Origin: Bdellovibrionales bacterium CG10_big_fil_rev_8_21_14_0_10_45_34
GTDB lineage: Bacteria; Bdellovibrionota; Bdellovibrionia; Bdellovibrionales; 1-14-0-10-45-34
Direction: 5' to 3'
Assembly: GCA_002778785.1 (NCBI GenBank)
Contig: PEZS01000009.1
Location: forward strand, 1 to 64,000
DNA: 64,000 bases
The notes beneath the pieces are model-generated. The model saw nothing but the letters and a program-made list of their open reading frames with translations, was not told the DNA's origin and made no database searches. Positions within the stretch are counted from its first letter, which is position 1. Each line of letters opens with the position of its first letter. Below, piece after piece: positions 1 to 64,000 of this stretch. A program made the position numbers and the translations under genes.

Positions 1-81
1 GAATAGCCGAGATTAGAGCAAAAGTTCAGTCAGAGGCGGGGTAATCAAACTCCCACTCCCTCGGTGTCATTTTGCAATGAT

Positions 82-1476
82 TCAATACGTTTGGGTTCCG
101 CTAAAGGTGGTCGTATTGTAGTAGATCGCCATCCGACCACCTCCGCCGCCACCAGCTCCGCTCGTGGTATGCACACTGCCACCATCCACAGACATGGTTC
201 CAGTTCCGGCGAGCGTGCCTGCGGCGATCATAATAGATCCACCAGAGCCACCCCCAACGGCAATACAACAGCCCATCGTATAACCCTTTGCGAGGATTCC
301 GCCGTCGACAGTGAGTGTTCCTGTAACTCGTATGCGCGCCACTCCGCCGCCTGCTCCCTGACTCCAATAATCAACGTGATCTCCTGCCGAACCATAGCCA
401 CCAGATCCCCAGTCAGTTGGGTCCGTATTAGATCCGTAAACAGTGCCTCCGGTCGAACCACCCATTCCGCCATATCCCCCGCCTTTGTAGGCCGTATTCG
501 TCGCGCCCGGACCAAAAGTGGCACTATATCCCATACCCGAAACGTTTATAGAACTGCCGCTACCAATGGCAAGATTCGAAGCATTTATATAAAGCTTTTG
601 AAGCGGAGTTCCTCTAAAGCCCTCGTGGGTCATTACTGCTGTTCCAGATAGGACAATATCTCCATACGTTGCGTTTGCAGATGTGGGGTAGATGGTTCCC
701 CCCGACGCTTGAAGCAACGGAATATTCACAGTCCCAACAACCTTTAACGACCCGCCCGTCATCGAAACACTAGAAACAATCGCTGAATCCTGTATATGAG
801 CTGAACCAGTGTTAACGGTCAAATTCGCCAGTGTCGCAGAAGAGCTGACTGTGAGTAATCCCCCATCGACAACAATGGGTGTGCTAAAGGTCCCTGACGA
901 CAGCGTCACGTTGACGTATCCACCCAGATTGAGTGAAGCCAAGGTCGGCAAGCCTGCAATAGATACGGAGGCATTCGACTCAAGTGTATTACTGATCAAG
1001 AGTGAGCCCACCGAAGTGGTACCATTGTATGAGGTCGTGTATACGGTTCCGGCTCCCCCATTATAGGCAGTGGATGAGCAGCATGTATCGCCGTACCCAC
1101 CGCCGACAGTTTTATATATTGAACCAGTGACGGTGCCTTCAATGACAATTCGGCCACCTGCTCCTCCGCCTGAGTTAGCAACGCCAGTTCCTCCGGCAAC
1201 AGTGAGATTTCCCCAACCAGGTGAAACTCCAACAAGCGATGGGGCCTTCAGAATTATGGTGCCACCAGCGCCGCCTCCTCCTGTTGTACCGTTAGAGCCT
1301 CGCGCAGAAATCGAATTACTATAACCAAGAAAGTTGACAGCAGGAAACTGAGCCGTTAATGATTGTAGGATTTTAGACAAGGGTAAGGAGACCTGTGATT
1401 TTGGCGCCTCGTTAGAAGTACAAGAATTGAGCAAAATCAATGATGCGCAAAATACGGTCCACTTTATCAACGCCAT
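82..1476 (-). CDS. Glycine-rich lipoprotein, probably surface-exposed
   Basis: No function recognised. The chosen ATG at 1476 follows a GAAGAGAG ribosome site and gives MALIKW, a hydrophobic stretch and an LLNSC lipobox, so the mature protein should be lipid-anchored; a longer reading frame to 1533 puts 19 odd residues ahead of the signal peptide. The 464-residue product is very rich in Gly, Ser and Thr. It repeats a GGAGG-(T/R/S)-I-x-I pattern (for example near residues 75, 120, 400 and 430), typical of beta-helical or adhesin-like surface proteins. It is transcribed away from the exported protein at 1748. The C-terminus ends abruptly in SGTQTY, so a truncated 3' end is possible. Lipoprotein status is well supported; the adhesin role is inference. 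Confidence 0.75.
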   Translation of the reverse strand: MALIKWTVFCASLILLNSCTSNEAPKSQVSLPLSKILQSLTAQFPAVNFLGYSNSISARGSNGTTGGGGAGGTIILKAPSLVGVSPGWGNLTVAGGTGVANSGGGAGGRIVIEGTVTGSIYKTVGGGYGDTCCSSTAYNGGAGTVYTTSYNGTTSVGSLLISNTLESNASVSIAGLPTLASLNLGGYVNVTLSSGTFSTPIVVDGGLLTVSSSATLANLTVNTGSAHIQDSAIVSSVSMTGGSLKVVGTVNIPLLQASGGTIYPTSANATYGDIVLSGTAVMTHEGFRGTPLQKLYINASNLAIGSGSSINVSGMGYSATFGPGATNTAYKGGGYGGMGGSTGGTVYGSNTDPTDWGSGGYGSAGDHVDYWSQGAGGGVARIRVTGTLTVDGGILAKGYTMGCCIAVGGGSGGSIMIAAGTLAGTGTMSVDGGSVHTTSGAGGGGGGRMAIYYNTTTFSGTQTY

Positions 1477-1693
1477 AGACTCTCTTCGGCAGAGAAGAAA
1501 AGACAATCTACTGACGCTTGGATGACGTTTCAAATTAGATCAGCTTCTTGATTAGTTGAGTCTCAGTTTAGTGATCTGTCTCCATTTGAGATTTCAAAAA
1601 CTGGTTCACTTAAGCCTCCGAGGGCCCAAAGGTCGTGCTTTTACTGGAATAGGGAGCTAGAGATCACTTAATCACGCCCGAGAAGCTAGGTCC

Positions 1694-1722
1694 TTGAACG
1701 TGAATCGTGACCATGCTACGAA
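1694..1722 (+). promoter_or_regulatory. Candidate sigma-70 promoter for the 1748 gene
   Basis: TTGAAC at 1694-1699 and TACGAA at 1717-1722 are separated by 17 bases and sit 25 bases ahead of the GTG start. The spacing is ideal, but the -10 box matches only four of six consensus positions. The rest of the 1477-1747 spacer shows nothing else I can name. Confidence 0.35.
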
Positions 1723-1747
1723 AGCCAGATAGTTTCTAGGAGGTTTT

Positions 1748-2743
1748 GTGAAAAAGGTGTTTCTGTTTTCGATCGTGTTGTTTTTAGGGGCCGCCTCAAT
1801 TGCGAAGGCCATCGACATCGAAGAGGTTGTAAAATCACTAAAGGGTGACGGCCTCATTGGCGAAATTCACGGAGCAAACTCTGTTAACGGTTACTATGTG
1901 TTTACAGTTCGCGGGGCTCATTTTTTTGACTTTGAACACTTCTCGCTGATTGGCTCTAACTCACAAAATGAAACTGTTCTTCAGTCGCTCCAACGACATG
2001 ACCTTGTGAAACTCAAGGGCGTGATTACAGATATCAGGCGACCTCAAAAGCATATCCTCGCGACTTCAATTGAGATAGTTCGAAAGACTGACATAGAGCT
2101 CCCTGACAGGAGGCAGCAGGTTGTCGTTCCCCGGGATTTAATGGGATTGAAGGAATTTGTTGGCAAGGTACACGCCACCGCAAATCAGGGTCGAGTTCTC
2201 GTGTTAGAATACGGCGATGCCGTGATTCCCGTTCCAGTAGAAGAGCGGCATCTGGGTTTTACGAGATCTCTCAATCGTGGTGACAAAGTTAAAGTTCGTT
2301 ATCAACTACGTAGCCATCCCGGACGACCACAGCATATTGTTCTAGATTCTACTTCTGAAAACCCAATTGAAGTTGTTGGTGCCATCGGCCCTGATCACGG
2401 CACAGAAATGACTATCGAAGGAGCTTTAGTTCTATTTCCTAAGAGTCCTCAAGTTCTCTTTGATGTTTATGCCATCCAGACGCAAATCGGAGATGGCGTC
2501 GTCCGCGACTACACTCTTATTAACTTTGAAAAGCCCGAGCTTTTTAAAGAAATCCGCGAAAAATGCGAACTCGCATGGAAAAGCGCTCCCCAAGTGTCAG
2601 TTGAAAATGCTCGCAACAAACTGATCAATCCAAAAATTAGCGCAAAGGTCACTGGAGTTATAAACTACGTTGACCCGAACCAAGCAAATCCACAGGTCAT
2701 CATCGAAGATGCAAACCAATTGTCTTTTACCGTCGAGCCTTAG
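1748..2743 (+). CDS. Exported protein of unknown function, OB-like repeats
   Basis: Function not recognised. GTG start with an AGGAGG site at 1738-1743. Residues 1-21 form a clear Sec signal peptide (MKKVFLFSIVLFLGAAS, then AKA cleavage), so the 331-residue product is probably periplasmic. Two similar beta-rich blocks follow, around residues 30-115 and 135-205. Each has a G(E/K)(I/V)H start, and the pattern VKLKGVI / VKVRYQL is reminiscent of OB-fold nucleic-acid or ligand binding domains. The C-terminal third is mixed. A short tandem repeat begins at the stop codon. The fold is a guess from pattern only. Confidence 0.7.
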   Translation: MKKVFLFSIVLFLGAASIAKAIDIEEVVKSLKGDGLIGEIHGANSVNGYYVFTVRGAHFFDFEHFSLIGSNSQNETVLQSLQRHDLVKLKGVITDIRRPQKHILATSIEIVRKTDIELPDRRQQVVVPRDLMGLKEFVGKVHATANQGRVLVLEYGDAVIPVPVEERHLGFTRSLNRGDKVKVRYQLRSHPGRPQHIVLDSTSENPIEVVGAIGPDHGTEMTIEGALVLFPKSPQVLFDVYAIQTQIGDGVVRDYTLINFEKPELFKEIREKCELAWKSAPQVSVENARNKLINPKISAKVTGVINYVDPNQANPQVIIEDANQLSFTVEP

Positions 2744-2789
2744 CTTGTTACCACTTTAGCTTATTGTTACTTTAACCTATTGTAACAGA
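2742..2789. repeat. Three degenerate 16-bp tandem units after a stop codon
   Basis: Units start at 2742, 2758 and 2774. The first two read AGCTTGTTACCACTTT and AGCTTATTGTTACTTT, and the third is a weaker copy. The array starts inside the TAG stop of the upstream gene and runs toward the ABC-F gene. No hairpin or promoter is obvious in it. Confidence 0.7.
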
Positions 2790-2817
2790 GAAGAGACCTG
2801 AGAAGAATTCGAGAAAC

Positions 2818-4641
2818 ATGGCCAACCTTTTTCAAATCCAAAATATGAGCAAGTCTTACGGATTGAAGACTCTTTTCGAAAGGGCCTCGTTCGCTGTCAA
2901 CGAAGGGGAGCATATTGGAGTCATAGGGCCAAACGGAGCCGGCAAAACAACTCTCTTTAAAATTCTCATCGGACAAGAGTCCTATGATTCCGGACAAATT
3001 GTTAAAAGAAATGGTTTGAGATTTGGTCATCTTCCGCAAACTGACGACTGGCAAGACTCAGAAACTGTGGAGTCCTACGTGAACCGTGGCAGCTTCATGC
3101 CATCTTGGTCGCTAAAATCTTTAGGACGAGCGCTAGGTCTTTCCAATGATCTCTTTGAATCTCATGTTACCTCTCTTAGTGGAGGCTACCGCATGCGCTG
3201 TAAGTTGCTTCGGGTGTTGGGCGCTGAACCAGATCTGCTATTATTAGATGAGCCAACAAACTATTTGGATCTAGAGTCATTGCTCGCACTCGAAAACTTT
3301 CTGCAGGCTTATTCGAAGTCTTTCTTATTGATCTCTCACGATCGGGAGTTTCTGAGGCGAACGACAGATCACATTGTTGAAGTTGAGCTTGGCGACATCA
3401 CAAAATACAATGGTTCGCTTGATGACTATCTTGAGCAAAAGGAACTCTTGAGGGGTCAGCTCGAAGCGCGCGCTCAGTCTCTAGATGAGAAACGTAAGGT
3501 TATTTTAGATTTTGCCGCCCGTTTTGGCGCAAAAGCATCTAAGGCCAAACAAGCTCAATCAAAGTTAAAATCCTTAGAAAAGATGGAATCTATAGAACTA
3601 AAAGCTTTGCCATCTGTAGCAAAAATTCAGCTCCCTGCTCCCACCGCCACCGGAAAGCAAATACTTAGCATCGAATCGGCACGCCTTGGCTATGGTGAAA
3701 AGACTGTGCTTCAAAACGTAAACCTGAATCTTGTTCGAGGCGATCACCTCGCCGTTGTGGGGTATAACGGTGCCGGAAAGTCCACTTTGCTCAAAGCAAT
3801 GGCAAATATTCTCAAGCCGCTTAGTGGATCTATTGAGTATGGTCACAATGTAACCTTAGGCTACTTTGCCCAACATGTAGCCGAATCTCTTGACCCTCAG
3901 CAATCGGTAATGGAGGCCATGTCACGACTTGCTCATCCCACTGTGAAGCCACAAGAGGTTTTAAATATGGCGGGCTCTCTACTTTTCTCCGGTGATGACG
4001 TACGCAAAAAGATTTCTGTTCTCTCTGGCGGAGAAAAATCTCGGGTCGCACTTGGCCAAATTTTGTTGAAAAAATCCCCGTTCATAATACTGGACGAGCC
4101 AACCAACCATCTTGATTTTCAGACTGTCGAAGGATTAACCCAGTCCCTTAACGAATATAAAGGCACGATTGTTTTTGTAAGTCATGACAGAGGTTTTGTT
4201 CAGCGCGTGGCCACCAAAATTTTAGAAATAAAGGATGGTGCGGCGACTCCTTATCACGGCACCTATGACGAATACGTGTGGAGCTGTCAAAAAGGCGTGC
4301 TTGCACTTCGCGGCGCAAACACGGAGGCGAATGCCACAGGTGATAACAGCGCCAATAATAGCCAGTCAGCAGAGAAATGGGATTCTTCGGACAAAAAACC
4401 TAATCACAAAGATACTCAAAAGAAGCTGCGCCTGCTAGAACGTCGTCTGATTCAGATCGAAAGTGAAACCAAATCAAATTCACAAGAAGTAGCCCGTCTC
4501 AACAGTGACCTTTGTGATCCCTCTCTTTCTAAAGAGCGCTCGCAGGAACTACTCAGCGAGCTCGAGCGCACCACAACAGCGACAGCAATGCTCGAAGACG
4601 AATGGCTAGACGTGACCACCCAAATCGAATCTCTCAAGTAG
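2818..4641 (+). CDS. ABC-F family ATPase (Uup/YheS-type)
   Basis: Soluble twin-cassette ATPase with no membrane segments. ABC-F proteins act on ribosomes, for example in rescue of stalled translation. Cassette 1 has Walker A GPNGAGKTT (residues 37-45), signature LSGGY near 120 and Walker B LLLLDEPTN near 140. Cassette 2 has GYNGAGKST near 315, LSGGEKSR near 402 and IILDEPTNHLD. The linker between them is a charged helix typical of the P-site tRNA-interaction motif. The last 100 residues are an acidic/basic coiled coil (KKLRLLERRLIQIESE), as in Uup, and the 607-residue length fits. ATG follows a weak GAGAA site. Assignment to ABC-F is secure; the subfamily is less so. Confidence 0.92.
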   Translation: MANLFQIQNMSKSYGLKTLFERASFAVNEGEHIGVIGPNGAGKTTLFKILIGQESYDSGQIVKRNGLRFGHLPQTDDWQDSETVESYVNRGSFMPSWSLKSLGRALGLSNDLFESHVTSLSGGYRMRCKLLRVLGAEPDLLLLDEPTNYLDLESLLALENFLQAYSKSFLLISHDREFLRRTTDHIVEVELGDITKYNGSLDDYLEQKELLRGQLEARAQSLDEKRKVILDFAARFGAKASKAKQAQSKLKSLEKMESIELKALPSVAKIQLPAPTATGKQILSIESARLGYGEKTVLQNVNLNLVRGDHLAVVGYNGAGKSTLLKAMANILKPLSGSIEYGHNVTLGYFAQHVAESLDPQQSVMEAMSRLAHPTVKPQEVLNMAGSLLFSGDDVRKKISVLSGGEKSRVALGQILLKKSPFIILDEPTNHLDFQTVEGLTQSLNEYKGTIVFVSHDRGFVQRVATKILEIKDGAATPYHGTYDEYVWSCQKGVLALRGANTEANATGDNSANNSQSAEKWDSSDKKPNHKDTQKKLRLLERRLIQIESETKSNSQEVARLNSDLCDPSLSKERSQELLSELERTTTATAMLEDEWLDVTTQIESLK

Positions 4642-4730
4642 GATGGCAGTTGCCCGGTGGGAGCAATTGAGCGCTATGAGGTCGCCGATTTGTCGCATCA
4701 AAGTTTCTGGAAGCCTTTTCGCTATATCAG

Positions 4731-5984
4731 GTGCAGAATCATAGGACTATGAAGCTTTATGACAACGCACGAGTTTTTATCCAAGGCGGAGCCGCAACTC
4801 CGCTGAGGCTTATAGATCTCCTTTGTGAGCAACTTCCGAAACACACCGGTATTGAAGTTGTTCATCTTCACACTGAAGGACCGGCCAAATACGCAAACCC
4901 AGAATTTCGTGATCATATTAAAATCACAAACCTGTTCGTCGGCGCTAACCTTAGAAAGAAACTCGACTACTCGCGAATTGATTACCTACCCTGCTTCCTC
5001 TCAGAAATCCCGAGGCTGTTTCGCTCAGGCAAGTTCCCGATTGATCTTGCACTTGTTCACGTGTCACCTCCTGACAAGAATGGTTACTGTAGTCTTGGCG
5101 TGAGCGTCGATGTTGTCCGAGCCGCCAGCGAGTCGGCCAAATATATTATCGCGCAAATTAATCCCCGGATGCCCCGCGTACACGGAGACTCATTTATTCA
5201 CATATCAAAGTTTTTCGAAATAGTTGAAGTGACGGAAGAGCTCCCAGATTGCTCTCCTGCGAAGGCTAGCGCTGAAGAGCAAAAAATCGGAAGAAACGTC
5301 GCTTCTTTGATCGAGGATGGCGCCACTTTGCAAATGGGAATCGGGGCCATACCCAATTCTGTTCTCTCTTCTCTTCATGATAGGAAGCACTTGGGCGTTC
5401 ACACCGAAATGTGGTCCGATGGACTTTTGGAACTGCTTAAAAGCGGAGTCGTTGATAACTCAAAGAAAAAGCTCCATCCCGGCAAAACAGTGTCTGGATT
5501 TGTGATGGGATCTCGCAAGCTCTACGACTTTATCGATGATAACCCATCGGTTGTTCAATTAGACATCGAGTATGTGAACAACCCAATCAATATCGCGCGC
5601 AACCCTAAAGTTGTAGCTATCAATTCAGCCGTCGAGGTTGATCTCACTGGTCAAGTTTGTGCGGATTCTGTTGGGCGAAAAATCATATCGGGTGTTGGCG
5701 GTCAGATGGATTTTATGAGAGGCGCGGCTTTATCAACTGGGGGCAAGCCCATCATTGCGATAACAAGCCGCACACGCTCAGGAAGTTCTCGGATTGTCAG
5801 TACCTTGCAGCCCGGAGCTGGCGTTGTTACCACGCGCTCTCATGTTCATTATGTTGTTACAGAGTACGGCGTTGCCGATCTTTATGGTAAAACTTTGGGT
5901 GAACGAGCCAAAGCACTTATTGCGATCGCACATCCTGAAGATCGCGAGCAACTAAAAAGGGACTCAACGACCTGCCTCCTGTAA
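4731..5984 (+). CDS. Acetyl-CoA hydrolase/CoA-transferase family protein
   Basis: Member of the family containing acetyl-CoA hydrolase, 4-hydroxybutyrate CoA-transferase and succinyl-CoA:acetate CoA-transferase; it moves or hydrolyses CoA from short-chain acyl-CoA in the cytoplasm. The family motifs are present: HVSPPDKNGYCSLG near residue 110, GIGAIPNSV near 205, and GVHTEMWSDG near 225, whose Glu is the usual acyl-anhydride/glutamyl-CoA residue. Near the end, VVTEYGVADLYGKT and the IAHP(E)DREQL tail are conserved. The length of 417 is close to the 4-hydroxybutyrate CoA-transferase group. The start is uncertain: GTG at 4731, or ATG at 4749 just after AGGA. The exact acyl substrate cannot be told from sequence. 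Confidence 0.9.
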   Translation: MQNHRTMKLYDNARVFIQGGAATPLRLIDLLCEQLPKHTGIEVVHLHTEGPAKYANPEFRDHIKITNLFVGANLRKKLDYSRIDYLPCFLSEIPRLFRSGKFPIDLALVHVSPPDKNGYCSLGVSVDVVRAASESAKYIIAQINPRMPRVHGDSFIHISKFFEIVEVTEELPDCSPAKASAEEQKIGRNVASLIEDGATLQMGIGAIPNSVLSSLHDRKHLGVHTEMWSDGLLELLKSGVVDNSKKKLHPGKTVSGFVMGSRKLYDFIDDNPSVVQLDIEYVNNPINIARNPKVVAINSAVEVDLTGQVCADSVGRKIISGVGGQMDFMRGAALSTGGKPIIAITSRTRSGSSRIVSTLQPGAGVVTTRSHVHYVVTEYGVADLYGKTLGERAKALIAIAHPEDREQLKRDSTTCLL

Positions 5985-6058
5985 AAATTTGTGCCTGCAA
6001 TAGAAAACGGGGCAAATTAAAAGACTTCAGGGCGTGACGAAAAAGCTCAGGGTTTATT

Positions 6059-6373
6059 TTAAAGGCATTTTATGCCTTTTATACCTTTTTCCATCACAAA
6101 CTGCTTCCAAGCCTTGGATTGTTCACCATGGGCCATAGTTGAGATGATCTTCAAAGCACCTTTCGATGCTTCGTCATGAAGACCCGCTACTTTGATTTCA
6201 TAAATTCGCTGCGCCAGCTGGGCCACATCAATAGTTTTATCTTTGCGAAGAGACTTTTCCATCTTATTGATCTCGCACAAAAACTTCATATCAACTTGGA
6301 TAACTGCATTGTCAGACGACAATGCAGTGTTGAAGAACAAGCCCATAACAAAAGCGAAGAATATTACCTTCAT
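6059..6373 (-). CDS. Small exported protein, unknown
   Basis: Not recognised. A strong GGGAG site lies 6 bases ahead of the ATG. The 104-residue product begins with MKVIFFAFVMGLFFNTALSS, a good signal peptide, and the mature part of about 85 residues is helical and charged with two Cys (in FLCEIN and the terminal GIKCL) that could pair. It runs in the same direction as the next two exported proteins, with modest spacers, and is convergent with the CoA-transferase. A periplasmic location is well supported; a role cannot be given. Confidence 0.7.
   Translation of the reverse strand: MKVIFFAFVMGLFFNTALSSDNAVIQVDMKFLCEINKMEKSLRKDKTIDVAQLAQRIYEIKVAGLHDEASKGALKIISTMAHGEQSKAWKQFVMEKGIKGIKCL
6060..6092 (+). 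terminator. Possible terminator between convergent genes
   Basis: AAAGGCAT and ATGCCTTT form an 8-bp stem followed by a T-rich stretch on the plus strand, 75 bases after the CoA-transferase. It overlaps the last codons of the opposed gene at 6059. The low GC of the stem makes this weak. Confidence 0.35.
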
Positions 6374-6472
6374 AACTTACTCCCGCATTTTTGTATCAAT
6401 TGAATAGTTAATTCGTCAGCTTGTAAAGGAATACAGTCAAGCTCGGTTGCCGCCGGCAAACGCGTACTCACG

Positions 6473-6889
6473 TTATTCTGAAAACTGACATTCGCCGGGA
6501 TGGAAATAAAATTCGGCCCGCTCAACTTCATTTGTGCGATACACGATGCGCTCAAACTTAAGTTTCATTCCGCCTTCGTGAGAAACAAAGTTCAGCTCAT
6601 CGCGGTACTCACGAAACCGAAATTTGCTGGGATTTTCATCAACAAACAAGCCCACGCCGCGGCTAAAAACAGAGGCCCCTTGATCGGAGAGAGCAGACTT
6701 TAATTTCTCATTCATTTCATAATAAACTTGCTCTGATGTTGTGCTTTGCTTGGAGAAATCTATTCTCGCACCTGTTGCCTCGTTGGTGCAGCTAAGCTTG
6801 TTTACTTGAGCGGTACCCACAGAGGCTACTAGAAATGCAAAAACTCCCGTCGCCGAAATCACTTTTTTCTTACATATCGTGCTAGTCAT
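6473..6889 (-). CDS. Exported protein, unknown
   Basis: Not recognised. I use the ATG at 6889 because AAGGGAG lies about 6 bases upstream; the frame is open to 6919 but adds ten unlikely residues. Residues 1-27 (MTSTICKKKVISATGVFAF...GTAQ) are a signal peptide. The mature part of about 110 residues has two Cys far apart (LSCTNEA and GECQFSE), which suggests a single disulfide in a small periplasmic beta-rich protein (repeated charged/aromatic alternation such as FRFREYRDELNF). Same orientation as the small protein downstream; probably an independent unit. Confidence 0.7.
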   Translation of the reverse strand: MTSTICKKKVISATGVFAFLVASVGTAQVNKLSCTNEATGARIDFSKQSTTSEQVYYEMNEKLKSALSDQGASVFSRGVGLFVDENPSKFRFREYRDELNFVSHEGGMKLKFERIVYRTNEVERAEFYFHPGECQFSE

Positions 6890-7026
6890 AAAATCTCCCT
6901 TGAATGAATGAAAAAACATCGCCTATCAGGATATACCCGCTAAAGGGTCAATGTTCTAGTTCCAAAAAGCTGTCTTGAAAAAGTTTTCCAAATCAGATCC
7001 TCCCAATTTGGCCCAATCAAAATGAG

Positions 7027-8265
7027 TTAGCGAATTGCCTCTCCTAGAGCCTCGATAACCTTAGTAGAGTTCAACTGATCCATGTACTCATTGGCTATTG
7101 CCCGATGATCAGTAATCTGATGTTGTCGGCCCAAATCAAGATCATTAGCTGTTGGGCCTGGAACTCGTTGGTTTCTTCTTACCTCTGAGTAAGCTTCAAA
7201 TAGCTCTATTTCGACCTCGGCGACATCCTTTTGATCACCAATCAAACGCACGATCTCCGCAAGAATCGCCATGTGGGGGCCTGGCAGAACGATTGGTTCT
7301 TTTACTTTGGTTTCATCAAGCCTTATGTACTTGCTATCAAATAAGCTGGCGGAGCTGCTTGCCTGCAATTTACCAAACCACCTAGAAATTTTTGGCGATA
7401 ACTGAGCGTTGTCATTTCGCTGAACCATTCCATTGAGAGCTACCATTCGAATCAAAAGACCACGCAGACTGCGCCTGAGTTTATGAAGTCCCTCTTCGAT
7501 GGCGTCACTATCGAATACGCGATCTTTAATGTCGCCATCTAGGTCTTTGATCTCTTCGAGAATCTTGCTTTTAAAAAAGGCTCTAGCAGAACTTTCTCTA
7601 CCACGCCAAGATGACACGCGAGTTAGCTTTGTGTCCATCTGACTGAACTTTTCCTGAACCCTCATGACTCTGCTGCGGGCACTCCTATTTTCACTAACAT
7701 AATCGTATCGCAACAACACTTCTAAGAGCTCTCGCGCTTTTTGATCTCGTTGGCTCACCAAGTAAAGCTTCATGGCTGGCCTGTATTCTGCCAATGGGAA
7801 TTGATCCACATTTAAAATCAGATCATTATTCAGTGCCACTCGCCCAATGGCGTCTTCTACTTCTTTAAACTCTTGTTTTAATTCCCTGAACAGACGCTTA
7901 TCCAGCGATGTGCAAAGATCGGAAAGATATTGAAGGTTAAAAAAAGTGCGCCGAACGTCGTTGGCCAAGATTGTGTCGATCACCCCGCTTGTGTCTTGCG
8001 CAGCAAGTTCACTAAAGAATTCGTTTAACACCCCTGTGTGCTGCGTAAATAACTCCACTGGAGCGAAGTCGTCATTAGGGCCTACAGTGACAGTTTGAAG
8101 GTGATCAGAGGTGTTTACCACTTTTTGACTCGCAGAAGGTCTCGCTTCGTCTCCGTCTGCCAAAACAAAGGGCGCAGTTAAGAACGCAAGCAAAAGAGCT
8201 AAAGACAGAGTCGAAAAAAAGGCCGATTTGTAGCAGTAGAATTGATTCTTAGATTTTTCAAACAT
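7027..8265 (-). CDS. Exported helical protein, unknown
   Basis: Not recognised. A 412-residue product with a long signal peptide: a basic/aromatic n-region, then FFSTLSLALLLAFLTAPFVLA and a likely cut after VLADG. The rest is rich in Arg, Leu, Glu and Asp and is almost wholly helical, with no membrane segment after the signal; it contains no repeated motif I can name. It lies 80 bases downstream of the RNA ligase gene on the same strand, so the two may be co-transcribed, although the spacer is wide enough for a separate promoter. Periplasmic location is inferred from the signal peptide. Confidence 0.7.
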   Translation of the reverse strand: MFEKSKNQFYCYKSAFFSTLSLALLLAFLTAPFVLADGDEARPSASQKVVNTSDHLQTVTVGPNDDFAPVELFTQHTGVLNEFFSELAAQDTSGVIDTILANDVRRTFFNLQYLSDLCTSLDKRLFRELKQEFKEVEDAIGRVALNNDLILNVDQFPLAEYRPAMKLYLVSQRDQKARELLEVLLRYDYVSENRSARSRVMRVQEKFSQMDTKLTRVSSWRGRESSARAFFKSKILEEIKDLDGDIKDRVFDSDAIEEGLHKLRRSLRGLLIRMVALNGMVQRNDNAQLSPKISRWFGKLQASSSASLFDSKYIRLDETKVKEPIVLPGPHMAILAEIVRLIGDQKDVAEVEIELFEAYSEVRRNQRVPGPTANDLDLGRQHQITDHRAIANEYMDQLNSTKVIEALGEAIR

Positions 8266-8345
8266 TGGTGCATCCTAAGCGATCGAGCCATCAAATCGAG
8301 ACATCTTATGCTAATTTGAAAAAAATTCGCGCCCCTTAGGCTCCA

Positions 8346-9299
8346 CTAAGATGCGGCTGTCACCAATTCGGTGATGAGGAGCCTTAAAGAGTTTTCTTTC
8401 TCCGCATCTAGGTGCCTCAACGTTGCTGGAAACGCAGCTTCGAGATCAATCATTACATCGAGTATGACTTCTTCTATTAGAGCGTGCGTGTTGTCTGTGC
8501 CCACCTTAGAACGGGCACTCGCTAGGCGGGGCGGGTTCACCATTCTTGAAGCCCATTTAGAAAGCCCTTCATACGAGAGAATTTGATTCGGGTCCCACGC
8601 TTCGCTCTCATCAAACCGTTTTTCATCGAATTCATCAATTTTGCGTTTGATAACTACGCGTTGATCGATTGGGAGCGAAACTTCAGGCTTGATAACTAAA
8701 CCTTCAGCCCTATTCGATGAAATCTCTGGAAGGTTTAATTTGGCGGGAATTCTCGTAATGTACCGGACAGGAAGCGACAGAAGATCATTGAGGCGACCGC
8801 GGGATAAAACCGGTGGGCAAATTCCTCCAAGTTTTTGAATCCCTTCGCTCAATTCTCGAGCTCCTAAGAAATAGGCGCTCGATAGTTCGCCCTCAGGGCA
8901 AACAACCGCATCAAAGATCATCCAATGGTATGAGGGGGAGTACCAAACTCCAGTTTGAACTGGCTGCATTCCCTCAATCGGATCCACTGAAGAGTGCGGG
9001 TAGGATCCTCCAAAAAGCTCGCCGTAATAATAAGCGATTGTGCCTTTTGGGAATGAAAAACTTTCGAAAAGTTTGGTTGCAAAAACCTGTAAGTCAGAGC
9101 GAATGAGCTGCCAGCCGAAGAACGTATCACTATCGCTCAACCATCCCTTTCTTTTGCCGAAGCGAATTTCTTTTACGCTAACCCCTGCTACCAGCTGAGC
9201 ACCATGGACTTTCTCTTGGGCTACCCAAGCGCCAGAATATCTGGACGGGTTCGCCTCGCTGAAAGAAGTGGAAATCTTGGGAAAAGAAAGAAACTTCAT
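8346..9299 (-). CDS. Rnl2-family RNA ligase-like nucleotidyltransferase
   Basis: Covalent nucleotidyltransferase of the T4 RNA ligase 2 type, which seals 3'-OH/5'-phosphate RNA ends. Motifs in order: motif I EKVHGA with probable AMP-accepting Lys30; a basic segment IRFGKRKGWL; motif III YGELFGG near 110; motif IIIa MIFDAVV near 140; motif IV EGLVIKPE near 220; motif V VVIKRKID near 235. A C-terminal helical tail of about 80 residues follows, as in Rnl2. The ATG at 9299 places the usual short stretch ahead of motif I; the frame runs to a TTG at 9341. Neither start has a strong ribosome site. There is no RtcB, Pnkp or toxin partner next to it. The substrate is unknown. Confidence 0.82.
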   Translation of the reverse strand: MKFLSFPKISTSFSEANPSRYSGAWVAQEKVHGAQLVAGVSVKEIRFGKRKGWLSDSDTFFGWQLIRSDLQVFATKLFESFSFPKGTIAYYYGELFGGSYPHSSVDPIEGMQPVQTGVWYSPSYHWMIFDAVVCPEGELSSAYFLGARELSEGIQKLGGICPPVLSRGRLNDLLSLPVRYITRIPAKLNLPEISSNRAEGLVIKPEVSLPIDQRVVIKRKIDEFDEKRFDESEAWDPNQILSYEGLSKWASRMVNPPRLASARSKVGTDNTHALIEEVILDVMIDLEAAFPATLRHLDAEKENSLRLLITELVTAAS

Positions 9300-9471
9300 A
9301 TCAGTATACTTCACTGTAAATGCCTGTCTGCCAACCGCCAATCAGCTTTCGAAACTCCTAGCAGAATCCCCTGGATTGGGTGTGTGGACAAACATATATT
9401 ACGAAGCTAAGCTGAATCCGCGTATCTACCTTCGAGGGAAAAATTAAATCTGAATGGATGGTTAAATAAAC

Positions 9472-9933
9472 ATGTCGCCGATGGACCGCGCAATCGCCTT
9501 ATCGCTTGAGAAGATGACTTCCAATGAAGGGGGACCCTTCGGGGCGGTCATTGTGAAAGATGGTAAAATTATCGCCGAAGGATGGAATCAGGTTACAAGT
9601 AGCAATGACCCAACGGCTCATGCTGAAGTGAACGCGATTCGTAAAGCCTGCGACAAGCTCGAGACATTTTCGCTGGAAGGTTGCTCGATTTACACAAGTT
9701 GTGAGCCCTGCCCTATGTGCTTGAGCGCCATTTATTGGGCGCGCTTAGAGAAGATCTATTTCGCCAACACTCGGCAAGATGCTGCCAAAATCAATTTCGA
9801 CGACGAATTCCTCTACGCTGAAATTGCCACCGATATTGCCAAACGCAAAATCCCCATGATCCAGCAAGACAGAGATTCCGCCATCAAGGTCTTTGAGGCG
9901 TGGCAAAACAAGTCAGACAAAGTTCGCTATTAG
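9472..9933 (+). CDS. guaD: Guanine deaminase-like (CDA-fold) nucleoside/base deaminase
   Basis: Zinc-dependent deaminase of the cytidine-deaminase fold. The catalytic HAEVNAI (His and Glu) is near residue 52 and the PCPMC zinc pair near residue 81. Beyond this, the stretch AIYWARLEKIYFANT, then DAAKINFDDEFLYAEI, matches the domain-swapped Bacillus-type guanine deaminase rather than TadA: TadA has a different C-terminal helix. The length of 153 residues also fits. It would convert guanine to xanthine in purine salvage. It is divergent from the RNA ligase gene and stands alone. The ATG has no strong ribosome site nearby. Substrate is assigned by motif similarity only. Confidence 0.82.
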   Translation: MSPMDRAIALSLEKMTSNEGGPFGAVIVKDGKIIAEGWNQVTSSNDPTAHAEVNAIRKACDKLETFSLEGCSIYTSCEPCPMCLSAIYWARLEKIYFANTRQDAAKINFDDEFLYAEIATDIAKRKIPMIQQDRDSAIKVFEAWQNKSDKVRY

Positions 9934-10052
9934 TAAGAACGCACAATCTTCGCCACAACTAGAACCTTGGACAGAGCAACCTTTCGGAAATTTCTCCGAT
10001 TGATGCCAATACAAAATTATGGCATTAATGGAAAATTTGGGACACAAATTTC

Positions 10053-11978
10053 ATGAGTGCAATTCAATTAAAATATCGAACTGACATTGATGGGCTTCGG
10101 GCGCTTTCAGTCTTGGCTGTCATTTTGTACCACGCGGAGATCCCAGGCTTTAAAGGCGGTTTCCTTGGTGTTGATGTTTTTTTCGTTATTAGCGGATACT
10201 TGATAACTTCGATGATAATTGCCGGAACAACCGGCGGTAACACATTTAGCTTTCGTCAATTCTATATTCGACGAGCAAGAAGATTGCTGCCGTCTTTTTT
10301 TGCAATACTCGCTCTCTCAAGTTTGTTTGGTTATCTCATCTTGTCTCCAAATCATCTCGAACAGTTTGGAAGATCTCTATTAGCTTCCCTCATTGGGCTT
10401 GCAAATGTATTTTTCCTGACCGAAAGTGGATATTTTGAAACGCAAAATATTTTTCGACCCCTTTTGCACATCTGGTCTCTCGCCGTAGAGGAGCAGTTTT
10501 ATTTAGTTTGGCCATTTATCCTTTGGGTATTGAGGGGCAAGGCACTTTCGTTTTGGATCGTATTATTATTTGGTCTAAGCCTAGCCGCAAATTATGCTTT
10601 TATGCATCTAGAGGCTGCAAGGTTCTATTTGACACATTTTCGGATTTTCGAATTGCTTTGCGGCGCATTTATATCCGTTTTGCCACTCAGGAGAGGCGAT
10701 ACAGCATGGCGTACTGACTTATCTGTGTTTACGGGCATTTTGTTAATTGTTGGGTCTTTCTTGTTTTTCAATTCCGACACCAACCACCCTTCGCTTTTGA
10801 CTTTGTTTCCTTGCATCGGGACGGCGCTTTTTATCTACTTTGGACCAAGCAAGTTATCTAGTAAAATCTTTAGCAGTCCACCCCTTCGCTATATTGGCCA
10901 AAGAAGCTACACAATCTATTTAGTACACTGGCCGTTAATTGTGTATTATCGCTACTTAGTAGATCAAGAATTGAATTTAACTGAAAAGAGTTTCTTGTGC
11001 TTGATGTCTATCCTTATAGCGCTACCAGTTTTTCGATATTTAGAAGATCCGATTAGACTTGGGCAACCACTCCGCTTTTTAAAAAGAAATATCCCAATAG
11101 TCACTATGGGGATTCTCACATTTATTTTGTTGGGAATTACTGGAGCTACGCTTGTTATTTCAGATGGTGCTGGATGGAGAGTGAAAAGCTATAGCGAAGA
11201 ATGGAAGAACAATTCGCTATACGGCGGTGAATTTTGCCCGAGCCCTTGCTATCTCAATGAGCAAGCCGATACTGAAGAGATTTATGTCGTTGGAGACTCA
11301 TTTTCGCGTCAGCTCGCTTACGGACTGAGAAAGCATTTTCCTGATCAAAAATTCAAAATTTTTGATCATCGGAAATGTAGTTTTTTTTCCTTGACTTGGA
11401 TAGCGTGGGAAGCGCAAAGCGAAAAGGATTGCCTCGAAAAAAGGGATCGATTCCTTAGCGAAATTCGAGAGCGTCGGCCAAAAATAATTTTTGCTAATCA
11501 CTGGGTCCGAGAGACGTATTTTCGAGAAAGCCAAAGTGAGAAAAAATTTGAATTTCGAAAGTTTGGTCTTTTTACCCCTGATTCAGCTGAGTTTATTTTC
11601 CAAGAAATAAGACACCTCCAGATTGAATTTCAATTGCCTAATCCAATTTTAATTGGAAATCCTCCAAGTATAGGAAATTTAAACGATTTGGAAATGTGTC
11701 TATCGCGGCCGACTTGGTTACAAGTTAGACAAAAACATGCTGACTGCACAAGAGTTTTAAGGGCTTCCATTGAAGAGAGGGCCTTTTTGTCAAAGTATGC
11801 CCCTAAAAATTTAATGGTATTAAATCTATTTGAGCCATTTTGTAATTCGATAGAATGTCAAACGATCGAAGATAAGGGTCTACTATTTTTTGATCAGGTT
11901 CATCTTTCAGGGCTTGGCTCAGCTAGGGCAATTAATTATTTTCGTCCAATTTTAGACAAATGGATTCAAGAAAAATAA
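10053..11978 (+). CDS. OafA/YrhL-type membrane acyltransferase with SGNH domain
   Basis: Acyltransferase-3 protein that transfers acyl groups (often acetyl) to surface polysaccharide, with a C-terminal periplasmic SGNH esterase-like domain. The N-terminus has the hallmark YRTDIDGLRALSVLAV and FLGVDVFFVISGYLIT. RRARRLLPSF follows near residue 75, then about ten membrane segments to residue 380. The SGNH block starts at VVGDSFSRQLAYGL near 415 and closes with DQVHLSGLGS near 617, which carries the late Asp/His pair. The gene is visibly richer in A+T than its neighbours and stands alone upstream of a coding remnant and a tRNA gene, which suggests acquisition. The length of 641 is normal for the two-domain form. 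Confidence 0.92.
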   Translation: MSAIQLKYRTDIDGLRALSVLAVILYHAEIPGFKGGFLGVDVFFVISGYLITSMIIAGTTGGNTFSFRQFYIRRARRLLPSFFAILALSSLFGYLILSPNHLEQFGRSLLASLIGLANVFFLTESGYFETQNIFRPLLHIWSLAVEEQFYLVWPFILWVLRGKALSFWIVLLFGLSLAANYAFMHLEAARFYLTHFRIFELLCGAFISVLPLRRGDTAWRTDLSVFTGILLIVGSFLFFNSDTNHPSLLTLFPCIGTALFIYFGPSKLSSKIFSSPPLRYIGQRSYTIYLVHWPLIVYYRYLVDQELNLTEKSFLCLMSILIALPVFRYLEDPIRLGQPLRFLKRNIPIVTMGILTFILLGITGATLVISDGAGWRVKSYSEEWKNNSLYGGEFCPSPCYLNEQADTEEIYVVGDSFSRQLAYGLRKHFPDQKFKIFDHRKCSFFSLTWIAWEAQSEKDCLEKRDRFLSEIRERRPKIIFANHWVRETYFRESQSEKKFEFRKFGLFTPDSAEFIFQEIRHLQIEFQLPNPILIGNPPSIGNLNDLEMCLSRPTWLQVRQKHADCTRVLRASIEERAFLSKYAPKNLMVLNLFEPFCNSIECQTIEDKGLLFFDQVHLSGLGSARAINYFRPILDKWIQEK

Positions 11979-11991
11979 GACGAGCAAAAAC

Positions 11992-12301
11992 TTAGAAGAA
12001 ATAAGTCAGACCTCGACTGACCGGCCAGATCGCGCTATGTGGACAAGGCCGTACAGATTTGATTTCCTTGCTCTCACTGATAATATTTGCAAACTTATAG
12101 CGATTGCGAATGTATAGAGTGTCGCTCCCACTTTGTGACTCGTTCCAAGGAGAATGCACGTAGTCACTGGCTCACGATAAAAGTTAATTTGAAAAATAAA
12201 GACCGAGACGGAGTTGCTGGGTACATCTCTTTATGCTCCAGCGTTCTATCAACTTCATAGTCGCGAATTTCCACATCATCGGCTGAAAAAGTTCTCTTCT
12301 T
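11992..12301 (-). pseudogene. Decayed coding remnant, possibly outer-membrane protein C-terminus
   Basis: The 11979-12346 spacer holds two overlapping open stretches on the minus strand that lack start codons. Upstream part (12301-12164) reads KKRTFSADDVEIRDYEVDR and on to SRSLFFKLTF, ending VSQ-stop. The downstream part (12171-11992) is in another frame, reads SDYVHSPWNESQSGSDTLY and ends in GLTYFF-stop. They overlap by 8 bases, so one frameshift would join them into about 100 residues. An aromatic C-terminal residue after alternating hydrophobics resembles an outer-membrane barrel end. It lies directly 3' of tRNA-Leu. The coding origin is inferred from composition only. Confidence 0.35.
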
Positions 12302-12346
12302 TTAAGCCTTATTTTTACTGTTCCTGTGAACAATGCGCTCGGTAAA

Positions 12347-12431
12347 TGGTACCCGGGACAGGGCTTGAACCTGCACACCTTTCGGCACTAGATCCTAAGT
12401 CTAGCGTGTCTGCCAATTCCACCACCCGGGC
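12347..12431 (-). tRNA. tRNA-Leu (UAG anticodon), CCA encoded
   Basis: The 85-nt class II tRNA reads GCCCGGGTGGTGGAATTGGC at the 5' end. The D-arm GGCAGACAC is typical of tRNA-Leu, the anticodon stem-loop CTAGACTTAGGATCTAG has anticodon TAG, a long variable arm follows (TGCCGAAAGGTGT), the T-arm is GCAGGTTCAAGCCCTGT, and the acceptor end CCCGGGT-A-CCA is genomically encoded. The first acceptor pair is a G-U wobble. The sequence immediately 3' of it is the decayed coding remnant. Confidence 0.97.
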
Positions 12432-12560
12432 ACATATACTATTTTCAAGACTAAATGAGCCAAGAAACTAGCAAAAAAATCCTGCTGTTGTCTAGGTTTA
12501 CGAAATCCACCCTTTTACTTTTGGGACGCACCGAGTCCCAATCGCGTCTCGGAAGTCAGC

Positions 12561-13442
12561 TCAAAATAAAAGGCCTATCCTAATACCGGTTGTACTTGGG
12601 CGCTGGCCTTTTAAATCCGTAAAGAGAAACTGCCAGCTGAGCGCTAGCTCCAAATTCACTCGAGAGGTCCTAAAAAAGTGAGCTCCTGCTGATAGCCCAC
12701 CACCAAAACCACTCGAAGAGGCCAACTCGAACGTATTCAAAGACCAGTTTTGAGCGGATCCATAGCCAAATTTGGCGCCCACAAAAGGGGAAATGTCTGA
12801 AGTATTAAAAAAGTAGTTGGCCCCTAAAGCAAAGATCCCCATATGACTTGTCTTGCTCTCTTTTTCGCCACTTGCAGATTCATAACTCAAGTTCAAGGCG
12901 ACCTGGGGCTTAACCTCCCAGTTGTATCCCAAATAGAGCCCAAACGCCGTCTCATCTAGCCCCATCGACCGCAACGAGTAAGGGCCAAAACCAACAGACC
13001 ACCTGTTAACAGTCGCCGTTCTCGTCGTGCCTTTTGAAGCTTCGCTCTCTGTCACATCATCAACTCTCTGAGCAACTGCAACCTGTTGTTCATCAACAAG
13101 AGCCCGAGCAAGACGATTGGCCACCACATCAAGCTCTTCAGCTCTCGCCGCTTTCATTTGAGTACCGAATACGACTTTACCGCCTTTTCGCTTTGAAACC
13201 GTGATCACATAAGAAGCACCGAGTTTAACAACTTTTCCCCCTACCACGATTGCGGAGTCTTTAGCGGTTGGGCTCACTGACTCACCCATTGAGCTGAGTG
13301 AACTTGCGATCAGCTCCCTCACGGAGTCGGCATCTTCTTGCGATGTGCTCACTGAACCGAACTTTTCAACATAGTAGGAATCTGCCAGCCCGAGGACAGG
13401 CAACACAAAAGCCATCAAGAAAGCTACAAATTTAAAAGACAT
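12561..13442 (-). CDS. Predicted outer-membrane beta-barrel protein
   Basis: Unknown exported protein of 293 residues. ATG at 13442 with AAAGGA about 9 bases upstream; residues 1-20 (MSFKFVAFLMAFVLPVLGLA) are a signal peptide. Residues 20-130 form a soluble alpha/beta domain (ASYVITVSKRKGGKVVFGTQ) resembling the TolB-N or curli-regulator type fold. From about residue 145 the sequence becomes alternating barrel-like strands (WSVGFGPYSLRSMG, FGLYLGYNWEVKPQVALNLS, LGANYFFNTSDISPFVGAKFG), like an OmpW/OmpA-type eight-strand barrel, and it ends in the hydrophobic GIRIGLLF. Transcribed divergently from the nitrilase operon across about 270 bases in which I see no clear element. Confidence 0.72.
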   Translation of the reverse strand: MSFKFVAFLMAFVLPVLGLADSYYVEKFGSVSTSQEDADSVRELIASSLSSMGESVSPTAKDSAIVVGGKVVKLGASYVITVSKRKGGKVVFGTQMKAARAEELDVVANRLARALVDEQQVAVAQRVDDVTESEASKGTTRTATVNRWSVGFGPYSLRSMGLDETAFGLYLGYNWEVKPQVALNLSYESASGEKESKTSHMGIFALGANYFFNTSDISPFVGAKFGYGSAQNWSLNTFELASSSGFGGGLSAGAHFFRTSRVNLELALSWQFLFTDLKGQRPSTTGIRIGLLF

Positions 13443-13714
13443 TTCACGCATCCTTTCAAAGGGTTTCATTCAGGGTCGCACCATACCATGTGATGAACTA
13501 AGATTTATGATAAGATTCGTCAGATAGCAGAAGACAAGTAAAAAAAGACCAGGGTTAAGCGCGAGAAGTAAAATTTCGTCTTCTTGGTGATTGCAGGATC
13601 TTCAGGAGAAGAAAGTGAACCTTTTTTGGCTCCGTGGTAACCAGTAGACTCCACAGAGGCTGAAGCGAGCCCTTTAAGACACTTTTGGCTCACCAACTAA
13701 CGGGAGAACCCATT

Positions 13715-14605
13715 ATGAATCGAATTCGCGTTGCATCTTTGCAATACTTCATCAGACCGGTGCGACACTTTGACGACTTTAAAGCTCAAATAGAAGCGCT
13801 CGTAGATACTGCAAAAGATTACAAAGTAAGAATGCTGGTGTTTCCAGAATATTTTTCTACTCAGCTTTTGACTTTGGGTGATGTAAAAAGACCCATCGCC
13901 GATCAAATACGTGATCTTGCCGCGCAAGAAGACCGCATAGTAAGTCTTCTTGCCACTCTCGCCAAAAAGGCCGGTCTACTTATCGTTGGCGGCACGCTCC
14001 CCGGCTTTGATGAAAGCAAAGAAAAAATTCTTAACAAATGCTATGTATTCTCCCCCAACGGTAATCAGCAGGTGCAAGCCAAGCTTCATATGACTCGCTT
14101 TGAAAAAGAAGAGTGGCTTGTAGGGCCTGGCTCACGCTTGCGTATTTTCGAAACGGACTTTGGCAAGTTCGCTGTAACTATTTGCTACGATGTGGAGTTT
14201 CCAGAAATAGCTCGAGTTGCAGGCCGAATGGGCGCACAAATTCTTGTGGTCCCAAGTTGTACAGACGATCGGCACGGTTACTTGCGAGTACGTTACTGCG
14301 CACAAGCACGCGCCATCGAGAATCAAATGTACGTAATTCATTCGCCTCTAGTAGGCTCTTTGCCAATGGTACCAGCCGTTTCTCTCAACTACGGGCAGTC
14401 AGCAATCTACACTCCCAGCGACTTTTCTTTTGCAAGAGACGGTTTACTAGCTGAAGGCCCTGTGAATCAAGAAAGCATGATCATAGGTGATTTGAACATC
14501 GACCTTATTGAGGAAAGCCGTCAGTCAGGAACAGTCCTCCCGTTAAGAGATAGCCAAAGCACACACGATTTGTTGAAAGTAGTTGATGAGGTTGTTCTCA
14601 CGTAG
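13715..14605 (+). CDS. Carbon-nitrogen hydrolase (nitrilase superfamily)
   Basis: Cytoplasmic amidase/nitrilase-fold enzyme. The catalytic triad is visible with ATG 13715 numbering: Glu45 in VFPEYF, Lys123 in AKLHMTRFEKEEW and Cys157 in TICYDVEFPE. The frame is open ten codons further up, but GGGAG stands 10 bases before this ATG. The 296-residue length is standard. Its closest relatives by pattern are the nitrilase domains that are normally fused to a GNAT acetyltransferase (YhcX type); here the GNAT domain is on the next gene, 31 bases downstream and fused to a carboxylase. First gene of an apparent three-gene operon. The substrate (an amide of a small acid or amine) is unknown. Confidence 0.9.
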   Translation: MNRIRVASLQYFIRPVRHFDDFKAQIEALVDTAKDYKVRMLVFPEYFSTQLLTLGDVKRPIADQIRDLAAQEDRIVSLLATLAKKAGLLIVGGTLPGFDESKEKILNKCYVFSPNGNQQVQAKLHMTRFEKEEWLVGPGSRLRIFETDFGKFAVTICYDVEFPEIARVAGRMGAQILVVPSCTDDRHGYLRVRYCAQARAIENQMYVIHSPLVGSLPMVPAVSLNYGQSAIYTPSDFSFARDGLLAEGPVNQESMIIGDLNIDLIEESRQSGTVLPLRDSQSTHDLLKVVDEVVLT

Positions 14606-14636
14606 AATTCGATCCAGGTATTAGCTAGGAGATTTT

Positions 14637-17600
14637 GTGAGTAAGATTCTGACTTTTCCTTCAAATGAAAAGTACTCAATACGCAATGTAAACACTGAGG
14701 ATTTTGAGAGCATCCAATCCCTTTGTTTGAAGGTTTACCCCTTTAGTAAGCCCTGGAGCATCCAACAACTCAGTTCTCACCAGCTTTACTTTCCGGAAGG
14801 TCAATTAATCGCTGTTGAAAAAAGCACCAACAAGCTTGTTGGTCTTGCCTTTGGCTTGATCATTCAGTGGAACGATTATTCCCCGCAAGACAGCTGGGGA
14901 GATTTCACTTCAGGCGGTTTTTTTCACAACCACAGTCCCCAAAAGGGCAAGACGCTTTATGGTGCCGAGGTCATGGTAGATCCAGACTATCGCGGCCAAG
15001 GAATAGGCAAACTACTTTACCAGGCGCGCATCCAGCTTGCTGAGCATTTCAATTTGAAAAGAATTAGAGCTGGCGCCCGCCTTCGTGGATACTCAAGGCA
15101 TAGTGAAGAAATGACTGCTGATGAGTATGCTAAAAAAATTGTTCGAAAAGAGCTATTTGACCCGACTCTCTCGTTTCAGCTTGGTCAAGATTTTGTAGTT
15201 ATAGGCGTGGCAAAAAACTACTTGTTCAATGATCCTGAGAGCCTTGGTTTCGCGGCAGTCATTGAATGGATCAACCCAAAGTCTGCTACCCCACGAGATA
15301 TCAGCGCCCATAGACGGGCCGTCGAGAGCTTTCTTTCTTCTTCTCATATTCCACTTGAAAGCTTGCCAAAAGAGCTACGCCGAACTGTTCGACTGATGAT
15401 GCTGCTCCTAGGAAAGGTGATCAAAGAATATGAAGGAGAACAATTTTTTGATTGGGTTGAGCACGTCCGTACAGATCTCAAACGAGCACGAACAGGCTCT
15501 GCCACAAAGCTTTTGAGCAAACTCACTCAAGAGTTTAAAGACAAAAAGCACAACGACCTTTTGAAGCTTTGCCATGCTTTTTCTTTACTTATGGAGATCA
15601 TCAACGTTTGCGAGGGGTCGTATCGAACTTGGCGTCAACGTCACAAGCAGATTCACAAGACCTACCCGCTTCAGACCGTGTTGACCTTTGTTCTCACCGC
15701 CCATCCCACCGAAGCAAGATCTATACATGTGATCGACATCTTAAAGGAACTCGGCGAAGTCGTTGTTAACGGCATTCAAAACCAATTCGTTTTTGAAGAA
15801 GCGCATATACGCACGCTTTTACGACTCTTATGGACACAGCCACTAGCAAAGTCGCAGAGACCCACAGTGAGCGACGAAGCGGAACACATAGCTTTCATCG
15901 TGCTGCAGTCTGATATCCTTGATTACATATTAATGCCTAAGAAGTCGTTTCAGATCAGGCTACGAACTTGGGTGGGTGGAGACAAAGACGGGCACCCGGG
16001 TGTGGACGATGCAGCGATGCTGTTGTCGCTCTCAAAAAGTCGCAAGCAGATCGTTTCGGCCCTACGATATAAGATGTCAGATTTAATAGACGACTATGGG
16101 CGGTTCCCGCTACCTTCGACAACCCCTGCTGAACTCAGAAAACTCACCGCTCTAAAAGCTCGGCTTAAAGACTTTGAAAAAGTCAGTCCATCGTCGGAAA
16201 GAAGACTTCAATCTTGGCGAAAAGAGTTTATTCATCTTTGCAATCGAGGCAGCAAACTTCTCAAGCATCACCATCAGGCTTATCTCATCCAGAATCTTTT
16301 CGTGGTGTTTCCGGCCCTTGTTATACCGTTGGAGCTAAGAGAAGACTCTGCGGAGATTTTAAAATCATTGACTGACAAGCGGCATCCTATCAGACAAATG
16401 CTGCACACGCTGGCAAGTATTTCTCAGGGGGCCAATGTTACGTCTTATGCTAGAGGGCTTGTCATATCACACTGCGAATCCGCCGCAGATCTTAGGCACG
16501 CTGAAGAGCTCATAGTGAAGGTGTTTGGCAAGGCTCAGCTCCCAGTGGTTCCGCTTTTTGAATCTGAAGCTGCGCTTGTTTCTGCTCCCAATATTCTTAA
16601 GGAGTGGTTGAGCGAAGACCAAAGGGCGCAAGAGATTCAAGAAAACTTTCAAGGTCGATTTGAAATTATGCTGGGCTATTCAGACTCTGCAAAAGAGGTT
16701 GGCATATTGTCTAGCCGAACATTGATACGAAACTGCATGGCAAAGTCAGAAAAAGCGCTTAAGAAATTTGGGCTCAACCCCATTTACTTTCATGGCTCCG
16801 GCGGAAGCGTCGCGCGCGGAGGAGGTAGCTTCAAAGAGCAAATTGCTTGGTGGCCGACCTCTGCATTGAAGGCCCCTAAACTCACCGTACAAGGAGAAAT
16901 GATTCAGCGGCTCTTTAGCAGCCCTGAGCTTCTTAGTTCGCAGTGCTTCCACCTCACCCATGAGGCCATTTCTCGAAGAACAACAAAGCACAAGTATCAA
17001 AAAAACGAAGCGCTCGATCGTCTTACTGAGCTTGTTAAGAACGAATATCGAACTCTCGTCGAAAACAAAACTCTCATGGCAGAATTGTTGAAGGCGACTC
17101 CTTACGATTATTTGAGCGTACTAAAGATTGGATCCAGACCCTCAAAGCGCAAAGAAGGAGAGTTTTCTCTTAGCAGCCTGCGCGCCATCCCCTGGGTTAT
17201 GTGTTGGACTCAGTCGAGAATTCTTTGGCCGACCTGGTGGGGTATTGGAAGCGCTTGGGAAAAACTGAATCCGCAGGAACAAGAAAGTCTAAAGACCTAC
17301 TATGAAACGGATCCTTTTTTTAGCTCCTTTGTAAAAACACTCGGATTCACTCTCGCAAAAGTGGAGATCGACGTTTTTGAGATGTATTTATCAGAAGGGT
17401 ATACACGCGACTGTGAGCCAACAATTCGTGCATTTAGGCACGAGTACGAAAAGTCGCTACGATTTGTCAGAAAAATCACCGGACAAAATAATCTTCTTTC
17501 ACATAAATTGTGGCTTCAAGAGAGCATTCGACTTCGATCGCCCTATATTCACGTTATAAATGTCATTCAACAAATTGCCATGAACCGACGAGATGAAGAG

Positions 17601-17654
17601 CTTCTTCGCGAAAGCATCGTTGGCATTGCCTGCGGCATGCTCACCACTGGCTAA
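14637..17654 (+). CDS. GNAT acetyltransferase - PEP carboxylase fusion protein
   Basis: A 1005-residue fusion. Residues 1 to about 215 are a GNAT acetyltransferase with the acetyl-CoA loop DYRGQGIGKLL near 116-127, and RAGARLRGYSRHSEEM and ELFDPTLSFQL as in YhcX-type GNAT-nitrilase fusions. Residues about 245-1005 are a short phosphoenolpyruvate carboxylase: LTAHPTEARS with His356, WVGGDKDGHPGV, LELREDSAE (the DIRQ-like Arg), GYSDSAKEVG, FHGSGGSVARGGG (His719, Arg727), IGSRPSKR, LRAIPWVMCWTQSR and a terminal TTG. The Arg two residues after His719 is Ser721, unlike the usual HGRGG. PEPC makes oxaloacetate from PEP and bicarbonate. GTG start after GGAG. The carboxylase activity is not assured. 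Confidence 0.9.
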   Translation: MSKILTFPSNEKYSIRNVNTEDFESIQSLCLKVYPFSKPWSIQQLSSHQLYFPEGQLIAVEKSTNKLVGLAFGLIIQWNDYSPQDSWGDFTSGGFFHNHSPQKGKTLYGAEVMVDPDYRGQGIGKLLYQARIQLAEHFNLKRIRAGARLRGYSRHSEEMTADEYAKKIVRKELFDPTLSFQLGQDFVVIGVAKNYLFNDPESLGFAAVIEWINPKSATPRDISAHRRAVESFLSSSHIPLESLPKELRRTVRLMMLLLGKVIKEYEGEQFFDWVEHVRTDLKRARTGSATKLLSKLTQEFKDKKHNDLLKLCHAFSLLMEIINVCEGSYRTWRQRHKQIHKTYPLQTVLTFVLTAHPTEARSIHVIDILKELGEVVVNGIQNQFVFEEAHIRTLLRLLWTQPLAKSQRPTVSDEAEHIAFIVLQSDILDYILMPKKSFQIRLRTWVGGDKDGHPGVDDAAMLLSLSKSRKQIVSALRYKMSDLIDDYGRFPLPSTTPAELRKLTALKARLKDFEKVSPSSERRLQSWRKEFIHLCNRGSKLLKHHHQAYLIQNLFVVFPALVIPLELREDSAEILKSLTDKRHPIRQMLHTLASISQGANVTSYARGLVISHCESAADLRHAEELIVKVFGKAQLPVVPLFESEAALVSAPNILKEWLSEDQRAQEIQENFQGRFEIMLGYSDSAKEVGILSSRTLIRNCMAKSEKALKKFGLNPIYFHGSGGSVARGGGSFKEQIAWWPTSALKAPKLTVQGEMIQRLFSSPELLSSQCFHLTHEAISRRTTKHKYQKNEALDRLTELVKNEYRTLVENKTLMAELLKATPYDYLSVLKIGSRPSKRKEGEFSLSSLRAIPWVMCWTQSRILWPTWWGIGSAWEKLNPQEQESLKTYYETDPFFSSFVKTLGFTLAKVEIDVFEMYLSEGYTRDCEPTIRAFRHEYEKSLRFVRKITGQNNLLSHKLWLQESIRLRSPYIHVINVIQQIAMNRRDEELLRESIVGIACGMLTTG

Positions 17655-17706
17655 AAGCGATTTGTTTAAAAAGTTAGGCCCCGATTCTGCATTTGATATT
17701 GGGGTC

Positions 17707-20700
17707 ATGATGATATTGAAATCAGTACGTCTTCAACCGGCGATCATCGTCAGGGTGTCAATAATTTTGGCACTCGTATATTCAGTGCAAGCTATGTCAG
17801 CGAGCCCAGCTCGCCATGCACCCGCATCACCATTGTCTTGTGATGGCCTCATGGCACCTCAAGCTCCCGTTAAGGGCGCAGACAGTGGCGTTAACGCTGG
17901 CCTCCTTGGGGTTGGACCTGGTATTAATGCTGGCGCGACCCCTGACGTTGGCTTGCCTCGCGCCAGAAGCGGAAGAAATGCGGAGACTCCTCGCACACGC
18001 CCTGCTCAGCCCCGTAACCAAACCCAAAATAGACGACAGCTGACGACATCTCAAAAATTCGAAATGCTCCAAAGAATTCTGGGCATTAAAGAAATTCCGT
18101 CTTTTGAAATCACTCACCGACTTGCATTCGAGTACTTTAAAGACTCATTTGATCTTCAGGTTCAAAACGCGAGCCCGCAGCAGGTTCACAGAGTCACAGA
18201 GGACTTTTTTGTAAGAACTTTCGAGCGACTCAAAGAAATCATGCAGGATCCAAGCAACAAAGTAGATCTTTCTTTCGCCGCACTCGCCGCTAAAAACAAC
18301 AAAATGCCGCTGAACGGAGAGAAACTGATTAGCTCGAGGCAAATCGGCAATATGTCCTTTGAGCAGTTTCTTCGGTATCTCAGAAGTATTTTGGTAGAGT
18401 TTCCGACGAGCCCTATAAAGAAAACTCACACACATGCCATGACTTTTTATGGCGATCAGATTCTTCCTGAAAGTGCGGCTATCCCCCCACTATATTCACA
18501 ACAAGCAAGCTCCGACACCTTAGAATTCGCGCAAAGTTCGCAAGGGAGCTACCCAAAAAACGGCCAGCGCAAATACGTACTTCCAAGCAATACAGCCGAA
18601 CCAAGCCTAACAAGTTCAGTCTCAAATAGATTAATGGCTCTAACCAGTTTTATGAAACAAGCAGGGCTAGGGGCCTTCTCTTCGCTCAACCACATTTTGC
18701 CGTTCTTCCCGGAAGGGGGCGATGGCGGGTTTTCGGTGATAGACTTCCATAAAATCAAACACCAAATAGCTGGTACCTGGAGAGAAGTTTCCAACGCTCT
18801 AAAAAAGCTACCGCTTGGTAAAGTTTGGGTTGATTTTGTGCTCAATCATATCGATGTCGATCATGCCGATTATAAGCGTTTTTTAAAAGGGGATCTACGA
18901 GCAGGCAAAAAATTTCTCGCCTTCGATTTTGTCGAAAACGAAGAGGATCTAAGAAAGCTGAAGACCTTAGATAGGGCACCAACCCATGCTACTTTTTCAG
19001 GCTCGCCTATGGCTTTCTTAAATGGACACGAACTAAACTTAAAGTGGCGCAATGGATTTGAAGGCAAAGAATACTATTTCGACAACATATTCCATCCACG
19101 GCCCACTCAGTATCTTAAGCTTCAAGGAATCAATCACCAAGGTAAGTCTCTAAAGTTCCTTGTTTGGAAAACCTTTAGCGACAAGCAAGTGGATCTCAAC
19201 CACCACAACCCAGAGGTCATGGCGGATATCAATGCCACGCTCTTACTGTATGCACTTATGGGATCTGACGCTATCAGAGGAGACGCTATACCGTATGCGC
19301 TAAAGCAAATGGTCGAGCTTTTAGCTCGCCAGCAGTCGCCTGTAGCTGCTAACGACAATGTGAACGTTCATCAAACCAATGCACTTCGAGGGGTTGCTTT
19401 GATGGGCCAATTTGCGGCAAGCCTTGGCCTCGACATACAAATTATCCCAGAGGTGCATTTTCCGTCGTCAACGATTTCACATTACTTTCAGTCGATTTGG
19501 AGTTTGTTGAATGCCCGAACAGATGAAGAGCCTAAACTGTCAACTAATTATCGACCGAACAACAACTCCGATAAGCCCCCTTTGCTCTCAAACGCAGCTA
19601 TGTCTCAGGCGCAAGCAGCTTCATCAGGCGGCATGTACAACTTTGGAGCGCCCGGCTCAATATGGATGTCAAAAGTTCTAAACGATGTTCGACCATTTCT
19701 AAGAAACTTGGCTGTGATTAAAGATATTAAGAATGTGGAGATTATCAATTTTCTGACAACTCACGACGGCACAAGTTTGAATGGCCTCAGAGGCCTTGTT
19801 GAAAAAATGTCTGCTATTTCGGACGCGCTCAAAGCTTGGTCTCGTAAAACTGGTCTTATCGACGAAAACTTTTTAGAAAAACACATGGTCGGCAAGGCAA
19901 GAGTTGGCCCCGACCAAGAAGTCTATTACGAAATCGGCTTAGCATTTGCTGATCTCTACGGAGTTCACCCCAAATTTCCTCTTAGGATAAAAATTGCAGA
20001 ACTCGAAGACGCTCTCATGCTGCTAATCTCTATGAACGGTACACCGCAGTTTTACCTACCTCAATTTTTTGGTGTTCATACTGACTTTGAATCAATGCTG
20101 AAGGCTAATCATCGGCGCGAGGGCAATCGCCCCGTACTTATCGGCGAAAGTATCCAAAAAGACGTCGTTGATCCAGTGTTAATGGATCTCATTGGTGGCG
20201 CCCTCAACTTTGCTGACGCAAAACAAGTAGCGCAGGTGCAAAAGCTACTCGTCAATAGTTCTCTCAATGAATTGCTTCAACAAATGCATAGTCGAGGCCT
20301 AATAAATTTGTATTCAACTAACCTTAATGGCCCGGAGTTTATGAGAGCAGTTTATCTGCTACATTTAAGAGTCCTTGCCGTCAGAAAGCACATGTTTGAT
20401 TCCGGTTTTGTGTCAGCTACCCAGCGCTCGATGGGCATCGAGTCGAAATTGATTGCGGCTCAAAGTAACGAAGAGATTGGCGCTCTCGCCATGCTCAATG
20501 AAAGCGGCCTTTTGACCTTTCACTCGACAAATCTTGTCGGTACATTCACCAATCAAACTCTAAAACTGGCGGAAACCCGACTGTCACGAAAAACAACTGA
20601 TAGTGACACCAATCAGCAGGTTCGCTCGAATACTGCGAGCAACTTACACAATCGCTTTACTATAGAAAGACCAATGTATCAGCGCCCTGCTTCTGCCTCT

Positions 20701-21084
20701 GAGGTCGACTCCACGGTTGAGCGAAATACCCTAAAGATGGAACAAGAACTCTTCGGCGAGTTAGAAAACATTATCAGATCAAAAGTCAAATTGGCTTTAG
20801 GGTCTGAAGCTGAAAACTCGAATGCTTACGCAACACAAGACACAGCATTTACTTCGAAAGGCATCTCTACCTTCAGTTTTGAGACTGTAGACTCTCCCGG
20901 CGCTCGGAATATTTTGAAGGTCTATTGGAACGAGGGCAAAATTATTCGCTTTGAGTTTCAAACGATGTCTGACTCTTATTTGCTGATTAACCTTCGAACA
21001 CTTGCCCATAGAAGTAGCACTCATTATTCGATACAAGAATCTGGCGTACCTCTGGGCCCTACAGTATCGCCTTTGGGCAACTGA
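17707..21084 (+). CDS. Exported GH13_18-like (sucrose phosphorylase-type) enzyme
   Basis: Glycoside hydrolase family 13 barrel of the sucrose/glucosylglycerate phosphorylase subgroup. Signs are LPFFPEGGDGGFSVIDF, VWVDFVLNHI, DKQVDLNHHNPEVMADIN, the nucleophile Asp526 in AIRGDAIPY, acid/base Glu582 in IIPEVHFP, and the third carboxylate Asp687 in LTTHDGTSLNGL. At about 1125 residues it is twice the size of ordinary members. A basic, hydrophobic N-terminus (LQPAIIVRVSIILALVYSVQ, ending near AMSA) reads as a signal peptide, followed by a Pro/Ala/Arg-rich linker and about 250 extra residues; the tail is also extended. I chose ATG 17707 (GGGG upstream); the frame extends back into the PEPC gene. 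The gene follows PEPC by 52 bases. Confidence 0.78.
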   Translation: MMILKSVRLQPAIIVRVSIILALVYSVQAMSASPARHAPASPLSCDGLMAPQAPVKGADSGVNAGLLGVGPGINAGATPDVGLPRARSGRNAETPRTRPAQPRNQTQNRRQLTTSQKFEMLQRILGIKEIPSFEITHRLAFEYFKDSFDLQVQNASPQQVHRVTEDFFVRTFERLKEIMQDPSNKVDLSFAALAAKNNKMPLNGEKLISSRQIGNMSFEQFLRYLRSILVEFPTSPIKKTHTHAMTFYGDQILPESAAIPPLYSQQASSDTLEFAQSSQGSYPKNGQRKYVLPSNTAEPSLTSSVSNRLMALTSFMKQAGLGAFSSLNHILPFFPEGGDGGFSVIDFHKIKHQIAGTWREVSNALKKLPLGKVWVDFVLNHIDVDHADYKRFLKGDLRAGKKFLAFDFVENEEDLRKLKTLDRAPTHATFSGSPMAFLNGHELNLKWRNGFEGKEYYFDNIFHPRPTQYLKLQGINHQGKSLKFLVWKTFSDKQVDLNHHNPEVMADINATLLLYALMGSDAIRGDAIPYALKQMVELLARQQSPVAANDNVNVHQTNALRGVALMGQFAASLGLDIQIIPEVHFPSSTISHYFQSIWSLLNARTDEEPKLSTNYRPNNNSDKPPLLSNAAMSQAQAASSGGMYNFGAPGSIWMSKVLNDVRPFLRNLAVIKDIKNVEIINFLTTHDGTSLNGLRGLVEKMSAISDALKAWSRKTGLIDENFLEKHMVGKARVGPDQEVYYEIGLAFADLYGVHPKFPLRIKIAELEDALMLLISMNGTPQFYLPQFFGVHTDFESMLKANHRREGNRPVLIGESIQKDVVDPVLMDLIGGALNFADAKQVAQVQKLLVNSSLNELLQQMHSRGLINLYSTNLNGPEFMRAVYLLHLRVLAVRKHMFDSGFVSATQRSMGIESKLIAAQSNEEIGALAMLNESGLLTFHSTNLVGTFTNQTLKLAETRLSRKTTDSDTNQQVRSNTASNLHNRFTIERPMYQRPASASEVDSTVERNTLKMEQELFGELENIIRSKVKLALGSEAENSNAYATQDTAFTSKGISTFSFETVDSPGARNILKVYWNEGKIIRFEFQTMSDSYLLINLRTLAHRSSTHYSIQESGVPLGPTVSPLGN

Positions 21085-21312
21085 TTAGCTCCGCAGACGA
21101 CGCCACCTTAAGAGCGACTTAAAAATTCCACCTGCAAACTTCGTTTTATGGGGCAACTATGGAATCTTAACTTTCAACTAACTTTGGAGCGGTACCCAAA
21201 AAATCCTCTACGGAAGTTTCCGAGAAACGTGGGGCGCGCCCGACTGCGCTCGGAGTCGCAAAAGTTCGTCTCTACCTTGATTGCAGCGGGGCCCCTAGGT
21301 TAGCTTCTTCCG

Positions 21313-22164
21313 ATGGAAATTTGGAAAGAAAATCTTTTATCCCACGCCCTCTCTAGGCACTCACTCGGGCGACGTTTACTTAAAAAGCTTGGGCCCTCTC
21401 TTGTGCAAAGAGAGTTCACTCTAGAAGGCAAAACAATCTCGATGGCTCTCGATTTAGAGGATCGATGGGGCGTCTCTAAGCATTTGCTGAAACACGGGGA
21501 CTATGACCCAGAGCTCACGAAAGTAGCTAAAAAGCTTTGCCCACCAGGAGCCATCGCTTTAGACGTAGGTGCAAACATCGGTTACTGGACGACCTTCCTC
21601 GCCAAAGTCTGCCAATGTCGCTCGATTAAGTCTTTCGAACCTCACCCCGCAAATCTTAAACTTCTGAAAATGAATGTTGCACTCAACGGAATCGAAAATC
21701 AGGTTGAAATTATCGCTAAAGGCCTCAGTTCTCAGGCGGGAGCAGAGAAACTTTACCAGTCAGATGACAACTCCGGCGACCACCAACTTTACTCATCACC
21801 TGGGCGTGAATACATAGAAGTCGAAACTGAAAATTTTGATCTCAGCTACCCAAACACTGCCATCGATTTCATCAAAATAGATACACAAGGATACGAAGGG
21901 CATGTATTGAAGGGGCTAGAGCAAACCCTCAAGAATAACCAAGGCGTTAAGATTATTATGGAGTTTTGGCCTCATGGTTTGAAAGCCGCCGGATCGGACC
22001 CACGACTTGTTGTGGATCAACTGCGCTCTCTGGGTTTCTTGCTTTGGGCCGTGGTGCCCAATTCAACCGAGATCCGCAAGGTTGATACGAATAGCGTGAT
22101 GTCTCTTTGCGAAGGCGAAGTACATACCGACTTAATCAGCTCTAGAACTACGTTAAGCATATAA
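21313..22164 (+). CDS. FkbM family methyltransferase
   Basis: SAM-dependent methyltransferase, usually acting on hydroxyl groups of sugars or polyketides; in bacteria like this often on surface glycans. Motif I is ALDVGANIGYWTTF near residue 80, followed by the acidic ribose-binding FEPHPANLKLLKMN, then VEIIAKGLSS and the FkbM hallmark IDFIKIDTQGYEGHVLKGLE near 190-210. Length 283 is normal. The upstream 230-base spacer carries two perfect GC palindromes, GGGCGCGCCC and GGGGCCCC, of unknown meaning. The next gene is a DUF2079 membrane protein, and the pair may take part in envelope glycan modification, but that is inference from position. Confidence 0.87.
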   Translation: MEIWKENLLSHALSRHSLGRRLLKKLGPSLVQREFTLEGKTISMALDLEDRWGVSKHLLKHGDYDPELTKVAKKLCPPGAIALDVGANIGYWTTFLAKVCQCRSIKSFEPHPANLKLLKMNVALNGIENQVEIIAKGLSSQAGAEKLYQSDDNSGDHQLYSSPGREYIEVETENFDLSYPNTAIDFIKIDTQGYEGHVLKGLEQTLKNNQGVKIIMEFWPHGLKAAGSDPRLVVDQLRSLGFLLWAVVPNSTEIRKVDTNSVMSLCEGEVHTDLISSRTTLSI

Positions 22165-22206
22165 ACGTCTGTCTTTTTTTGGGTTATCGTGGTCGTTTTT
22201 TGGCTT

Positions 22207-22301
22207 TTTTAAGTCGCCGTTTAATTTGTTCGAGTAAGTTATTGGATTATTCAAATCGCGCATTAGTTTGTTAAAGTGTTTTACTAGATTGTTCAAATCG
22301 C
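22207..22301. repeat. Degenerate 42-bp tandem repeat in the fkbM-DUF2079 spacer
   Basis: The block ending in (A/G)TT(A/G/T)TTCAAATCGC recurs with ends at 22301 and 22259, and more weakly as TTTTTTAAGTCGC ending at 22217, exactly 42 bases apart each time. The internal parts TTTGTTAAAGTG and TTTGTTCGAGTA also align. Forty-two is a multiple of three, but the frame has no start codon here. Confidence 0.65.
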
Positions 22302-22321
22302 TCTTAAATCGAGAGGTACCT

Positions 22322-23941
22322 TTGCAGCGGCCCCAAAGAAATGGCCAACCCCATCTCCTAGTATCTTTTTGGATTTGCGTTGTTTCTTGTCTGTTTTTGG
22401 GCACAATTCTCTTTTCTGGCTTTTCTTTTTGGCCAGAGTTTCTCAACAATATCAGAAATCCTTTGTTGATCGCATCTGCCTTAGCTGCACCTCTCTTCTT
22501 CTTGAAATCATCTCGAGACTGGGCGCGCACATTTTTTGTAACTCCAGCGCATTCTATGACCGCATCAGCCGGTAACCGCTGGGCCATCGCGCTGTTTGGA
22601 ATATATCTTTTCGTTTTCTGTAAAGTTAGTTGGCTAAACTATGCTTCTTTTAACGTTCATGCCATAGATTTCTCTATTTACAATCAGCTGATTGCCTATA
22701 CTGCCCGCGGCAAGTTTATGTATTCACCCGCCTGTGGTGGGTGCAACCATTTTGGTGTTCATCCGACGTGGGTTTTGTTTTTGATCTATCCGCTCCACCG
22801 CCTATTCGATTCGCCCCTCTTTTCGCTCTTGCTTCACCCACTACTGCTCTGGGCAGCGGCAATCCCACTCGACTTGCTGGCGTCGAAGTGGGTAGTTTCG
22901 CCAATTCATAAAATCATTATTCTTTTTTGCTATTTTAACTTTTGGGCCGTATCACGAATTCTCATGTATGATTATCATATTGAGGTTTTCTACGTCGTAT
23001 TGTTTCTTTGGTTGTACTTCGGATATGCCACTGGCCGAAACTGGTTGATATGGCTGACGTCGCTTATCTTTATTTCTGTTAAGACCGATGCTCCTGTTTA
23101 TATGATGGCATTTGGCTTTAGTGCCATATTCTTTCCGAAGTATTTTTTGAGATCTGGATGTCGCTTTGACAGAAGACAAGGTGCTCTATTGGCGCTCCTT
23201 TGCTTCGCTGTTTTTATTTTGAATATTCAAATTGTCATTCCCTCTAACAGTTCACAAGGGGCAGTTCCATCTTACTTGGGATACTGGGCAAAATATGGGT
23301 CCACAATACGCGAGATTGCCTACGGGGCTCTTTTAAACTGGAGTGATATCGCCAAAGATATTTTTCGCGGGGGATGGATTTCAGCTACGTTGCCGTTTTT
23401 GTTTTTCCCGCTTGCAAGCCCTGCGACTGCTTTGCCTTCTTTGGTTTTTGTTGTTTTACATTCCGCCTCCATCAACCCCGTTGTAAAGGGGCTTGCTATT
23501 TATTATTCAGCTCCACTTATTGGCCCACTGTTCGCTGGATATTTAGATATTCTCGGGCGGCTCGCAAAATGGCGGTCACATGCCGTTTTTTTTACTTTAG
23601 TCTTCACATCTTTTGTCGGCAGTGGATACCTCAAATTTCATAGGATACATCCTAACTTCTTTGCCTTTAAGGAATTTACTGCCGGGCTGGATCCGCAATC
23701 CACCTACTGTATTCAAGGAATACTAATGCCCCATTTCGACTACCTGGATGATATGCATCTTTTGAATGCCTCCTGTCTTGATAGAAACCCCAAGTACATC
23801 TTTTACAATTCATCCCTTAGCCGCTTTCCGCTTTCAGAAGTAGAATTTGCTGATCTGATTGAACGAGTCGATAAAATGCCCGCTCTAGAGCGTAAGCAAT
23901 TGAATTCATTTCAGTTGGTTGTTAATGAATCTAGAAACTGA
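22322..23941 (+). CDS. DUF2079 family integral membrane protein
   Basis: Polytopic inner-membrane protein of about 539 residues with around ten hydrophobic segments. The family signature is HAIDFSIYNQLIAYTARGKF, then HFGVHPTWVLFLIYPLHRLF and a long membrane-rich middle; DUF2079 proteins look like GT-C glycosyltransferases and have an acidic residue pair in the first periplasmic loop (AIDFS, as here). The soluble C-terminus is about 100 residues. I chose TTG 22322 because GAGAGG lies 5 bases before it; the open frame reaches 22268, inside a tandem repeat. Sugar transfer from a lipid-linked donor is a family-level suggestion. Confidence 0.82.
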   Translation: MQRPQRNGQPHLLVSFWICVVSCLFLGTILFSGFSFWPEFLNNIRNPLLIASALAAPLFFLKSSRDWARTFFVTPAHSMTASAGNRWAIALFGIYLFVFCKVSWLNYASFNVHAIDFSIYNQLIAYTARGKFMYSPACGGCNHFGVHPTWVLFLIYPLHRLFDSPLFSLLLHPLLLWAAAIPLDLLASKWVVSPIHKIIILFCYFNFWAVSRILMYDYHIEVFYVVLFLWLYFGYATGRNWLIWLTSLIFISVKTDAPVYMMAFGFSAIFFPKYFLRSGCRFDRRQGALLALLCFAVFILNIQIVIPSNSSQGAVPSYLGYWAKYGSTIREIAYGALLNWSDIAKDIFRGGWISATLPFLFFPLASPATALPSLVFVVLHSASINPVVKGLAIYYSAPLIGPLFAGYLDILGRLAKWRSHAVFFTLVFTSFVGSGYLKFHRIHPNFFAFKEFTAGLDPQSTYCIQGILMPHFDYLDDMHLLNASCLDRNPKYIFYNSSLSRFPLSEVEFADLIERVDKMPALERKQLNSFQLVVNESRN

Positions 23942-23972
23942 AAGTGACTTGGGCGCGTCCTAATGACCTGAA

Positions 23973-23998
23973 GCTCGCCCAAATGAAGACACGCCCTA
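23973..23998. repeat. 26-bp dispersed intergenic repeat, copy 1
   Basis: The core TCGCCCAAATGA-R-GACACGCCCTA recurs at 27047-27072 with only two differences. Here TTGGGCG at 23949-23955 also pairs with CGCCCAA at 23976-23982, so a hairpin can form just past the DUF2079 stop codon. There is no T-tract after it. Confidence 0.7.
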
Positions 23999-24148
23999 GA
24001 AATATCTGATCAAACTAGCCGGGGTACTTGTGATAGGGGAACTTCCAATTGAAGTTTACAGCAGTATCGGGAACTGGTAGTTAAGAGATGTTCTGATCGA
24101 AGGATCCATTGATTGAACTTTAAGATTATTGAATAGAGAGACCTCAAA

Positions 24149-24805
24149 ATGCTTTCGTCAGAAATCTGCGGAGACAAATATTCTTTGCAAGCGCTAGAGG
24201 ACGCTCAAGAGCAAGCTTGGACACTACTTCATAAATTATCATCGAATCTTTGTGCTGGCCTTCGCGAGTCTGAATTTCGCATTTACGTTATTGATACGAT
24301 TTTAAGAGAAACCGGAAGAAAGAGTTGGCACCCACCGCAAGTTAGGTTTGGACCTAACACTTCCTTAGGCTTTAACGAGCCAGCAAAAGAAGACTGGGTA
24401 TTAAAAGAAAATGACATCGCTTTCATAGACATTGGTCCTATTTATCACGACCACGAGGCGGACGTTGGAGCGACTATAACAATTGGAGATTCACCGATTT
24501 TTCGAAAAATTGTTTCAGACTGCTCCGAAGTATTTCAACTCACTCACAAAGCTTGGGCTAATGATAAGTTATCGGGCGCCAAACTCTATGAGTTTGCTCA
24601 AAGCCAAGCGCATGAGAGAGGCTGGGCTCTTGGAGACCGCGGAGCAAGAGGGCACCGAATAGGAGACTTTCCGCACTCTATCCATCATCGTGGACGGCTT
24701 GTTGACGTAGTCGATACTCCCAGTGCCCATCGATGGATTCTTGAAATACAGCTCAAGTCCCCTGACTTAAGTTTTGGCGCATTCTACGAAGACATGTTGA
24801 AATAG
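24149..24805 (+). CDS. M24 (methionine/Xaa-Pro aminopeptidase-fold) peptidase-like protein
   Basis: Pita-bread-fold metallohydrolase. The five metal ligands of the family can be located: Asp in FIDIGPIYHD, Asp in HEADVGATITIGD, His in GHRIGDFPHSIHH, Glu in WILEIQL, and Glu in GAFYEDML at the C-terminus. The 218-residue length is one catalytic domain with no N-terminal creatinase domain; it begins with an unusual acidic stretch. It resembles the single-domain M24 proteins annotated as Xaa-Pro aminopeptidase-like. It stands between the DUF2079 gene and a hybrid kinase, 65 bases ahead of the latter, in the same direction. The peptide substrate is unknown. ATG has a weak GAGAG site upstream. Confidence 0.87.
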   Translation: MLSSEICGDKYSLQALEDAQEQAWTLLHKLSSNLCAGLRESEFRIYVIDTILRETGRKSWHPPQVRFGPNTSLGFNEPAKEDWVLKENDIAFIDIGPIYHDHEADVGATITIGDSPIFRKIVSDCSEVFQLTHKAWANDKLSGAKLYEFAQSQAHERGWALGDRGARGHRIGDFPHSIHHRGRLVDVVDTPSAHRWILEIQLKSPDLSFGAFYEDMLK

Positions 24806-24870
24806 CAAAGCTGGACGTCAGCTCACGAAATTTGTTTACCGAGGTGTGCCCCCACACTAATATCTGAGAG

Positions 24871-26919
24871 ATGGTTAAACCAAAAGCACCATTCATGCCT
24901 GACGGGTCAAAAACTGATATTTTCTTTGATATCTCATTTGATTTTTTTTGCTGCATCGATTCCAACTATCGTTTCGTAAGAGCGAACCCCGCTTTTGAAA
25001 AAATGCTTGGCTTCGCCGCAGAGACACTTCTTTCAAATTCTTTCTTCACTTTTGTGCATCCCGATGATCAGCCTACAGTTCGTCGAGTTCTCGCTGAAGC
25101 CCTAAATTCAGAAGGTGAAAAACAGTTCAGCTGCTTATTTCAAGGTTCGCGTGACAAATATCATAGGCTCTCTTGGGTCGCTGTACAAAACCCTAGCAAC
25201 GGGCTTATTTATGCAACCGCAAAGGACGTCACAGACTTTATTGCCAACAAAGAATTGCTTGGACGAGTTATTAATAATTCGCCGGGAACAGTCTATCAGT
25301 TTAAAATGGAGCCTAACAAGGAGATGTATTTTCTCTACGCAAGCCCACAGATTTGTTCAATCTGCGACATAACTCCAGAAATTCTCGAGAAAGACGTTTC
25401 AATCGCTTTTAGTATGGTCACCGAAGAAGATAAAGGCCAACTCATTCAGCTAATTATAGAGAGCGCACAAAATCTTACCCAGTTCGAATGGACGGGGCGG
25501 CTCGTCACCCCAAAGGGCAATCTAAAGTGGGTAAAGGCCAAGAGCATCCCCTGTTCTTCGCCTGACGGATCGACGATTTGGGATGGCATCATGATCGACA
25601 TCTCTCAGGAAAAGATTTACGAAGCTGAACTTGCGAAGCAGAGGCGCATCAGCGAACACAATGCAAAACTTGCACTCGTTGGAGAACTCGCCGCCGGCGT
25701 TGGGCACGAAATCAACAACCCCTTGACCATAATTACAGGATATACACACAAGCTTAAGCGCTTGATAGAGGAGGGTCGATTACAACCCGAAGACGTTGGT
25801 ACAATCGCAAAGAAAGTCCTTCTCTCGTCTGGCCGGATTGCACAAATCGTTCGCGGCCTACGTACCTTCTCGCGCGCCGACGATGACGAGCTACAGAAGT
25901 TTGATCTCGTAGAGGCAATTGAAGAATCCTTGGCTTTGATAACAGAAATCTACAAACAAGACGGCATACAATTGAAGCTTTTGGCCTGCACAGAAGCAAA
26001 AATTTTCGTATTCGGTAGTAGGGGGCGATTAACGCAAGTTATTTTTAATCTCCTCTCCAATGCGAAATACGCTGTTTCTAAAAAGACCCATCCAGTTATT
26101 GAAATCACTATCGAGCAGCTACCGAGCGGCACGGCGCGGATTTCTGTTGCGGACAACGGTGACGGCATTCCTGATAAGGTAAAAGACCGTATCTTCGAGC
26201 CGTTTTTCACGACCAAACCAGTCAACGAAGGAACTGGTATTGGCCTTGCACTTTGCCATAGCATTGTCAGTGAATTTGGTGGTCGTATAACTTTTCAAAG
26301 TTCGCAAGGATCTGGCTCCCGATTCTTTATCGATATTCCGATTGCAGTAGGTTTTGCCTCCGTTGAACAAACGTCAAATCTAAGCGAAGAGTCTGGCTCT
26401 TCAAGACGAGTATCTCCCCGTGCGGAGGTTAGAGCGAACTCCTCGCACATAGGTGGCGCGGCCACTACGAGCGCCTCGCAAGTTGGTGGCGAGATCAAAA
26501 CAGGCCTGCCTAAAAAAGGAGGGCAAAAGCAGCCCTTTGCTTATCAAGCGCTGGTTGCCGACGATGAAACTGAACTGTGTGAACTTCTAGTAGAAATTCT
26601 CAACGCACACAATATCGAAGTCCATACCTTTTCAAATGGCAAAGACTTGCTTGAAGCACTGAAAGAAGATCCTCTCAAATTTCAGCTCGTAATTTCAGAC
26701 ATTAAAATGCCAGTTATGGACGGAAAGGAACTCGTCAAACAGATCCACGCTCTCAACCTGACAAAGCGACCCAAACTAATTCTCACTACTGGTGGAGTAA
26801 ACGTGAACTTGGAAGCTTCACGGACGAACTCTAAAAGCCTTATTGACGGCTTTATCCTGAAGCCCTTCAGCGAAAACGACATTATTCGTGTCGTAGATGA
26901 GGCGCTACAACCCGCCTAA
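24871..26919 (+). CDS. Hybrid histidine kinase: PAS-PAS-HisKA-HATPase-REC
   Basis: Cytoplasmic sensor kinase with no membrane segment. The N-terminal PAS domain (residues about 20-130, with [15 protein letters not shown]) is followed by a second PAS/PAC unit to about 255 ([10 protein letters not shown]). The H-box [20 protein letters not shown] carries His near 280. N-box [11 protein letters not shown]1 [10 protein letters not shown] and G2 [13 protein letters not shown] follow. A disordered Ser/Arg/Gly linker then leads to a receiver domain with Asp near 609 in ISDIKMP, Thr and Lys (ILKPF) also present. The REC domain at the end makes this a hybrid likely to pass the phosphate on. Nothing in the window identifies its partner or signal. 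ATG follows a weak GAGAG. Confidence 0.93.
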
Positions 26920-27046
26920 CACTTCTAATTAGCATTGCTTTAAGAGTTTCACTCATTTAGTCGACCTCGAAGTACTTCAAGGCAATTCAATGTCAAACAG
27001 CAGATCAGGCGCCTTACTTACAGGGTATAATATGAGGGGCTCAAGT

Positions 27047-27072
27047 GTTCGCCCAAATGAGGACACGCCCTA
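27047..27072. repeat. 26-bp dispersed intergenic repeat, copy 2
   Basis: Same core as at 23973 (TCGCCCAAATGA-R-GACACGCCCTA, here with G at the variable position). It lies between the convergent 3' ends of the hybrid kinase and gcvH. The stem here is weaker than at copy 1. The rest of this spacer has only a TATAAT-like match at 27026, which would read into gcvH's end. Confidence 0.7.
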
Positions 27073-27086
27073 CCTCTCGAGGTGAG

Positions 27087-27470
27087 TTATTTCGTGATGA
27101 GTTTTTTGTAGTCTGGAGCCTTAATCAATGAAGCTAGTTCACGTTCGTTATCCATTTCGATGCGAATAAACCAACCTTCATCCATGGGGTCATCGTTGAT
27201 GATGCCAGGATTTTCTACGACAGGTGCATTGACCTCTATAACTGTACCGGATACTGGCGCATAAAGGTCGCTGACAGCCTTTACGCTTTCTACCACTCCA
27301 AACGGCTCATTTTGTGTGACACGTTGACCCTCTTCAGGAAGCTCTACATAAACAACTTCACCGAGAGATTGCTGCGCAAACTCCGTAAGACCGACCGTTA
27401 CAACATTTTCGTCTACCTGAGCCCATTCGTGGTCTTTGGTGTAGTAATAATCTTCTGGTACGTTGTTCAT
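27087..27470 (-). CDS. gcvH: Glycine cleavage system H protein
   Basis: Lipoyl carrier that shuttles the aminomethyl group between GcvP, GcvT and lipoamide dehydrogenase. The signature ESVKAVSD gives lipoyl-Lys64; YTKDHEWAQV starts the domain, GEVVYVELPEEGQ and YAPVSGTVIEVN follow, and NDDPMDEGWFIRIE ends it. Length 127 is typical. It lies 120 bases after gcvT on the same strand. gcvP, the decarboxylase, is not in the window. The reading is unambiguous. Confidence 0.97.
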   Translation of the reverse strand: MNNVPEDYYYTKDHEWAQVDENVVTVGLTEFAQQSLGEVVYVELPEEGQRVTQNEPFGVVESVKAVSDLYAPVSGTVIEVNAPVVENPGIINDDPMDEGWFIRIEMDNERELASLIKAPDYKKLITK

Positions 27471-27592
27471 TTGCCCTTCCTTTTTGAATCCCTACAAAAG
27501 TAGCTATCCCTAGAATTAAGTCAACCGTCTAGTGGATTGGCCTACTTGCATCAGACGTCTAGGGTTGGCCTTCGCGCATAAGATACTGCTTT

Positions 27593-28735
27593 TCAAACTC
27601 CTTTTGTCAGGCTTGTCCGCACAAACGGTGTCGCACTCACCTTCGCCTCGTAGACCTTCCCGCGAATTTCCACTCCGATGCCACTTCCGGGCTTCGAGCT
27701 GGAGCATGCTACGTACCCTATTCCAATAGGCTGGTTTAAACTTGGCGAAAGGGTTCCGCTCGTCACTATACCCAAACTTGCTCCCGCTTTATCTACGATT
27801 GGGTATCCACTGCGAGGTATTAATTTGCTTTCCATCACAAATCCCACGAGCTCTCTAACGAGCCCCCTCGATTTGATTTTTTCAAGCGCTGGCTTTCCGA
27901 TAAAATCATCTTTGTCCATTTTAACAGCCCAGCCCAATCTTGCTTCGAACGGGTTGGTCTCATCGGTGATTTCATGGCCGTAAAGAGAGTATTTCATTTC
28001 GGTCCGCAATGTATCGCGAGCCCCCAGGCCAATCGCTCTCACAGAAGAGTCGGCTCTCATTAAAGAATTCCACAGCTCTTGTGCGCCATCAGGTCTTATA
28101 AAAATCTCGCAGCCAACCTCGCCAGTGTATCCGGTTCTTGCAACAATCGCTTCAAAGCCTCGCCAACTTCCTATTTTAAACTCAAAGGGCTTCAGATCTT
28201 TAACAGTTAGTGCCGGAAGAACATTGCCGATAATATCAAATGCATTCGGACCTTGAACGGCTATTTGAGCCCAATCACTACTTACATTAATGATCTCATC
28301 TCCATGATTATGCTGAGTCATCCATTCAAAGTCTTTTTCTGTATTGGCTGCATTCACACAAACGAGATAGTGCTCATCAGGTTTTAAACAGTAGACGATG
28401 ACATCATCAACAATTCCGCCGTCAAAGTTGAGTAACAAGTTGTACTGCGCTCTGCCCGGAATCAACTTTGTAACATCATTCGAGACAAGCCGATTCAAAT
28501 TTTGCAAAGCCTTTGACCCCTTAAACTCTATCTCTCCCATATGTGAAACATCAAAAAGGCCTACCTGCTGCCTGACGTGGAGATGTTCTTCACGAATTCC
28601 CTGATACTGAACTGGCATCCACCAGCCAGCAAAATCGACCATTCGAGCGCCTAGCTGTTCATGAACTTCACAAAGCGGAGTCTTTCTAGGCTCCTGCCGC
28701 ATAGGATTTGCATTCTCACTTTTCTCATCAGGCAT
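27593..28735 (-). CDS. gcvT: Aminomethyltransferase (glycine cleavage T protein)
   Basis: Transfers the methylene from H-protein aminomethyl-lipoate to tetrahydrofolate, releasing ammonia. Recognised by TPLCEVHEQLGARMVDFAGW near residue 20, SHMGEIEF, the folate-site Asp in FDVSHMGE, GYTGEVGCEIFI near 200, and the C-terminal barrel with IGIGYV. I place the ATG at 28735, two bases past the folD stop with GAGGTG upstream, rather than at 28750; either gives 380-385 residues. Translation is probably coupled to folD. It supplies the 5,10-methylene-THF that FolD interconverts. Confidence 0.96.
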   Translation of the reverse strand: MPDEKSENANPMRQEPRKTPLCEVHEQLGARMVDFAGWWMPVQYQGIREEHLHVRQQVGLFDVSHMGEIEFKGSKALQNLNRLVSNDVTKLIPGRAQYNLLLNFDGGIVDDVIVYCLKPDEHYLVCVNAANTEKDFEWMTQHNHGDEIINVSSDWAQIAVQGPNAFDIIGNVLPALTVKDLKPFEFKIGSWRGFEAIVARTGYTGEVGCEIFIRPDGAQELWNSLMRADSSVRAIGLGARDTLRTEMKYSLYGHEITDETNPFEARLGWAVKMDKDDFIGKPALEKIKSRGLVRELVGFVMESKLIPRSGYPIVDKAGASLGIVTSGTLSPSLNQPIGIGYVACSSSKPGSGIGVEIRGKVYEAKVSATPFVRTSLTKGV

Positions 28736-28737
28736 AA

Positions 28738-29604
28738 TCACCTCTTCCACACTTTCGCCCCTTCTCTTATTTCGGCCAACCGTATTGTGTTCTCCATCAA
28801 GACAGATATCGTCATAGGGCCCACTCCTCCCGGAACTGGGCTCAACGCTGAGAGATGGCCTTGCGCCCCATCAGGGTCAACATCTCCGCAAAGCTTGCCG
28901 CTTTCCATACGGTGAATGCCCACATCAATCACGGCCGCACCCTTTTTAAAGTCCCGGGCAGAGAGCAAATGTGGCCTACCGGCGGCAACAACAACAATTT
29001 CAAATTCTTTAACCAAGCTCTTAAGATTCGGCGTTTTAGAATGTGCTACAGTCACCGTCGCATCTTGCTGCGTGAGTAAAATGGACATCGGCAAGCCGAC
29101 AATTTGAGACCTACCAACAACAAGAGCCGATTTACCCCTGGTGGCAATTTTGAAGTGCTTTAAGAGTTCGATAACCCCTTGCGGAGTACATCCATTTGCA
29201 CGCGAACGACCCTTTAACATAAGGCCAATGTTTTCAGCCGTCAGACCATCGGGATCTTTTGAAGGGTCAATTCGATCAAGCACCTCTTCAAAACTTAGGT
29301 GCCCAGGCAGTGGGCTTTGAACAAGTATTCCATCAACTCGGTCGTCGCCATTCAGTTTTTCAATTTCTTCATTGAGCTGCTGCTGAGTTGTTTTTGCATC
29401 CAGCTCTCTGTGTAAAGAATGAATATTTAGTCTTGCACACTCTTTGAGCTTGTTGCGCACATAAACACGGCTAGCAGGATCATCCCCAACAATAACCGCT
29501 GCTAAGGAGGGGTTTCGCCCTGTTTGAGCACAGAACGCCTGCACCCTTTCTGCGAGCGCATGCGAGCGGATCTCAGATAGCTCCTTACCGCTTAGATCAA
29601 CCAG
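28738..29604 (-). CDS. folD: Bifunctional 5,10-methylene-THF dehydrogenase/cyclohydrolase
   Basis: Converts 5,10-methylene-THF to 10-formyl-THF. Motifs: YVRNKLKECARLNIH with catalytic Lys near 60, VDGILVQSPLPGHL, the NADP site VVGRSQIVGLPMSILL, and the terminal PVPGGVGPMTISVLMENT. The first ATG/GTG/TTG codon in frame is GTG at 29544, which would remove the conserved start helix. Upstream codons read VDLSGKELSEI, the expected FolD N-terminus (like IDGKALSE). A CTG at 29604, six bases after GGGAGG, restores a normal 288-residue protein, so CTG is my proposed start. Divergent from the small gene at 29764. Confidence 0.93.
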   Translation of the reverse strand: MVDLSGKELSEIRSHALAERVQAFCAQTGRNPSLAAVIVGDDPASRVYVRNKLKECARLNIHSLHRELDAKTTQQQLNEEIEKLNGDDRVDGILVQSPLPGHLSFEEVLDRIDPSKDPDGLTAENIGLMLKGRSRANGCTPQGVIELLKHFKIATRGKSALVVGRSQIVGLPMSILLTQQDATVTVAHSKTPNLKSLVKEFEIVVVAAGRPHLLSARDFKKGAAVIDVGIHRMESGKLCGDVDPDGAQGHLSALSPVPGGVGPMTISVLMENTIRLAEIREGAKVWKR

Positions 29605-29711
29605 AGGAGGCCTCCCAACAAAAAATCGACATGTAAAAAGTATTCGCTAATAGATCATTACTGCTTGATGCTCAGGGCTTGGACAAGGGATCTTAGGGTC
29701 GAACGAGAGGT

Positions 29712-29740
29712 TTGACTACTTACGTCATAAAGGGTATAAT
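29712..29740 (+). promoter_or_regulatory. Near-consensus sigma-70 promoter
   Basis: TTGACT at 29712-29717 and TATAAT at 29735-29740 are separated by exactly 17 bases, the best housekeeping promoter I see in the window. Transcription should start near 29747, giving a leader of about 17 bases that contains AAGGAGG before the TTG start of the small gene at 29764. Confidence 0.82.
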
Positions 29741-29763
29741 GTCGGAACGCTCAAGGAGGCCTT

Positions 29764-29991
29764 TTGGAAAAAGTAAAAATTTCAGCCGATGGAAGCTCAA
29801 TTGATTTTCAAACTTCTGACACCCTTCCGATGTCTCCAAAAAAGTTCCGCGAAGGCCCCGAATTAGAGGGCTTTTACAGATTCATTTTCGAAAATGACCT
29901 TCGAAAAGAAGCTCTCGATATCGTCAATCAAATCGCGATGGCCCGCAAGGCTCAAAAGATCCAAAAGAAAGCCGTAACTGCTAAGAAATAG
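29764..29991 (+). CDS. Small charged protein, unknown, strongly expressed by prediction
   Basis: Not recognised. A 75-residue cytoplasmic protein with TTG start, AAGGAGG 5 bases upstream, and a near-consensus promoter. It has an N-terminal mixed part and a helical middle (EGFYRFIFENDLRKEALDIV), ending in a Lys/Ala-rich tail (KAQKIQKKAVTAKK) that could bind nucleic acid. No signal peptide, no Cys. Strong promoter plus strong ribosome site suggest abundant product. No neighbouring gene is co-directional within 180 bases, so it is probably a single-gene unit. Function unknown. Confidence 0.75.
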   Translation: MEKVKISADGSSIDFQTSDTLPMSPKKFREGPELEGFYRFIFENDLRKEALDIVNQIAMARKAQKIQKKAVTAKK

Positions 29992-30171
29992 TGAACTGCT
30001 TTGCAAATCACAGCGCCTAGTAAGTAGTCGGGTCGCTTAGGTCCGGCTGTTTTCTCCGATTTATGTTTTTCTTTTCCGAACCGTGCGGGATTTCGGAAGT
30101 CGCCACACACCAAGCTAATCTAGGGTTTCACCTCCCATATTGCAGCTCCGGCTGAACATATGGAGGTTTAA

Positions 30172-30426
30172 ATGAAAGCTTTACGACGATCGAACGGACA
30201 AGGTCTCACTGAGTATTTGGTAATTGTCGCACTCGTAGCCATCGCCAGCGTGGCTGTAATTCGAGTTCTTGGACAAAATCTAAGCGCCCGCTTTGCGAAT
30301 GTCGCTTTTGTTCTACAGGGTAACGGTAATGATCGATCCGCACGTTTCGACCAAGTGGAAGATTCGCATTATAGAAAAAAGGATTTTAGCGACTTCTTTA
30401 AAGGCACATCTTCCAGCGACAAATAA
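30172..30426 (+). CDS. Flp/type IVb pilin-like major pilin
   Basis: 84-residue precursor. Leader MKALRRSNG precedes the class IVb processing site, cleaving after Gly9 so that the mature protein starts QGLTEYLVIVALVAIASVAV; Glu at +5 after the cut followed by Tyr is the Flp mark, and the hydrophobic segment follows. The polar C-terminal half is variable. The pilus is assembled by a CpaF-driven secretion system (CpaC and CpaF lie 8-10 kb downstream). AGGAGG/GGAGG lies ahead of the ATG. The 29992-30171 spacer upstream shows no clear promoter. Confidence 0.88.
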   Translation: MKALRRSNGQGLTEYLVIVALVAIASVAVIRVLGQNLSARFANVAFVLQGNGNDRSARFDQVEDSHYRKKDFSDFFKGTSSSDK

Positions 30427-30435
30427 CAGTGTAAC

Positions 30436-30861
30436 ATGAATACAATCGTTGCAGAACCACTGCGGAGTGACCGCTTAAAACAGTCACAAAAGCCTGCCAG
30501 AAATCTGCGATGCCAGCCCACAAAGCTTCGCAGAAAAAACAACGGACAAACTGGAATTGAATTCATTTTAGCTTTTCCAATTTTCGCCGCATTCTTACTT
30601 TATTTTGCGTCTTGGGCTTTAAGGCTGCTCTTGGTCACATGGACAGAGCACCACAATCATCTCGCGCTCATTTGCTTGAACTCCGACTCATCAAAGAAAG
30701 CTTGCGAAAGTTGGCTCACCGAGCGCATTGAACTCTTCCCATTTTCTCGCGTGGTTCGTTTGGAAACGACAGATGCGGCAAAACAGAAGTCTATTAAGAC
30801 AGTTATTCAGCACGGCGGGTTAACCATCCAGACCCAAACTCGTCTAAAGAGCCCGTTCTAA
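30436..30861 (+). CDS. TadE-like pseudopilin
   Basis: 141 residues. A long basic leader (37 residues, KLRRKNNG) ends at a Flp-type site: NNG then QTGIEFILAFPIFAAFLLYF, with Glu at +5 of the mature protein and Phe after it, as in TadE. The rest is a soluble domain with two Cys (ICLNSDSSKKACESW) that could form a disulfide, ending TRLKSPF. Starts 9 bases after the pilin gene and ends one codon before the next, so it is part of one transcript. The minor-pilin role is by similarity of the N-terminus and position only. Confidence 0.75.
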   Translation: MNTIVAEPLRSDRLKQSQKPARNLRCQPTKLRRKNNGQTGIEFILAFPIFAAFLLYFASWALRLLLVTWTEHHNHLALICLNSDSSKKACESWLTERIELFPFSRVVRLETTDAAKQKSIKTVIQHGGLTIQTQTRLKSPF

Positions 30862-31557
30862 ATGATTCGAAATCAATCTGGCTCAGTTCTAGTTGCCTTG
30901 GTATTCACGCTGCCCGTGATTCTCACCGTTGCCATCGCGGCAGTTGTTATTAGTCAGATTTTAGTAGCCAAATCACAAAGCGAAGAGCTCTGCCGAAAAG
31001 AAATCGTGCGATCACAAAAATTAGTTAAAAAAGGATCTGTAGAGCTAATGAAACTCAATCGTAAAGCAACCCTTGCAAGGAGCCGAGTTGCGGCGGCTCG
31101 TGCCCGACTCGCCGCCGCTTTGGCGTCCGGGCTTCCGCCAGCAATCGCTACGGCAAAACTACAACTTCATAAAGCGCGAATCTATCAAGAGGTGATCCAC
31201 AATTCGCAAATCGCAATTCTCTACGCTTACAACGCCAGCCTAAAGTTGCAGCAAATCAACCTCACCCAACAATTACAACAACGAGCATCTACGGCGAGTC
31301 TTGCTGAACAACGAATTGAACTCCGAAAAATTCCACCGCAGAGTCGGAGTCCGAATTACATTCCGTATTCCGATCATAAAAAAAGACATTGCTTCAACGC
31401 CACATGGACACTGAATTTGCAACCTGTTGTCGTTCAATGGGCACTACAGTTTTTAAAATTAGAAAATTCACTAAAACTGTCCTGCGGGGCCAGCCAAGAG
31501 TTCCAGATCAAAGAAAAGGACTTTCACCTCTTTTTTGCAAAGGACAAGTGCTTGTAG
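30862..31557 (+). CDS. TadE/TadF-like minor pilin with helical body
   Basis: 231 residues. ATG abuts the previous stop. The N-terminus MIRNQSGSVLVALVFTLPVI is a short pilin-like leader with a hydrophobic segment, although the Glu at +5 is absent (GSVLVALV). Then a long Ala/Arg/Lys-rich helix (RKATLARSRVAAARARLAAA) that looks like a coiled coil. The tail is Cys-containing (HCFNATW, LSCGASQ, KDKCL). The last 120 bases overlap the next gene in another frame. Function unknown beyond the locus. Confidence 0.7.
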   Translation: MIRNQSGSVLVALVFTLPVILTVAIAAVVISQILVAKSQSEELCRKEIVRSQKLVKKGSVELMKLNRKATLARSRVAAARARLAAALASGLPPAIATAKLQLHKARIYQEVIHNSQIAILYAYNASLKLQQINLTQQLQQRASTASLAEQRIELRKIPPQSRSPNYIPYSDHKKRHCFNATWTLNLQPVVVQWALQFLKLENSLKLSCGASQEFQIKEKDFHLFFAKDKCL

Positions 31558-31712
31558 AGCTTAGCATCGTACTTCTTGCATTGATTTCTGTCTTTCTAGT
31601 TTCTCATTCCTATCTCTTAAAACTGCGCAAGTCCCAACTAGAGCAGCTCTCCTCAAAAACGAAGATACAGATTTTGAACAACAAAGATTGGAGCCAACAG
31701 CTCACCAAGTGA
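31437..31712 (+). CDS. Overlapping pilin-like protein (GQVLVELS type)
   Basis: 91 residues from ATG 31437; the frame is open to 31389 and the true start is unclear because no ribosome site is seen. The section FCKGQVLVELSIVLLALISV is an exact Flp/TadE-type cleavage site (Gly, then Glu at +5) and membrane segment, and about 40 soluble residues follow. The whole leader (35 residues) is translated from DNA that also codes for the previous pilin-like gene, a 121-base overlap. Shared coding is unusual but the cleavage motif is convincing. A start inside the overlap may depend on translational coupling. Confidence 0.62.
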   Translation: MGTTVFKIRKFTKTVLRGQPRVPDQRKGLSPLFCKGQVLVELSIVLLALISVFLVSHSYLLKLRKSQLEQLSSKTKIQILNNKDWSQQLTK

Positions 31713-31728
31713 GCCGACCTCCCCACAC

Positions 31729-31893
31729 GTAGGTACCGGCAAGTGCTGGTTAGTATTGGATAGTTAATAAGTATTTAGGCATGGGTAAGCGTAGGTAACT
31801 ACAAATAGGGACAGGTAAGTGAAAGTACGTAAAAGCAAGTAACAGTAAGTAAAAGCAAGTAACAGCAAGTAACAGGCAAACACAGTTAAGCAA
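31729..31893. repeat. Degenerate 10-bp tandem repeat (GTAAGTAAMA-type)
   Basis: A run of about 165 bases in which a G(T/C)AAGTAA-type decamer recurs in register. The cleanest six units are 31815-31874: GTAAGTGAAA, GTACGTAAAA, GCAAGTAACA, GTAAGTAAAA, GCAAGTAACA, GCAAGTAACA. Upstream units are more decayed but keep the 10-base phase. The period is close to one helical turn. It fills the spacer between the pilin-like gene and the CpaB-like gene. Confidence 0.8.
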
Positions 31894-31927
31894 GTGATCA
31901 TGAGAAAAAATTTATAGGGATACAATT

Positions 31928-32491
31928 ATGAACGGATATGAAGAGTTGCAAAAGGAGAATGCCAAATTTAGATCGAGCCAAATTGAAGAAGCGATCTGGC
32001 AGAGGCTTCACTTGCTGAGAGAAAAAATTCTTAAGTCACCAAAGACCGGTTACTGGGTCGCAATGATAGTCACTCTTTTGTTCATCTCAAAATTTTTTCT
32101 CAACAACGAGGCTGACCCCACCAACGTAGCAAACAAAGAAGAGCCTACCGACGTTACCACCTACATTCCCAGAGGATTCGTATTAGCACCTATTGAAGTT
32201 TCAAACCAACAGGCGCTCGACGGAATACTTGCAGACAAAGGATATGTTGATTTGTTTCAAACATCGCAAACGGGTCAACCGTCTTCAGTCGTTGCTACTT
32301 CCGTGAAGATGATCAGAGCGCCGCTCAACCCAAAAGAATTTGCAGTGTTAATCAATGAATCCAGTGCGGATTTTCTAAAAGAAAAACCTGGCCCTTATTT
32401 TGTTGTCATTCGAGGTTCTACAAATCAAGACAGCTCACAATGGGCAAAGAAGACAAAAAAGATCCCACCGAGAATAGAATATGCTGAATGA
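31928..32491 (+). CDS. CpaB-like pilus assembly protein
   Basis: 187 residues with one N-terminal anchor (WVAMIVTLLFISKFFL, residues about 38-54) and a periplasmic remainder. The periplasmic part RGFVLAPIEVSNQQALDGIL, then SVKMIRAPLNP and AVLINESSADFLK, is like the second half of RcpC/CpaB, which acts with the secretin in Flp pilus assembly; a clear SAF domain is not visible, so this is provisional. It follows the decamer repeat and is 200 bases ahead of the PEGA-like gene. ATG has AGGGAT upstream. Confidence 0.55.
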   Translation: MNGYEELQKENAKFRSSQIEEAIWQRLHLLREKILKSPKTGYWVAMIVTLLFISKFFLNNEADPTNVANKEEPTDVTTYIPRGFVLAPIEVSNQQALDGILADKGYVDLFQTSQTGQPSSVVATSVKMIRAPLNPKEFAVLINESSADFLKEKPGPYFVVIRGSTNQDSSQWAKKTKKIPPRIEYAE

Positions 32492-32627
32492 CTTTGTCGC
32501 AGCAAAGCTCCGCCAACGGATATTCGTTAAAGACGACTGTTCATATGGAAGGCTAAGGGTAGAGGTTCTTCCTTCAATAAAGATTTGGAATCTAATGGCT
32601 AGTCTCAAGAGTTTACCGTCCTTAACA

Positions 32628-32690
32628 AAAGAGGCTTGAGGAACCAAGTCCAAAGAGGCATGAGAACCCAAGTCAAAAGAGAGGAAAGCG
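32628..32690. repeat. 24-bp tandem units carrying ribosome-site-like motifs
   Basis: Units begin at 32628, 32652 and 32676: AAAGAGGCTTGAGGAACC, AAAGAGGCATGAGAACCC, and a third partial AAAGAGAGGAAAG. The third unit supplies the GAGG ribosome site for the ATG at 32692. Spacer 32492-32627 shows nothing else. Confidence 0.7.
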
Positions 32691-32691
32691 C

Positions 32692-33870
32692 ATGAACAAG
32701 GCAACTCCCAATAGAAAGCATTTCAGACAGATTGCCGTCGCTGTCATGATTGTGGCACTCATTCCGCTCAATCAGGCAAACTGCAAAACGAGCATGGTAG
32801 ATAGGTACGACGAAGTCCCAGTTTTGGTACAGCATGTATCGACAACCAACGAAGAATTTGAAAATGCACTTTCAAAACATCCTGATATGCAAACGTATAC
32901 ACAATATAGCCAAGCCCACAGATTGCATCCTAAGATTGCAAGCGAGATCGAGGCCAAACTCGAAATGGGGCAGCGAGCTTTATGGGCAAATGACAGCGCA
33001 CAGGCAAAGCAGATTTTTGAATCTATTTCATCCGATCGCTTCTCTCAGGATTGGACAGATTCCTTACGTGAAACTATTTTTTACTCGCTCGTTATGACCG
33101 CAAAGTTAAGCCTTGTTAGTTCAAGGCGCGATCAACTTCTTAGAGAGGCAATCGCTTTTGCGGGTGACATCAAGCTTCAGGATCATTGGCTCAACAAAGC
33201 CGAAAAGGAATTATTTCAAAAACACAAGACTCAGCTAGAAGCTGCCCAATTAAAACTCGAACTCAATAGCATCGCACGAAACTATGAAATTGTCATGTTG
33301 AACGGAAGGGTCTTTGAAACAAAAGACGCCGGCGCTATTTCTGTACCTCCTGGAACTCATCGTATCACGCTAGTTTCTAACAAATATCAGACTCAGTCTT
33401 TTATACTTGATTCTCAACAGCTCGTTCAAACGCGCCCAATCAATGTGAGTCTTGTTCAAAGTAGCTGCGAGACGGCCAGTGAGGCCTTGCTCGATTTAGA
33501 AACCAAAGCCTACCTTGTCGAAGGTGAAAAGTTCTGCGAGTTGACTACACATATCTCGCCTAAGACAAAACACGATCAGCAAAATAGCCAAAACTCTCGG
33601 GATCTTGGGTCGGGTAAAGATGAGATAGATACGAGGTTTCAGGTCGCTACCCAAAGCCTCACTGATTCAAATAACAAAAAAGTGCCAACATGGCTGTGGG
33701 TTATCGGAGGAGCGGCAGTATCTTTTTTCTTAATCAGTCAGTTCGCGCAGGCACAGCAATCAGGCAGCGGAGGATATCCACCACCTCCGGCAAGCACTTC
33801 GAATCCCCCAAGCACGCCCACCTCTACAACACAGGGTACAAGCTCTCCGCCAGTTGTCGTCTATGATTGA
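32692..33870 (+). CDS. Exported protein with PEGA-like domain and C-terminal anchor
   Basis: Unknown, 392 residues. Signal peptide about residues 1-30 (HFRQIAVAVMIVALIPLNQA, cut after ANC or NCK). A helical repeat region (residues 60-200) is followed by a small beta domain around 200-250 (SVPPGTHRITLVSNKYQTQS), the PEGA-type pattern. A single membrane segment WLWVIGGAAVSFFLISQF is near 340-357 and a Pro/Ser/Thr-rich tail of 45 residues ends in PVVVYD. The topology would place the body in the periplasm with a tail across the membrane. It is in the pilus cluster, between the CpaB-like gene and the opposed Gly/Met-rich gene, and is likely to serve there. Confidence 0.65.
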   Translation: MNKATPNRKHFRQIAVAVMIVALIPLNQANCKTSMVDRYDEVPVLVQHVSTTNEEFENALSKHPDMQTYTQYSQAHRLHPKIASEIEAKLEMGQRALWANDSAQAKQIFESISSDRFSQDWTDSLRETIFYSLVMTAKLSLVSSRRDQLLREAIAFAGDIKLQDHWLNKAEKELFQKHKTQLEAAQLKLELNSIARNYEIVMLNGRVFETKDAGAISVPPGTHRITLVSNKYQTQSFILDSQQLVQTRPINVSLVQSSCETASEALLDLETKAYLVEGEKFCELTTHISPKTKHDQQNSQNSRDLGSGKDEIDTRFQVATQSLTDSNNKKVPTWLWVIGGAAVSFFLISQFAQAQQSGSGGYPPPPASTSNPPSTPTSTTQGTSSPPVVVYD

Positions 33871-33942
33871 ATGGCCTGAACGATGATTGAATCGACTGAA
33901 CTATGAGTGAATGGCCTGAACTATGAGTGAATCGACTGATAA
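33863..33942. repeat. Four 20-bp tandem units over a stop codon
   Basis: Units start at 33863, 33883, 33903 and 33923: ATGATTGAATGGCCTGAACG, ATGATTGAATCGACTGAACT, ATGAGTGAATGGCCTGAACT, ATGAGTGAATCGACTGATAA. The A and B versions alternate. The stop codon of the upstream gene (33868-33870) lies inside the first unit. Confidence 0.88.
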
Positions 33943-34030
33943 AAACTCTTCTCAGCCTTCGCCAAACGAACACGGCCTCGGTAAAGTAGAGCTTTCTTCT
34001 AAAGAACACTGCCTTGGTTAGATGGAGCGT

Positions 34031-36250
34031 TTATCTAGGGGCGCCGCCTGAGCCGAATTGATGCGGCGCTGGTGGCACAAAACCTCCAGTTCCTGATCCA
34101 GGATTTGGAAACGGCATACCACCACCAAAGCCACCGCCGAAGCCGCCTCCAAAACCTCCACCAAATCCGCCACCAAAGCCACCACCCATGCCCATGCCGC
34201 CGGCAGCGCCACCGTACATACCTCCGGCAGACATCAGTTGATTCATGCGCTGAGTGAGTGACATATATTCTTGAGAGAGCGATTGAAGGGCGCGCATTCG
34301 CGCAAGCTGATCTTCTTGATATCGTCTCTGGATTTCCATTTGTGCCTGCATTTGCGTCATGTATTGCTGCATGAGCATTTGTTGATACTCTCCGCCGCCA
34401 ACTCCCATGCCGCCCATGCCCATACCGAACGGGCTAAGGCCACCACCTAGGCCAAATGGGCTACCCATACCGCCCATACCAGGCATACCCATCATGCCGC
34501 CCATACCAGGCATACCCATCATGCCACCCATACCAGGCATGCCCATCATACCACCCATACCCATTCCAGGTATCGGACCCGCAATGCCTCCACCAAAACC
34601 AGGGAAGCCAGGTATTCCACCCATGCCGCCCATTCCCATACCAGGCATACCCATCATGCCGCCAATACCGGCGCACCCGCCCATCATGCATGGTCCTGCG
34701 AATCCACCTCCTGGCATCATTCCAGGCATATACATTCCGCCACCGCCAAATGGTCCACCCATTCCTTGCGGGAAGCCCATGATTCCGCCCATTCCCATGC
34801 CTGGGCCCATTCCGCCACCCATCATAGGGTATTGCCCCATCATGCCCATTGGATTCATCATACCCATTGGCCCAAACATACCGCCGCCGCCGGCCATTGT
34901 CGGCGCACAGCCAATACCACCTTGGCCCATGCCTCCATAGGTAGCGCCATAAAGACCTGCTGTCGCATAAGGAAACATGTTCATCGGTGAAGCATAAGGA
35001 AATCCAAGGTCCGCCGAACGATCAGCGGCATACCGGTTGGACTTGTGTTGGAGAACCATACCGAAAGCGTCTAAAACACCAGCCCCAAGCCACTGCCACG
35101 CACTTGGCTTCTCTCTCTGAGGCTGACCGCCGATGTAACAGTGGTGACAAACTTCTGTATCATACGGCGACCGCGCGTAACGTGAACCCTTGCCCATCTC
35201 CGCACGCATCTCAGCTCTTTCTCGATCCTTTTCTTCTCTGCTCAGTGCTTTGGCGAGAGCTTCTATGTCGTCAGCTAGATTCAAAATCTTCTTCTTTTTA
35301 CCTTCCAACCCTCGAGGAACTTCTTTTCTGAATTCAGCCACAACTCCGACGCAAGCATCGCGATCTGACTCATCCGTAATAGTCGCGCACAGCTGAGCCG
35401 TCGGGTTAACATCATCACAACTCTGACTTTCAGTTGTGACTTTTGTGTCTGTGGGTTTTGTTTCTGCCGCTGACTTACTTAGATCACTCAGCTTCAGATC
35501 ACTTAAAGGCGAACTAATATAGCCATTTCTAGATTGCTCCAAAATCTGAAGCCGAAAGTCGTTTGAAAAATCGTTCCCACATTCGGTGCACTTATTTGCA
35601 CCACCGTCGCTACACGAGCCTACGCATCGGACCGAATCCCGACCCGCTGCCGCTAAACATAATGAACAAGAAGAGTCCTCGAGATCACTAAAAGCAAAAC
35701 TCTTGCAGGTACTAGAACAGGTACTTAGGAGTTTATCTGGCCTGACCTGCAAACTCTCTAGTAACTCAACAACTCGCTCAACTGACTTTACTTTCGGTGA
35801 GGTCTCGGAATTTGGGGTTTCGCCCTCAGAAGAACTCCCACATTTATTTATCTTTTGCGCGGCCCTCTTCAAATCTTTAGCATATTCTCTTAACTCTCCC
35901 ACATCTAAGTCAGCATCTTCCCTGAACTTATCGAGCACATCGAGGGCTGAGACTCCATAATGATCAGAGTATTTTTTCTTTAGCGAATCAGGTTTGAGAT
36001 ACTGACTTAACGAGTAGCTTTTTGAATCATCGAGAAAGTAGTCTATCTCTCCAAAATCTTCGAGTAAATCGAGCGCTTTATTTTGTAGCTTATTTAATTT
36101 CTGTTCGTTTTTGCCGCCGCTGGAGACTGAACGCATGGGCCATGGGCAAGCGGGATTTGTGAAATACATTCCGCTTCCGTTGATCGGATATTGAGCCTGC
36201 GCGTTCATTGAAACGCCTGAGGCTATCAATAGGAGTAAAATCCATTTCAT
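34031..36250 (-). CDS. Exported Gly/Met-rich protein with Cys-rich N-domain
   Basis: Unknown, 739 residues. The ATG at 36250 has AAGGAG 6 bases upstream and starts a signal peptide (MKWILLLLIASGVSMNAQAQ); the frame is open to 36334. Residues about 20-330 are soluble, helical and Cys-rich with repeated CxxC pairs (CSLCLAAAG, CTECGNDFS, CHHCYIGG). From about 400 to 640 the protein is Gly/Met/Pro repeats, including four GMMGMPGMGG-type units and FGGG runs. A Gln/Met-rich helix (MQAQMEIQRRYQEDQLARM) interrupts them, and a further FGGG run follows. It could be an extracellular or outer-membrane structural protein, or Met-rich metal binder. It is opposed to the pilus genes on both sides. Confidence 0.72.
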   Translation of the reverse strand: MKWILLLLIASGVSMNAQAQYPINGSGMYFTNPACPWPMRSVSSGGKNEQKLNKLQNKALDLLEDFGEIDYFLDDSKSYSLSQYLKPDSLKKKYSDHYGVSALDVLDKFREDADLDVGELREYAKDLKRAAQKINKCGSSSEGETPNSETSPKVKSVERVVELLESLQVRPDKLLSTCSSTCKSFAFSDLEDSSCSLCLAAAGRDSVRCVGSCSDGGANKCTECGNDFSNDFRLQILEQSRNGYISSPLSDLKLSDLSKSAAETKPTDTKVTTESQSCDDVNPTAQLCATITDESDRDACVGVVAEFRKEVPRGLEGKKKKILNLADDIEALAKALSREEKDRERAEMRAEMGKGSRYARSPYDTEVCHHCYIGGQPQREKPSAWQWLGAGVLDAFGMVLQHKSNRYAADRSADLGFPYASPMNMFPYATAGLYGATYGGMGQGGIGCAPTMAGGGGMFGPMGMMNPMGMMGQYPMMGGGMGPGMGMGGIMGFPQGMGGPFGGGGMYMPGMMPGGGFAGPCMMGGCAGIGGMMGMPGMGMGGMGGIPGFPGFGGGIAGPIPGMGMGGMMGMPGMGGMMGMPGMGGMMGMPGMGGMGSPFGLGGGLSPFGMGMGGMGVGGGEYQQMLMQQYMTQMQAQMEIQRRYQEDQLARMRALQSLSQEYMSLTQRMNQLMSAGGMYGGAAGGMGMGGGFGGGFGGGFGGGFGGGFGGGMPFPNPGSGTGGFVPPAPHQFGSGGAPR

Positions 36251-36423
36251 CGAAGACTCCTTAAACGAGAACTCACTCTCGTCTATGTCTTTTCGACAAA
36301 GTGCTTGATCATCTTGAGACTGATTTGAATTCATTCCGTCAAACTCTAATTCTCCAGGCCTTCAGCACGCCTTTGGTCGTGATCCACGTTGCGCACCCCG
36401 TTTATAAAATTCTACACTCATCT

Positions 36424-37527
36424 ATGCGAATGAAGCACTCAATACTTTGTCTCGACGACGAAATTCACAACGTAGATGCCCTCGAGAGAGCTTTCCGTAA
36501 GAAGTACAACGTTCTAAAAGCCACCAACCCAAAAGAAGCTCTTAAGCTCCTAGACTCTCATCCAGTTACAGTCATCATAAGCGATCAGAGAATGCCCGTG
36601 ATGACAGGGGTCGAATTTTTCGAAGAGTCGATCAAAACACAGCCTAAAGCCGTGCGGGTCTTACTCACTGGTTACTCTGACATGCAAGCCATCGTCGATG
36701 CCATCAACAAAGGCCAGATCTATCACTACGTCAGCAAACCATGGGACCCAGTAGACCTCGAAACCACAATTGCCCAAGCCGTTGAACGTTATGAGCTGGG
36801 TGAAACCATAGAAAAAAAGAACCTCGAACTTTCTGAAGCGCTTGAAGAACTCAAGAGCCTCGATAACACCAAAAATCAGTTCATGGCTCTTATTAATCAC
36901 GAGCTCAAAACACCGCTCACTTCACTTCTCAGCTTCTTGGAGCTCCTCAAACAAAGTGGACTCAACGACGAACAAAAAATATATGTTGAAAAAATCTCGC
37001 GAGGGGCTGATCGATTGAGGCAAATCGTTTTTGATGTGATGGAGTTCTTGCAAGCTTCTACACAAATGCGAGACGTTCACCTCAAAGACGTTGATCTGGC
37101 GAGTGCGCTCCGCAATAAGCTTGCTTCACTTGAGCAAAAGACTTCTGCGAAAGGTCATATCTTTCAAATTGACCTATCACAAGCCGAGTGCGTTGCAGAT
37201 GAGATGATCCTCGATGCCATTTTAACTCGGCTTTTCGATAACATGATTATTCATAGCCCTGAGGGATCGAAACTGTTCGTTGCACTGTCTTCGAGCGACA
37301 CTCACGCCTTACTGACACTTAAAAATCCGCTAGCAGCAGAGAACAAGACTGCTCTTGAGAGAATCTTCGCACCATTCACCATTCAACATCCCGTTCTTAA
37401 CCATTCAAAAGGGCTAGGGCTCAGTCTAAGCCTTGTTAAAGCTCTTTGTCAGCTTACCGGAATCGAAGCCAGCGCCGACGTTTCAGCAAAAATGTTTGAA
37501 GTCTCGTTGAAAATTCCAAAGCCATAG
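36424..37527 (+). CDS. Response regulator-histidine kinase (REC-HisKA-HATPase)
   Basis: Receiver domain comes first: LCLDDEIHN near residue 8-12 and the phospho-Asp near 54 in ISDQRMP, with LTGYSD and KPW after it (an RpfG/CheY-like REC). Then a coiled linker, the H-box FMALINHELKTPLTSL with His near 158, and an ATPase domain with a divergent N-box (LTRLFDNMIIHS) and G2 GLGLSLSLVKALC; the DxGxG G1 box is not evident, so kinase activity may be weak or absent. ATG at 36424 or 36430; the frame runs open to 36301 with unlikely residues and overlaps the opposed gene's 5' end. It is soluble and starts divergently from the Gly/Met-rich gene; a regulatory link is possible. Confidence 0.82.
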   Translation: MRMKHSILCLDDEIHNVDALERAFRKKYNVLKATNPKEALKLLDSHPVTVIISDQRMPVMTGVEFFEESIKTQPKAVRVLLTGYSDMQAIVDAINKGQIYHYVSKPWDPVDLETTIAQAVERYELGETIEKKNLELSEALEELKSLDNTKNQFMALINHELKTPLTSLLSFLELLKQSGLNDEQKIYVEKISRGADRLRQIVFDVMEFLQASTQMRDVHLKDVDLASALRNKLASLEQKTSAKGHIFQIDLSQAECVADEMILDAILTRLFDNMIIHSPEGSKLFVALSSSDTHALLTLKNPLAAENKTALERIFAPFTIQHPVLNHSKGLGLSLSLVKALCQLTGIEASADVSAKMFEVSLKIPKP

Positions 37528-37696
37528 CTTACGTAATTCCGCTTTTAATGCGTTAGTTCGGGTGGCTTTGTTCCAGATCCATTGATTCAGACCGATTGTA
37601 TAAATTCATTTGGCTTTTAGGCATCTCAACAACAATAAATCTCAATAACTCGTTTTAGAGACTAGGCTAAGAGCCGTCGTTCAAAATTTCAAATCT

Positions 37697-37796
37697 TGAG
37701 GTTAATCCCTCATCAAGAGTTAGTGCGACGAAAAACGAAGTTCGGCTTCTGGTTTGGCTTTTATCTTAATTCGAATTTCGAAGCCAAATCCGTCGC
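37697..37796 (+). ncRNA. Candidate structured RNA/leader before the secretin gene
   Basis: In the 600-base stretch 37528-38126, an outer stem GCGACG (37725-37730) with CGTCGC (37791-37796) encloses two hairpins: GAAG/CTTC (37737-37749) and TTTGGCTT (37753-37760) with AAGCCAAA (37781-37788). Another TGAGG/CCTCA hairpin lies just before (37698-37712). This is a plausible three-way junction, but with no covariation evidence it could be chance. The remainder of the stretch has no gene; its 3' part is repetitive. Confidence 0.3.
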
Positions 37797-37953
37797 AGCC
37801 ATAAGAGTGCTAGAACCATCTTCTTGCTTTGCCAAGCCAATATGAAAGCAAAATCATTTTCAGTTTCATTCGTAAGAAAGTTTAATTTTAAACACATCTA
37901 CACAGTTAGTTGGTGCGATTCTTCGCAAGCGGATCCACTTATCAGACAGAGGC

Positions 37954-38086
37954 CTGCACTGATGCGACTGACGCAGTTATCTAGTCAGACTCGACTTGCA
38001 TTGGCGCGTTTGTCAGGCCCGAATGCAATGTCGCAATTGACGAGTCAGATAGAGGCTGCATTGGCTCGCTTAACAGGTCAGACGGG
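37954..38086. repeat. Degenerate repeat ahead of the secretin start
   Basis: Blocks of CTGCACTGATGCGACTGACG, TTGCATTGGCGCGTTTGTCA and CTGCATTGGCTCGCTTAACA start at 37954, 37996 and 38056. In one frame they read as an ALxRLT/SQ pattern. They precede the likely start of cpaC and make an upstream extension of that gene doubtful. Confidence 0.5.
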
Positions 38087-38126
38087 GCAAATCCTATCGC
38101 CATTACTGAGTGTAATAAGGTCTACA

Positions 38127-39485
38127 GTGGCACAACTGATGTATCTGACTGCCTGTCATACATCGACGCGATCGACGAGTCAGCTTAGACTTATCGTCGC
38201 GTTCCAATTTTTTCTTACGCTTACCCCAGCCAATTCCTATGCCGACATTACCAAGGCCAAATCGGATGCTAGCGAATACGTGGTTGTTGAACAAGGCACT
38301 ACTAAAGTTCTGAGCATTCCCTTGAAAGGCGCAATCGTCCTTGAGAAAAAGGGAATCATAAAACTGAAAGATCTTGGCGGCTCACGCATAAGAATTTACG
38401 CACAAAAGCCAGGTGTCGTCTCACTCACTTCGGAAACCGCAAAGACAGTGGTCTACGTACTTGATCACAGTCACTGGAACCTTTATCAGGCGCTACAAGA
38501 TGAATTCAAAAAACAGAAAGGACTAAAAATCGAGCACGACAGTGACTCACCAGCAATTGGTGGAGAATTCTTAAGGTTCAAGGACTTTCTCAATTTGCAA
38601 AATCAATTTAAGCGGCACAAAGCCTACTTTGAAATACATGCGCAAATTTGGCCATTTATTCGAACTCAGTTCCTTGATGAACTCAAAAAGTTCCTGTCGA
38701 AAGAGGGGCTAAGCCCGAATGCTATCTCTGAGTCAGCCCCTTTTACTTATCAAATAGGAGAAGAATCGAAGAAGGAGTCTAAGAGAACAGAGCTAGCAAA
38801 ACGAGGAGGACTAAAGATAGAAGAAAATGAAGCTCTCATTGATCTCAAACCTCTTGTTGAAGTTCACATCCTCGTCGCAGAAGTTAAACGGAAGTTCTTT
38901 CAAAAACTGGGCATTCAATGGCCTGACAGCTACGCAGCCCAAGTGCTACCCGAAACGAAGTGGGACCTAACAGCACTCTCTGTCAATTTGCAGGCACTCG
39001 AAGAGAATGGCGTAGGTCAACTCTTGGCGTCCCCAAAGTTAAGGTGCCGAAGTGGCGGCGAAGCTAACTTTTTCGCCGGGGGCGAAATACCTATTCGCGT
39101 AGTGGGTTTTCGAAGGCAAGAGGTGGTCTGGAAGAAATATGGTGTGAACCTAAAAACATCTCCCCGCGCTGACACGAGCGGGAAGATGAGTATAAAACTA
39201 ATTGCAGAGATATCAAACCTTGATCTAAGCCAAAGCGTCGATGGCATCCCCGGTTTACTAACAAATAGAGTAGAGAGTCAGTTTGATTTAGCAGGACCGC
39301 GAACAATCGCTTTATCGGGCCTGTTTCGAAGTGATTTGGGCGAGTCGACCTCTGGCGTACCGTTCCTGACAAAGATCCCAATAATTGGAAAACTCTTTTC
39401 ATCTCAGGACTACAGGAACAACGAATCTGAACTTGTGTTCTTGGTGCATCCGAAAGTGGTTGGCAGTGACGAACATAACTTCTGA
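38127..39485 (+). CDS. cpaC: CpaC/RcpA-like pilus secretin
   Basis: Outer-membrane channel for the Flp pilus. The GTG at 38127 has TAAGG six bases upstream and is followed by LRLIVAFQFFLTLTPANSYA, a signal peptide; upstream frame to 37824 encodes repeat-like sequence with no signal and I reject it. The mature part has an N-terminal pilus-motif beta domain (VVEQGTTKVLSIPL) as in CpaC, and a secretin core: VEVHILVAEVKRKFFQKLG, LLASPKLRCRSGGEANFFAGGEIP, and TKIPIIGKLFSS with ELVFLVHPKVV at the end. A 450-residue size is usual. It overlaps the cpaF start by 20 bases. Confidence 0.88.
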   Translation: MAQLMYLTACHTSTRSTSQLRLIVAFQFFLTLTPANSYADITKAKSDASEYVVVEQGTTKVLSIPLKGAIVLEKKGIIKLKDLGGSRIRIYAQKPGVVSLTSETAKTVVYVLDHSHWNLYQALQDEFKKQKGLKIEHDSDSPAIGGEFLRFKDFLNLQNQFKRHKAYFEIHAQIWPFIRTQFLDELKKFLSKEGLSPNAISESAPFTYQIGEESKKESKRTELAKRGGLKIEENEALIDLKPLVEVHILVAEVKRKFFQKLGIQWPDSYAAQVLPETKWDLTALSVNLQALEENGVGQLLASPKLRCRSGGEANFFAGGEIPIRVVGFRRQEVVWKKYGVNLKTSPRADTSGKMSIKLIAEISNLDLSQSVDGIPGLLTNRVESQFDLAGPRTIALSGLFRSDLGESTSGVPFLTKIPIIGKLFSSQDYRNNESELVFLVHPKVVGSDEHNF

Positions 39486-40572
39486 ACAAGTTCAAATTGT
39501 TGATTCGTGTGTAAAAAGCATACTTGATCAACTGCACGAAGAAGGCAAAACTTTCTCTAACTTTACGACTGAGGACTTCTTTCATCAAACGTACAGAGAG
39601 TTTTCGAATTTGGGCGAACAAGTTCAAAAGCGTGTCTCCTGCGAATTCCTCGGCTACGGCCCCTTAGAAAATCTCTTGGCTGACCCGATGGTTACGGAGA
39701 TTTTTCTGGCCGGCGCGGATTGTATTCACTACGAAAAGAGTGGGAAAGTACTTCGATACCTCCACGATCAGTTTCGATCTCCGACAACTTACAGTCTCTT
39801 CTGCCAAAAGATATTTAGCGAAATCGGGGTTGAGCCCACCCTTGAACGGCCAGTTATCTGTGCAAACTGGGGAGTTCATCGAATCCATATCGTAGCACCA
39901 CCTGTAACGGAAAATTTCCAGTTTTCAATTCGGCTTCACAGAATGAGTTCCATATCACTGACGGAATTGGCAAACATTGGCTCTGTGGCTGCGGATCAAC
40001 GGCACCTACTGGAGCGCGCCCTAGGAAATCGAGATAACATCCTCATTTTTGGCAGCACAGGATCGGGAAAGACCACCCTCGTTCGCGCCTTTCTTCAATC
40101 CCTCCCAGAGAATGAGCGCATTGTTATTGCAGAAGACACACCAGAGCTGCAAACACCTAACCCGGTGAGCATTAGTATGATGACGAGGCATTCATTCGAG
40201 ACGGGGGAACAGATTTCACTCTCGCAGCTAGTACGAGAGTCGCTCAGGATGAGGCCAGATAGAATCGTTTTAGGAGAAGTTAGAGGACCCGAAGCGAAAG
40301 ACCTCGTTTTGGCGTTGTCATCGGGGCACACAGGAAGCTTCGGCACAATTCACGCAAGGACCGCTCGCGAGGCCCTCGCCAGGCTGGAGGTGTTCGTGCA
40401 AATGGGAGCCCCACAATGGGACAAGGCGACAGTACGCCGACTCATTTTTGACTCAGTAAATCTCGTTGTGGGCTTGGAGCGTAGTAAAGATGGAAAGAGA
40501 AGGGTTTGCTCGATTAATCGGTTAAGCTCGCTTGAAGAATTTGGCATCACGCTTGATTCTGAGGCCATTTAA
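39466..40572 (+). CDS. cpaF: CpaF/TadA-like pilus assembly ATPase
   Basis: Cytoplasmic hexameric ATPase of the type II/IV secretion family that powers Flp pilus extension. GTG at 39466 has no clear ribosome site, but it overlaps the end of cpaC, which suggests coupling; the frame is open to 39385. N-terminal alpha domain, then EFLGYGPLENLL, Walker A GSTGSGKTT near 195, Asp box EDTPELQ, Walker B RPDRIVLGEVRG and a His box GTIHARTAREAL. The length of 369 is typical. The neighbouring genes usually found with it (TadB, TadC, CpaE) are not here. Confidence 0.93.
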   Translation: MTNITSEQVQIVDSCVKSILDQLHEEGKTFSNFTTEDFFHQTYREFSNLGEQVQKRVSCEFLGYGPLENLLADPMVTEIFLAGADCIHYEKSGKVLRYLHDQFRSPTTYSLFCQKIFSEIGVEPTLERPVICANWGVHRIHIVAPPVTENFQFSIRLHRMSSISLTELANIGSVAADQRHLLERALGNRDNILIFGSTGSGKTTLVRAFLQSLPENERIVIAEDTPELQTPNPVSISMMTRHSFETGEQISLSQLVRESLRMRPDRIVLGEVRGPEAKDLVLALSSGHTGSFGTIHARTAREALARLEVFVQMGAPQWDKATVRRLIFDSVNLVVGLERSKDGKRRVCSINRLSSLEEFGITLDSEAI

Positions 40573-40646
40573 AACTTTTCAACTGGTACCTAATTCCAAA
40601 TCAAAACTCTAGGAAACTATCTAAAACTTCTTAGCTTAACCAAATT

Positions 40647-41111
40647 CTAGGCTACCTTGACATCATTAGTATCGAGTTCGGGTGAAATGTATTTAAGATT
40701 TAATACAGACTCTTTTTCAAGTAGCCTTACGGTTTCAATGAGCTTCATATCGGCTGTAAACAGCTCACCTGGAGTCGGATCCGTTAGAGCCATCACCTCT
40801 TGAAGTGCTTTTACTCTGAGATGTGGCAGATGCTGGGTAAACTTTTTAAAAATCGCTTCATCTTTGTTTTTCAAAAAAGTTGCCAGCAGTTTTTCAGGCA
40901 TTCGATTGGCAACTTCAAAAAGAGGATCTGAGCTCCACGCCACAATCTTTTCTACGCTTAACATTTTTATTCGAACCAGATTGGCAGTGACTGGATCTTC
41001 ATTCTCTATACTTTTAAGTAAACTCTCTTGTTTTGGGGGAGCGCATGTTTCAACAACGTTAAGTAACTGTTGAAATCCACCCGGCTTTCGAAATCTTGCT
41101 AACAGTGACAC
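40647..41111 (-). CDS. Short FliG C-terminal-like protein
   Basis: 154 residues, not a normal FliG (about 330). The middle VEKIVAWSSDPLFEVANRMP aligns with the FliG_C start (ILLLDDRAIQRVLREVD type) and FLKNKDEAIFKKFTQHLP with the FLKNMSKRAAEML type, then ELFTADMKLIETVRLLEKES. It lacks the FliF-binding N-terminus. GTG start with GGGGG upstream. It is 33 bases downstream of another unknown gene, far from the main flagellar operon. A role in the motor switch is possible but not shown. Confidence 0.5.
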   Translation of the reverse strand: MSLLARFRKPGGFQQLLNVVETCAPPKQESLLKSIENEDPVTANLVRIKMLSVEKIVAWSSDPLFEVANRMPEKLLATFLKNKDEAIFKKFTQHLPHLRVKALQEVMALTDPTPGELFTADMKLIETVRLLEKESVLNLKYISPELDTNDVKVA

Positions 41112-41144
41112 TTGAAACCCCCTAGTAGCTGGATGAGCGAGCGT

Positions 41145-41621
41145 TTACAACACTACCTCTTCTGTTATCGGAGAGTATTCAGTTAGATTTGATGATTCTC
41201 TGCTTACTTGCAAAGCATCATTCCCGCGTTGAGACTCCATTTGCTCAAGAGGCCCATCCGCAGCTCTGGCTTCAACTAATTCTGTTTTTTCACCAGCAGA
41301 GATATTTAAAGACTCATTTGATGCCGAGGTTGGAATCTCCGCAGACAATAGGCCCGTCGAAATACTCGTTGCGGGTTTTGAAAATTGGCCAGGACTATAA
41401 ATGCCACCCACTTTGTCTCGCTCCGACGTAGGAAGTGGGTTACCAAGCAGAGAGTGATTGCCGCCCAATTCAAATGCTTTTTGAGAAAACGAGAGTCTAG
41501 CCGAAGGGCTAGCAACCGGTTGCCCAAAACTGGGAACACCCGATCGAAGCAGCTTTTCTTGTGCCATATCAACATTTGTAATTCTTGAGTTACTAGGAAG
41601 AATTCCGCTTATCTTTTGCAT
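41145..41621 (-). CDS. Low-complexity protein, unknown
   Basis: 158 residues, rich in Ser, Leu, Gly and Glu and without signal peptide, membrane segment or motif. ATG at 41621 is preceded by GGAGG with 6-base spacing, which argues for real translation. It is followed by the FliG_C-like gene on the same strand with 33 bases between, so the two may form an operon; a flagellar hook-length or export-partner type role is conceivable given its disordered composition. It could also be a fast-evolving lineage-specific protein. No family is recognised. Confidence 0.55.
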   Translation of the reverse strand: MQKISGILPSNSRITNVDMAQEKLLRSGVPSFGQPVASPSARLSFSQKAFELGGNHSLLGNPLPTSERDKVGGIYSPGQFSKPATSISTGLLSAEIPTSASNESLNISAGEKTELVEARAADGPLEQMESQRGNDALQVSRESSNLTEYSPITEEVVL

Positions 41622-41770
41622 CACGAACCTCCATGTCCGAGTGAAAGAGCGCTACTACTTTGTCGGTTGTCTCAAAATGAAACTTAAGCTTCGCCGTCTA
41701 GCTTCACCAGCGCTGACGAAGCAAAGGAGGTTACTCGAAGAATTCATTCGGATTTGACCAAAGGCTATAT

Positions 41771-41783
41771 GTGACGACGTCAC
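41771..41783. promoter_or_regulatory. Perfect 13-bp palindrome
   Basis: GTGACGACGTCAC is an exact inverted repeat with a single central base, 150 bases upstream of the 41621 gene and 29 bases past the aspS stop. It could be an operator; no regulator is known for it and no other copy was noticed in the window. Confidence 0.3.
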
Positions 41784-41811
41784 TCTAGCATGTCCCTAAT
41801 GGCCAAAGTCC

Positions 41812-43605
41812 CTAGTCTGTGCCGAGAGGTCTTTTTACAGAAATGTGAAGATCTAACAATTGCTCGCGAGGCACAGCCGAAGGGGAGTCTGACATCATAC
41901 ATGTAGCCTTTGCTGTTTTCGGAAATGCAATGACGTCTCGTATGGCTGTCGCCCCAGAAAGAATCATAGCCAATCGATCGGCTCCCCATGCCGCCCCGCC
42001 ATGGGGAGGAGTTCCGTACTCAAGGGCTTCTAAAAAGAAGCCAAACTTTTGTTCAGCCTCTTCGCGGCTTAAGCCCAGGCAATCGAACATCGCCGACTGA
42101 ACAGAACTCTGGTGAATACGAACGCTGCCGCCAAGTATTTCGTACCCGTTGCAAACTAAGTCATAGGCTTTAGCTTTGAGATGGCCAAATTCTTCGTTTC
42201 GACCTTCGACAAGGGCTTGCTTCGACTCCTCCGTCGGAGATGTAAAAGGGTGATGTCTTGCGACCCATCGTTTATCTTCTGCGGAGTATTCTAACAGCGG
42301 AAACTCCGTAACCCAAAGGAAGCGATCACTCGATTTATCGATAACACCTTGTTCTTGAGCCAGTTTCAATCGAAGACCACCGAGCACATTGCAAGCGAGC
42401 TCCCACTCATCAGAAACCAAAAGAACCAAGTCGCCTTTTTTTGCCCCGAGCACCTCAAATAGATCTTTGAAGTCCGACTCACTGAAAAACTTAGATATGG
42501 AACTCTGTATGCCTTTTTCGGTATCCCATTTGATCCATACTAGCCCTTTTGCTCCCTGCGATTTTGCGAAGTCCGTCAGCTTATCGATTTGAGCTCGCGC
42601 AACCGAACCCAAACCCGGAACGCTAAGCGCTTTAATAACACCGCCCGCAGCGAGCACGTCATCAAAAACCTTAAATCCCTTTGACCCGCCCCACTCATTA
42701 ATAGTTCGAAGAGGCCAATCAAGTCTCAGATCAGGTTTGTCAGATCCGTAATTGTCGACAGCCTCAAAGTAAGTCATCCGCGGGATCTCTTTGATTTCAA
42801 CACCCTTAAATTTCTTCCAGATACCTTTTAGCAATTTTTCATTGAGCGCCATGATATCTTCTGTATCAACAAAGCTCATCTCAATATCGATCTGGCTGAA
42901 CTCTGGTTGGCGATCCGCTCTTAAGTCTTCATCTCTAAAACAGCGTGCGAGCTGAAAGTAACGATCAAACCCGCTGATCATGAGAATTTGCTTCAGCGTT
43001 TGCGGACTCTGCGGAAGTGCATAGAAAGAGCCAGGGTGTACCCTCGAGGGCACCAAGTAGTCTCTCGCTCCCTCAGGTGTGCTTTTGTACAAAATAGGAG
43101 TTTCTATTTCAATGAATCCTTCGTTTGACAAAAAGTTTCTCACAAATTGGTAGAGCTCATGCCTTAAGATCAAACTGGATTGAAGCTTTTCACTGCGCAA
43201 ATCTAAGTAACGGTATTTAAGACGAAGGTTCTCGTTAACGTTTTCATCATCAACCAGAAATGGTGGCGTCTTTGCCTCAGAGAGAATTTCGCCATCTATA
43301 ACATGAAGCTCAACTTCGCCCGTTGTGAGATTTTTGTTTTCAGAACCCTCAGGCCTTTTTGCAACCCTAGCTCGAACGGCAACAACAAATTCACCGCGCA
43401 GTTTTTTGGCAAACTCTAAGTTTGGCTCTGACGGATTAAAAGTCAGCTGCACAAGACCCGTCCTGTCTCTGAGGTCACAAAAGATTAGTCCTCCGTGATC
43501 TCGACGAGAATGGACCCAGCCCATAACAACAACTGTTTGCCCATCTGCATGTGAGCCAAGTTCGCCGCACATGTGAGTTCTTTTAATTGAAGCAACGAAT
43601 TTCAT
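41812..43605 (-). CDS. aspS: Aspartyl-tRNA synthetase
   Basis: Class II synthetase that charges tRNA-Asp. The 597-residue length matches the bacterial form with a GAD insert. N-terminal anticodon OB fold has VMGWVHSRRDHGGLIFCDLRD; the core has IETPILYKSTPEGARDYLVP, RCFRDEDLRADRQPEF (motif 2) and GGAAWGADRLAMIL (motif 3). Some motif 3 positions differ from GLDRL (GADRL), yet the rest is conserved. hisS lies 38 bases upstream on the same strand, the usual bacterial pairing. Confidence 0.96.
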   Translation of the reverse strand: MKFVASIKRTHMCGELGSHADGQTVVVMGWVHSRRDHGGLIFCDLRDRTGLVQLTFNPSEPNLEFAKKLRGEFVVAVRARVAKRPEGSENKNLTTGEVELHVIDGEILSEAKTPPFLVDDENVNENLRLKYRYLDLRSEKLQSSLILRHELYQFVRNFLSNEGFIEIETPILYKSTPEGARDYLVPSRVHPGSFYALPQSPQTLKQILMISGFDRYFQLARCFRDEDLRADRQPEFSQIDIEMSFVDTEDIMALNEKLLKGIWKKFKGVEIKEIPRMTYFEAVDNYGSDKPDLRLDWPLRTINEWGGSKGFKVFDDVLAAGGVIKALSVPGLGSVARAQIDKLTDFAKSQGAKGLVWIKWDTEKGIQSSISKFFSESDFKDLFEVLGAKKGDLVLLVSDEWELACNVLGGLRLKLAQEQGVIDKSSDRFLWVTEFPLLEYSAEDKRWVARHHPFTSPTEESKQALVEGRNEEFGHLKAKAYDLVCNGYEILGGSVRIHQSSVQSAMFDCLGLSREEAEQKFGFFLEALEYGTPPHGGAAWGADRLAMILSGATAIRDVIAFPKTAKATCMMSDSPSAVPREQLLDLHISVKRPLGTD

Positions 43606-43642
43606 ATTTGGTTCTTTCTAGGGCCTGATAAAATCAGCCCCC

Positions 43643-44914
43643 TCAAAGTTTGAGTTTTTTACTAATTTCGCTGGCAATTTCAGTTTTATCGCCAACAGGT
43701 ACTTCTATTTGATCGCCCGAGGCGAAATCTTTCAGAATGAGCTTGCCCTCTTGCCACTCTCTTTCACCAAGAATAACAACGTAACGAGCTCCCGCTTTAT
43801 CCGCCTTTTTTATCTGCGACTTAAACGACCTCATCTCATGATCAATGGTCACCTGCAAACCACGCTTAAGAAGTCCCCAATAGATCTCTGTCGCTGTGTC
43901 TCTCAGAGGTTCATCGGCGCAGAGTACAAAAACATCTGTTTTGTCTGAAAACTTTTCGGTATTTGTAGCCTGATAGGCAATGACCAGTCTTTCTAAGCCG
44001 CCAGCAAATCCAACAGAGGCTGTGGGGTTTGCTCCCAAGTCTTCAAATAGCCCGTCGTAACGGCCTCCGCCACCCAGGGCTGATTGCGACCCTAAGTGAG
44101 AGCTCTTAACTTCAAACGCGGTACTGTTGTAATAATCAAGACCACGGACGATTTTAGGGTTTACCTTAAACTGCGTATCCATGTTCTTAAGATGGCGCTT
44201 TACCTGCTCAAAATGATTTAAGCACTGCTCGCAGAGGTACTGAAGCATGGTTGGCAGTGTTTCACTGAGCTTTTGGCTGCCTTCGTCTTTTTGATCAAAA
44301 ATGCGCATGGGCGCTGAATCTATTCTTGGGCGGAAGTTTTCTGGCACTTGCGCTATTTTTTCTTGCAAAGCTTTTTTTAGCTCGCCTTCGTAAGCTTGCC
44401 GACACTCTTGGCACCCCACGCTAGAAATTTCCACTTCACAATTTAAAAGACCGATTTCTCTATAGAGCAAACTTTGAAGTGCGATAACTTCTGCGTCAGA
44501 GAAAGCGGAGCTCGTGTTAAGATGTTCGATGCCATACTGATGAAACTGACGCTGTCTCCCTTTTTGGGGTCGCTCGTACCTAAACATGGGGCCAATGTAG
44601 AAAAGCTTCACTTCGTGCCCTGGTTGAATGAGTCCATTTTCAATCGCCGCCCTAACAACGGGAGCCGTCCCCTCAGGTCTCATCGTTACAGAGTCACCTC
44701 CGCGATCCATGAAGGTGTACATTTCTTTGTTAACAATGTCCGATGTCTCACCCACTCCTCGAAGAAATAAATCCGTCGACTCCAAGATGGGAGTTCTTAT
44801 TTCGCGATAACCGGCGCGTGTGTAGACTTGGCGAATTATTTGTTCGATATGACTCCACACCGCCATATCTTGACCAAAAACATCGTGCATTCCTCGAACA
44901 GACTTAATTTTCAA
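43643..44914 (-). CDS. hisS: Histidyl-tRNA synthetase
   Basis: Class II synthetase charging tRNA-His. The true start is probably TTG 44914, reading MKIKSVRGMHDVFGQDM, with AGGGTG about 8 bases upstream; the frame continues to 44986 with Cys/Arg-rich residues unlike the family. A GTG at 44923 is the alternative. Core motifs: REIRTPILESTDLFLRGVGE, MYTFMDRGGDSVTMRPEGT, FRYERPQKGRQRQFHQYGIE (motif 2), GGGRYDGL and GFAGGLERL, then a C-terminal anticodon domain. 423 residues, standard. aspS follows. Confidence 0.96.
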   Translation of the reverse strand: MKIKSVRGMHDVFGQDMAVWSHIEQIIRQVYTRAGYREIRTPILESTDLFLRGVGETSDIVNKEMYTFMDRGGDSVTMRPEGTAPVVRAAIENGLIQPGHEVKLFYIGPMFRYERPQKGRQRQFHQYGIEHLNTSSAFSDAEVIALQSLLYREIGLLNCEVEISSVGCQECRQAYEGELKKALQEKIAQVPENFRPRIDSAPMRIFDQKDEGSQKLSETLPTMLQYLCEQCLNHFEQVKRHLKNMDTQFKVNPKIVRGLDYYNSTAFEVKSSHLGSQSALGGGGRYDGLFEDLGANPTASVGFAGGLERLVIAYQATNTEKFSDKTDVFVLCADEPLRDTATEIYWGLLKRGLQVTIDHEMRSFKSQIKKADKAGARYVVILGEREWQEGKLILKDFASGDQIEVPVGDKTEIASEISKKLKL

Positions 44915-45124
44915 TACGTTCACCCTATCGACAATGTTTTGTTGTAAGTAACAACTCCGGCTGCATATAAAGACTTCCCTTCGCAATCAATGACGACTCG
45001 CAAACAAAGGTGCACTTTGATCCGGAGGGCTGTACATTCCGCTGCAGCTAGGTGCTGAATAATTTGACACGCACTGACACAAACGTCAAAGTGGTTCAGA
45101 TAAGATGGTGACGAGGAGTGACAG

Positions 45125-45430
45125 ATGCCAAAGATAGAACTCAAAGAATCGACGAACCTTAAAGCGAGCGAAGCCTTTTCGAAAATACGAGGGGTTCTGG
45201 AGTCAGATCCTGACCTCAAAAAATTGGATTCGACTTATCAGTGCCGTTTCGACGAGGCAGCACTTTCTGGTGTCGCAGAGGGTAAGAAATTTAAGGCCAA
45301 ACTCAGCGTGAGTGAGGGTGGTCCAAGCACCCAAATCCTGTTGCTGGTAGATCTTCCGTTACTATTTGCCCCCTTTAAGTCTTTGGTAGAAAGTACCCTC
45401 AAGAAAAAGTTAGCTAAGGCTCTCTCGTAG
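45125..45430 (+). CDS. PHA-granule system family protein (PHA_gran_rgn-like)
   Basis: 101 residues of the polyhydroxyalkanoic-acid system family: small soluble protein with START/SRPBCC-like alternating strands. Recognised by an N-terminal KASEAFSKIRGVLESDP, then YQCRFDEAALSGVAEGKKFKA and VDLPLLFAPFKSLVESTLKK. Divergent from hisS, followed in 24 bases by rpoH on the same strand, so perhaps co-transcribed. A role in lipid or PHA granules is family-level naming rather than demonstrated for this lineage. Confidence 0.72.
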   Translation: MPKIELKESTNLKASEAFSKIRGVLESDPDLKKLDSTYQCRFDEAALSGVAEGKKFKAKLSVSEGGPSTQILLLVDLPLLFAPFKSLVESTLKKKLAKALS

Positions 45431-45454
45431 AACTCGCAGGCGGGAATAGGGAAC

Positions 45455-46639
45455 TTGAAGACCAAAACTAAGAAATCGGTAAATACTAAGCCCGCTAAGT
45501 CCGGACGCTCGAAAACAAAGAAGTCGGAAAAGGGTCAAAGTGTGCGGCGATCCAGCCCACAGGTAGAAATTCTCGACGATACGGATAGCCGCTCGAATAA
45601 CCCTAAAGCGATTAACTCTTCAGTAGTCGCACCCGAAAGGTCGCCAATCAGGCAGTCGGAACCCTTTGAAAACTCCGACGAAGACACTGACTCTCTACTC
45701 ATTGAAGTTGATGATCAGGGGAGCAAAGATGATTCGATTGTGGCGTCCAGCGACGATGATATAATCGATGTGTCGGCAAAATCTAACCAGCAGCTGCCTG
45801 CGATTATTTCGGGGCCTGTTTCGACAGTCGACGCTCTCACCGCGTATTTGAATGAGATAAGAAAGTATCCACTGTTAACTCCCGAAGAGGAGCACGAACT
45901 CGCTATTAAGTATGCCGAGAAAGGCGACCAGGCGGCGGCTCAGCGCCTTGTAACAAGTAACCTACGTTTCGTTGTGAAGATTGCAGCTGAATACTCGCGC
46001 TTTGGTGCAAAGATGATTGACCTTGTTCAAGAAGGAAATGTCGGACTCATGCACGCAGTGAAGGAGTTTAACCCATATAAAGGTGTGAGGCTCATTACCT
46101 ACGCCGTGTGGTGGATTCGGGGATATATTAGAGAGTATTTGTTAAAGCAACATTCTATGGTTCGTATAGGGACCACTCACAATCAGAAGAAGCTGTTTTA
46201 TAATCTGCACCAAGAAGAAAAAAAGATGGAGGCTTTAGGAATGGAGCCTACCACCGCTTTGTTGAGCTCTCGTTTGGGAGTGCCAGAAAGAGATGTCGAG
46301 ATGATGCAGCAGCGACTTGGCGGCAAAGACATCAGTCTCGACCAGCCGGTCGATGAAGACAGCGGCACTCTACTTAAAGACCTACAAACTTCGTCGATGG
46401 AAGAATCTGTAGATGTACAGCTCGAGAAGTACGAACAAATTGAAATTTTAAATCAAATGATCGAGAAGCTTCGGCCCACCTTAAACGAAAAAGAAATCTT
46501 AATACTGGATCGCCGAATACTATCTGACGAGCCTCAAACTCTTCAAGAAATCGGAGATGCTGTGGGCATAACTCGCGAGCGTGCAAGACAACTTGAAGCC
46601 CGTATTCTCAAGCGCCTTAAAGAGTCGATGGAAGGTTAG
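45455..46639 (+). CDS. rpoH: RNA polymerase sigma-32-type factor with long N-extension
   Basis: Sigma-70 family factor of the RpoH group. Region 1.2/2.1 is ALTAYLNEIRKYPLLTPEEE near 130, region 2.2-2.4 DLVQEGNVGLMHAVKEFN then LITYAVWWIRGYIREYLL, the RpoH box QKKLFYNL near 245, and region 4 has LQEIGDAVGITRERARQLE. The first ~125 residues are a Lys/Ser/Asp-rich, disordered extension not seen in E. coli RpoH (284 residues). TTG at 45455 with AGGG upstream. It should direct heat-shock genes; the lon gene at the right edge is preceded by a sigma-32-like site. The group is set by the box and region 2. Confidence 0.86.
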   Translation: MKTKTKKSVNTKPAKSGRSKTKKSEKGQSVRRSSPQVEILDDTDSRSNNPKAINSSVVAPERSPIRQSEPFENSDEDTDSLLIEVDDQGSKDDSIVASSDDDIIDVSAKSNQQLPAIISGPVSTVDALTAYLNEIRKYPLLTPEEEHELAIKYAEKGDQAAAQRLVTSNLRFVVKIAAEYSRFGAKMIDLVQEGNVGLMHAVKEFNPYKGVRLITYAVWWIRGYIREYLLKQHSMVRIGTTHNQKKLFYNLHQEEKKMEALGMEPTTALLSSRLGVPERDVEMMQQRLGGKDISLDQPVDEDSGTLLKDLQTSSMEESVDVQLEKYEQIEILNQMIEKLRPTLNEKEILILDRRILSDEPQTLQEIGDAVGITRERARQLEARILKRLKESMEG

Positions 46640-46680
46640 CTAGGCATGGGCCTATCTATCCATGTGCGTTTGGCGGGGAA

Positions 46681-46809
46681 TCAGAACTGCACAATCTTAG
46701 ACTTCTTTGCTTTTCGTGCAATGGCCGCAAGTGGCTGACTAAAAAGATCTTGGATACTAATTTTGTTGAAACCCGTATCATACTGCCATTCTATGCAGAT
46801 TTCTTTGAT
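46681..46809 (-). pseudogene. Startless coding fragment after brnA
   Basis: Minus-strand open stretch of about 42 codons without a start codon, reading IEWQYDTGFNKISIQDLF and on to KAKKSKIVQF-stop. Composition is protein-like. It overlaps the end of brnA. It may be a remnant of a third toxin-antitoxin gene or chance; no family is recognised. Confidence 0.3.
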
Positions 46810-47090
46810 GCAAACTTAGCAAGGATTTCATTAATAAGAGTCTGGTAGCCCTTTCCACTTCGAGATGCTGCCTTTCGGATTTTTTCTAAAACATCTGGGT
46901 CAATGCGAATAGCTATGAGCTGCCTATGGGAAGTGCCCAACGGAGGCCTGCCAACCCGCTTCATTCGGCTTAACTGCCCATCTGAAAGCTCATGAATATC
47001 TGAATAATCGATCTCATCGTCCGAAATATGCTTTACGCTCTTTTTTGTTTGCTTGCCTTGCACTGATGATACGGATTTTCGTCGTGCCAT
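46791..47090 (-). CDS. brnA: BrnA-like antitoxin
   Basis: 99-residue antitoxin of the BrnT/BrnA type II system: an N-terminal basic segment for toxin contact and a C-terminal ribbon-helix-helix DNA-binding part (IAIRIDPDVLEKIRKAAS, GYQTLINEIL). ATG at 47090 (AAGGAGAA about 6 bases upstream); ATG 47096 is closer to the site. Its 5' end overlaps the toxin gene by 77 bases. BrnA normally represses its own operon, and a palindromic site is present at the toxin start. Confidence 0.85.
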   Translation of the reverse strand: MARRKSVSSVQGKQTKKSVKHISDDEIDYSDIHELSDGQLSRMKRVGRPPLGTSHRQLIAIRIDPDVLEKIRKAASRSGKGYQTLINEILAKFASKKSA

Positions 47091-47298
47091 CTTCATTTCT
47101 CCTTAATGTGTAAGCAACAAGAAGGATTCTGTCCTTCAGTGATGCTCCGATACGCAAATACCGAGGTTCAAATTCTGAGTGACTAATGTCAGGACCATCC
47201 AACGCTTCTGAATCAAAAAACACGGCAGAAGCCTCTTCAAAACTGATGTCATGCTTTTTAAGATTGCTACGTGCCTTTCGGGCATCCCACTCAAACAT
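47014..47298 (-). CDS. brnT: BrnT-like toxin (RelE-fold ribonuclease)
   Basis: 94 residues of the BrnT family, a translation-blocking RNase. FEWDARKARSNLKKHDISFE at the N-terminus, then LRIGASLKDRILLVAYTLR and the basic RIISARQANKKERKAY end are the family pattern. Full-length and probably active. Toxin comes first, antitoxin second, the standard order. The overlap with brnA makes coupling likely. Alone in the region between rpoH and the flagellar operon. Confidence 0.9.
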   Translation of the reverse strand: MFEWDARKARSNLKKHDISFEEASAVFFDSEALDGPDISHSEFEPRYLRIGASLKDRILLVAYTLRRNEDGTTKIRIISARQANKKERKAYFGR

Positions 47299-47312
47299 AC
47301 TTATGTATATAC
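47297..47312. promoter_or_regulatory. Candidate BrnA operator at the brnT start
   Basis: ATAC-TTAT-GTAT (47297-47308) overlaps GTATATAC (47305-47312), two short palindromes covering the brnT start codon and the bases just upstream. This is where a ribbon-helix-helix autorepressor would be expected. Inference from position. Confidence 0.35.
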
Positions 47313-47510
47313 TAAATTAAAGAGCAAAGAAAGTCCACTCCACTTTTACAAATTGTGCCACAAAGGGAATATAAGAAGACTAGGATCCAAAACAGCCCCC
47401 AAAGTGTGTTAGTTTGAAGAAACTTTAGAATGAAGATTCTATCAGAAGTGAATTCAAATCGTGCGGTTGGAGGATTTTTATAATACGAGGTTTACCTCAT
47501 GAATATTTCA

Positions 47511-47629
47511 GAAGGAGAAGCAATTGTTCCTTCAAATGCGAGTTCGGATTGGTGCAGTGCTCGCCCCTCGCGAGCGCTGCTGCCGAACGTATGTTCGAGT
47601 ATTTTAAGGAACTATTGCTTCTTCTCCGG
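47511..47629 (+). ncRNA. Long nested hairpin, candidate structured RNA or mobile-element remnant
   Basis: The 365-base gap 47299-47664 contains an almost continuous imperfect hairpin. Outer stem: 47517-47532 with 47606-47621, 15 of 16 pairs. Middle stem: GTTCGG (47542-47547) with CCGAAC (47583-47588). Inner stem: 47554-47564 with 47570-47580, 11 pairs including one G-U, around a 5-base loop. A TATAAT at 47479-47484 lies 32 bases upstream on the plus strand, with a GAGGT/ACCTC repeat between. No T-tract follows on either strand, so it is not a plain terminator of fliA. The strand is uncertain. The remainder of the gap shows nothing I can name. Confidence 0.5.
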
Positions 47630-47664
47630 TAGAATGCCACAGATGCGGCATATTCAATCACAGG

Positions 47665-48447
47665 TTAGGAGGCGATGTCACCGGCGTCGAGCGACTGCGC
47701 CAACTTCACTCTCAGTCTCGACACCGCTTGAGCATGAAGCTGTGAGACGCGGCTTTCGGTCACGCGCAAGACTTTACCAATTTCTTTAAGATTCAAATCT
47801 TCATAATAGTACAACGAGAGCACTAACCTTTGCTTTTCAGGAAGATCTTGAATCGACCGCATAACAATTTTTTTGATGTGCTTCACATTGAGCTGATTGT
47901 GCGGGTTCGACAACTTGCAGCTTTCTAGTAAATTCAAAATTGATTTCTTGTCGACGTTGCTAAAGGTAGAAGAATCATCAATAGAAAGTAGACTTACCGG
48001 ACGAACTTGATTGAGCAAGTCGTGAAAGTCTTCCATTGATACACCGAGCCTGTTAGCAATCTCCTCTTCTGTGGGAGTTCTATTAAGATCTTGCTCAAGG
48101 CGGGCTATTGTTCGATCGAGAAGCTTGGATTTGTCACGAACGCTTCGAGGCACCCAGTCTTGGGAGCGCAGTTCATCGAGAATCGCACCACGTATCCGAA
48201 ACTCTGCGTATGTTTTAAACGTGTTGTCTCTTGATGGATCATACTTTTCGATCGCATCCATAAGACCAATGACACCGCTTGAGATCAAATCGTCGAGCTC
48301 GATATTGGGTGGCAATCTGATGGCGATTTTTTGAGCAATAAACTTTATCAATGGTGCGTACTCAAGAATCAATTTGTCTTTTTGATCCCGAGTCAGTTTG
48401 CTCGGATCCTCTTTGTATTTCCTGAGTAGTGCGCTACTCTTTGACAT
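47665..48447 (-). CDS. fliA: Sigma-28 (FliA), flagellar late sigma factor
   Basis: Sigma factor for flagellin, chemotaxis and motor genes. Length 260. Region 2: YAPLIKFIAQKIAIRLP, LDDLISSGVIGLMDAIEKYD, FKTYAEFRIRGAILDELRSQD then WVPRSVRDKSK, the FliA hallmark; region 4: LPEKQRLVLSLYYYEDLNLK with EIGKVLRVTESRVSQLHAQA. It is the last gene of the flagellar operon and lies 127 bases from flhG. The order flhF-flhG-fliA is common in polar flagellates. ATG. Confidence 0.96.
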   Translation of the reverse strand: MSKSSALLRKYKEDPSKLTRDQKDKLILEYAPLIKFIAQKIAIRLPPNIELDDLISSGVIGLMDAIEKYDPSRDNTFKTYAEFRIRGAILDELRSQDWVPRSVRDKSKLLDRTIARLEQDLNRTPTEEEIANRLGVSMEDFHDLLNQVRPVSLLSIDDSSTFSNVDKKSILNLLESCKLSNPHNQLNVKHIKKIVMRSIQDLPEKQRLVLSLYYYEDLNLKEIGKVLRVTESRVSQLHAQAVSRLRVKLAQSLDAGDIAS

Positions 48448-48574
48448 ATATACCCACCCCTTCCATAGAGTGTAACAAATCGTGTGTTCGCCTTACAGTC
48501 CTGAAGCATATCTTGCTTCAATCATTTACTTAGGTAGAGTCCCCGCTTTCGCCTTACGTTTGTCCAGAAACAAC

Positions 48575-49366
48575 TCAAGCTACTCCCACTAGTCTTTCCC
48601 AGAAGAAGCTCAGTCCGCCCGGGAGCATGTGCTGATCAGAGCTTGGCTCCATATCTCGTTCGATATACTTCAGCACGGGCAAACAAGATTCGAACGTAAA
48701 GAGTGCGGGCTTTTGTAGCCTTACAGCTTCTTTAATCTTGGCGTCCACCGGAATGCAGCCAACATAATCTAGGGAAACGTCGAGGAATTCATTTGAGACT
48801 TTCAAAAGCCTTTCGAAAACTCTCAATCCCTCTGCTAGACCTTGAACCATGTTAACTAATACCGAGAACTTGCGAACCCGACTTTTCTGCGAAAGAACCT
48901 TAATGAGCGCATAGGCATCAGTCAAACTAGCTGGATCTGGCGTCAAGGTTACAACAACCTGTTGAACCAACGAGTTGAGGTACAGCACATGGTTCGATAA
49001 TCCCGGAGAAGTGTCCACCAGAAGAACATCGTACTTTCTCGGCAAGTGAGACACTTGAGACAGCAACATATAGCGATCTTCTGCATTGAGGTTTTGAAGT
49101 TCGCTTATACCATTTCCGCCTGGGATGAGATCTACACCCGGATATACGTTTACTACTGTATCGCTTAAGCTCATCGTGCCTGATAGAACATCATAGATAG
49201 AATGGCTAAGGTGTCTGCCGAAAAAAAGGTCTATATTTGCCATACCCAAGTCGCCATCTAAAATCAGCACACTCTTATCTTGAGCAGCAAGATACATAGC
49301 TAGCTGGGCCGTGAAAGTTGTTTTACCAACTCCCCCTTTACCTGACGTGATCGATATTGTCTTCAT
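48575..49366 (-). CDS. flhG: Flagellar number regulator FlhG (MinD-like ATPase)
   Basis: P-loop ATPase that limits flagellum number, probably with FlhF. The deviant Walker A is SITSGKGGVGKTTFTAQ near residue 12, then ILDGDLGMANIDLFFG and LLVDTSPGLS; length about 263. I set ATG 49366; the frame runs to 49381. It overlaps flhF by 29 bases, indicating coupling. The C-terminal amphipathic helix expected for membrane binding is not distinct. Assignment is by sequence and by position next to flhF and fliA. Confidence 0.94.
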   Translation of the reverse strand: MKTISITSGKGGVGKTTFTAQLAMYLAAQDKSVLILDGDLGMANIDLFFGRHLSHSIYDVLSGTMSLSDTVVNVYPGVDLIPGGNGISELQNLNAEDRYMLLSQVSHLPRKYDVLLVDTSPGLSNHVLYLNSLVQQVVVTLTPDPASLTDAYALIKVLSQKSRVRKFSVLVNMVQGLAEGLRVFERLLKVSNEFLDVSLDYVGCIPVDAKIKEAVRLQKPALFTFESCLPVLKYIERDMEPSSDQHMLPGGLSFFWERLVGVA

Positions 49367-51014
49367 TCTCTCGTGCCTCATCTAAAAACTCCTTAGTATA
49401 TCTCGATGATAGATTTAAAATCAGATCGACTATTCTTTCTGAGGTTGCAGGTTCCCAATCTTCTGGAACTTTCACACCGGTTGAAAAGCTGTGCAGAGGC
49501 AAGTTATGCGCTTTGCAAACACTCACTAGTACTCCGGGCTCGATACAAAGATCCAAATGCGTAACGATGATGTCTGTTGGGCTAAAGCGGCCGTACTTTT
49601 CGCACGCCTGATCCAAGTATCTCTTTGATGATGTGGCAGACACCACAAGATGCCTTTTTACCGTTGGACTTGTGCGCTCAAAGCGCAGCAGGTCTTTTAA
49701 CACTCGGTATTCATCGAGTGTTCGCACCGAATTAGATGCCGTGTCGACGAGGAGCACATCTAGATCACTCCAAGCGGATACCAGTCTGGTTAAGTCATCA
49801 AGAGATTGCACTGTAGCGAACCTAGCCCCCATTATTTGGCTGTAGATCTTGAGCTGCTCCGCAGCGCCAACTCTCTGGGTGTCCGAACTGAGAATGCCCA
49901 CTTTCAGCGAATGCTTCAGTGAGAGATTCATTGCGTATTTGACGAGCGCAGTCGTTTTGCCCTGACTCGCAGGGCCGACAAAAAAGTGCACTCTTCCGTC
50001 GAGTGAATCATCGACCACTTTCAAAGAATCCAATAGCTCGGTGGCCACCCATGATTCGATGATTCCTTTGTGGTTCCACTGTCTTTCAGCAATTTGATTT
50101 TTAAACTTGGCTATCAGTTTTTGAACTTCATCCGTCGGCACTCCACCCTCTTCAAGCTGGATCGACATCAACTCGAGGGCTCGTGTCACTTCTCGGCGAC
50201 GACCGCTTGTTCTGTCCGTCGGAACATGGGTTAAGGCTTCAATCAAGCCCCGTAGCTGGTTGATTTCCTCTCTAAGTGCAACAACGTCTGTCGATGCAGA
50301 GGCACTCCCTCGAGCGACATCGGTCAACGACGGCAAAGAAGGACGTTCATCAAATGCATTTAGGGCAGACTTCACGGCCTCGCTGACTCTGGGATTTGCT
50401 CCAGTGATTGGGCGAGCGTTTAAGCCAATCTCTTGCGCCACCTCTTCGGGTGGCTTCGCTTTTTGTGTCAGTGAGTTTGAAACTTTGCTGCCAATAGCAT
50501 CGATCATTTCCGTCACAGTTCGCCCTCTACCTTTGAGAGTGACGAAATCTGCTACTCCCATGTCATTGGCATACGCAGGCTCCTGCGGGTCGTCCTCTAT
50601 ATCAATATACCTTTCACTACGAATTTGATCCCAATCCCGCGCGGCAACACGAACAGGAGGCGCCGCTGGTGCGGGCTTCGAGGATCGCTTTTGCATTTCA
50701 TCAATTATGACGCTCTCTACACTCGGCGGAATAAACCTTCTAACCGACTTTTCGATAAACTCCCGTTGTGATTTAGCTGATTTTGAACGCAGCTCCACCT
50801 GCTTTGCCGGAGCCAACCGTGCCTCAGCCGCTTGCTTTTGCCTTAACTTTCCTTCTGATATGGCGGCTGTTACTTCGATGCTATTTTTGCCAAGTAGTCC
50901 GTAGCTGCTTTTGTGATCCTTGGCGGAGAGTATGATCGCTTCTGGGCCAAGCTGCTGCTTAACCATTTCAAGCGCTTCCTTCATAGTTGATGCTTCGAAT
51001 TTTTTAACCAACAT
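49338..51014 (-). CDS. flhF: Flagellar SRP-type GTPase FlhF
   Basis: GTPase that sets flagellar position at the pole. The N-terminal B domain starts VKKFEASTMKEALEMVKQQL, as in FlhF. A long basic, disordered linker (residues 70-250) follows. The NG domain holds FVGPASQGKTTALVKYAMN near 340 (Walker A variant), VGILSSDTQRVGAAEQL and DVLLVDTASN, with THLD. The Walker A is GPASQGKT rather than the usual GPTGVGKT, a mild change. 558 residues is longer than the Vibrio form (about 505). Its start overlaps the flhA end by 11 bases. Confidence 0.95.
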   Translation of the reverse strand: MLVKKFEASTMKEALEMVKQQLGPEAIILSAKDHKSSYGLLGKNSIEVTAAISEGKLRQKQAAEARLAPAKQVELRSKSAKSQREFIEKSVRRFIPPSVESVIIDEMQKRSSKPAPAAPPVRVAARDWDQIRSERYIDIEDDPQEPAYANDMGVADFVTLKGRGRTVTEMIDAIGSKVSNSLTQKAKPPEEVAQEIGLNARPITGANPRVSEAVKSALNAFDERPSLPSLTDVARGSASASTDVVALREEINQLRGLIEALTHVPTDRTSGRRREVTRALELMSIQLEEGGVPTDEVQKLIAKFKNQIAERQWNHKGIIESWVATELLDSLKVVDDSLDGRVHFFVGPASQGKTTALVKYAMNLSLKHSLKVGILSSDTQRVGAAEQLKIYSQIMGARFATVQSLDDLTRLVSAWSDLDVLLVDTASNSVRTLDEYRVLKDLLRFERTSPTVKRHLVVSATSSKRYLDQACEKYGRFSPTDIIVTHLDLCIEPGVLVSVCKAHNLPLHSFSTGVKVPEDWEPATSERIVDLILNLSSRYTKEFLDEARENEDNIDHVR

Positions 51015-53100
51015 GTCTTATCTCCACTCTGCTAACCGAAACTACACTCGCGTCCGACAACAGTTCACCATGAGAAAGAACCACTAACTGAGGAATAAAC
51101 TTTTCAACCAGCTTCTGCACATGCCGACGTACTGTTGGTGTCGTTAGCAGAATGGGTTGTGCTGCTATATCTGGATTTTCTTCAATAATGCGAGAAATCT
51201 CAGTAATCACCGTTTGAGCTTGGCGAGGATCCATAACGAGTTGAACGCCCTGGTCGGTTTGAAGTAACGATCCGGCAATCAAATCTTCTAAGTATGGGTC
51301 AAGCGTAATGACAGGAACTCTTCCGTCTTCGTTTGTGTACTTCTTGGTAAGGCGTGGAGCCAGTCTTCGGCGAACCGCCTCAGTGAGATTTTCAACATCT
51401 TTACCCTTTGGGGCTTCATCAGCCAGAGTTTCAAATATTGTCAGAAGATCTCTAATGCTAACTTGTTCACGTAGAAGTTTTTGCAAAACTCTTACAACAG
51501 CTCCTAGCGGCAATAGATCTGGCACCAACTCTTCCACGAGCTTAGGATGCGTCTTCTTAAAACTTTCTATCAGCTGAGAGGCCTCTTGTCGCCCGATCAG
51601 TTCATGGGCGTGAGTTCTGATGATCTCCGTCAAATGCGTTGCCATTACAGTTGGAAGATCTACAACCGTGTACCCTGCAATTTCTGCCTCTTCCTTTTGA
51701 GCCTGCGCTATCCACAATGCATCTAATCCGAACGCTGGCTCTTTTGTTTTAATACCTTTTACTGCTCGGGTTACATCACCCGGATCCATCGCAAGCAATT
51801 GCTCTGGTTGAAGCTTACCGCCACCCACTTCGACACCTTTTATGAGGAATCGGTATTCTCCTGGATCTAACTGTAGGTTGTCTCTTATGTGAACGCTCGG
51901 AACAATAATGCCTAGATCGAGAGCGAATTGTTTTCTGATGCTGACAATTCTTTCTAAAAGATCGCCAGAGCCGTTTGATTCGACGACATTTATGAGCCCA
52001 TAACCGACCTCGAGCTCAAGCATATCTAATGGAAGTAAGCTCTCTATGTTTTCTTTCTGAGGTTTCATGTCCTCGTCATGCTTTTTCTTTCGTTCATCAT
52101 CCACTTTCTCTTGCTGGAACTTCGCAATGAACCACCCGATTCCACCTATTATAAAAGAGAATGTTAAAAATGGTCCGGTAGGTAGTCCCGGCACGAACCC
52201 TAAGAACATGAGTATTCCGGAAACAATAAACGCTGCCTTTGGATTAAGAAACAGCTGTGTTGCCATGTCTGAGCCGATGTTCTTGCCCGAGGAATTTCGA
52301 GTTATGATGGCGCCAGCTGCAGTAGATACTATCAGAGCTGGTATTTGAGATACGAGACCGTCACCTATTGTTAATTTTGTGTAATACTCTGCTGCCGCTG
52401 ATACATCTAAGCCCTTTTGCAAAACACCAATTATCAGGCCGCCAATAATATTGACTATGGTGATGATGATGCCCGCTATGGCATCTCCTCGAACAAACTT
52501 ACTGGCACCGTCCATCGCTCCATAAAAGTCAGCTTCAAGTTCAATTTCTTTTCGCCGATTGCGGGCCTCTGACTCGTTAATGAGCCCAGCGTTTAGATCT
52601 GCATCGATCGACATCTGTTTGCCGGGCATGGCATCTAGTGTAAATCTTGCGGCCACTTCTGCGACGCGGCCTGAACCTTTTGTAATAACAACGAAGTTAA
52701 TAACAACAAGAATAATAAATACGACCAAGCCAATAGCATAGTTATTCCCTACCACAAAATTCCCGAAGGCTTCTATCACGGCCCCTGCTGATGCGGGTCC
52801 CTGATGCCCCTCTGAAAGGATGACTCGAGTAGAAGCCACGTTGAGAGAAAGCCTAAATAAGGTGGTAACTAGCAATAGACTCGGGAAAACACTGAACTCC
52901 AAAGTTTTTTCTGTATAAATTGCTACAAGTAGAATCAAAAGACTTAGCGCAAACGATAATGTTAAAAATAAATCCAACATTACTGGCGGTAGCGGAATAA
53001 TCATTACAGTGAGGACGACAATCAGCCCCGCGGCCACAATGAGATCTGTATTCTTAGAGAATCTGTGGAATGTTCTCAAAAAATTATAAATCTCTTGCAC
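51004..53100 (-). CDS. flhA: Flagellar export gate protein FlhA
   Basis: Core inner-membrane component of the flagellar type III export gate. 698 residues with eight membrane segments to about residue 330, then a large cytoplasmic domain. FHIPEP-like region: ARFTLDAMPGKQMSIDADLN and GAMDGASKFVRGDAIAGI. GTG start; the G is shared with the last base of the flhB stop (1-base overlap). This is the standard length and order. Confidence 0.97.
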   Translation of the reverse strand: MQEIYNFLRTFHRFSKNTDLIVAAGLIVVLTVMIIPLPPVMLDLFLTLSFALSLLILLVAIYTEKTLEFSVFPSLLLVTTLFRLSLNVASTRVILSEGHQGPASAGAVIEAFGNFVVGNNYAIGLVVFIILVVINFVVITKGSGRVAEVAARFTLDAMPGKQMSIDADLNAGLINESEARNRRKEIELEADFYGAMDGASKFVRGDAIAGIIITIVNIIGGLIIGVLQKGLDVSAAAEYYTKLTIGDGLVSQIPALIVSTAAGAIITRNSSGKNIGSDMATQLFLNPKAAFIVSGILMFLGFVPGLPTGPFLTFSFIIGGIGWFIAKFQQEKVDDERKKKHDEDMKPQKENIESLLPLDMLELEVGYGLINVVESNGSGDLLERIVSIRKQFALDLGIIVPSVHIRDNLQLDPGEYRFLIKGVEVGGGKLQPEQLLAMDPGDVTRAVKGIKTKEPAFGLDALWIAQAQKEEAEIAGYTVVDLPTVMATHLTEIIRTHAHELIGRQEASQLIESFKKTHPKLVEELVPDLLPLGAVVRVLQKLLREQVSIRDLLTIFETLADEAPKGKDVENLTEAVRRRLAPRLTKKYTNEDGRVPVITLDPYLEDLIAGSLLQTDQGVQLVMDPRQAQTVITEISRIIEENPDIAAQPILLTTPTVRRHVQKLVEKFIPQLVVLSHGELLSDASVVSVSRVEIRHVG

Positions 53101-54185
53101 TATCTAGCCTCACTGTGTGGGTTTTTCTGTTTGAGTCTATATACGAAAGCAAGAACCTCTGCGACTGCTTGAAACAGATCTCGAGGTATGACTTCACCAA
53201 TCTTCATTGTCTTAAATATCGTCCGTGCGAGCGGTTTATTTTCAATAATGGGTATACTGTGTTCTTTTGCGAGCTTCTTAATTCGCTCAGCCACTAGCTC
53301 TGCACCCTTTGCAAGTAATTTGGGCGCGGGCATTGTAGCATCATACTTTATGGCGACGGCAATATGAGTCGGGTTTGTAATTATAACGTCAGCCTTAGGC
53401 ACATCATCCATCATTCTCTTCTGTGCCATTTCTCGTTGTACTCGCCGAACGCGTGCCTTCACGAGCGGATCACCTTCGCGATTTTTGAACTCTTCTTTAA
53501 TCTCTTGCTTTGTCATCATCATTTTCTTTTCAAGCTCCCACTTCTGAAAGCCGTAATCAAGAAGGGCAAGAAATGAGATTCCCAAAACGAGAGCAAAAAC
53601 AAGGCGGAAGGATATGGTTCCAAAATAATCCAGCAGATCTTGAACAGACAAAAAACTCAAAAAAGGCAAACTTTCTTTCTCTTTTGAAAGCACAAGATAC
53701 ATAACTGATAGTATAAATACGATCTTGGCAATCGCCTTAGCTCCCTCGAAAACAGCTTTCAAACTAACAATGCGTTTAACACCGTTGAGTGGGTTGAGGT
53801 GTTCAAGGTCAAACTTAAGCGCATCTTCCTTCCGTATAAAACCAACTTGTAATACGGACGAAGCAAACCCCATCAGGCCACAAAGAAGGATTAGCGGAAA
53901 AGCCATTGCGGCGCCAGTCGATGCCGAGAAAACCATGGCATCTTGAATGCCCTTGAAATCATCCCACTTTTGAATTGCGGTAGAATAGTTATAGGTAAAT
54001 AACTCGTGGAGTTGTTTCAGCAAGTATCCGGAGGAGAGCCATAGAGCTACGAGTATTCCGAAGACCAATAGAACAGAGGCAAGCTCGCGCGTCTGTGCGA
54101 TCTGGCCTTTCTTTCGAAAATCTTCTCGTCGCTGGGCCGTCGCCTCTTCCGTGCGCTCATCCGACCCTTTCTCTTCTCCCGCCAC
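53100..54185 (-). CDS. flhB: Flagellar export switch protein FlhB
   Basis: 361 residues, the substrate-specificity switch. N-terminal KGSDERTEEATAQRREDFRKKGQ precedes four membrane segments; the autocleavage motif NPTHIAVAIKYD in the cytoplasmic domain is intact, so cleavage between Asn and Pro is expected. Located between fliR and flhA. Typical length. No unusual feature. Confidence 0.97.
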   Translation of the reverse strand: MAGEEKGSDERTEEATAQRREDFRKKGQIAQTRELASVLLVFGILVALWLSSGYLLKQLHELFTYNYSTAIQKWDDFKGIQDAMVFSASTGAAMAFPLILLCGLMGFASSVLQVGFIRKEDALKFDLEHLNPLNGVKRIVSLKAVFEGAKAIAKIVFILSVMYLVLSKEKESLPFLSFLSVQDLLDYFGTISFRLVFALVLGISFLALLDYGFQKWELEKKMMMTKQEIKEEFKNREGDPLVKARVRRVQREMAQKRMMDDVPKADVIITNPTHIAVAIKYDATMPAPKLLAKGAELVAERIKKLAKEHSIPIIENKPLARTIFKTMKIGEVIPRDLFQAVAEVLAFVYRLKQKNPHSEAR

Positions 54186-54196
54186 TCTCTACTCCT

Positions 54197-54991
54197 TCAA
54201 AGAGACCGCATTAAACTAAAAAAAACACCGCTCGTATCTCTCAACACTTCCCCTAGTGAAGTCACCATTAGAGGAAGAATGAGAATTAAAATTAAGAGAC
54301 CCGCCAAAATGTTTACAGACAAACTCGTAATGAGAATGTTTATTTGCGGAATCGCTCTGTTCGTAATTGCTAGGCCCACGTTCAGCACGAAGATTGATGC
54401 CATTATCGGGGCTGCCATCTTGACAGCAGAAGCAAGTAGACCACCTATCGACTGCATGATTTGTGTTGCGCCTAAAGTATTTAGCCCCACGTCAGTAACT
54501 GGCATGACATCAAAACTTTCGAAGAACCCCTTAAGAAAGAGGTGATGACCGCCGAGTGCTAAAAAAAGCAAGGAGCCGAGAATTACATAGAACTGGCCCA
54601 TCGCTCCGGCTCCTCCAGAGAATATTGGATTAAAGAGCTGCTCACTGCTAAGTCCCATACTCACGCTCACCATCTCACCCGCCATCGAGATGACAAAAAA
54701 GAAAAGCCGTGCTGTAAAGCCTAAGACAACCCCCACGAGAGCCTCTTTAAGCGTAAGAAAGATCAATGCCTCATCGAACCGAAGTCCCGGATTAACCGCG
54801 CTAGAATACAACACGCCAAAACTGCAAATAGTCATTGTGAGACCAAAAAGAATTTTTGTGCGGGCGCCAACTTGCTCCCCACCGAAGATAGGCCAGGTAG
54901 CCAAGAAGCAAGAAATTCTCACTAGTAAAAGCAGGAAGAAAGCCATTTCGGCTTCAGAGAATTTGTATATTTCAAAGGCTTGATTCGCCAC
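54197..54991 (-). CDS. fliR: Flagellar export gate protein FliR
   Basis: 264 residues with about six hydrophobic segments. FLLLLVRISCFLATWPIFGG, LIFLTLKEALVGVVLGFTAR and AGEMVSVSMGLSSEQLFNP mark FliR. Eleven bases separate it from flhB. FliP, FliQ and FliR form the export-gate channel, and all three are adjacent. Confidence 0.95.
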   Translation of the reverse strand: MANQAFEIYKFSEAEMAFFLLLLVRISCFLATWPIFGGEQVGARTKILFGLTMTICSFGVLYSSAVNPGLRFDEALIFLTLKEALVGVVLGFTARLFFFVISMAGEMVSVSMGLSSEQLFNPIFSGGAGAMGQFYVILGSLLFLALGGHHLFLKGFFESFDVMPVTDVGLNTLGATQIMQSIGGLLASAVKMAAPIMASIFVLNVGLAITNRAIPQINILITSLSVNILAGLLILILILPLMVTSLGEVLRDTSGVFFSLMRSL

Positions 54992-54999
54992 CCTTACTC

Positions 55000-55272
55000 C
55001 TATTGTCTAACTAAATCCACCATGCCGAGAAAGAGATCTTGTGTGAACGACTTCAAAACGTCGAGCATCCAAGGCCCCATCAAGATGAGCACAAGCGCAA
55101 CAACAAGTATCTTTGGTATAAATGTGAGAGTCGCTTCGTTAATTTGGGTTACCGCCTGCATAACACTCACACCCAAGCCTATAATAAGGGCTGCAGCCAG
55201 CATAGGCCCCGCCACCAAAGTTGCCGTTTTCATAGCCTGAGTACCAAGCTCTATTATCATCGTCTCGTCCAA
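55000..55272 (-). CDS. fliQ: Flagellar export gate protein FliQ
   Basis: 90 residues with two hydrophobic hairpin segments (LVAGPMLAAALIIGLGVSVM and ILVVALVLILMGPWML) and QAVTQINEATLTFIPK between them, the FliQ signature. TTG at 55272 is chosen because AAGGAG precedes it by about 7 bases and gives the family length; the frame is open to 55326 but that overlaps fliP's end by 43 bases. Confidence 0.94.
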   Translation of the reverse strand: MDETMIIELGTQAMKTATLVAGPMLAAALIIGLGVSVMQAVTQINEATLTFIPKILVVALVLILMGPWMLDVLKSFTQDLFLGMVDLVRQ

Positions 55273-55283
55273 AAGTTTTCTCC

Positions 55284-56024
55284 TTAACCGAAACTCTTCA
55301 CCATTGATCCGACGATCAACGACCAACCATCCACCAAAACAAACAACATGATCTTGAACGGAAGTGACACCACAACCGGAGGCAACATCATCATACCCAT
55401 GGCCATTAAAACACTTGCGACAACCATATCTATGACAAGAAACGGGAGGTAAATAATGAATCCAATCTGAAACGCTGTTTTCAGCTCAGATATTACGAAT
55501 GCCGGAATGAGAACTGTCGTGGAAACATCGGCTCTCGTCTTTGGCGCTGGCGACTTCGAAAGCCCGATAAATAATTGAAGATCTTGGTCACGCGTTTGTC
55601 GGAACATGAAAGACCGAAGTGGTTTTCCAGCGGCGTCTAGCGCCGCCTCTTGCCCCAGAGAGCCGGCGAGGTAGGGCTGGAGAGCTTCTTTATTAATTGT
55701 TTCAAAAACAGGTGCCATTATGAAAAATGAGAGAAAAAGTGCTAACCCTATCAGAAGTTGATTGGGTGGCATTTGCTGAACGCCCATGGCCTGACGCAGA
55801 AACGAGAACACAACTATAATTCTCGTAAAGCTCGTCATCATTATTAGTATAGCGGGCGCGAGAGCAAGAATGGTTAATACGGTAAGAATTTTAATTACAT
55901 TTACAACTTCATTGGGATCACTAGTGTTTTGAAAACCGAGGTTAACCGAAGGAATTGTCATACCCTGAGCCGCAGCTGAAACAGGCAAAAGGAGTAAAGC
56001 TAAGAGAGTCAGTCGTTTTATCAA
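55284..56024 (-). CDS. fliP: Flagellar export gate protein FliP
   Basis: 246 residues. A signal peptide MIKRLTLLALLLLPVSAAAQ, then TVLTILALAPAILIMMTSFTR, RQAMGVQQMPPNQLLIGLAL and MGMMMLPPVVVSLPFKIMLF mark FliP. It overlaps fliO by 4 bases. Confidence 0.97.
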   Translation of the reverse strand: MIKRLTLLALLLLPVSAAAQGMTIPSVNLGFQNTSDPNEVVNVIKILTVLTILALAPAILIMMTSFTRIIVVFSFLRQAMGVQQMPPNQLLIGLALFLSFFIMAPVFETINKEALQPYLAGSLGQEAALDAAGKPLRSFMFRQTRDQDLQLFIGLSKSPAPKTRADVSTTVLIPAFVISELKTAFQIGFIIYLPFLVIDMVVASVLMAMGMMMLPPVVVSLPFKIMLFVLVDGWSLIVGSMVKSFG

Positions 56025-56806
56025 GAGAGTTTCCTCAAAGTGCGAAATCTCTCCTTAAGAACATCTTTAAGTCCGCTCATTTGAAAGTCCTCCGAATCAG
56101 CATCTTGCAGCCCTTGATTCTGAGCTTTGATGAGTTGTTTGTTGAATGCAGCTTCTGGCTTCTCAGAATCCAGTTCTTCTTCAAAAAGGGTGACTGATTT
56201 GATGAGGTTAATCTGACGATCAGTTACCCCAACAAGCATCGACTCTCCGGCTACTGAAACCAGAATCATACTTTTTTTAGGGCCCAAGTGGTGCTGGCTG
56301 ATGACTTTAATGGTGCTTTCTTTAAGCGAGAGCCTGGATTTACCTTTGTATTGTCTGACAAATACTATTGTACCTAAAATCAAACATCCCAGTATTCCAA
56401 TGGTTACTAATAGTTTCGGCCATCCACTCTCGACTACCTTAGCGGGAGCGCCGGGCGATTTGAATACGGGAATCTTAGCCTCGTCAGTAGTTGCGAGCAC
56501 AATTTTTGACTCCTCTTCTTGCGCACCAATCAATGCTCCCTCGTCAATGACCTTTGCAACTTGGGGAGGTGGCGAAACTTCTATTTCTGTATTTTTGACT
56601 GGCGGCAACTGCGAAGTTTCCATAACTGATTTTATCTCAGTGGCGACCTTTGTAGAAACCTGGGTCTTTGCCGTCGATTTCTCGGGTTGAAACGCGGCAA
56701 GAACCTCTGAATCCGAGCCGTGAGCATCATTTTCAAGATTGGTATTTGCCTGTAATGAGCTGCAACTCAGTGCGAGCAGAATAGTTATTAGAGACAAAAG
56801 TTTCAT
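56021..56806 (-). CDS. fliO: Flagellar assembly protein FliO-like
   Basis: 261 residues; helps assemble FliP. A signal peptide (MKLLSLITILLALSCSSLQA) precedes a Ser/Thr/Pro-rich region, one membrane segment (WPKLLVTIGILGCLILGTIV) near 130-150 and the FliO C-domain with LSLKESTIKVISQHHLGPKK and LVSVAGESMLVGVTDRQINL. The periplasmic N-terminus of about 105 residues is longer than in enteric FliO. A Cys in LALSCSS fits a lipobox and may make it a lipoprotein. Confidence 0.9.
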   Translation of the reverse strand: MKLLSLITILLALSCSSLQANTNLENDAHGSDSEVLAAFQPEKSTAKTQVSTKVATEIKSVMETSQLPPVKNTEIEVSPPPQVAKVIDEGALIGAQEEESKIVLATTDEAKIPVFKSPGAPAKVVESGWPKLLVTIGILGCLILGTIVFVRQYKGKSRLSLKESTIKVISQHHLGPKKSMILVSVAGESMLVGVTDRQINLIKSVTLFEEELDSEKPEAAFNKQLIKAQNQGLQDADSEDFQMSGLKDVLKERFRTLRKLS

Positions 56807-56861
56807 GCCGACTCCATTCAGCTTAAGATTCTAAGTTAGTTGATCTAACTGCTTGATCTAA

Positions 56862-57230
56862 TTATTTTAGCTGCTCAACTCTCTCTTTAGGCGAAATGAC
56901 ATCTGTCAGTCGCACGCCAAATTTTTCGTTGACGACGACGCATTCCCCTTTAGCAACCAGCTTGTCGTTTACCAAAATTTCCATCGGCTCTCCGGCGAGT
57001 TTGGTAAGCTCAATGACGCTTCCCTGGCCTAGATTCAGCAAATCACGAACAACCATTTTCGTGCGGCCCAGTTCAACTGTTACACGAAGCGGGATGTCCA
57101 TTATCATATCTATGTTCGTGTCTTTTGTTTTAGCAGCCGACCTTTCAGCCGCAGCATCAAGTTCTTTTGCTTCGTGCTCTGCCACTTCTTCTAGGCCTTC
57201 CACAACTTTCGCCGCACCCTCTTCAGCCAT
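56862..57230 (-). CDS. fliN: Flagellar switch protein FliN
   Basis: 122 residues. The C-terminal SpoA domain contains LRVTVELGRTKMVVRDLLNL, GSVIELTKLAGEPMEILVND and GECVVVNEKFGVRLTDVI, the FliN/SpoA signature. The N-terminal 40 residues are acidic and variable. It ends 10 bases from fliM's stop on the same strand, and fliO follows after about 55 bases. Confidence 0.95.
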   Translation of the reverse strand: MAEEGAAKVVEGLEEVAEHEAKELDAAAERSAAKTKDTNIDMIMDIPLRVTVELGRTKMVVRDLLNLGQGSVIELTKLAGEPMEILVNDKLVAKGECVVVNEKFGVRLTDVISPKERVEQLK

Positions 57231-57239
57231 AAATCCTCC

Positions 57240-58238
57240 CTAGTCCTCTATCTTGCGAATTAATTGAACTGCAGTATTTCCGTGACTTACCCCGTAGTAA
57301 CACTTGAAGCGAGTAACACCCTCTACCAGCACCTGGAGCTCACCACTTACATCTTGGCCAAGCGGTACGACATCCCCTACTTTGAAATTCATGAGATCCT
57401 TCATAGTGATGTTTGTTTCGCCAAGGTTCACAAGTATATCTAGCTCTGTGTCGAGCAATTGTTCTTTTATTGTCGAAGCCCACATTCTCTTATCCGTTTG
57501 GTCAGACTCGACTTGAAACCCCGTAGAGAGTTTTTGCTTTATGGGTTCGATAGTTGAATATGGAAGAACCAGGGTGATTGTTCCATTAGCGCTCTCTAAC
57601 TCGACGTCAAACGTCGATGCAATCACCACATCTGTAGGTGGCACAATACCCACAAACTGTGGATTGACCTCGGTCCTCACAAAGCTGCAGTCAATTTTGT
57701 AAACAGAGGCCCAAGCAGATTCTAAATCTTGAATGGCAAGTTCAACAACTTTTCTCACAATAGAGAGTTCAATAGGTGTGAACTCCTTGCCTTCAATTTT
57801 AGTATATGGGCGATCGTTTCCACCAAAGAAGTTATCTATTAATGCATAGGCCAATTTGCTTTCTATTACAAAAAGTGACGAGCCTCTTAAACCGTTGTAT
57901 CTCAATACGCTCATGCAAGTAGGCATTGGTAACGTATTGATGAACTCTCCAAACTTCAAAAAGTCCGTGCTGGCATGATTCAAACTGGCAATTCTTCTTA
58001 GTGCTGAAGATAGTGAAATTCGAAAAGAGCGCATAAAGCGCTCATAGATAACGTCAAGCTGAGGCAGGCGACCACGGATGATGCGATCTTGGCTGGTAAG
58101 ATCATATACGACGACTCCCTTATCGGGAGTGGTGGTAACGCCCCCGGCGCTATCGTCACTGGCGCCGCCGGAGCTGTCGCCTTCGGACACTGCGGCCAGG
58201 AGTGCATCTACTTCGCTCTGCGAGAGAACCTGATTCAT
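57240..58238 (-). CDS. fliM: Flagellar switch protein FliM
   Basis: 332 residues; couples CheY-P to the rotor. The CheY-binding start is LSQSEVDALLAAV, then RQLPQLDVIYERFMRSFRIS-like sequence (GRLPQLDVIYERFMRSF), IDNFFGGNDRPYT and the C-terminal SpoA domain (VNLGETNITMKDLMNFKVGD). Standard length. Directly follows fliL and precedes fliN. Confidence 0.96.
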   Translation of the reverse strand: MNQVLSQSEVDALLAAVSEGDSSGGASDDSAGGVTTTPDKGVVVYDLTSQDRIIRGRLPQLDVIYERFMRSFRISLSSALRRIASLNHASTDFLKFGEFINTLPMPTCMSVLRYNGLRGSSLFVIESKLAYALIDNFFGGNDRPYTKIEGKEFTPIELSIVRKVVELAIQDLESAWASVYKIDCSFVRTEVNPQFVGIVPPTDVVIASTFDVELESANGTITLVLPYSTIEPIKQKLSTGFQVESDQTDKRMWASTIKEQLLDTELDILVNLGETNITMKDLMNFKVGDVVPLGQDVSGELQVLVEGVTRFKCYYGVSHGNTAVQLIRKIED

Positions 58239-58268
58239 TCAGTTCCTTTCCCCTTCGATTCCAAGTAA

Positions 58269-58814
58269 TTAATTGAAAATGAACTCCGTAAAGTAGACCC
58301 TTTTAATTTTTCCACGGCTTAAGAATGAATTGATCGTTTCTGCTATTTCTTCTCGCAGTCGATCTTTGCCTTCTCTTTCACTCAAATCATTGAAGGACTT
58401 TGTAGAGAGCATAATAAGAATCATGTCGCGTATTTGTGGTTTACGTTTTTCAATCTCTTCTTGGACCTCGGCGTTTGATATTTCAAGCTCCATGTTTACT
58501 TTAAGTAACTTTGATCCCCTGCTTCCTGCGAGATTTACAACGAAGGTTTCAAGCGGAACCAAAGAGCCGATGAAATCCATATCAGATTCCTTTTCTTCGG
58601 CCTGAGCTTGCTTTTCACCCTCAATCACCTGATCAATGGTCGCTTTTTGGTCTTCTTTCTTTTTGTTTAAAAATAACATGACACCAACTCCGCCTATGGC
58701 CAGCATATTGAAAATCAACAACGCAATGAATAGAGTCGGTTTTTGTGCTGGCGCCGCTGGAGCGTCGGCAACTGCTCCCTTTTCTTCTGCTGCATTACTC
58801 TTTTCTTCTGCCAC
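58269..58814 (-). CDS. fliL: Flagellar basal body-associated protein FliL
   Basis: 181 residues. GTG at 58814 is favoured: AAGGAG lies 5 bases upstream and it gives MAEEKSN; the longer frame to 58931 would cover the promoter region. One membrane segment (LFIALLIFNMLAIGGVGVML) and a periplasmic FliL domain (VNMELEISNAEVQEEIEKRK, IRDMILIMLSTKSFNDL, GKIKRVYFTEFIFN). First gene of the transcript. Confidence 0.93.
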   Translation of the reverse strand: MAEEKSNAAEEKGAVADAPAAPAQKPTLFIALLIFNMLAIGGVGVMLFLNKKKEDQKATIDQVIEGEKQAQAEEKESDMDFIGSLVPLETFVVNLAGSRGSKLLKVNMELEISNAEVQEEIEKRKPQIRDMILIMLSTKSFNDLSEREGKDRLREEIAETINSFLSRGKIKRVYFTEFIFN

Positions 58815-58857
58815 GAGCACTCCTTTTGGTCTGTGGTATGACCTCAACCACTTAATA

Positions 58858-58873
58858 AGCAAGCGCAGTGCCA
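58858..58873 (-). promoter_or_regulatory. Consensus sigma-54 promoter ahead of fliL
   Basis: On the minus strand TGGCAC, five bases and TTGCT match the -24/-12 sigma-54 consensus. The fliL GTG is 44 bases further on, so transcription would begin about 33 bases before it. A sigma-54 activator (FlrC/FleR-like) must act; none is in the window. Confidence 0.85.
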
Positions 58874-58961
58874 CACGGACTTCAGTCTGAATGCGAACGA
58901 AGTTTTGACGACTGTGAGTGGTGAAATGCAATTCAATAGATCTAGAGCGAATTGCTTTGTT

Positions 58962-58988
58962 AAAAAAAAACGGCCCTCGTAAGGGCCG
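58962..58988 (-). terminator. Intrinsic terminator after the SPOR gene
   Basis: On the minus strand CGGCCCT-TACG-AGGGCCG followed by nine T, 70 bases after the SPOR protein stop. This separates the SPOR gene from the flagellar operon and leaves the sigma-54 promoter as the main start of that operon. Confidence 0.93.
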
Positions 58989-59056
58989 ACATATTTTTGG
59001 GCTTTTGCTGGCAACTGTTCGTCAAGGTATTGACGACAAACAAGTTTGTTTTGCGG

Positions 59057-59779
59057 CTACTTCACAATTTCTTTAATGAAGCCAGATTTCACAGCACCAT
59101 TGTTAGTGAGGCTCACCAACTTGTCAGATGCAGCTTTTTTATCGGCAAATAGACCTATGTTGACCCTATACCAGTCTTCTCCATTAACTTTTGCAGCAAT
59201 ATAAAAAGCGTTATGACCTTTTGACTTCCAGTCTTCTGCAACTTTCTTAGCTGTGTCTTCTGCTTTGTGTGACGAAATCTGAATTGTCCATTTTCCGACT
59301 GCGGCGGCTGCAACATCTTGTGGCAAAGCATTTGGAAGCCGATTGGGCTCGGTCGGCTTAATTTCCTCAGGCGTCTTACCTTTAGCTATTCTGTCTGCGA
59401 CGTTCTGAATTTTATCTAGCTTTGGCTTTGCTTCCTCTACCATCTTAGAGGTGTCGGCCTCTAAAAAGTCATGCTCGCCACTTCGAGCCAAGGGCTCCGA
59501 TGGCTGTTCAAATTCCTTGGCCAGTCTCTCGATGTCTTCATGAGTCAGTATCTCATCAGGACTGACTTTCTGAATATCCTGGGACGGCACTGAAGCTAGA
59601 TCTCTCTCAGTACCCACGCCATGCCCATCTGTACCGTGCTCCATTGCAGCCATTCTGTGTTGACTATCACTAAACTGTTTTCCAACAAAAGTGCCGATTG
59701 AAAACGACAACAATGAAATAAAGAAAACTAGCACCAATTTGATTAACGTGTCGGTTTTAGAACCCCCCGATTGCCCCAT
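59057..59779 (-). CDS. SPOR-domain envelope protein
   Basis: 240 residues. Cytoplasmic start, one membrane segment (LIKLVLVFFISLLSFSIGTF) near residue 13-32, then an Asp/Glu/Pro/Lys-rich linker and a C-terminal SPOR domain from about 165 (WTIQISSHKAEDTAKKVAED, NAFYIAAKVNGEDWYRVNIG). SPOR domains bind denuded peptidoglycan and often mark septal proteins. AAGGAG and ATG upstream are good. Separated from the flagellar genes by a strong terminator, so a division or cell wall role is more likely than a flagellar one. Confidence 0.88.
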   Translation of the reverse strand: MGQSGGSKTDTLIKLVLVFFISLLSFSIGTFVGKQFSDSQHRMAAMEHGTDGHGVGTERDLASVPSQDIQKVSPDEILTHEDIERLAKEFEQPSEPLARSGEHDFLEADTSKMVEEAKPKLDKIQNVADRIAKGKTPEEIKPTEPNRLPNALPQDVAAAAVGKWTIQISSHKAEDTAKKVAEDWKSKGHNAFYIAAKVNGEDWYRVNIGLFADKKAASDKLVSLTNNGAVKSGFIKEIVK

Positions 59780-59859
59780 CCTTTAAACTCCTTCCAAGAA
59801 CCACAATTAAATGTTACTCAGAAGCGACGTATCGGTCAAAAACAAACCCGGAGTGTCCT

Positions 59860-60654
59860 GTGTCTGATCCTCTTAGAAAGCGTCTTGCCGTTGCTATCGA
59901 GGCATGTCAACTTGCTGACGCAGTTCTCCTTAAACATTTCAATAGGTTGAAGGAAGTTAAGCATAAACCTGATGCTGGCTTAGTGACTGAAGCCGACGTT
60001 GAAAGTGAACAAACAGTCCAGTCTTTTCTCAAAAAGCATTACCCCCACGATGCATTTGTAGGCGAAGAATCCGGACTTCAGTCTGGCGCAGATGCAACAA
60101 GTGGCCGCTGGATTTGCGACCCTCTTGATGGGACCACCAATTACGTAAACGGCTTTGACTACTTTGGAGTGTCACTCGCTTATGTTGAGGGCAAAGAAAC
60201 TCTACTAGGCGTGACGACTATTCCGAGGATGGGTCGAACATTTCATGCTACCAAAGGTGGGGGCTCCTTTCTGAACGGCGAGAGAATCTCGGTACGAATG
60301 ACGAAAAGTCGCCTCTCTGAATGCTTTCTTGCAACCGGGTTTTCTTACTCCGTCGGACCTATACTTTCAAAACAGATGAAACTCTTTGAAACAATGGTGA
60401 GATCCACAACTGCGGTAAGACGTCCAGGGGCTGCATGTTTAGATTTGGCATTTGTTTCGGCAGGTGTATTTGACGGTTTTTGGGAATACGATCTGCAACC
60501 TTGGGATTTGGTGGCCGGAGAACTTCTCGTAAGAGAGGCTGGTGGTCTCACTTGTAACGAGCGCGGCCAACCCTACAGCATCGATAGCACAGGCGTGATC
60601 GCAGGAAGCCCCAAAATCTTTGAAGAACTCAAAGGCCGAATCCTAGAGAACTAA
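59860..60654 (+). CDS. Inositol monophosphatase family (SuhB/IMPase-like) enzyme
   Basis: 264 residues; metal-dependent phosphatase of the IMPase/FBPase fold. Motifs: FVGEESG near 67-73, WICDPLDGTTNYVNGFDYF near 83, and WDLVAGELLVREAGG near 208. GTG start with GGAG 5 bases upstream. It may also act on transcription machinery as SuhB does in enterics. Divergent from the SPOR gene by 80 bases. No co-directional neighbour. Confidence 0.92.
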   Translation: MSDPLRKRLAVAIEACQLADAVLLKHFNRLKEVKHKPDAGLVTEADVESEQTVQSFLKKHYPHDAFVGEESGLQSGADATSGRWICDPLDGTTNYVNGFDYFGVSLAYVEGKETLLGVTTIPRMGRTFHATKGGGSFLNGERISVRMTKSRLSECFLATGFSYSVGPILSKQMKLFETMVRSTTAVRRPGAACLDLAFVSAGVFDGFWEYDLQPWDLVAGELLVREAGGLTCNERGQPYSIDSTGVIAGSPKIFEELKGRILEN

Positions 60655-60759
60655 CATCCGGCCGCAAAAAAATGATTTCGCCGAAATGCTCCCTAGGAGC
60701 TATTGCCATTTTTCTTAAATTACTGCAGAAAAACGCAACAAAACGATTTGCAACAGCCC

Positions 60760-61671
60760 CTAAACGCCGCGAATTCGCGACAAATAATATCGCTTAGGAC
60801 GTGCCGTAGGGTCAGGCTGTGGGTCGACACATGCGATAAAATCTCCATCGGGATTTCTGACAACACCCTGACAAATCTTAATTTTTTCTTCGGGGTAAGT
60901 TTTGCCGCCGTAAAGAAATCGAAAGGTCGACTTCTGGTTGATCGAATCTATGAGAGACGAAAACCAATGTTCTGATTTTCTATAGTATTCCAAACTGTAC
61001 CTGCGCCAGCTGAGGTCTTTACCCATGAGCTCCATCACTTTTTCAAGCGTGCAGTCGTGAGAGAGCCTACTAAAACATTCAAGCAGAAGACCCAAGCACG
61101 CTTTAGAGTCATCGAGAGCTCGGTGCGCGTCTCCCTTATGAAGATTTAGAAACTCAACCAAAGTTTGCAAACGATGATTCGGAGCTCCGCTAATCAAAGT
61201 ACGAGAAAGTAACGACGAACACAAAACGCGATTCTGCGGAAGTCTGTATCCGAGTCTTTCAATATCATACGCAAGAAAACCCAAATCAAAGGGTGCATGG
61301 TGGGCCACCAAAACGGCCTCGCCTATAAAACTCAAAAAACTTGGTAAAACAGTTTCCATAGTCGGTGCATCCGAAACCATTTCATTTGTGATACGGTGAA
61401 TAGATATAATAAAATCGCCCATGGGCTCGCGGGGTTTTATTAGCGACTGAAACTCGCCAATGATCTCTCCGTTCTTCCACTTGACGGCAGCAAGCTCCAC
61501 TATGTCGTTTCCCACCGGGAAGGCGCCACTCGTCTCGGTATCAAAGCTCACTATCTCAAGGTTTTTTAAACCGGCGCTTAAAATCTGTTCCATGCAAACT
61601 GCTTTCTTATCACTAAAAATGGTAGACAGACCAAATTGAATAGTTTTGAAGAACGAGTGACCATAGTCCAA
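60760..61671 (-). CDS. DEDDh 3'-5' exonuclease with WYL-like C-terminal domain
   Basis: 303 residues. The exonuclease part matches DnaQ/PolC epsilon type: FDTETSG near 41 (Asp, Glu), HAPFDLGFLAYD near 125 and HRALDDSKACLG near 188 (His and Asp). A C-terminal part from about 245 (STFRFLYGGKTYPEE, DFIACVDPQPDP, RYYLSRIRGV) is like a WYL domain, a ligand or nucleic acid sensor. The ORF starts at 61671; MEQILSAGLKNLE at 61593 is the other likely start and has no better ribosome site. It stands near motB but is not flagellar. Confidence 0.83.
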   Translation of the reverse strand: MDYGHSFFKTIQFGLSTIFSDKKAVCMEQILSAGLKNLEIVSFDTETSGAFPVGNDIVELAAVKWKNGEIIGEFQSLIKPREPMGDFIISIHRITNEMVSDAPTMETVLPSFLSFIGEAVLVAHHAPFDLGFLAYDIERLGYRLPQNRVLCSSLLSRTLISGAPNHRLQTLVEFLNLHKGDAHRALDDSKACLGLLLECFSRLSHDCTLEKVMELMGKDLSWRRYSLEYYRKSEHWFSSLIDSINQKSTFRFLYGGKTYPEEKIKICQGVVRNPDGDFIACVDPQPDPTARPKRYYLSRIRGV

Positions 61672-61742
61672 ATCTGGAGCGGCGTCAAAAGGTGAGAGAA
61701 TCCCTAACCCAGCAGAGAATTGGGGGACACTTTGATAAAAGC

Positions 61743-62618
61743 CTAGTTCTTCTTTTTATTGCTGAGGGTCTTCACAAAATTGTCGTAAACTGAAGTGTCT
61801 GTTTCTTTTTTCTCGAAGAGAGTTTCTAGCTCACGAGGTTTTCTTTGTCCTTCAATAGTGGGCTTTTGCTTGATTTGAAATTTAATAAATCCCCTCGGAC
61901 GACTACCTTTAGAGATGCTTGTCGCTCGCGCCACAACCGTCTCGCCGAGCACACTGGCCGATTTGTGTTCGAGCCCAGCTTCGATATTTGACTTAATGAG
62001 GTCTCTTCTTTGATCGGCCACTTTTTTGGCAGTCAACGGATTTTGATCTATCACGGATTGGGTAAAAATAAAGGATTCAATATTTATGTTTGCATCCTCT
62101 ACGCCCGTGGTAAGAAGTTTAATTTTTTCCATCATCTGAACAAACTGCTTGGATGGGTCTGCTGTGCCCGGTTCAAAGAGATATTTGTCGTCTATCTGAA
62201 ACTGAATCCTGTCAGATTCCACTTGAACGTCGCCCGCCAGTTCTCCTAGTTGATTGGCAATCTCGGCCAATACAATCTTACGTGAACCCATTGCGAACAG
62301 ATTGGGAGTGAAGTCTGCCGGCTCCATAAACGACTGAACCACTTGAAGAGGCTCATTTACTAGATCTAGAAACAACTTTTCTAAGGTGAGCTCTGCTCCG
62401 TAGCTAGTAAAGGTATTCTGAATCATGCTTGGCCCTGAGAAATAAGAAGCAACGTTCTTTTTCACTTCTGGAGTTTGATTAAGAAGCCACATTACTAGAA
62501 AGAATGCCATCATTGCCGTCATAAAGTCAGCGAATGCCACCTTCCAAGCGCCACCATGATGACCGCCTCCGGAAACCGTAATTTTTTTAATGACTATCAT
62601 TGGCTTCTTATCAGCCAC
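61743..62618 (-). CDS. motB: Flagellar stator protein MotB
   Basis: 291 residues. One membrane segment with the proton-binding Asp31 in VAFADFMTAMMAFFLVMWLL, after a basic stretch. The plug and linker follow. The peptidoglycan-binding OmpA-like domain should carry a GHTD-type loop; here the matching part is IESFIFTQSVIDQNPLTAKK, so it is very divergent. The tail is basic. motA is 20 bases upstream. Identity is sure from the N-terminus and neighbour. Confidence 0.92.
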   Translation of the reverse strand: MADKKPMIVIKKITVSGGGHHGGAWKVAFADFMTAMMAFFLVMWLLNQTPEVKKNVASYFSGPSMIQNTFTSYGAELTLEKLFLDLVNEPLQVVQSFMEPADFTPNLFAMGSRKIVLAEIANQLGELAGDVQVESDRIQFQIDDKYLFEPGTADPSKQFVQMMEKIKLLTTGVEDANINIESFIFTQSVIDQNPLTAKKVADQRRDLIKSNIEAGLEHKSASVLGETVVARATSISKGSRPRGFIKFQIKQKPTIEGQRKPRELETLFEKKETDTSVYDNFVKTLSNKKKN

Positions 62619-62638
62619 TGATTTTCCTTTCGCTTAAA

Positions 62639-63526
62639 TTATGCAGCCTTCTTTTCTTTTAGGGCCTTGTCCATTTCATCAAAACTAGGGCGCTGATCAG
62701 GAAAAATTGATCTTCGCGCATATTCCACACATACCAGCGGAGGGTTACCGCGCTGAAGAGCCACAAGCGCCACTTTGATGCATCTCAAATAACGGCCATC
62801 TGCTTCAATGTTACGGCCTATTTTTCCGGCAAGTGGCGAAAAGAATCCGTAGGCAGCCATAACCCCCATAAACGTACCAACAAGTGCGGCCGCAACGGAA
62901 TGACCAATGACTTCTGTGCCCTGATCCAGTTTACCCATCGTGATCACAACGCCCAAAACCGCAGCTACGATTCCTAAGCCCGGCATCGCGTCTGCAGTGT
63001 TTGCCACAATGTGCTGAGCATCGTGTTCTTCTTCGTGGCCTGTTTTGATATCCAAATCCAACAAGTCATCGACATCGTACTGGGTGAGATCTGCACTTAA
63101 CGTAATCTTCATCGTGTCACACAACAAATGAACAGCATGATGATTTTTCAAAAAACTCGGATACGCTTTAAAAATCTCTGAACCCTGGGGCTCCTCAATG
63201 TGTTTCTCTACCCCTTGAGGGCCATCTTTTCGAAAAGTTTGAAACAACCTATAGAGAAGCTGCAAGAGATCGAGGTACTCTTTTGAAGAAGGGCCTGAGC
63301 TCCCAACCATAGCGCGAATAGAATACTTAACACTTGCCTTAAGTGATGACATAGGAGCTTGAATAATCGCCGCACCGAGCGCAGCACCGAAAATGATCAT
63401 CACCTCAGTAGGTTGCATGATCACACGCATGTTTCCGCCGTGGAGAATGAATCCACCGAAAACCATTACCAAAACCACAATCAACCCGACGGCACCCATA
63501 GCCACTCCTACTTTTGTTACATTCAC
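62639..63526 (-). CDS. motA: Flagellar stator protein MotA
   Basis: 295 residues with four membrane segments. VGVAMGAVGLIVVLVMVFGG at the start, VMIIFGAALGAAIIQAPM, a cytoplasmic loop of about 100 residues with YLDLLQLLYRLFQTFRKDGP, then GLGIVAAVLGVVITMGKLDQ and ALVGTFMGVMAAYGFFSPLA, the MotA signature. Full length. ATG with AAAGAG upstream. The first gene of the motAB pair; the upstream spacer 63527-63739 is divergent with lon and lacks an obvious FliA-type promoter. Confidence 0.95.
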   Translation of the reverse strand: MNVTKVGVAMGAVGLIVVLVMVFGGFILHGGNMRVIMQPTEVMIIFGAALGAAIIQAPMSSLKASVKYSIRAMVGSSGPSSKEYLDLLQLLYRLFQTFRKDGPQGVEKHIEEPQGSEIFKAYPSFLKNHHAVHLLCDTMKITLSADLTQYDVDDLLDLDIKTGHEEEHDAQHIVANTADAMPGLGIVAAVLGVVITMGKLDQGTEVIGHSVAAALVGTFMGVMAAYGFFSPLAGKIGRNIEADGRYLRCIKVALVALQRGNPPLVCVEYARRSIFPDQRPSFDEMDKALKEKKAA

Positions 63527-63701
63527 TCTTTCGGAATTTTTGCGCCTTACATAGAGTTCGCGGCACTCATTCGACTCAGGTTACAAACGATGGTCTGTGA
63601 ATCCACTTGACCAACTCGACCAATAGACAGGCCCAGACCAGTGCCTGCGACAATTTTTAGGTGCGACGCATCCGAAAAAGGTACTAGGCACTCGTGCGAG
63701 T

Positions 63702-63731
63702 CTTGACCGATCGAAAAGTGACCTCACATTA
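63702..63731 (+). promoter_or_regulatory. Candidate sigma-32-like promoter for lon
   Basis: CTTGACC at 63702-63708 and CTCACATTA at 63723-63731, 14 bases apart, resemble the CTTGAA/CCCCATTA heat-shock pattern. TTGACC with CATTAA at 18 bases is also a weak sigma-70 reading. Transcription would begin a few bases ahead of the lon ATG at 63740, leaving an almost absent leader. Confidence 0.35.
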
Positions 63732-63739
63732 AGACTAGT

Positions 63740-64000
63740 ATGAAAAAAACTATTGCCGTTCTACCGATTAAAAATACTGTTCTCTTCCCGACGGTCACTA
63801 TGCCTTTGGCTGTGGGGCGGCCTCGTAGCGTTGCCTCCCTATTGAAGGCCCACTCTGAAAACAATCAAATTGTCATAGTTACTCAGCAAAACCTCGATGT
63901 AGTAGAACCAGAGCTTTCTGATCTCTACAAAGTTGGCACACTGTGCAAAATTGACGGTGTACATGGCAGTGAAGAGAACGGTTATCAAATTGTTGTGACT
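63740..64000 (+). CDS. lon: ATP-dependent Lon protease, N-terminal part (cut by window edge)
   Basis: The first 87 codons of an ORF that runs off the right edge. MKKTIAVLPIKNTVLFPTVT then PLAVGRPRSVASLLKA and IVIVTQQNLDVVEP are the start of the Lon substrate-binding (LAN) domain. The reading frame is open to the end of the window. No Shine-Dalgarno is seen before the ATG. Lon degrades misfolded and regulatory proteins. Identity rests on the N-domain alone; the ATPase and Ser-Lys protease domains are outside the window. Confidence 0.88.
   Translation, partial: MKKTIAVLPIKNTVLFPTVTMPLAVGRPRSVASLLKAHSENNQIVIVTQQNLDVVEPELSDLYKVGTLCKIDGVHGSEENGYQIVVT

Follow-up and report, generated by a model that had tools for sequence, protein, structure and literature searches.

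A stable hairpin in the gap next to fliA

The window analysed here, a stretch of 64,000 nt at the start of contig PEZS01000009.1 of Bdellovibrionales bacterium CG10_big_fil_rev_8_21_14_0_10_45_34, contains a nested hairpin at positions 47511–47629, which raises the question whether this structure represents a regulatory RNA, an element belonging to the neighbouring fliA gene or a copy of a mobile DNA repeat. The fliA gene (47665–48447, − strand) was recognised by its match to TIGR02479 (FliA_WhiG, 273.8 bits with a cut-off of 189.6), and the hairpin starts 35 nt beyond its stop codon, with a BrnT/BrnA toxin-antitoxin pair on the other side. This type II pair (46791–47298, − strand) is located between the hairpin and a gene encoding a sigma-32-like sigma factor (45455–46639, + strand).

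Folding of the region 47470–47660 confirmed that the hairpin is real, with −73.3 kcal/mol on the + strand (z = −6.32) and −70.2 kcal/mol on the − strand (z = −7.38), and none of 200 dinucleotide shuffles was as stable on either strand. When 47511–47629 was folded alone, the values were −60.5 (+) and −52.4 (−). The collinear outer, middle and inner stems with small internal loops described in the initial annotation were found upon folding of both strands, and consist of 12 + 7, 6 and 11 + 5 pairs, respectively. No other inverted repeat of ≥14 nt with a spacer of <300 nt was present between 44000 and 51000, and a more stable fold at 58081 is located within a coding ORF and was dismissed as ordinary. 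The reported absence of a T-tract also held, as neither strand has one after the full hairpin, as would be required of an intrinsic terminator, and the only terminator-like score came from one weak internal stem of 5 pairs.

The whole element copy (47511–47629, no strand assigned) consists of two outer arms around a conserved core. Within the left outer arm (47511–47537, + strand) the sequence is specific to this copy except for the innermost CTTCAAAT, and the inverted-repeat arms 47513–47537 and 47601–47625 are 25 nt long and 88% complementary, with the right outer arm (47603–47629, + strand) defined by the fold and by this inverted repeat. The core (47538–47602, + strand; positions 1–64 of our covariance model R1) scored 82.2 bits. 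It contains the left strand of an internal loop, CGAGTTCGG (47539–47547, +), which is nearly invariant across genomes while the flanking stems vary, an inner stem-loop GCAGTGCTCGC-CCCTC-GCGAGCGCTGC (47554–47580, +), and the right strand of the internal loop, AACGTATGTTCGAG (47586–47599, +), which corresponds to the family sequence AACGNATGTYTGAG. The inner stem-loop was assigned from the RNAalifold pair table and the per-genome consensus. The 88% pairing of its arms marks the window copy as slightly decayed among the members of the repeat family described below.

Copies and distribution of the repeat family

A search of the 3.06 Mb genome containing the window (G000) with the hairpin sequence identified six further copies with 82–90% identity, giving seven in total. 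The core is the part common to these copies, while the outer arms differ between copies and pair within most of them. Short motifs around GCGTATCTGCAGCAG and CCTGCAAAGAGACGCAA recur in the flanks of four G000 copies (L002, L003, L004 and L006) and may represent either a separate dispersed repeat or outer ends that have decayed; GCGTATCTGCAGCAG is absent from the window.

Cores related to these also occur in further families of the order. Training of model R1 used 22 cores of 64 nt, including that of the window, and hence the window copy matches it by construction, but R1 also scores in genomes outside the training set, such as G120, G130, G132 and G133. The element was detected with R1 in 30/141 Bdellovibrionales genomes, with just two weak matches elsewhere in the phylum, and where records with the core are named, they are MAGs of Bdellovibrionales or Pseudobdellovibrionaceae. 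Copy numbers reach at least 35 in G132 and 26 in G133. Several of the genomes are draft MAGs in which long palindromes are often located at contig ends, and many G119 contigs (L158–L162, L165, L166, L168, L170, L172 and L174) terminate in or just past an element, which suggests that the palindromes may break the assembly and that copies are undercounted.

The repeat was not recovered from phage and plasmid collections, nor by an exact-pattern search of IMG/VR, and carriage by phages or plasmids was therefore rejected. There was also no match in Rfam, either at the gathering score or at E ≤ 5, which led us to reject 6S RNA and other known RNAs; the earlier suggestion of a 6S-like RNA is further weakened in that copies in tandem gaps are not significantly biased in their orientation to transcription (34:50, p = 0.10). 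Likewise, the fliA loci of seven other genera lacked the hairpin and other copies are located beside unrelated genes, so that the proposal of a fliA 3′ element was abandoned, and we infer that the window copy has no fliA-specific role. Judging from the collections and literature searched, this palindromic repeat family is specific to the predatory-type Bdellovibrionales and new.

A conserved internal loop between variable stems

Comparison of 13 genomes showed that conservation is highest in the asymmetric internal loop, on its left strand (CGAGTTCGG) as well as its right strand (AACGNATGTYTGAG). The inner stem-loop co-varies, with different paired sequences substituted in different genera, and the core contains G-T pairs specific to the top strand in the RNAalifold pair table, which would also suit a functional RNA. 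The outer arms are 16–131 bp long and 94–100% complementary in most copies, yet their sequence differs from copy to copy; the longest mismatch-free arms reach 131 bp, with some of the longest arms located at the contig ends of draft assemblies. Six copies in G116 have arms of 27–40 bp with zero mismatches, and three copies in G119 (L156, L157 and L163) have arms of 83–91 bp with 99–100% complementarity and a further 400 bp of sequence on each side. Copies within several genomes have a common arm consensus, which indicates that the arms travel together with the core. A variant was found at five G059 loci (L032, L037, L042, L045 and L048), which has the ends in common with the element (TTCAAATGCGAGTTCGGA ... 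CGTATGTCTGAGTATTTGAA) but an inside that is different and longer.

Terminal inverted repeats and an empty site

In two genomes the core is located centrally within larger repeats of about 200–230 bp, with >60 matching places in G004 and >40 copies of a 230-bp repeat in G115. These repeats are multi-copy, non-coding and short, and have terminal inverted repeats (TIRs), and thus have the properties of miniature inverted-repeat transposable elements (MITEs), an assignment that applies to G004 and G115. The G115 TIR is TATACCAATCCGGTTTGA, and the elements end in TATACC..GGTATA, with TA at either end, and a target-site duplication exceeding TA was not detected.

An occupied and an empty version of one site were found by comparing G116 L210 with the orthologous G114 L366, which are ~80% identical on both sides. 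The spacer between the two convergent genes measures ~224 bp with the element in G116 and 43 bp in G114, where it contains neither core nor arms, which shows that core and arms come or go as one unit. As this is a single locus and is unpolarised, the difference may also reflect precise loss. At about 7–95 of G114 L366, ~1.7 kb from the empty site, there is another copy of the core, which is degraded and matches the model weakly. The initial annotation had also considered the remains of a small mobile element, and this suggestion is the one that gained support, from the seven copies in the genome, the order-wide family, the MITE forms in two genomes and the empty orthologous site.

The outer arms evolve in concert

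In G115, complementarity between the inner 31-bp arms is 96.5% within a copy versus 80.8% across copies, compared to 73.9% and 73.2%, respectively, for the outer TIRs of these elements. Only the arms adjacent to the core thus evolve in concert, as tested in this genome, and the terminal repeats of these MITEs serve as an internal control, where hairpin-adjacent arms are concerted and other repeats of the same element are not. Formal pair counting gave 99.5% paired cells in G115 and 96.0% in G119, with double changes at 18/31 and 40/45 arm pairs, respectively, which was matched by 0/500 shuffles, and none of the slid and shuffled controls came near the observed covariation.

Compensatory changes in relatives, which the initial annotation had named as a check on the hairpin, are therefore abundant, but their pattern favours template copying at the DNA level over selection on RNA. 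The arms in G115 have only 4 G-T and 2 A-C one-sided cells versus 598 Watson-Crick cells, and transversions, which cannot pass via a wobble pair, account for 25/56 double changes in A3 and 85/165 in A4, or roughly one half. The combination of few one-sided changes with this proportion of transversions points to homogenisation by template switching on DNA rather than classical RNA selection, and the arm covariation appears to derive largely from DNA copying. Arm mismatches in the first genome set comprised 45 G-T versus 31 A-C on the top strand; this asymmetry is not clear, and we did not regard it as decisive evidence for RNA. Template switching is known to homogenise the arms of inverted repeats and to yield multi-base compensatory changes (PMC8794818; PMC8604942), and a precedent for long perfect arms comes from palindromes in coding sequences of Nematomorpha mitochondria (PMC6649704). 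With dozens of copies per genome, the family provides a natural experiment on the evolution of long inverted repeats, and since covariation is usually taken as proof of a functional RNA, it also calls for caution in covariation-based RNA discovery.

Genomic context of the copies

For 157 copies with both neighbouring genes called, 33% were located in gaps between convergent genes and 13% between divergent genes, compared to 15% and 35% of background gaps, respectively, with gene calls made by a simple ORF script and a small background of 48 gaps. This distribution is consistent with a repeat that can persist behind genes but is disfavoured in promoters. A neighbouring gene common to L004, L039 and other loci was followed as a lead to a transposase, but its sequence reads as a sigma-54 response-regulator type protein, and as this is an abundant class, its recurrence was taken as coincidence.

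Origin and maintenance of the hairpin

We conclude that the hairpin next to fliA probably belongs to a MITE/REPIN-like family of mobile DNA repeats in Bdellovibrionales, which are dispersed and non-autonomous and the arms of which evolve in concert. This is supported by the dispersal of the copies, their restriction to one order, the MITE forms with outer TIRs in two genomes, the empty site, the near-perfect complementarity of the arms within copies that differ from each other, and the finding that no two of 80 copies in three congeners had the same arrangement of both flanking genes. The conserved asymmetric internal loop, located between the variable inner stem-loop and the long variable outer arms, is presumably recognised by a transposition enzyme that works on the folded strand. 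Template switching at the hairpin during replication, or foldback copying at transposition, would keep the arms identical, with each new mutation being converted into a paired change by template copying. Promoter regions may be intolerant of insertions, which would explain why these are found 3′ of genes.

A structured regulatory RNA family acting in cis or in trans, with arm pairing maintained by selection for an RNA duplex (for instance to stabilise 3′ ends or to serve as a substrate of RNase III), would likewise explain the very strong covariation of the arms, the top-strand G-T pairs of the core, the conserved bases of the internal loop and the location of most copies 3′ of genes. We consider it unlikely, as G-U intermediates are few, transversions make up about half of the double changes, the mismatches lack a clear strand asymmetry, orientation to transcription is without preference, the site is not conserved at fliA, and mismatch-free arms of up to 131 bp would be hard to keep by selection alone. 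The arms of several G000 copies end in A-rich and T-rich sequences (AAAAGCGTCAG..CTGACGCTTTT and GCAAAAGCCTC..GAGGCTTTTGC), which, together with the enrichment between convergent genes, made it attractive to view the copies as bidirectional terminators, formed when the conserved core inserted into the loops of terminator hairpins that were already present. The empty site in G114, which has no pre-existing arms, however argues against such insertion, and with a window copy lacking a T-tract, arms that travel with the core as judged by their within-genome consensus, and arm lengths of 50–130 bp that are not terminator-like, the terminator explanation is very improbable.

Within the preferred interpretation of a mobile repeat, each jump might involve a single-stranded intermediate that is copied by self-priming (foldback), so that new copies would start with perfect arms, as opposed to correction of the arms in place when the chromosome replicates. 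The arms are near-perfect even in copies with outer TIRs that have diverged by ~26%, and priming could be provided by the folded core, but no intermediate, enzyme or orthologous pair of copies was found that separates foldback from in-place correction, and we regard foldback as possible but doubtful. Orthologous copies that could distinguish in-place from birth-time correction were sought in three congeners, and among their 80 copies there was no pair with both flanking genes shared in the same arrangement. Equally speculatively, the element might represent a novel type of small mobile DNA, with the conserved, strand-specific internal loop of the folded single strand as its site of action and self-primed foldback renewing the arms at each jump, which would provide every copy with newly paired arms of its own.

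Candidate enzymes and comparison with known repeats

The Y1_Tnp domain (PF01797; RAYT and IS200/IS605) is absent from G116 and G130–G134, all of which carry the element, and is present in others including G129. Its absence from several high-copy genomes led us to reject mobilisation by a RAYT/REP system, and IS630 mobilisation was rejected as DDE_3 (IS630-type) is absent from all 14 genomes tested, so that neither of the two transposase types searched tracks the element.

The general kind of repeat is already known (MITE/REPIN-like), but its layout, with a conserved internal loop and variable arms evolving in concert, is unusual. REPIN/REP elements with RAYT are short extragenic hairpins with a variable segment, frequent compensatory changes and a predicted hairpin in ssDNA or mRNA (Bertels and Rainey 2011, PMC3116915), and resemble the element in their extragenic location, their many copies per genome and their variable hairpin segment with compensatory changes. 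REPINs are however conserved at both ends and variable in the middle, and have a cognate RAYT, whereas here the internal loop is conserved, the outer arms and inner stem vary, and Y1_Tnp is missing from several high-copy genomes.

MITEs and ERIC/IRU-type palindromes are also non-coding, intergenic, palindromic and multi-copy, and true TIRs are present in G004 and G115, but the TIRs of the element differ between genomes or are absent, the core-adjacent arms co-vary copy by copy, and no cognate transposase was identified in the searches for Y1_Tnp and DDE_3. The structure of integron attC sites is conserved more than their sequence, and they act as a folded single strand with internal loops, as proposed here; the outermost R boxes of attC are conserved, whereas conservation of the element is lowest in its outermost arms. 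Hairpins maintained by template switching have similar near-perfect inverted arms and multi-base compensatory changes (PMC8794818), and the mitochondrial palindromes of Nematomorpha have similarly long perfect arms (PMC6649704), but both concern individual or organellar genes, compared to dispersed bacterial repeats with one conserved core and arms of up to ~130 bp.

The element is a potential marker of mobile-repeat activity in Bdellovibrionales. Between the two species represented by L148 (G131) and L357 (G133), the genes flanking an element differ by an inversion that has its breakpoint at the element, possibly as a result of recombination between inverted copies.
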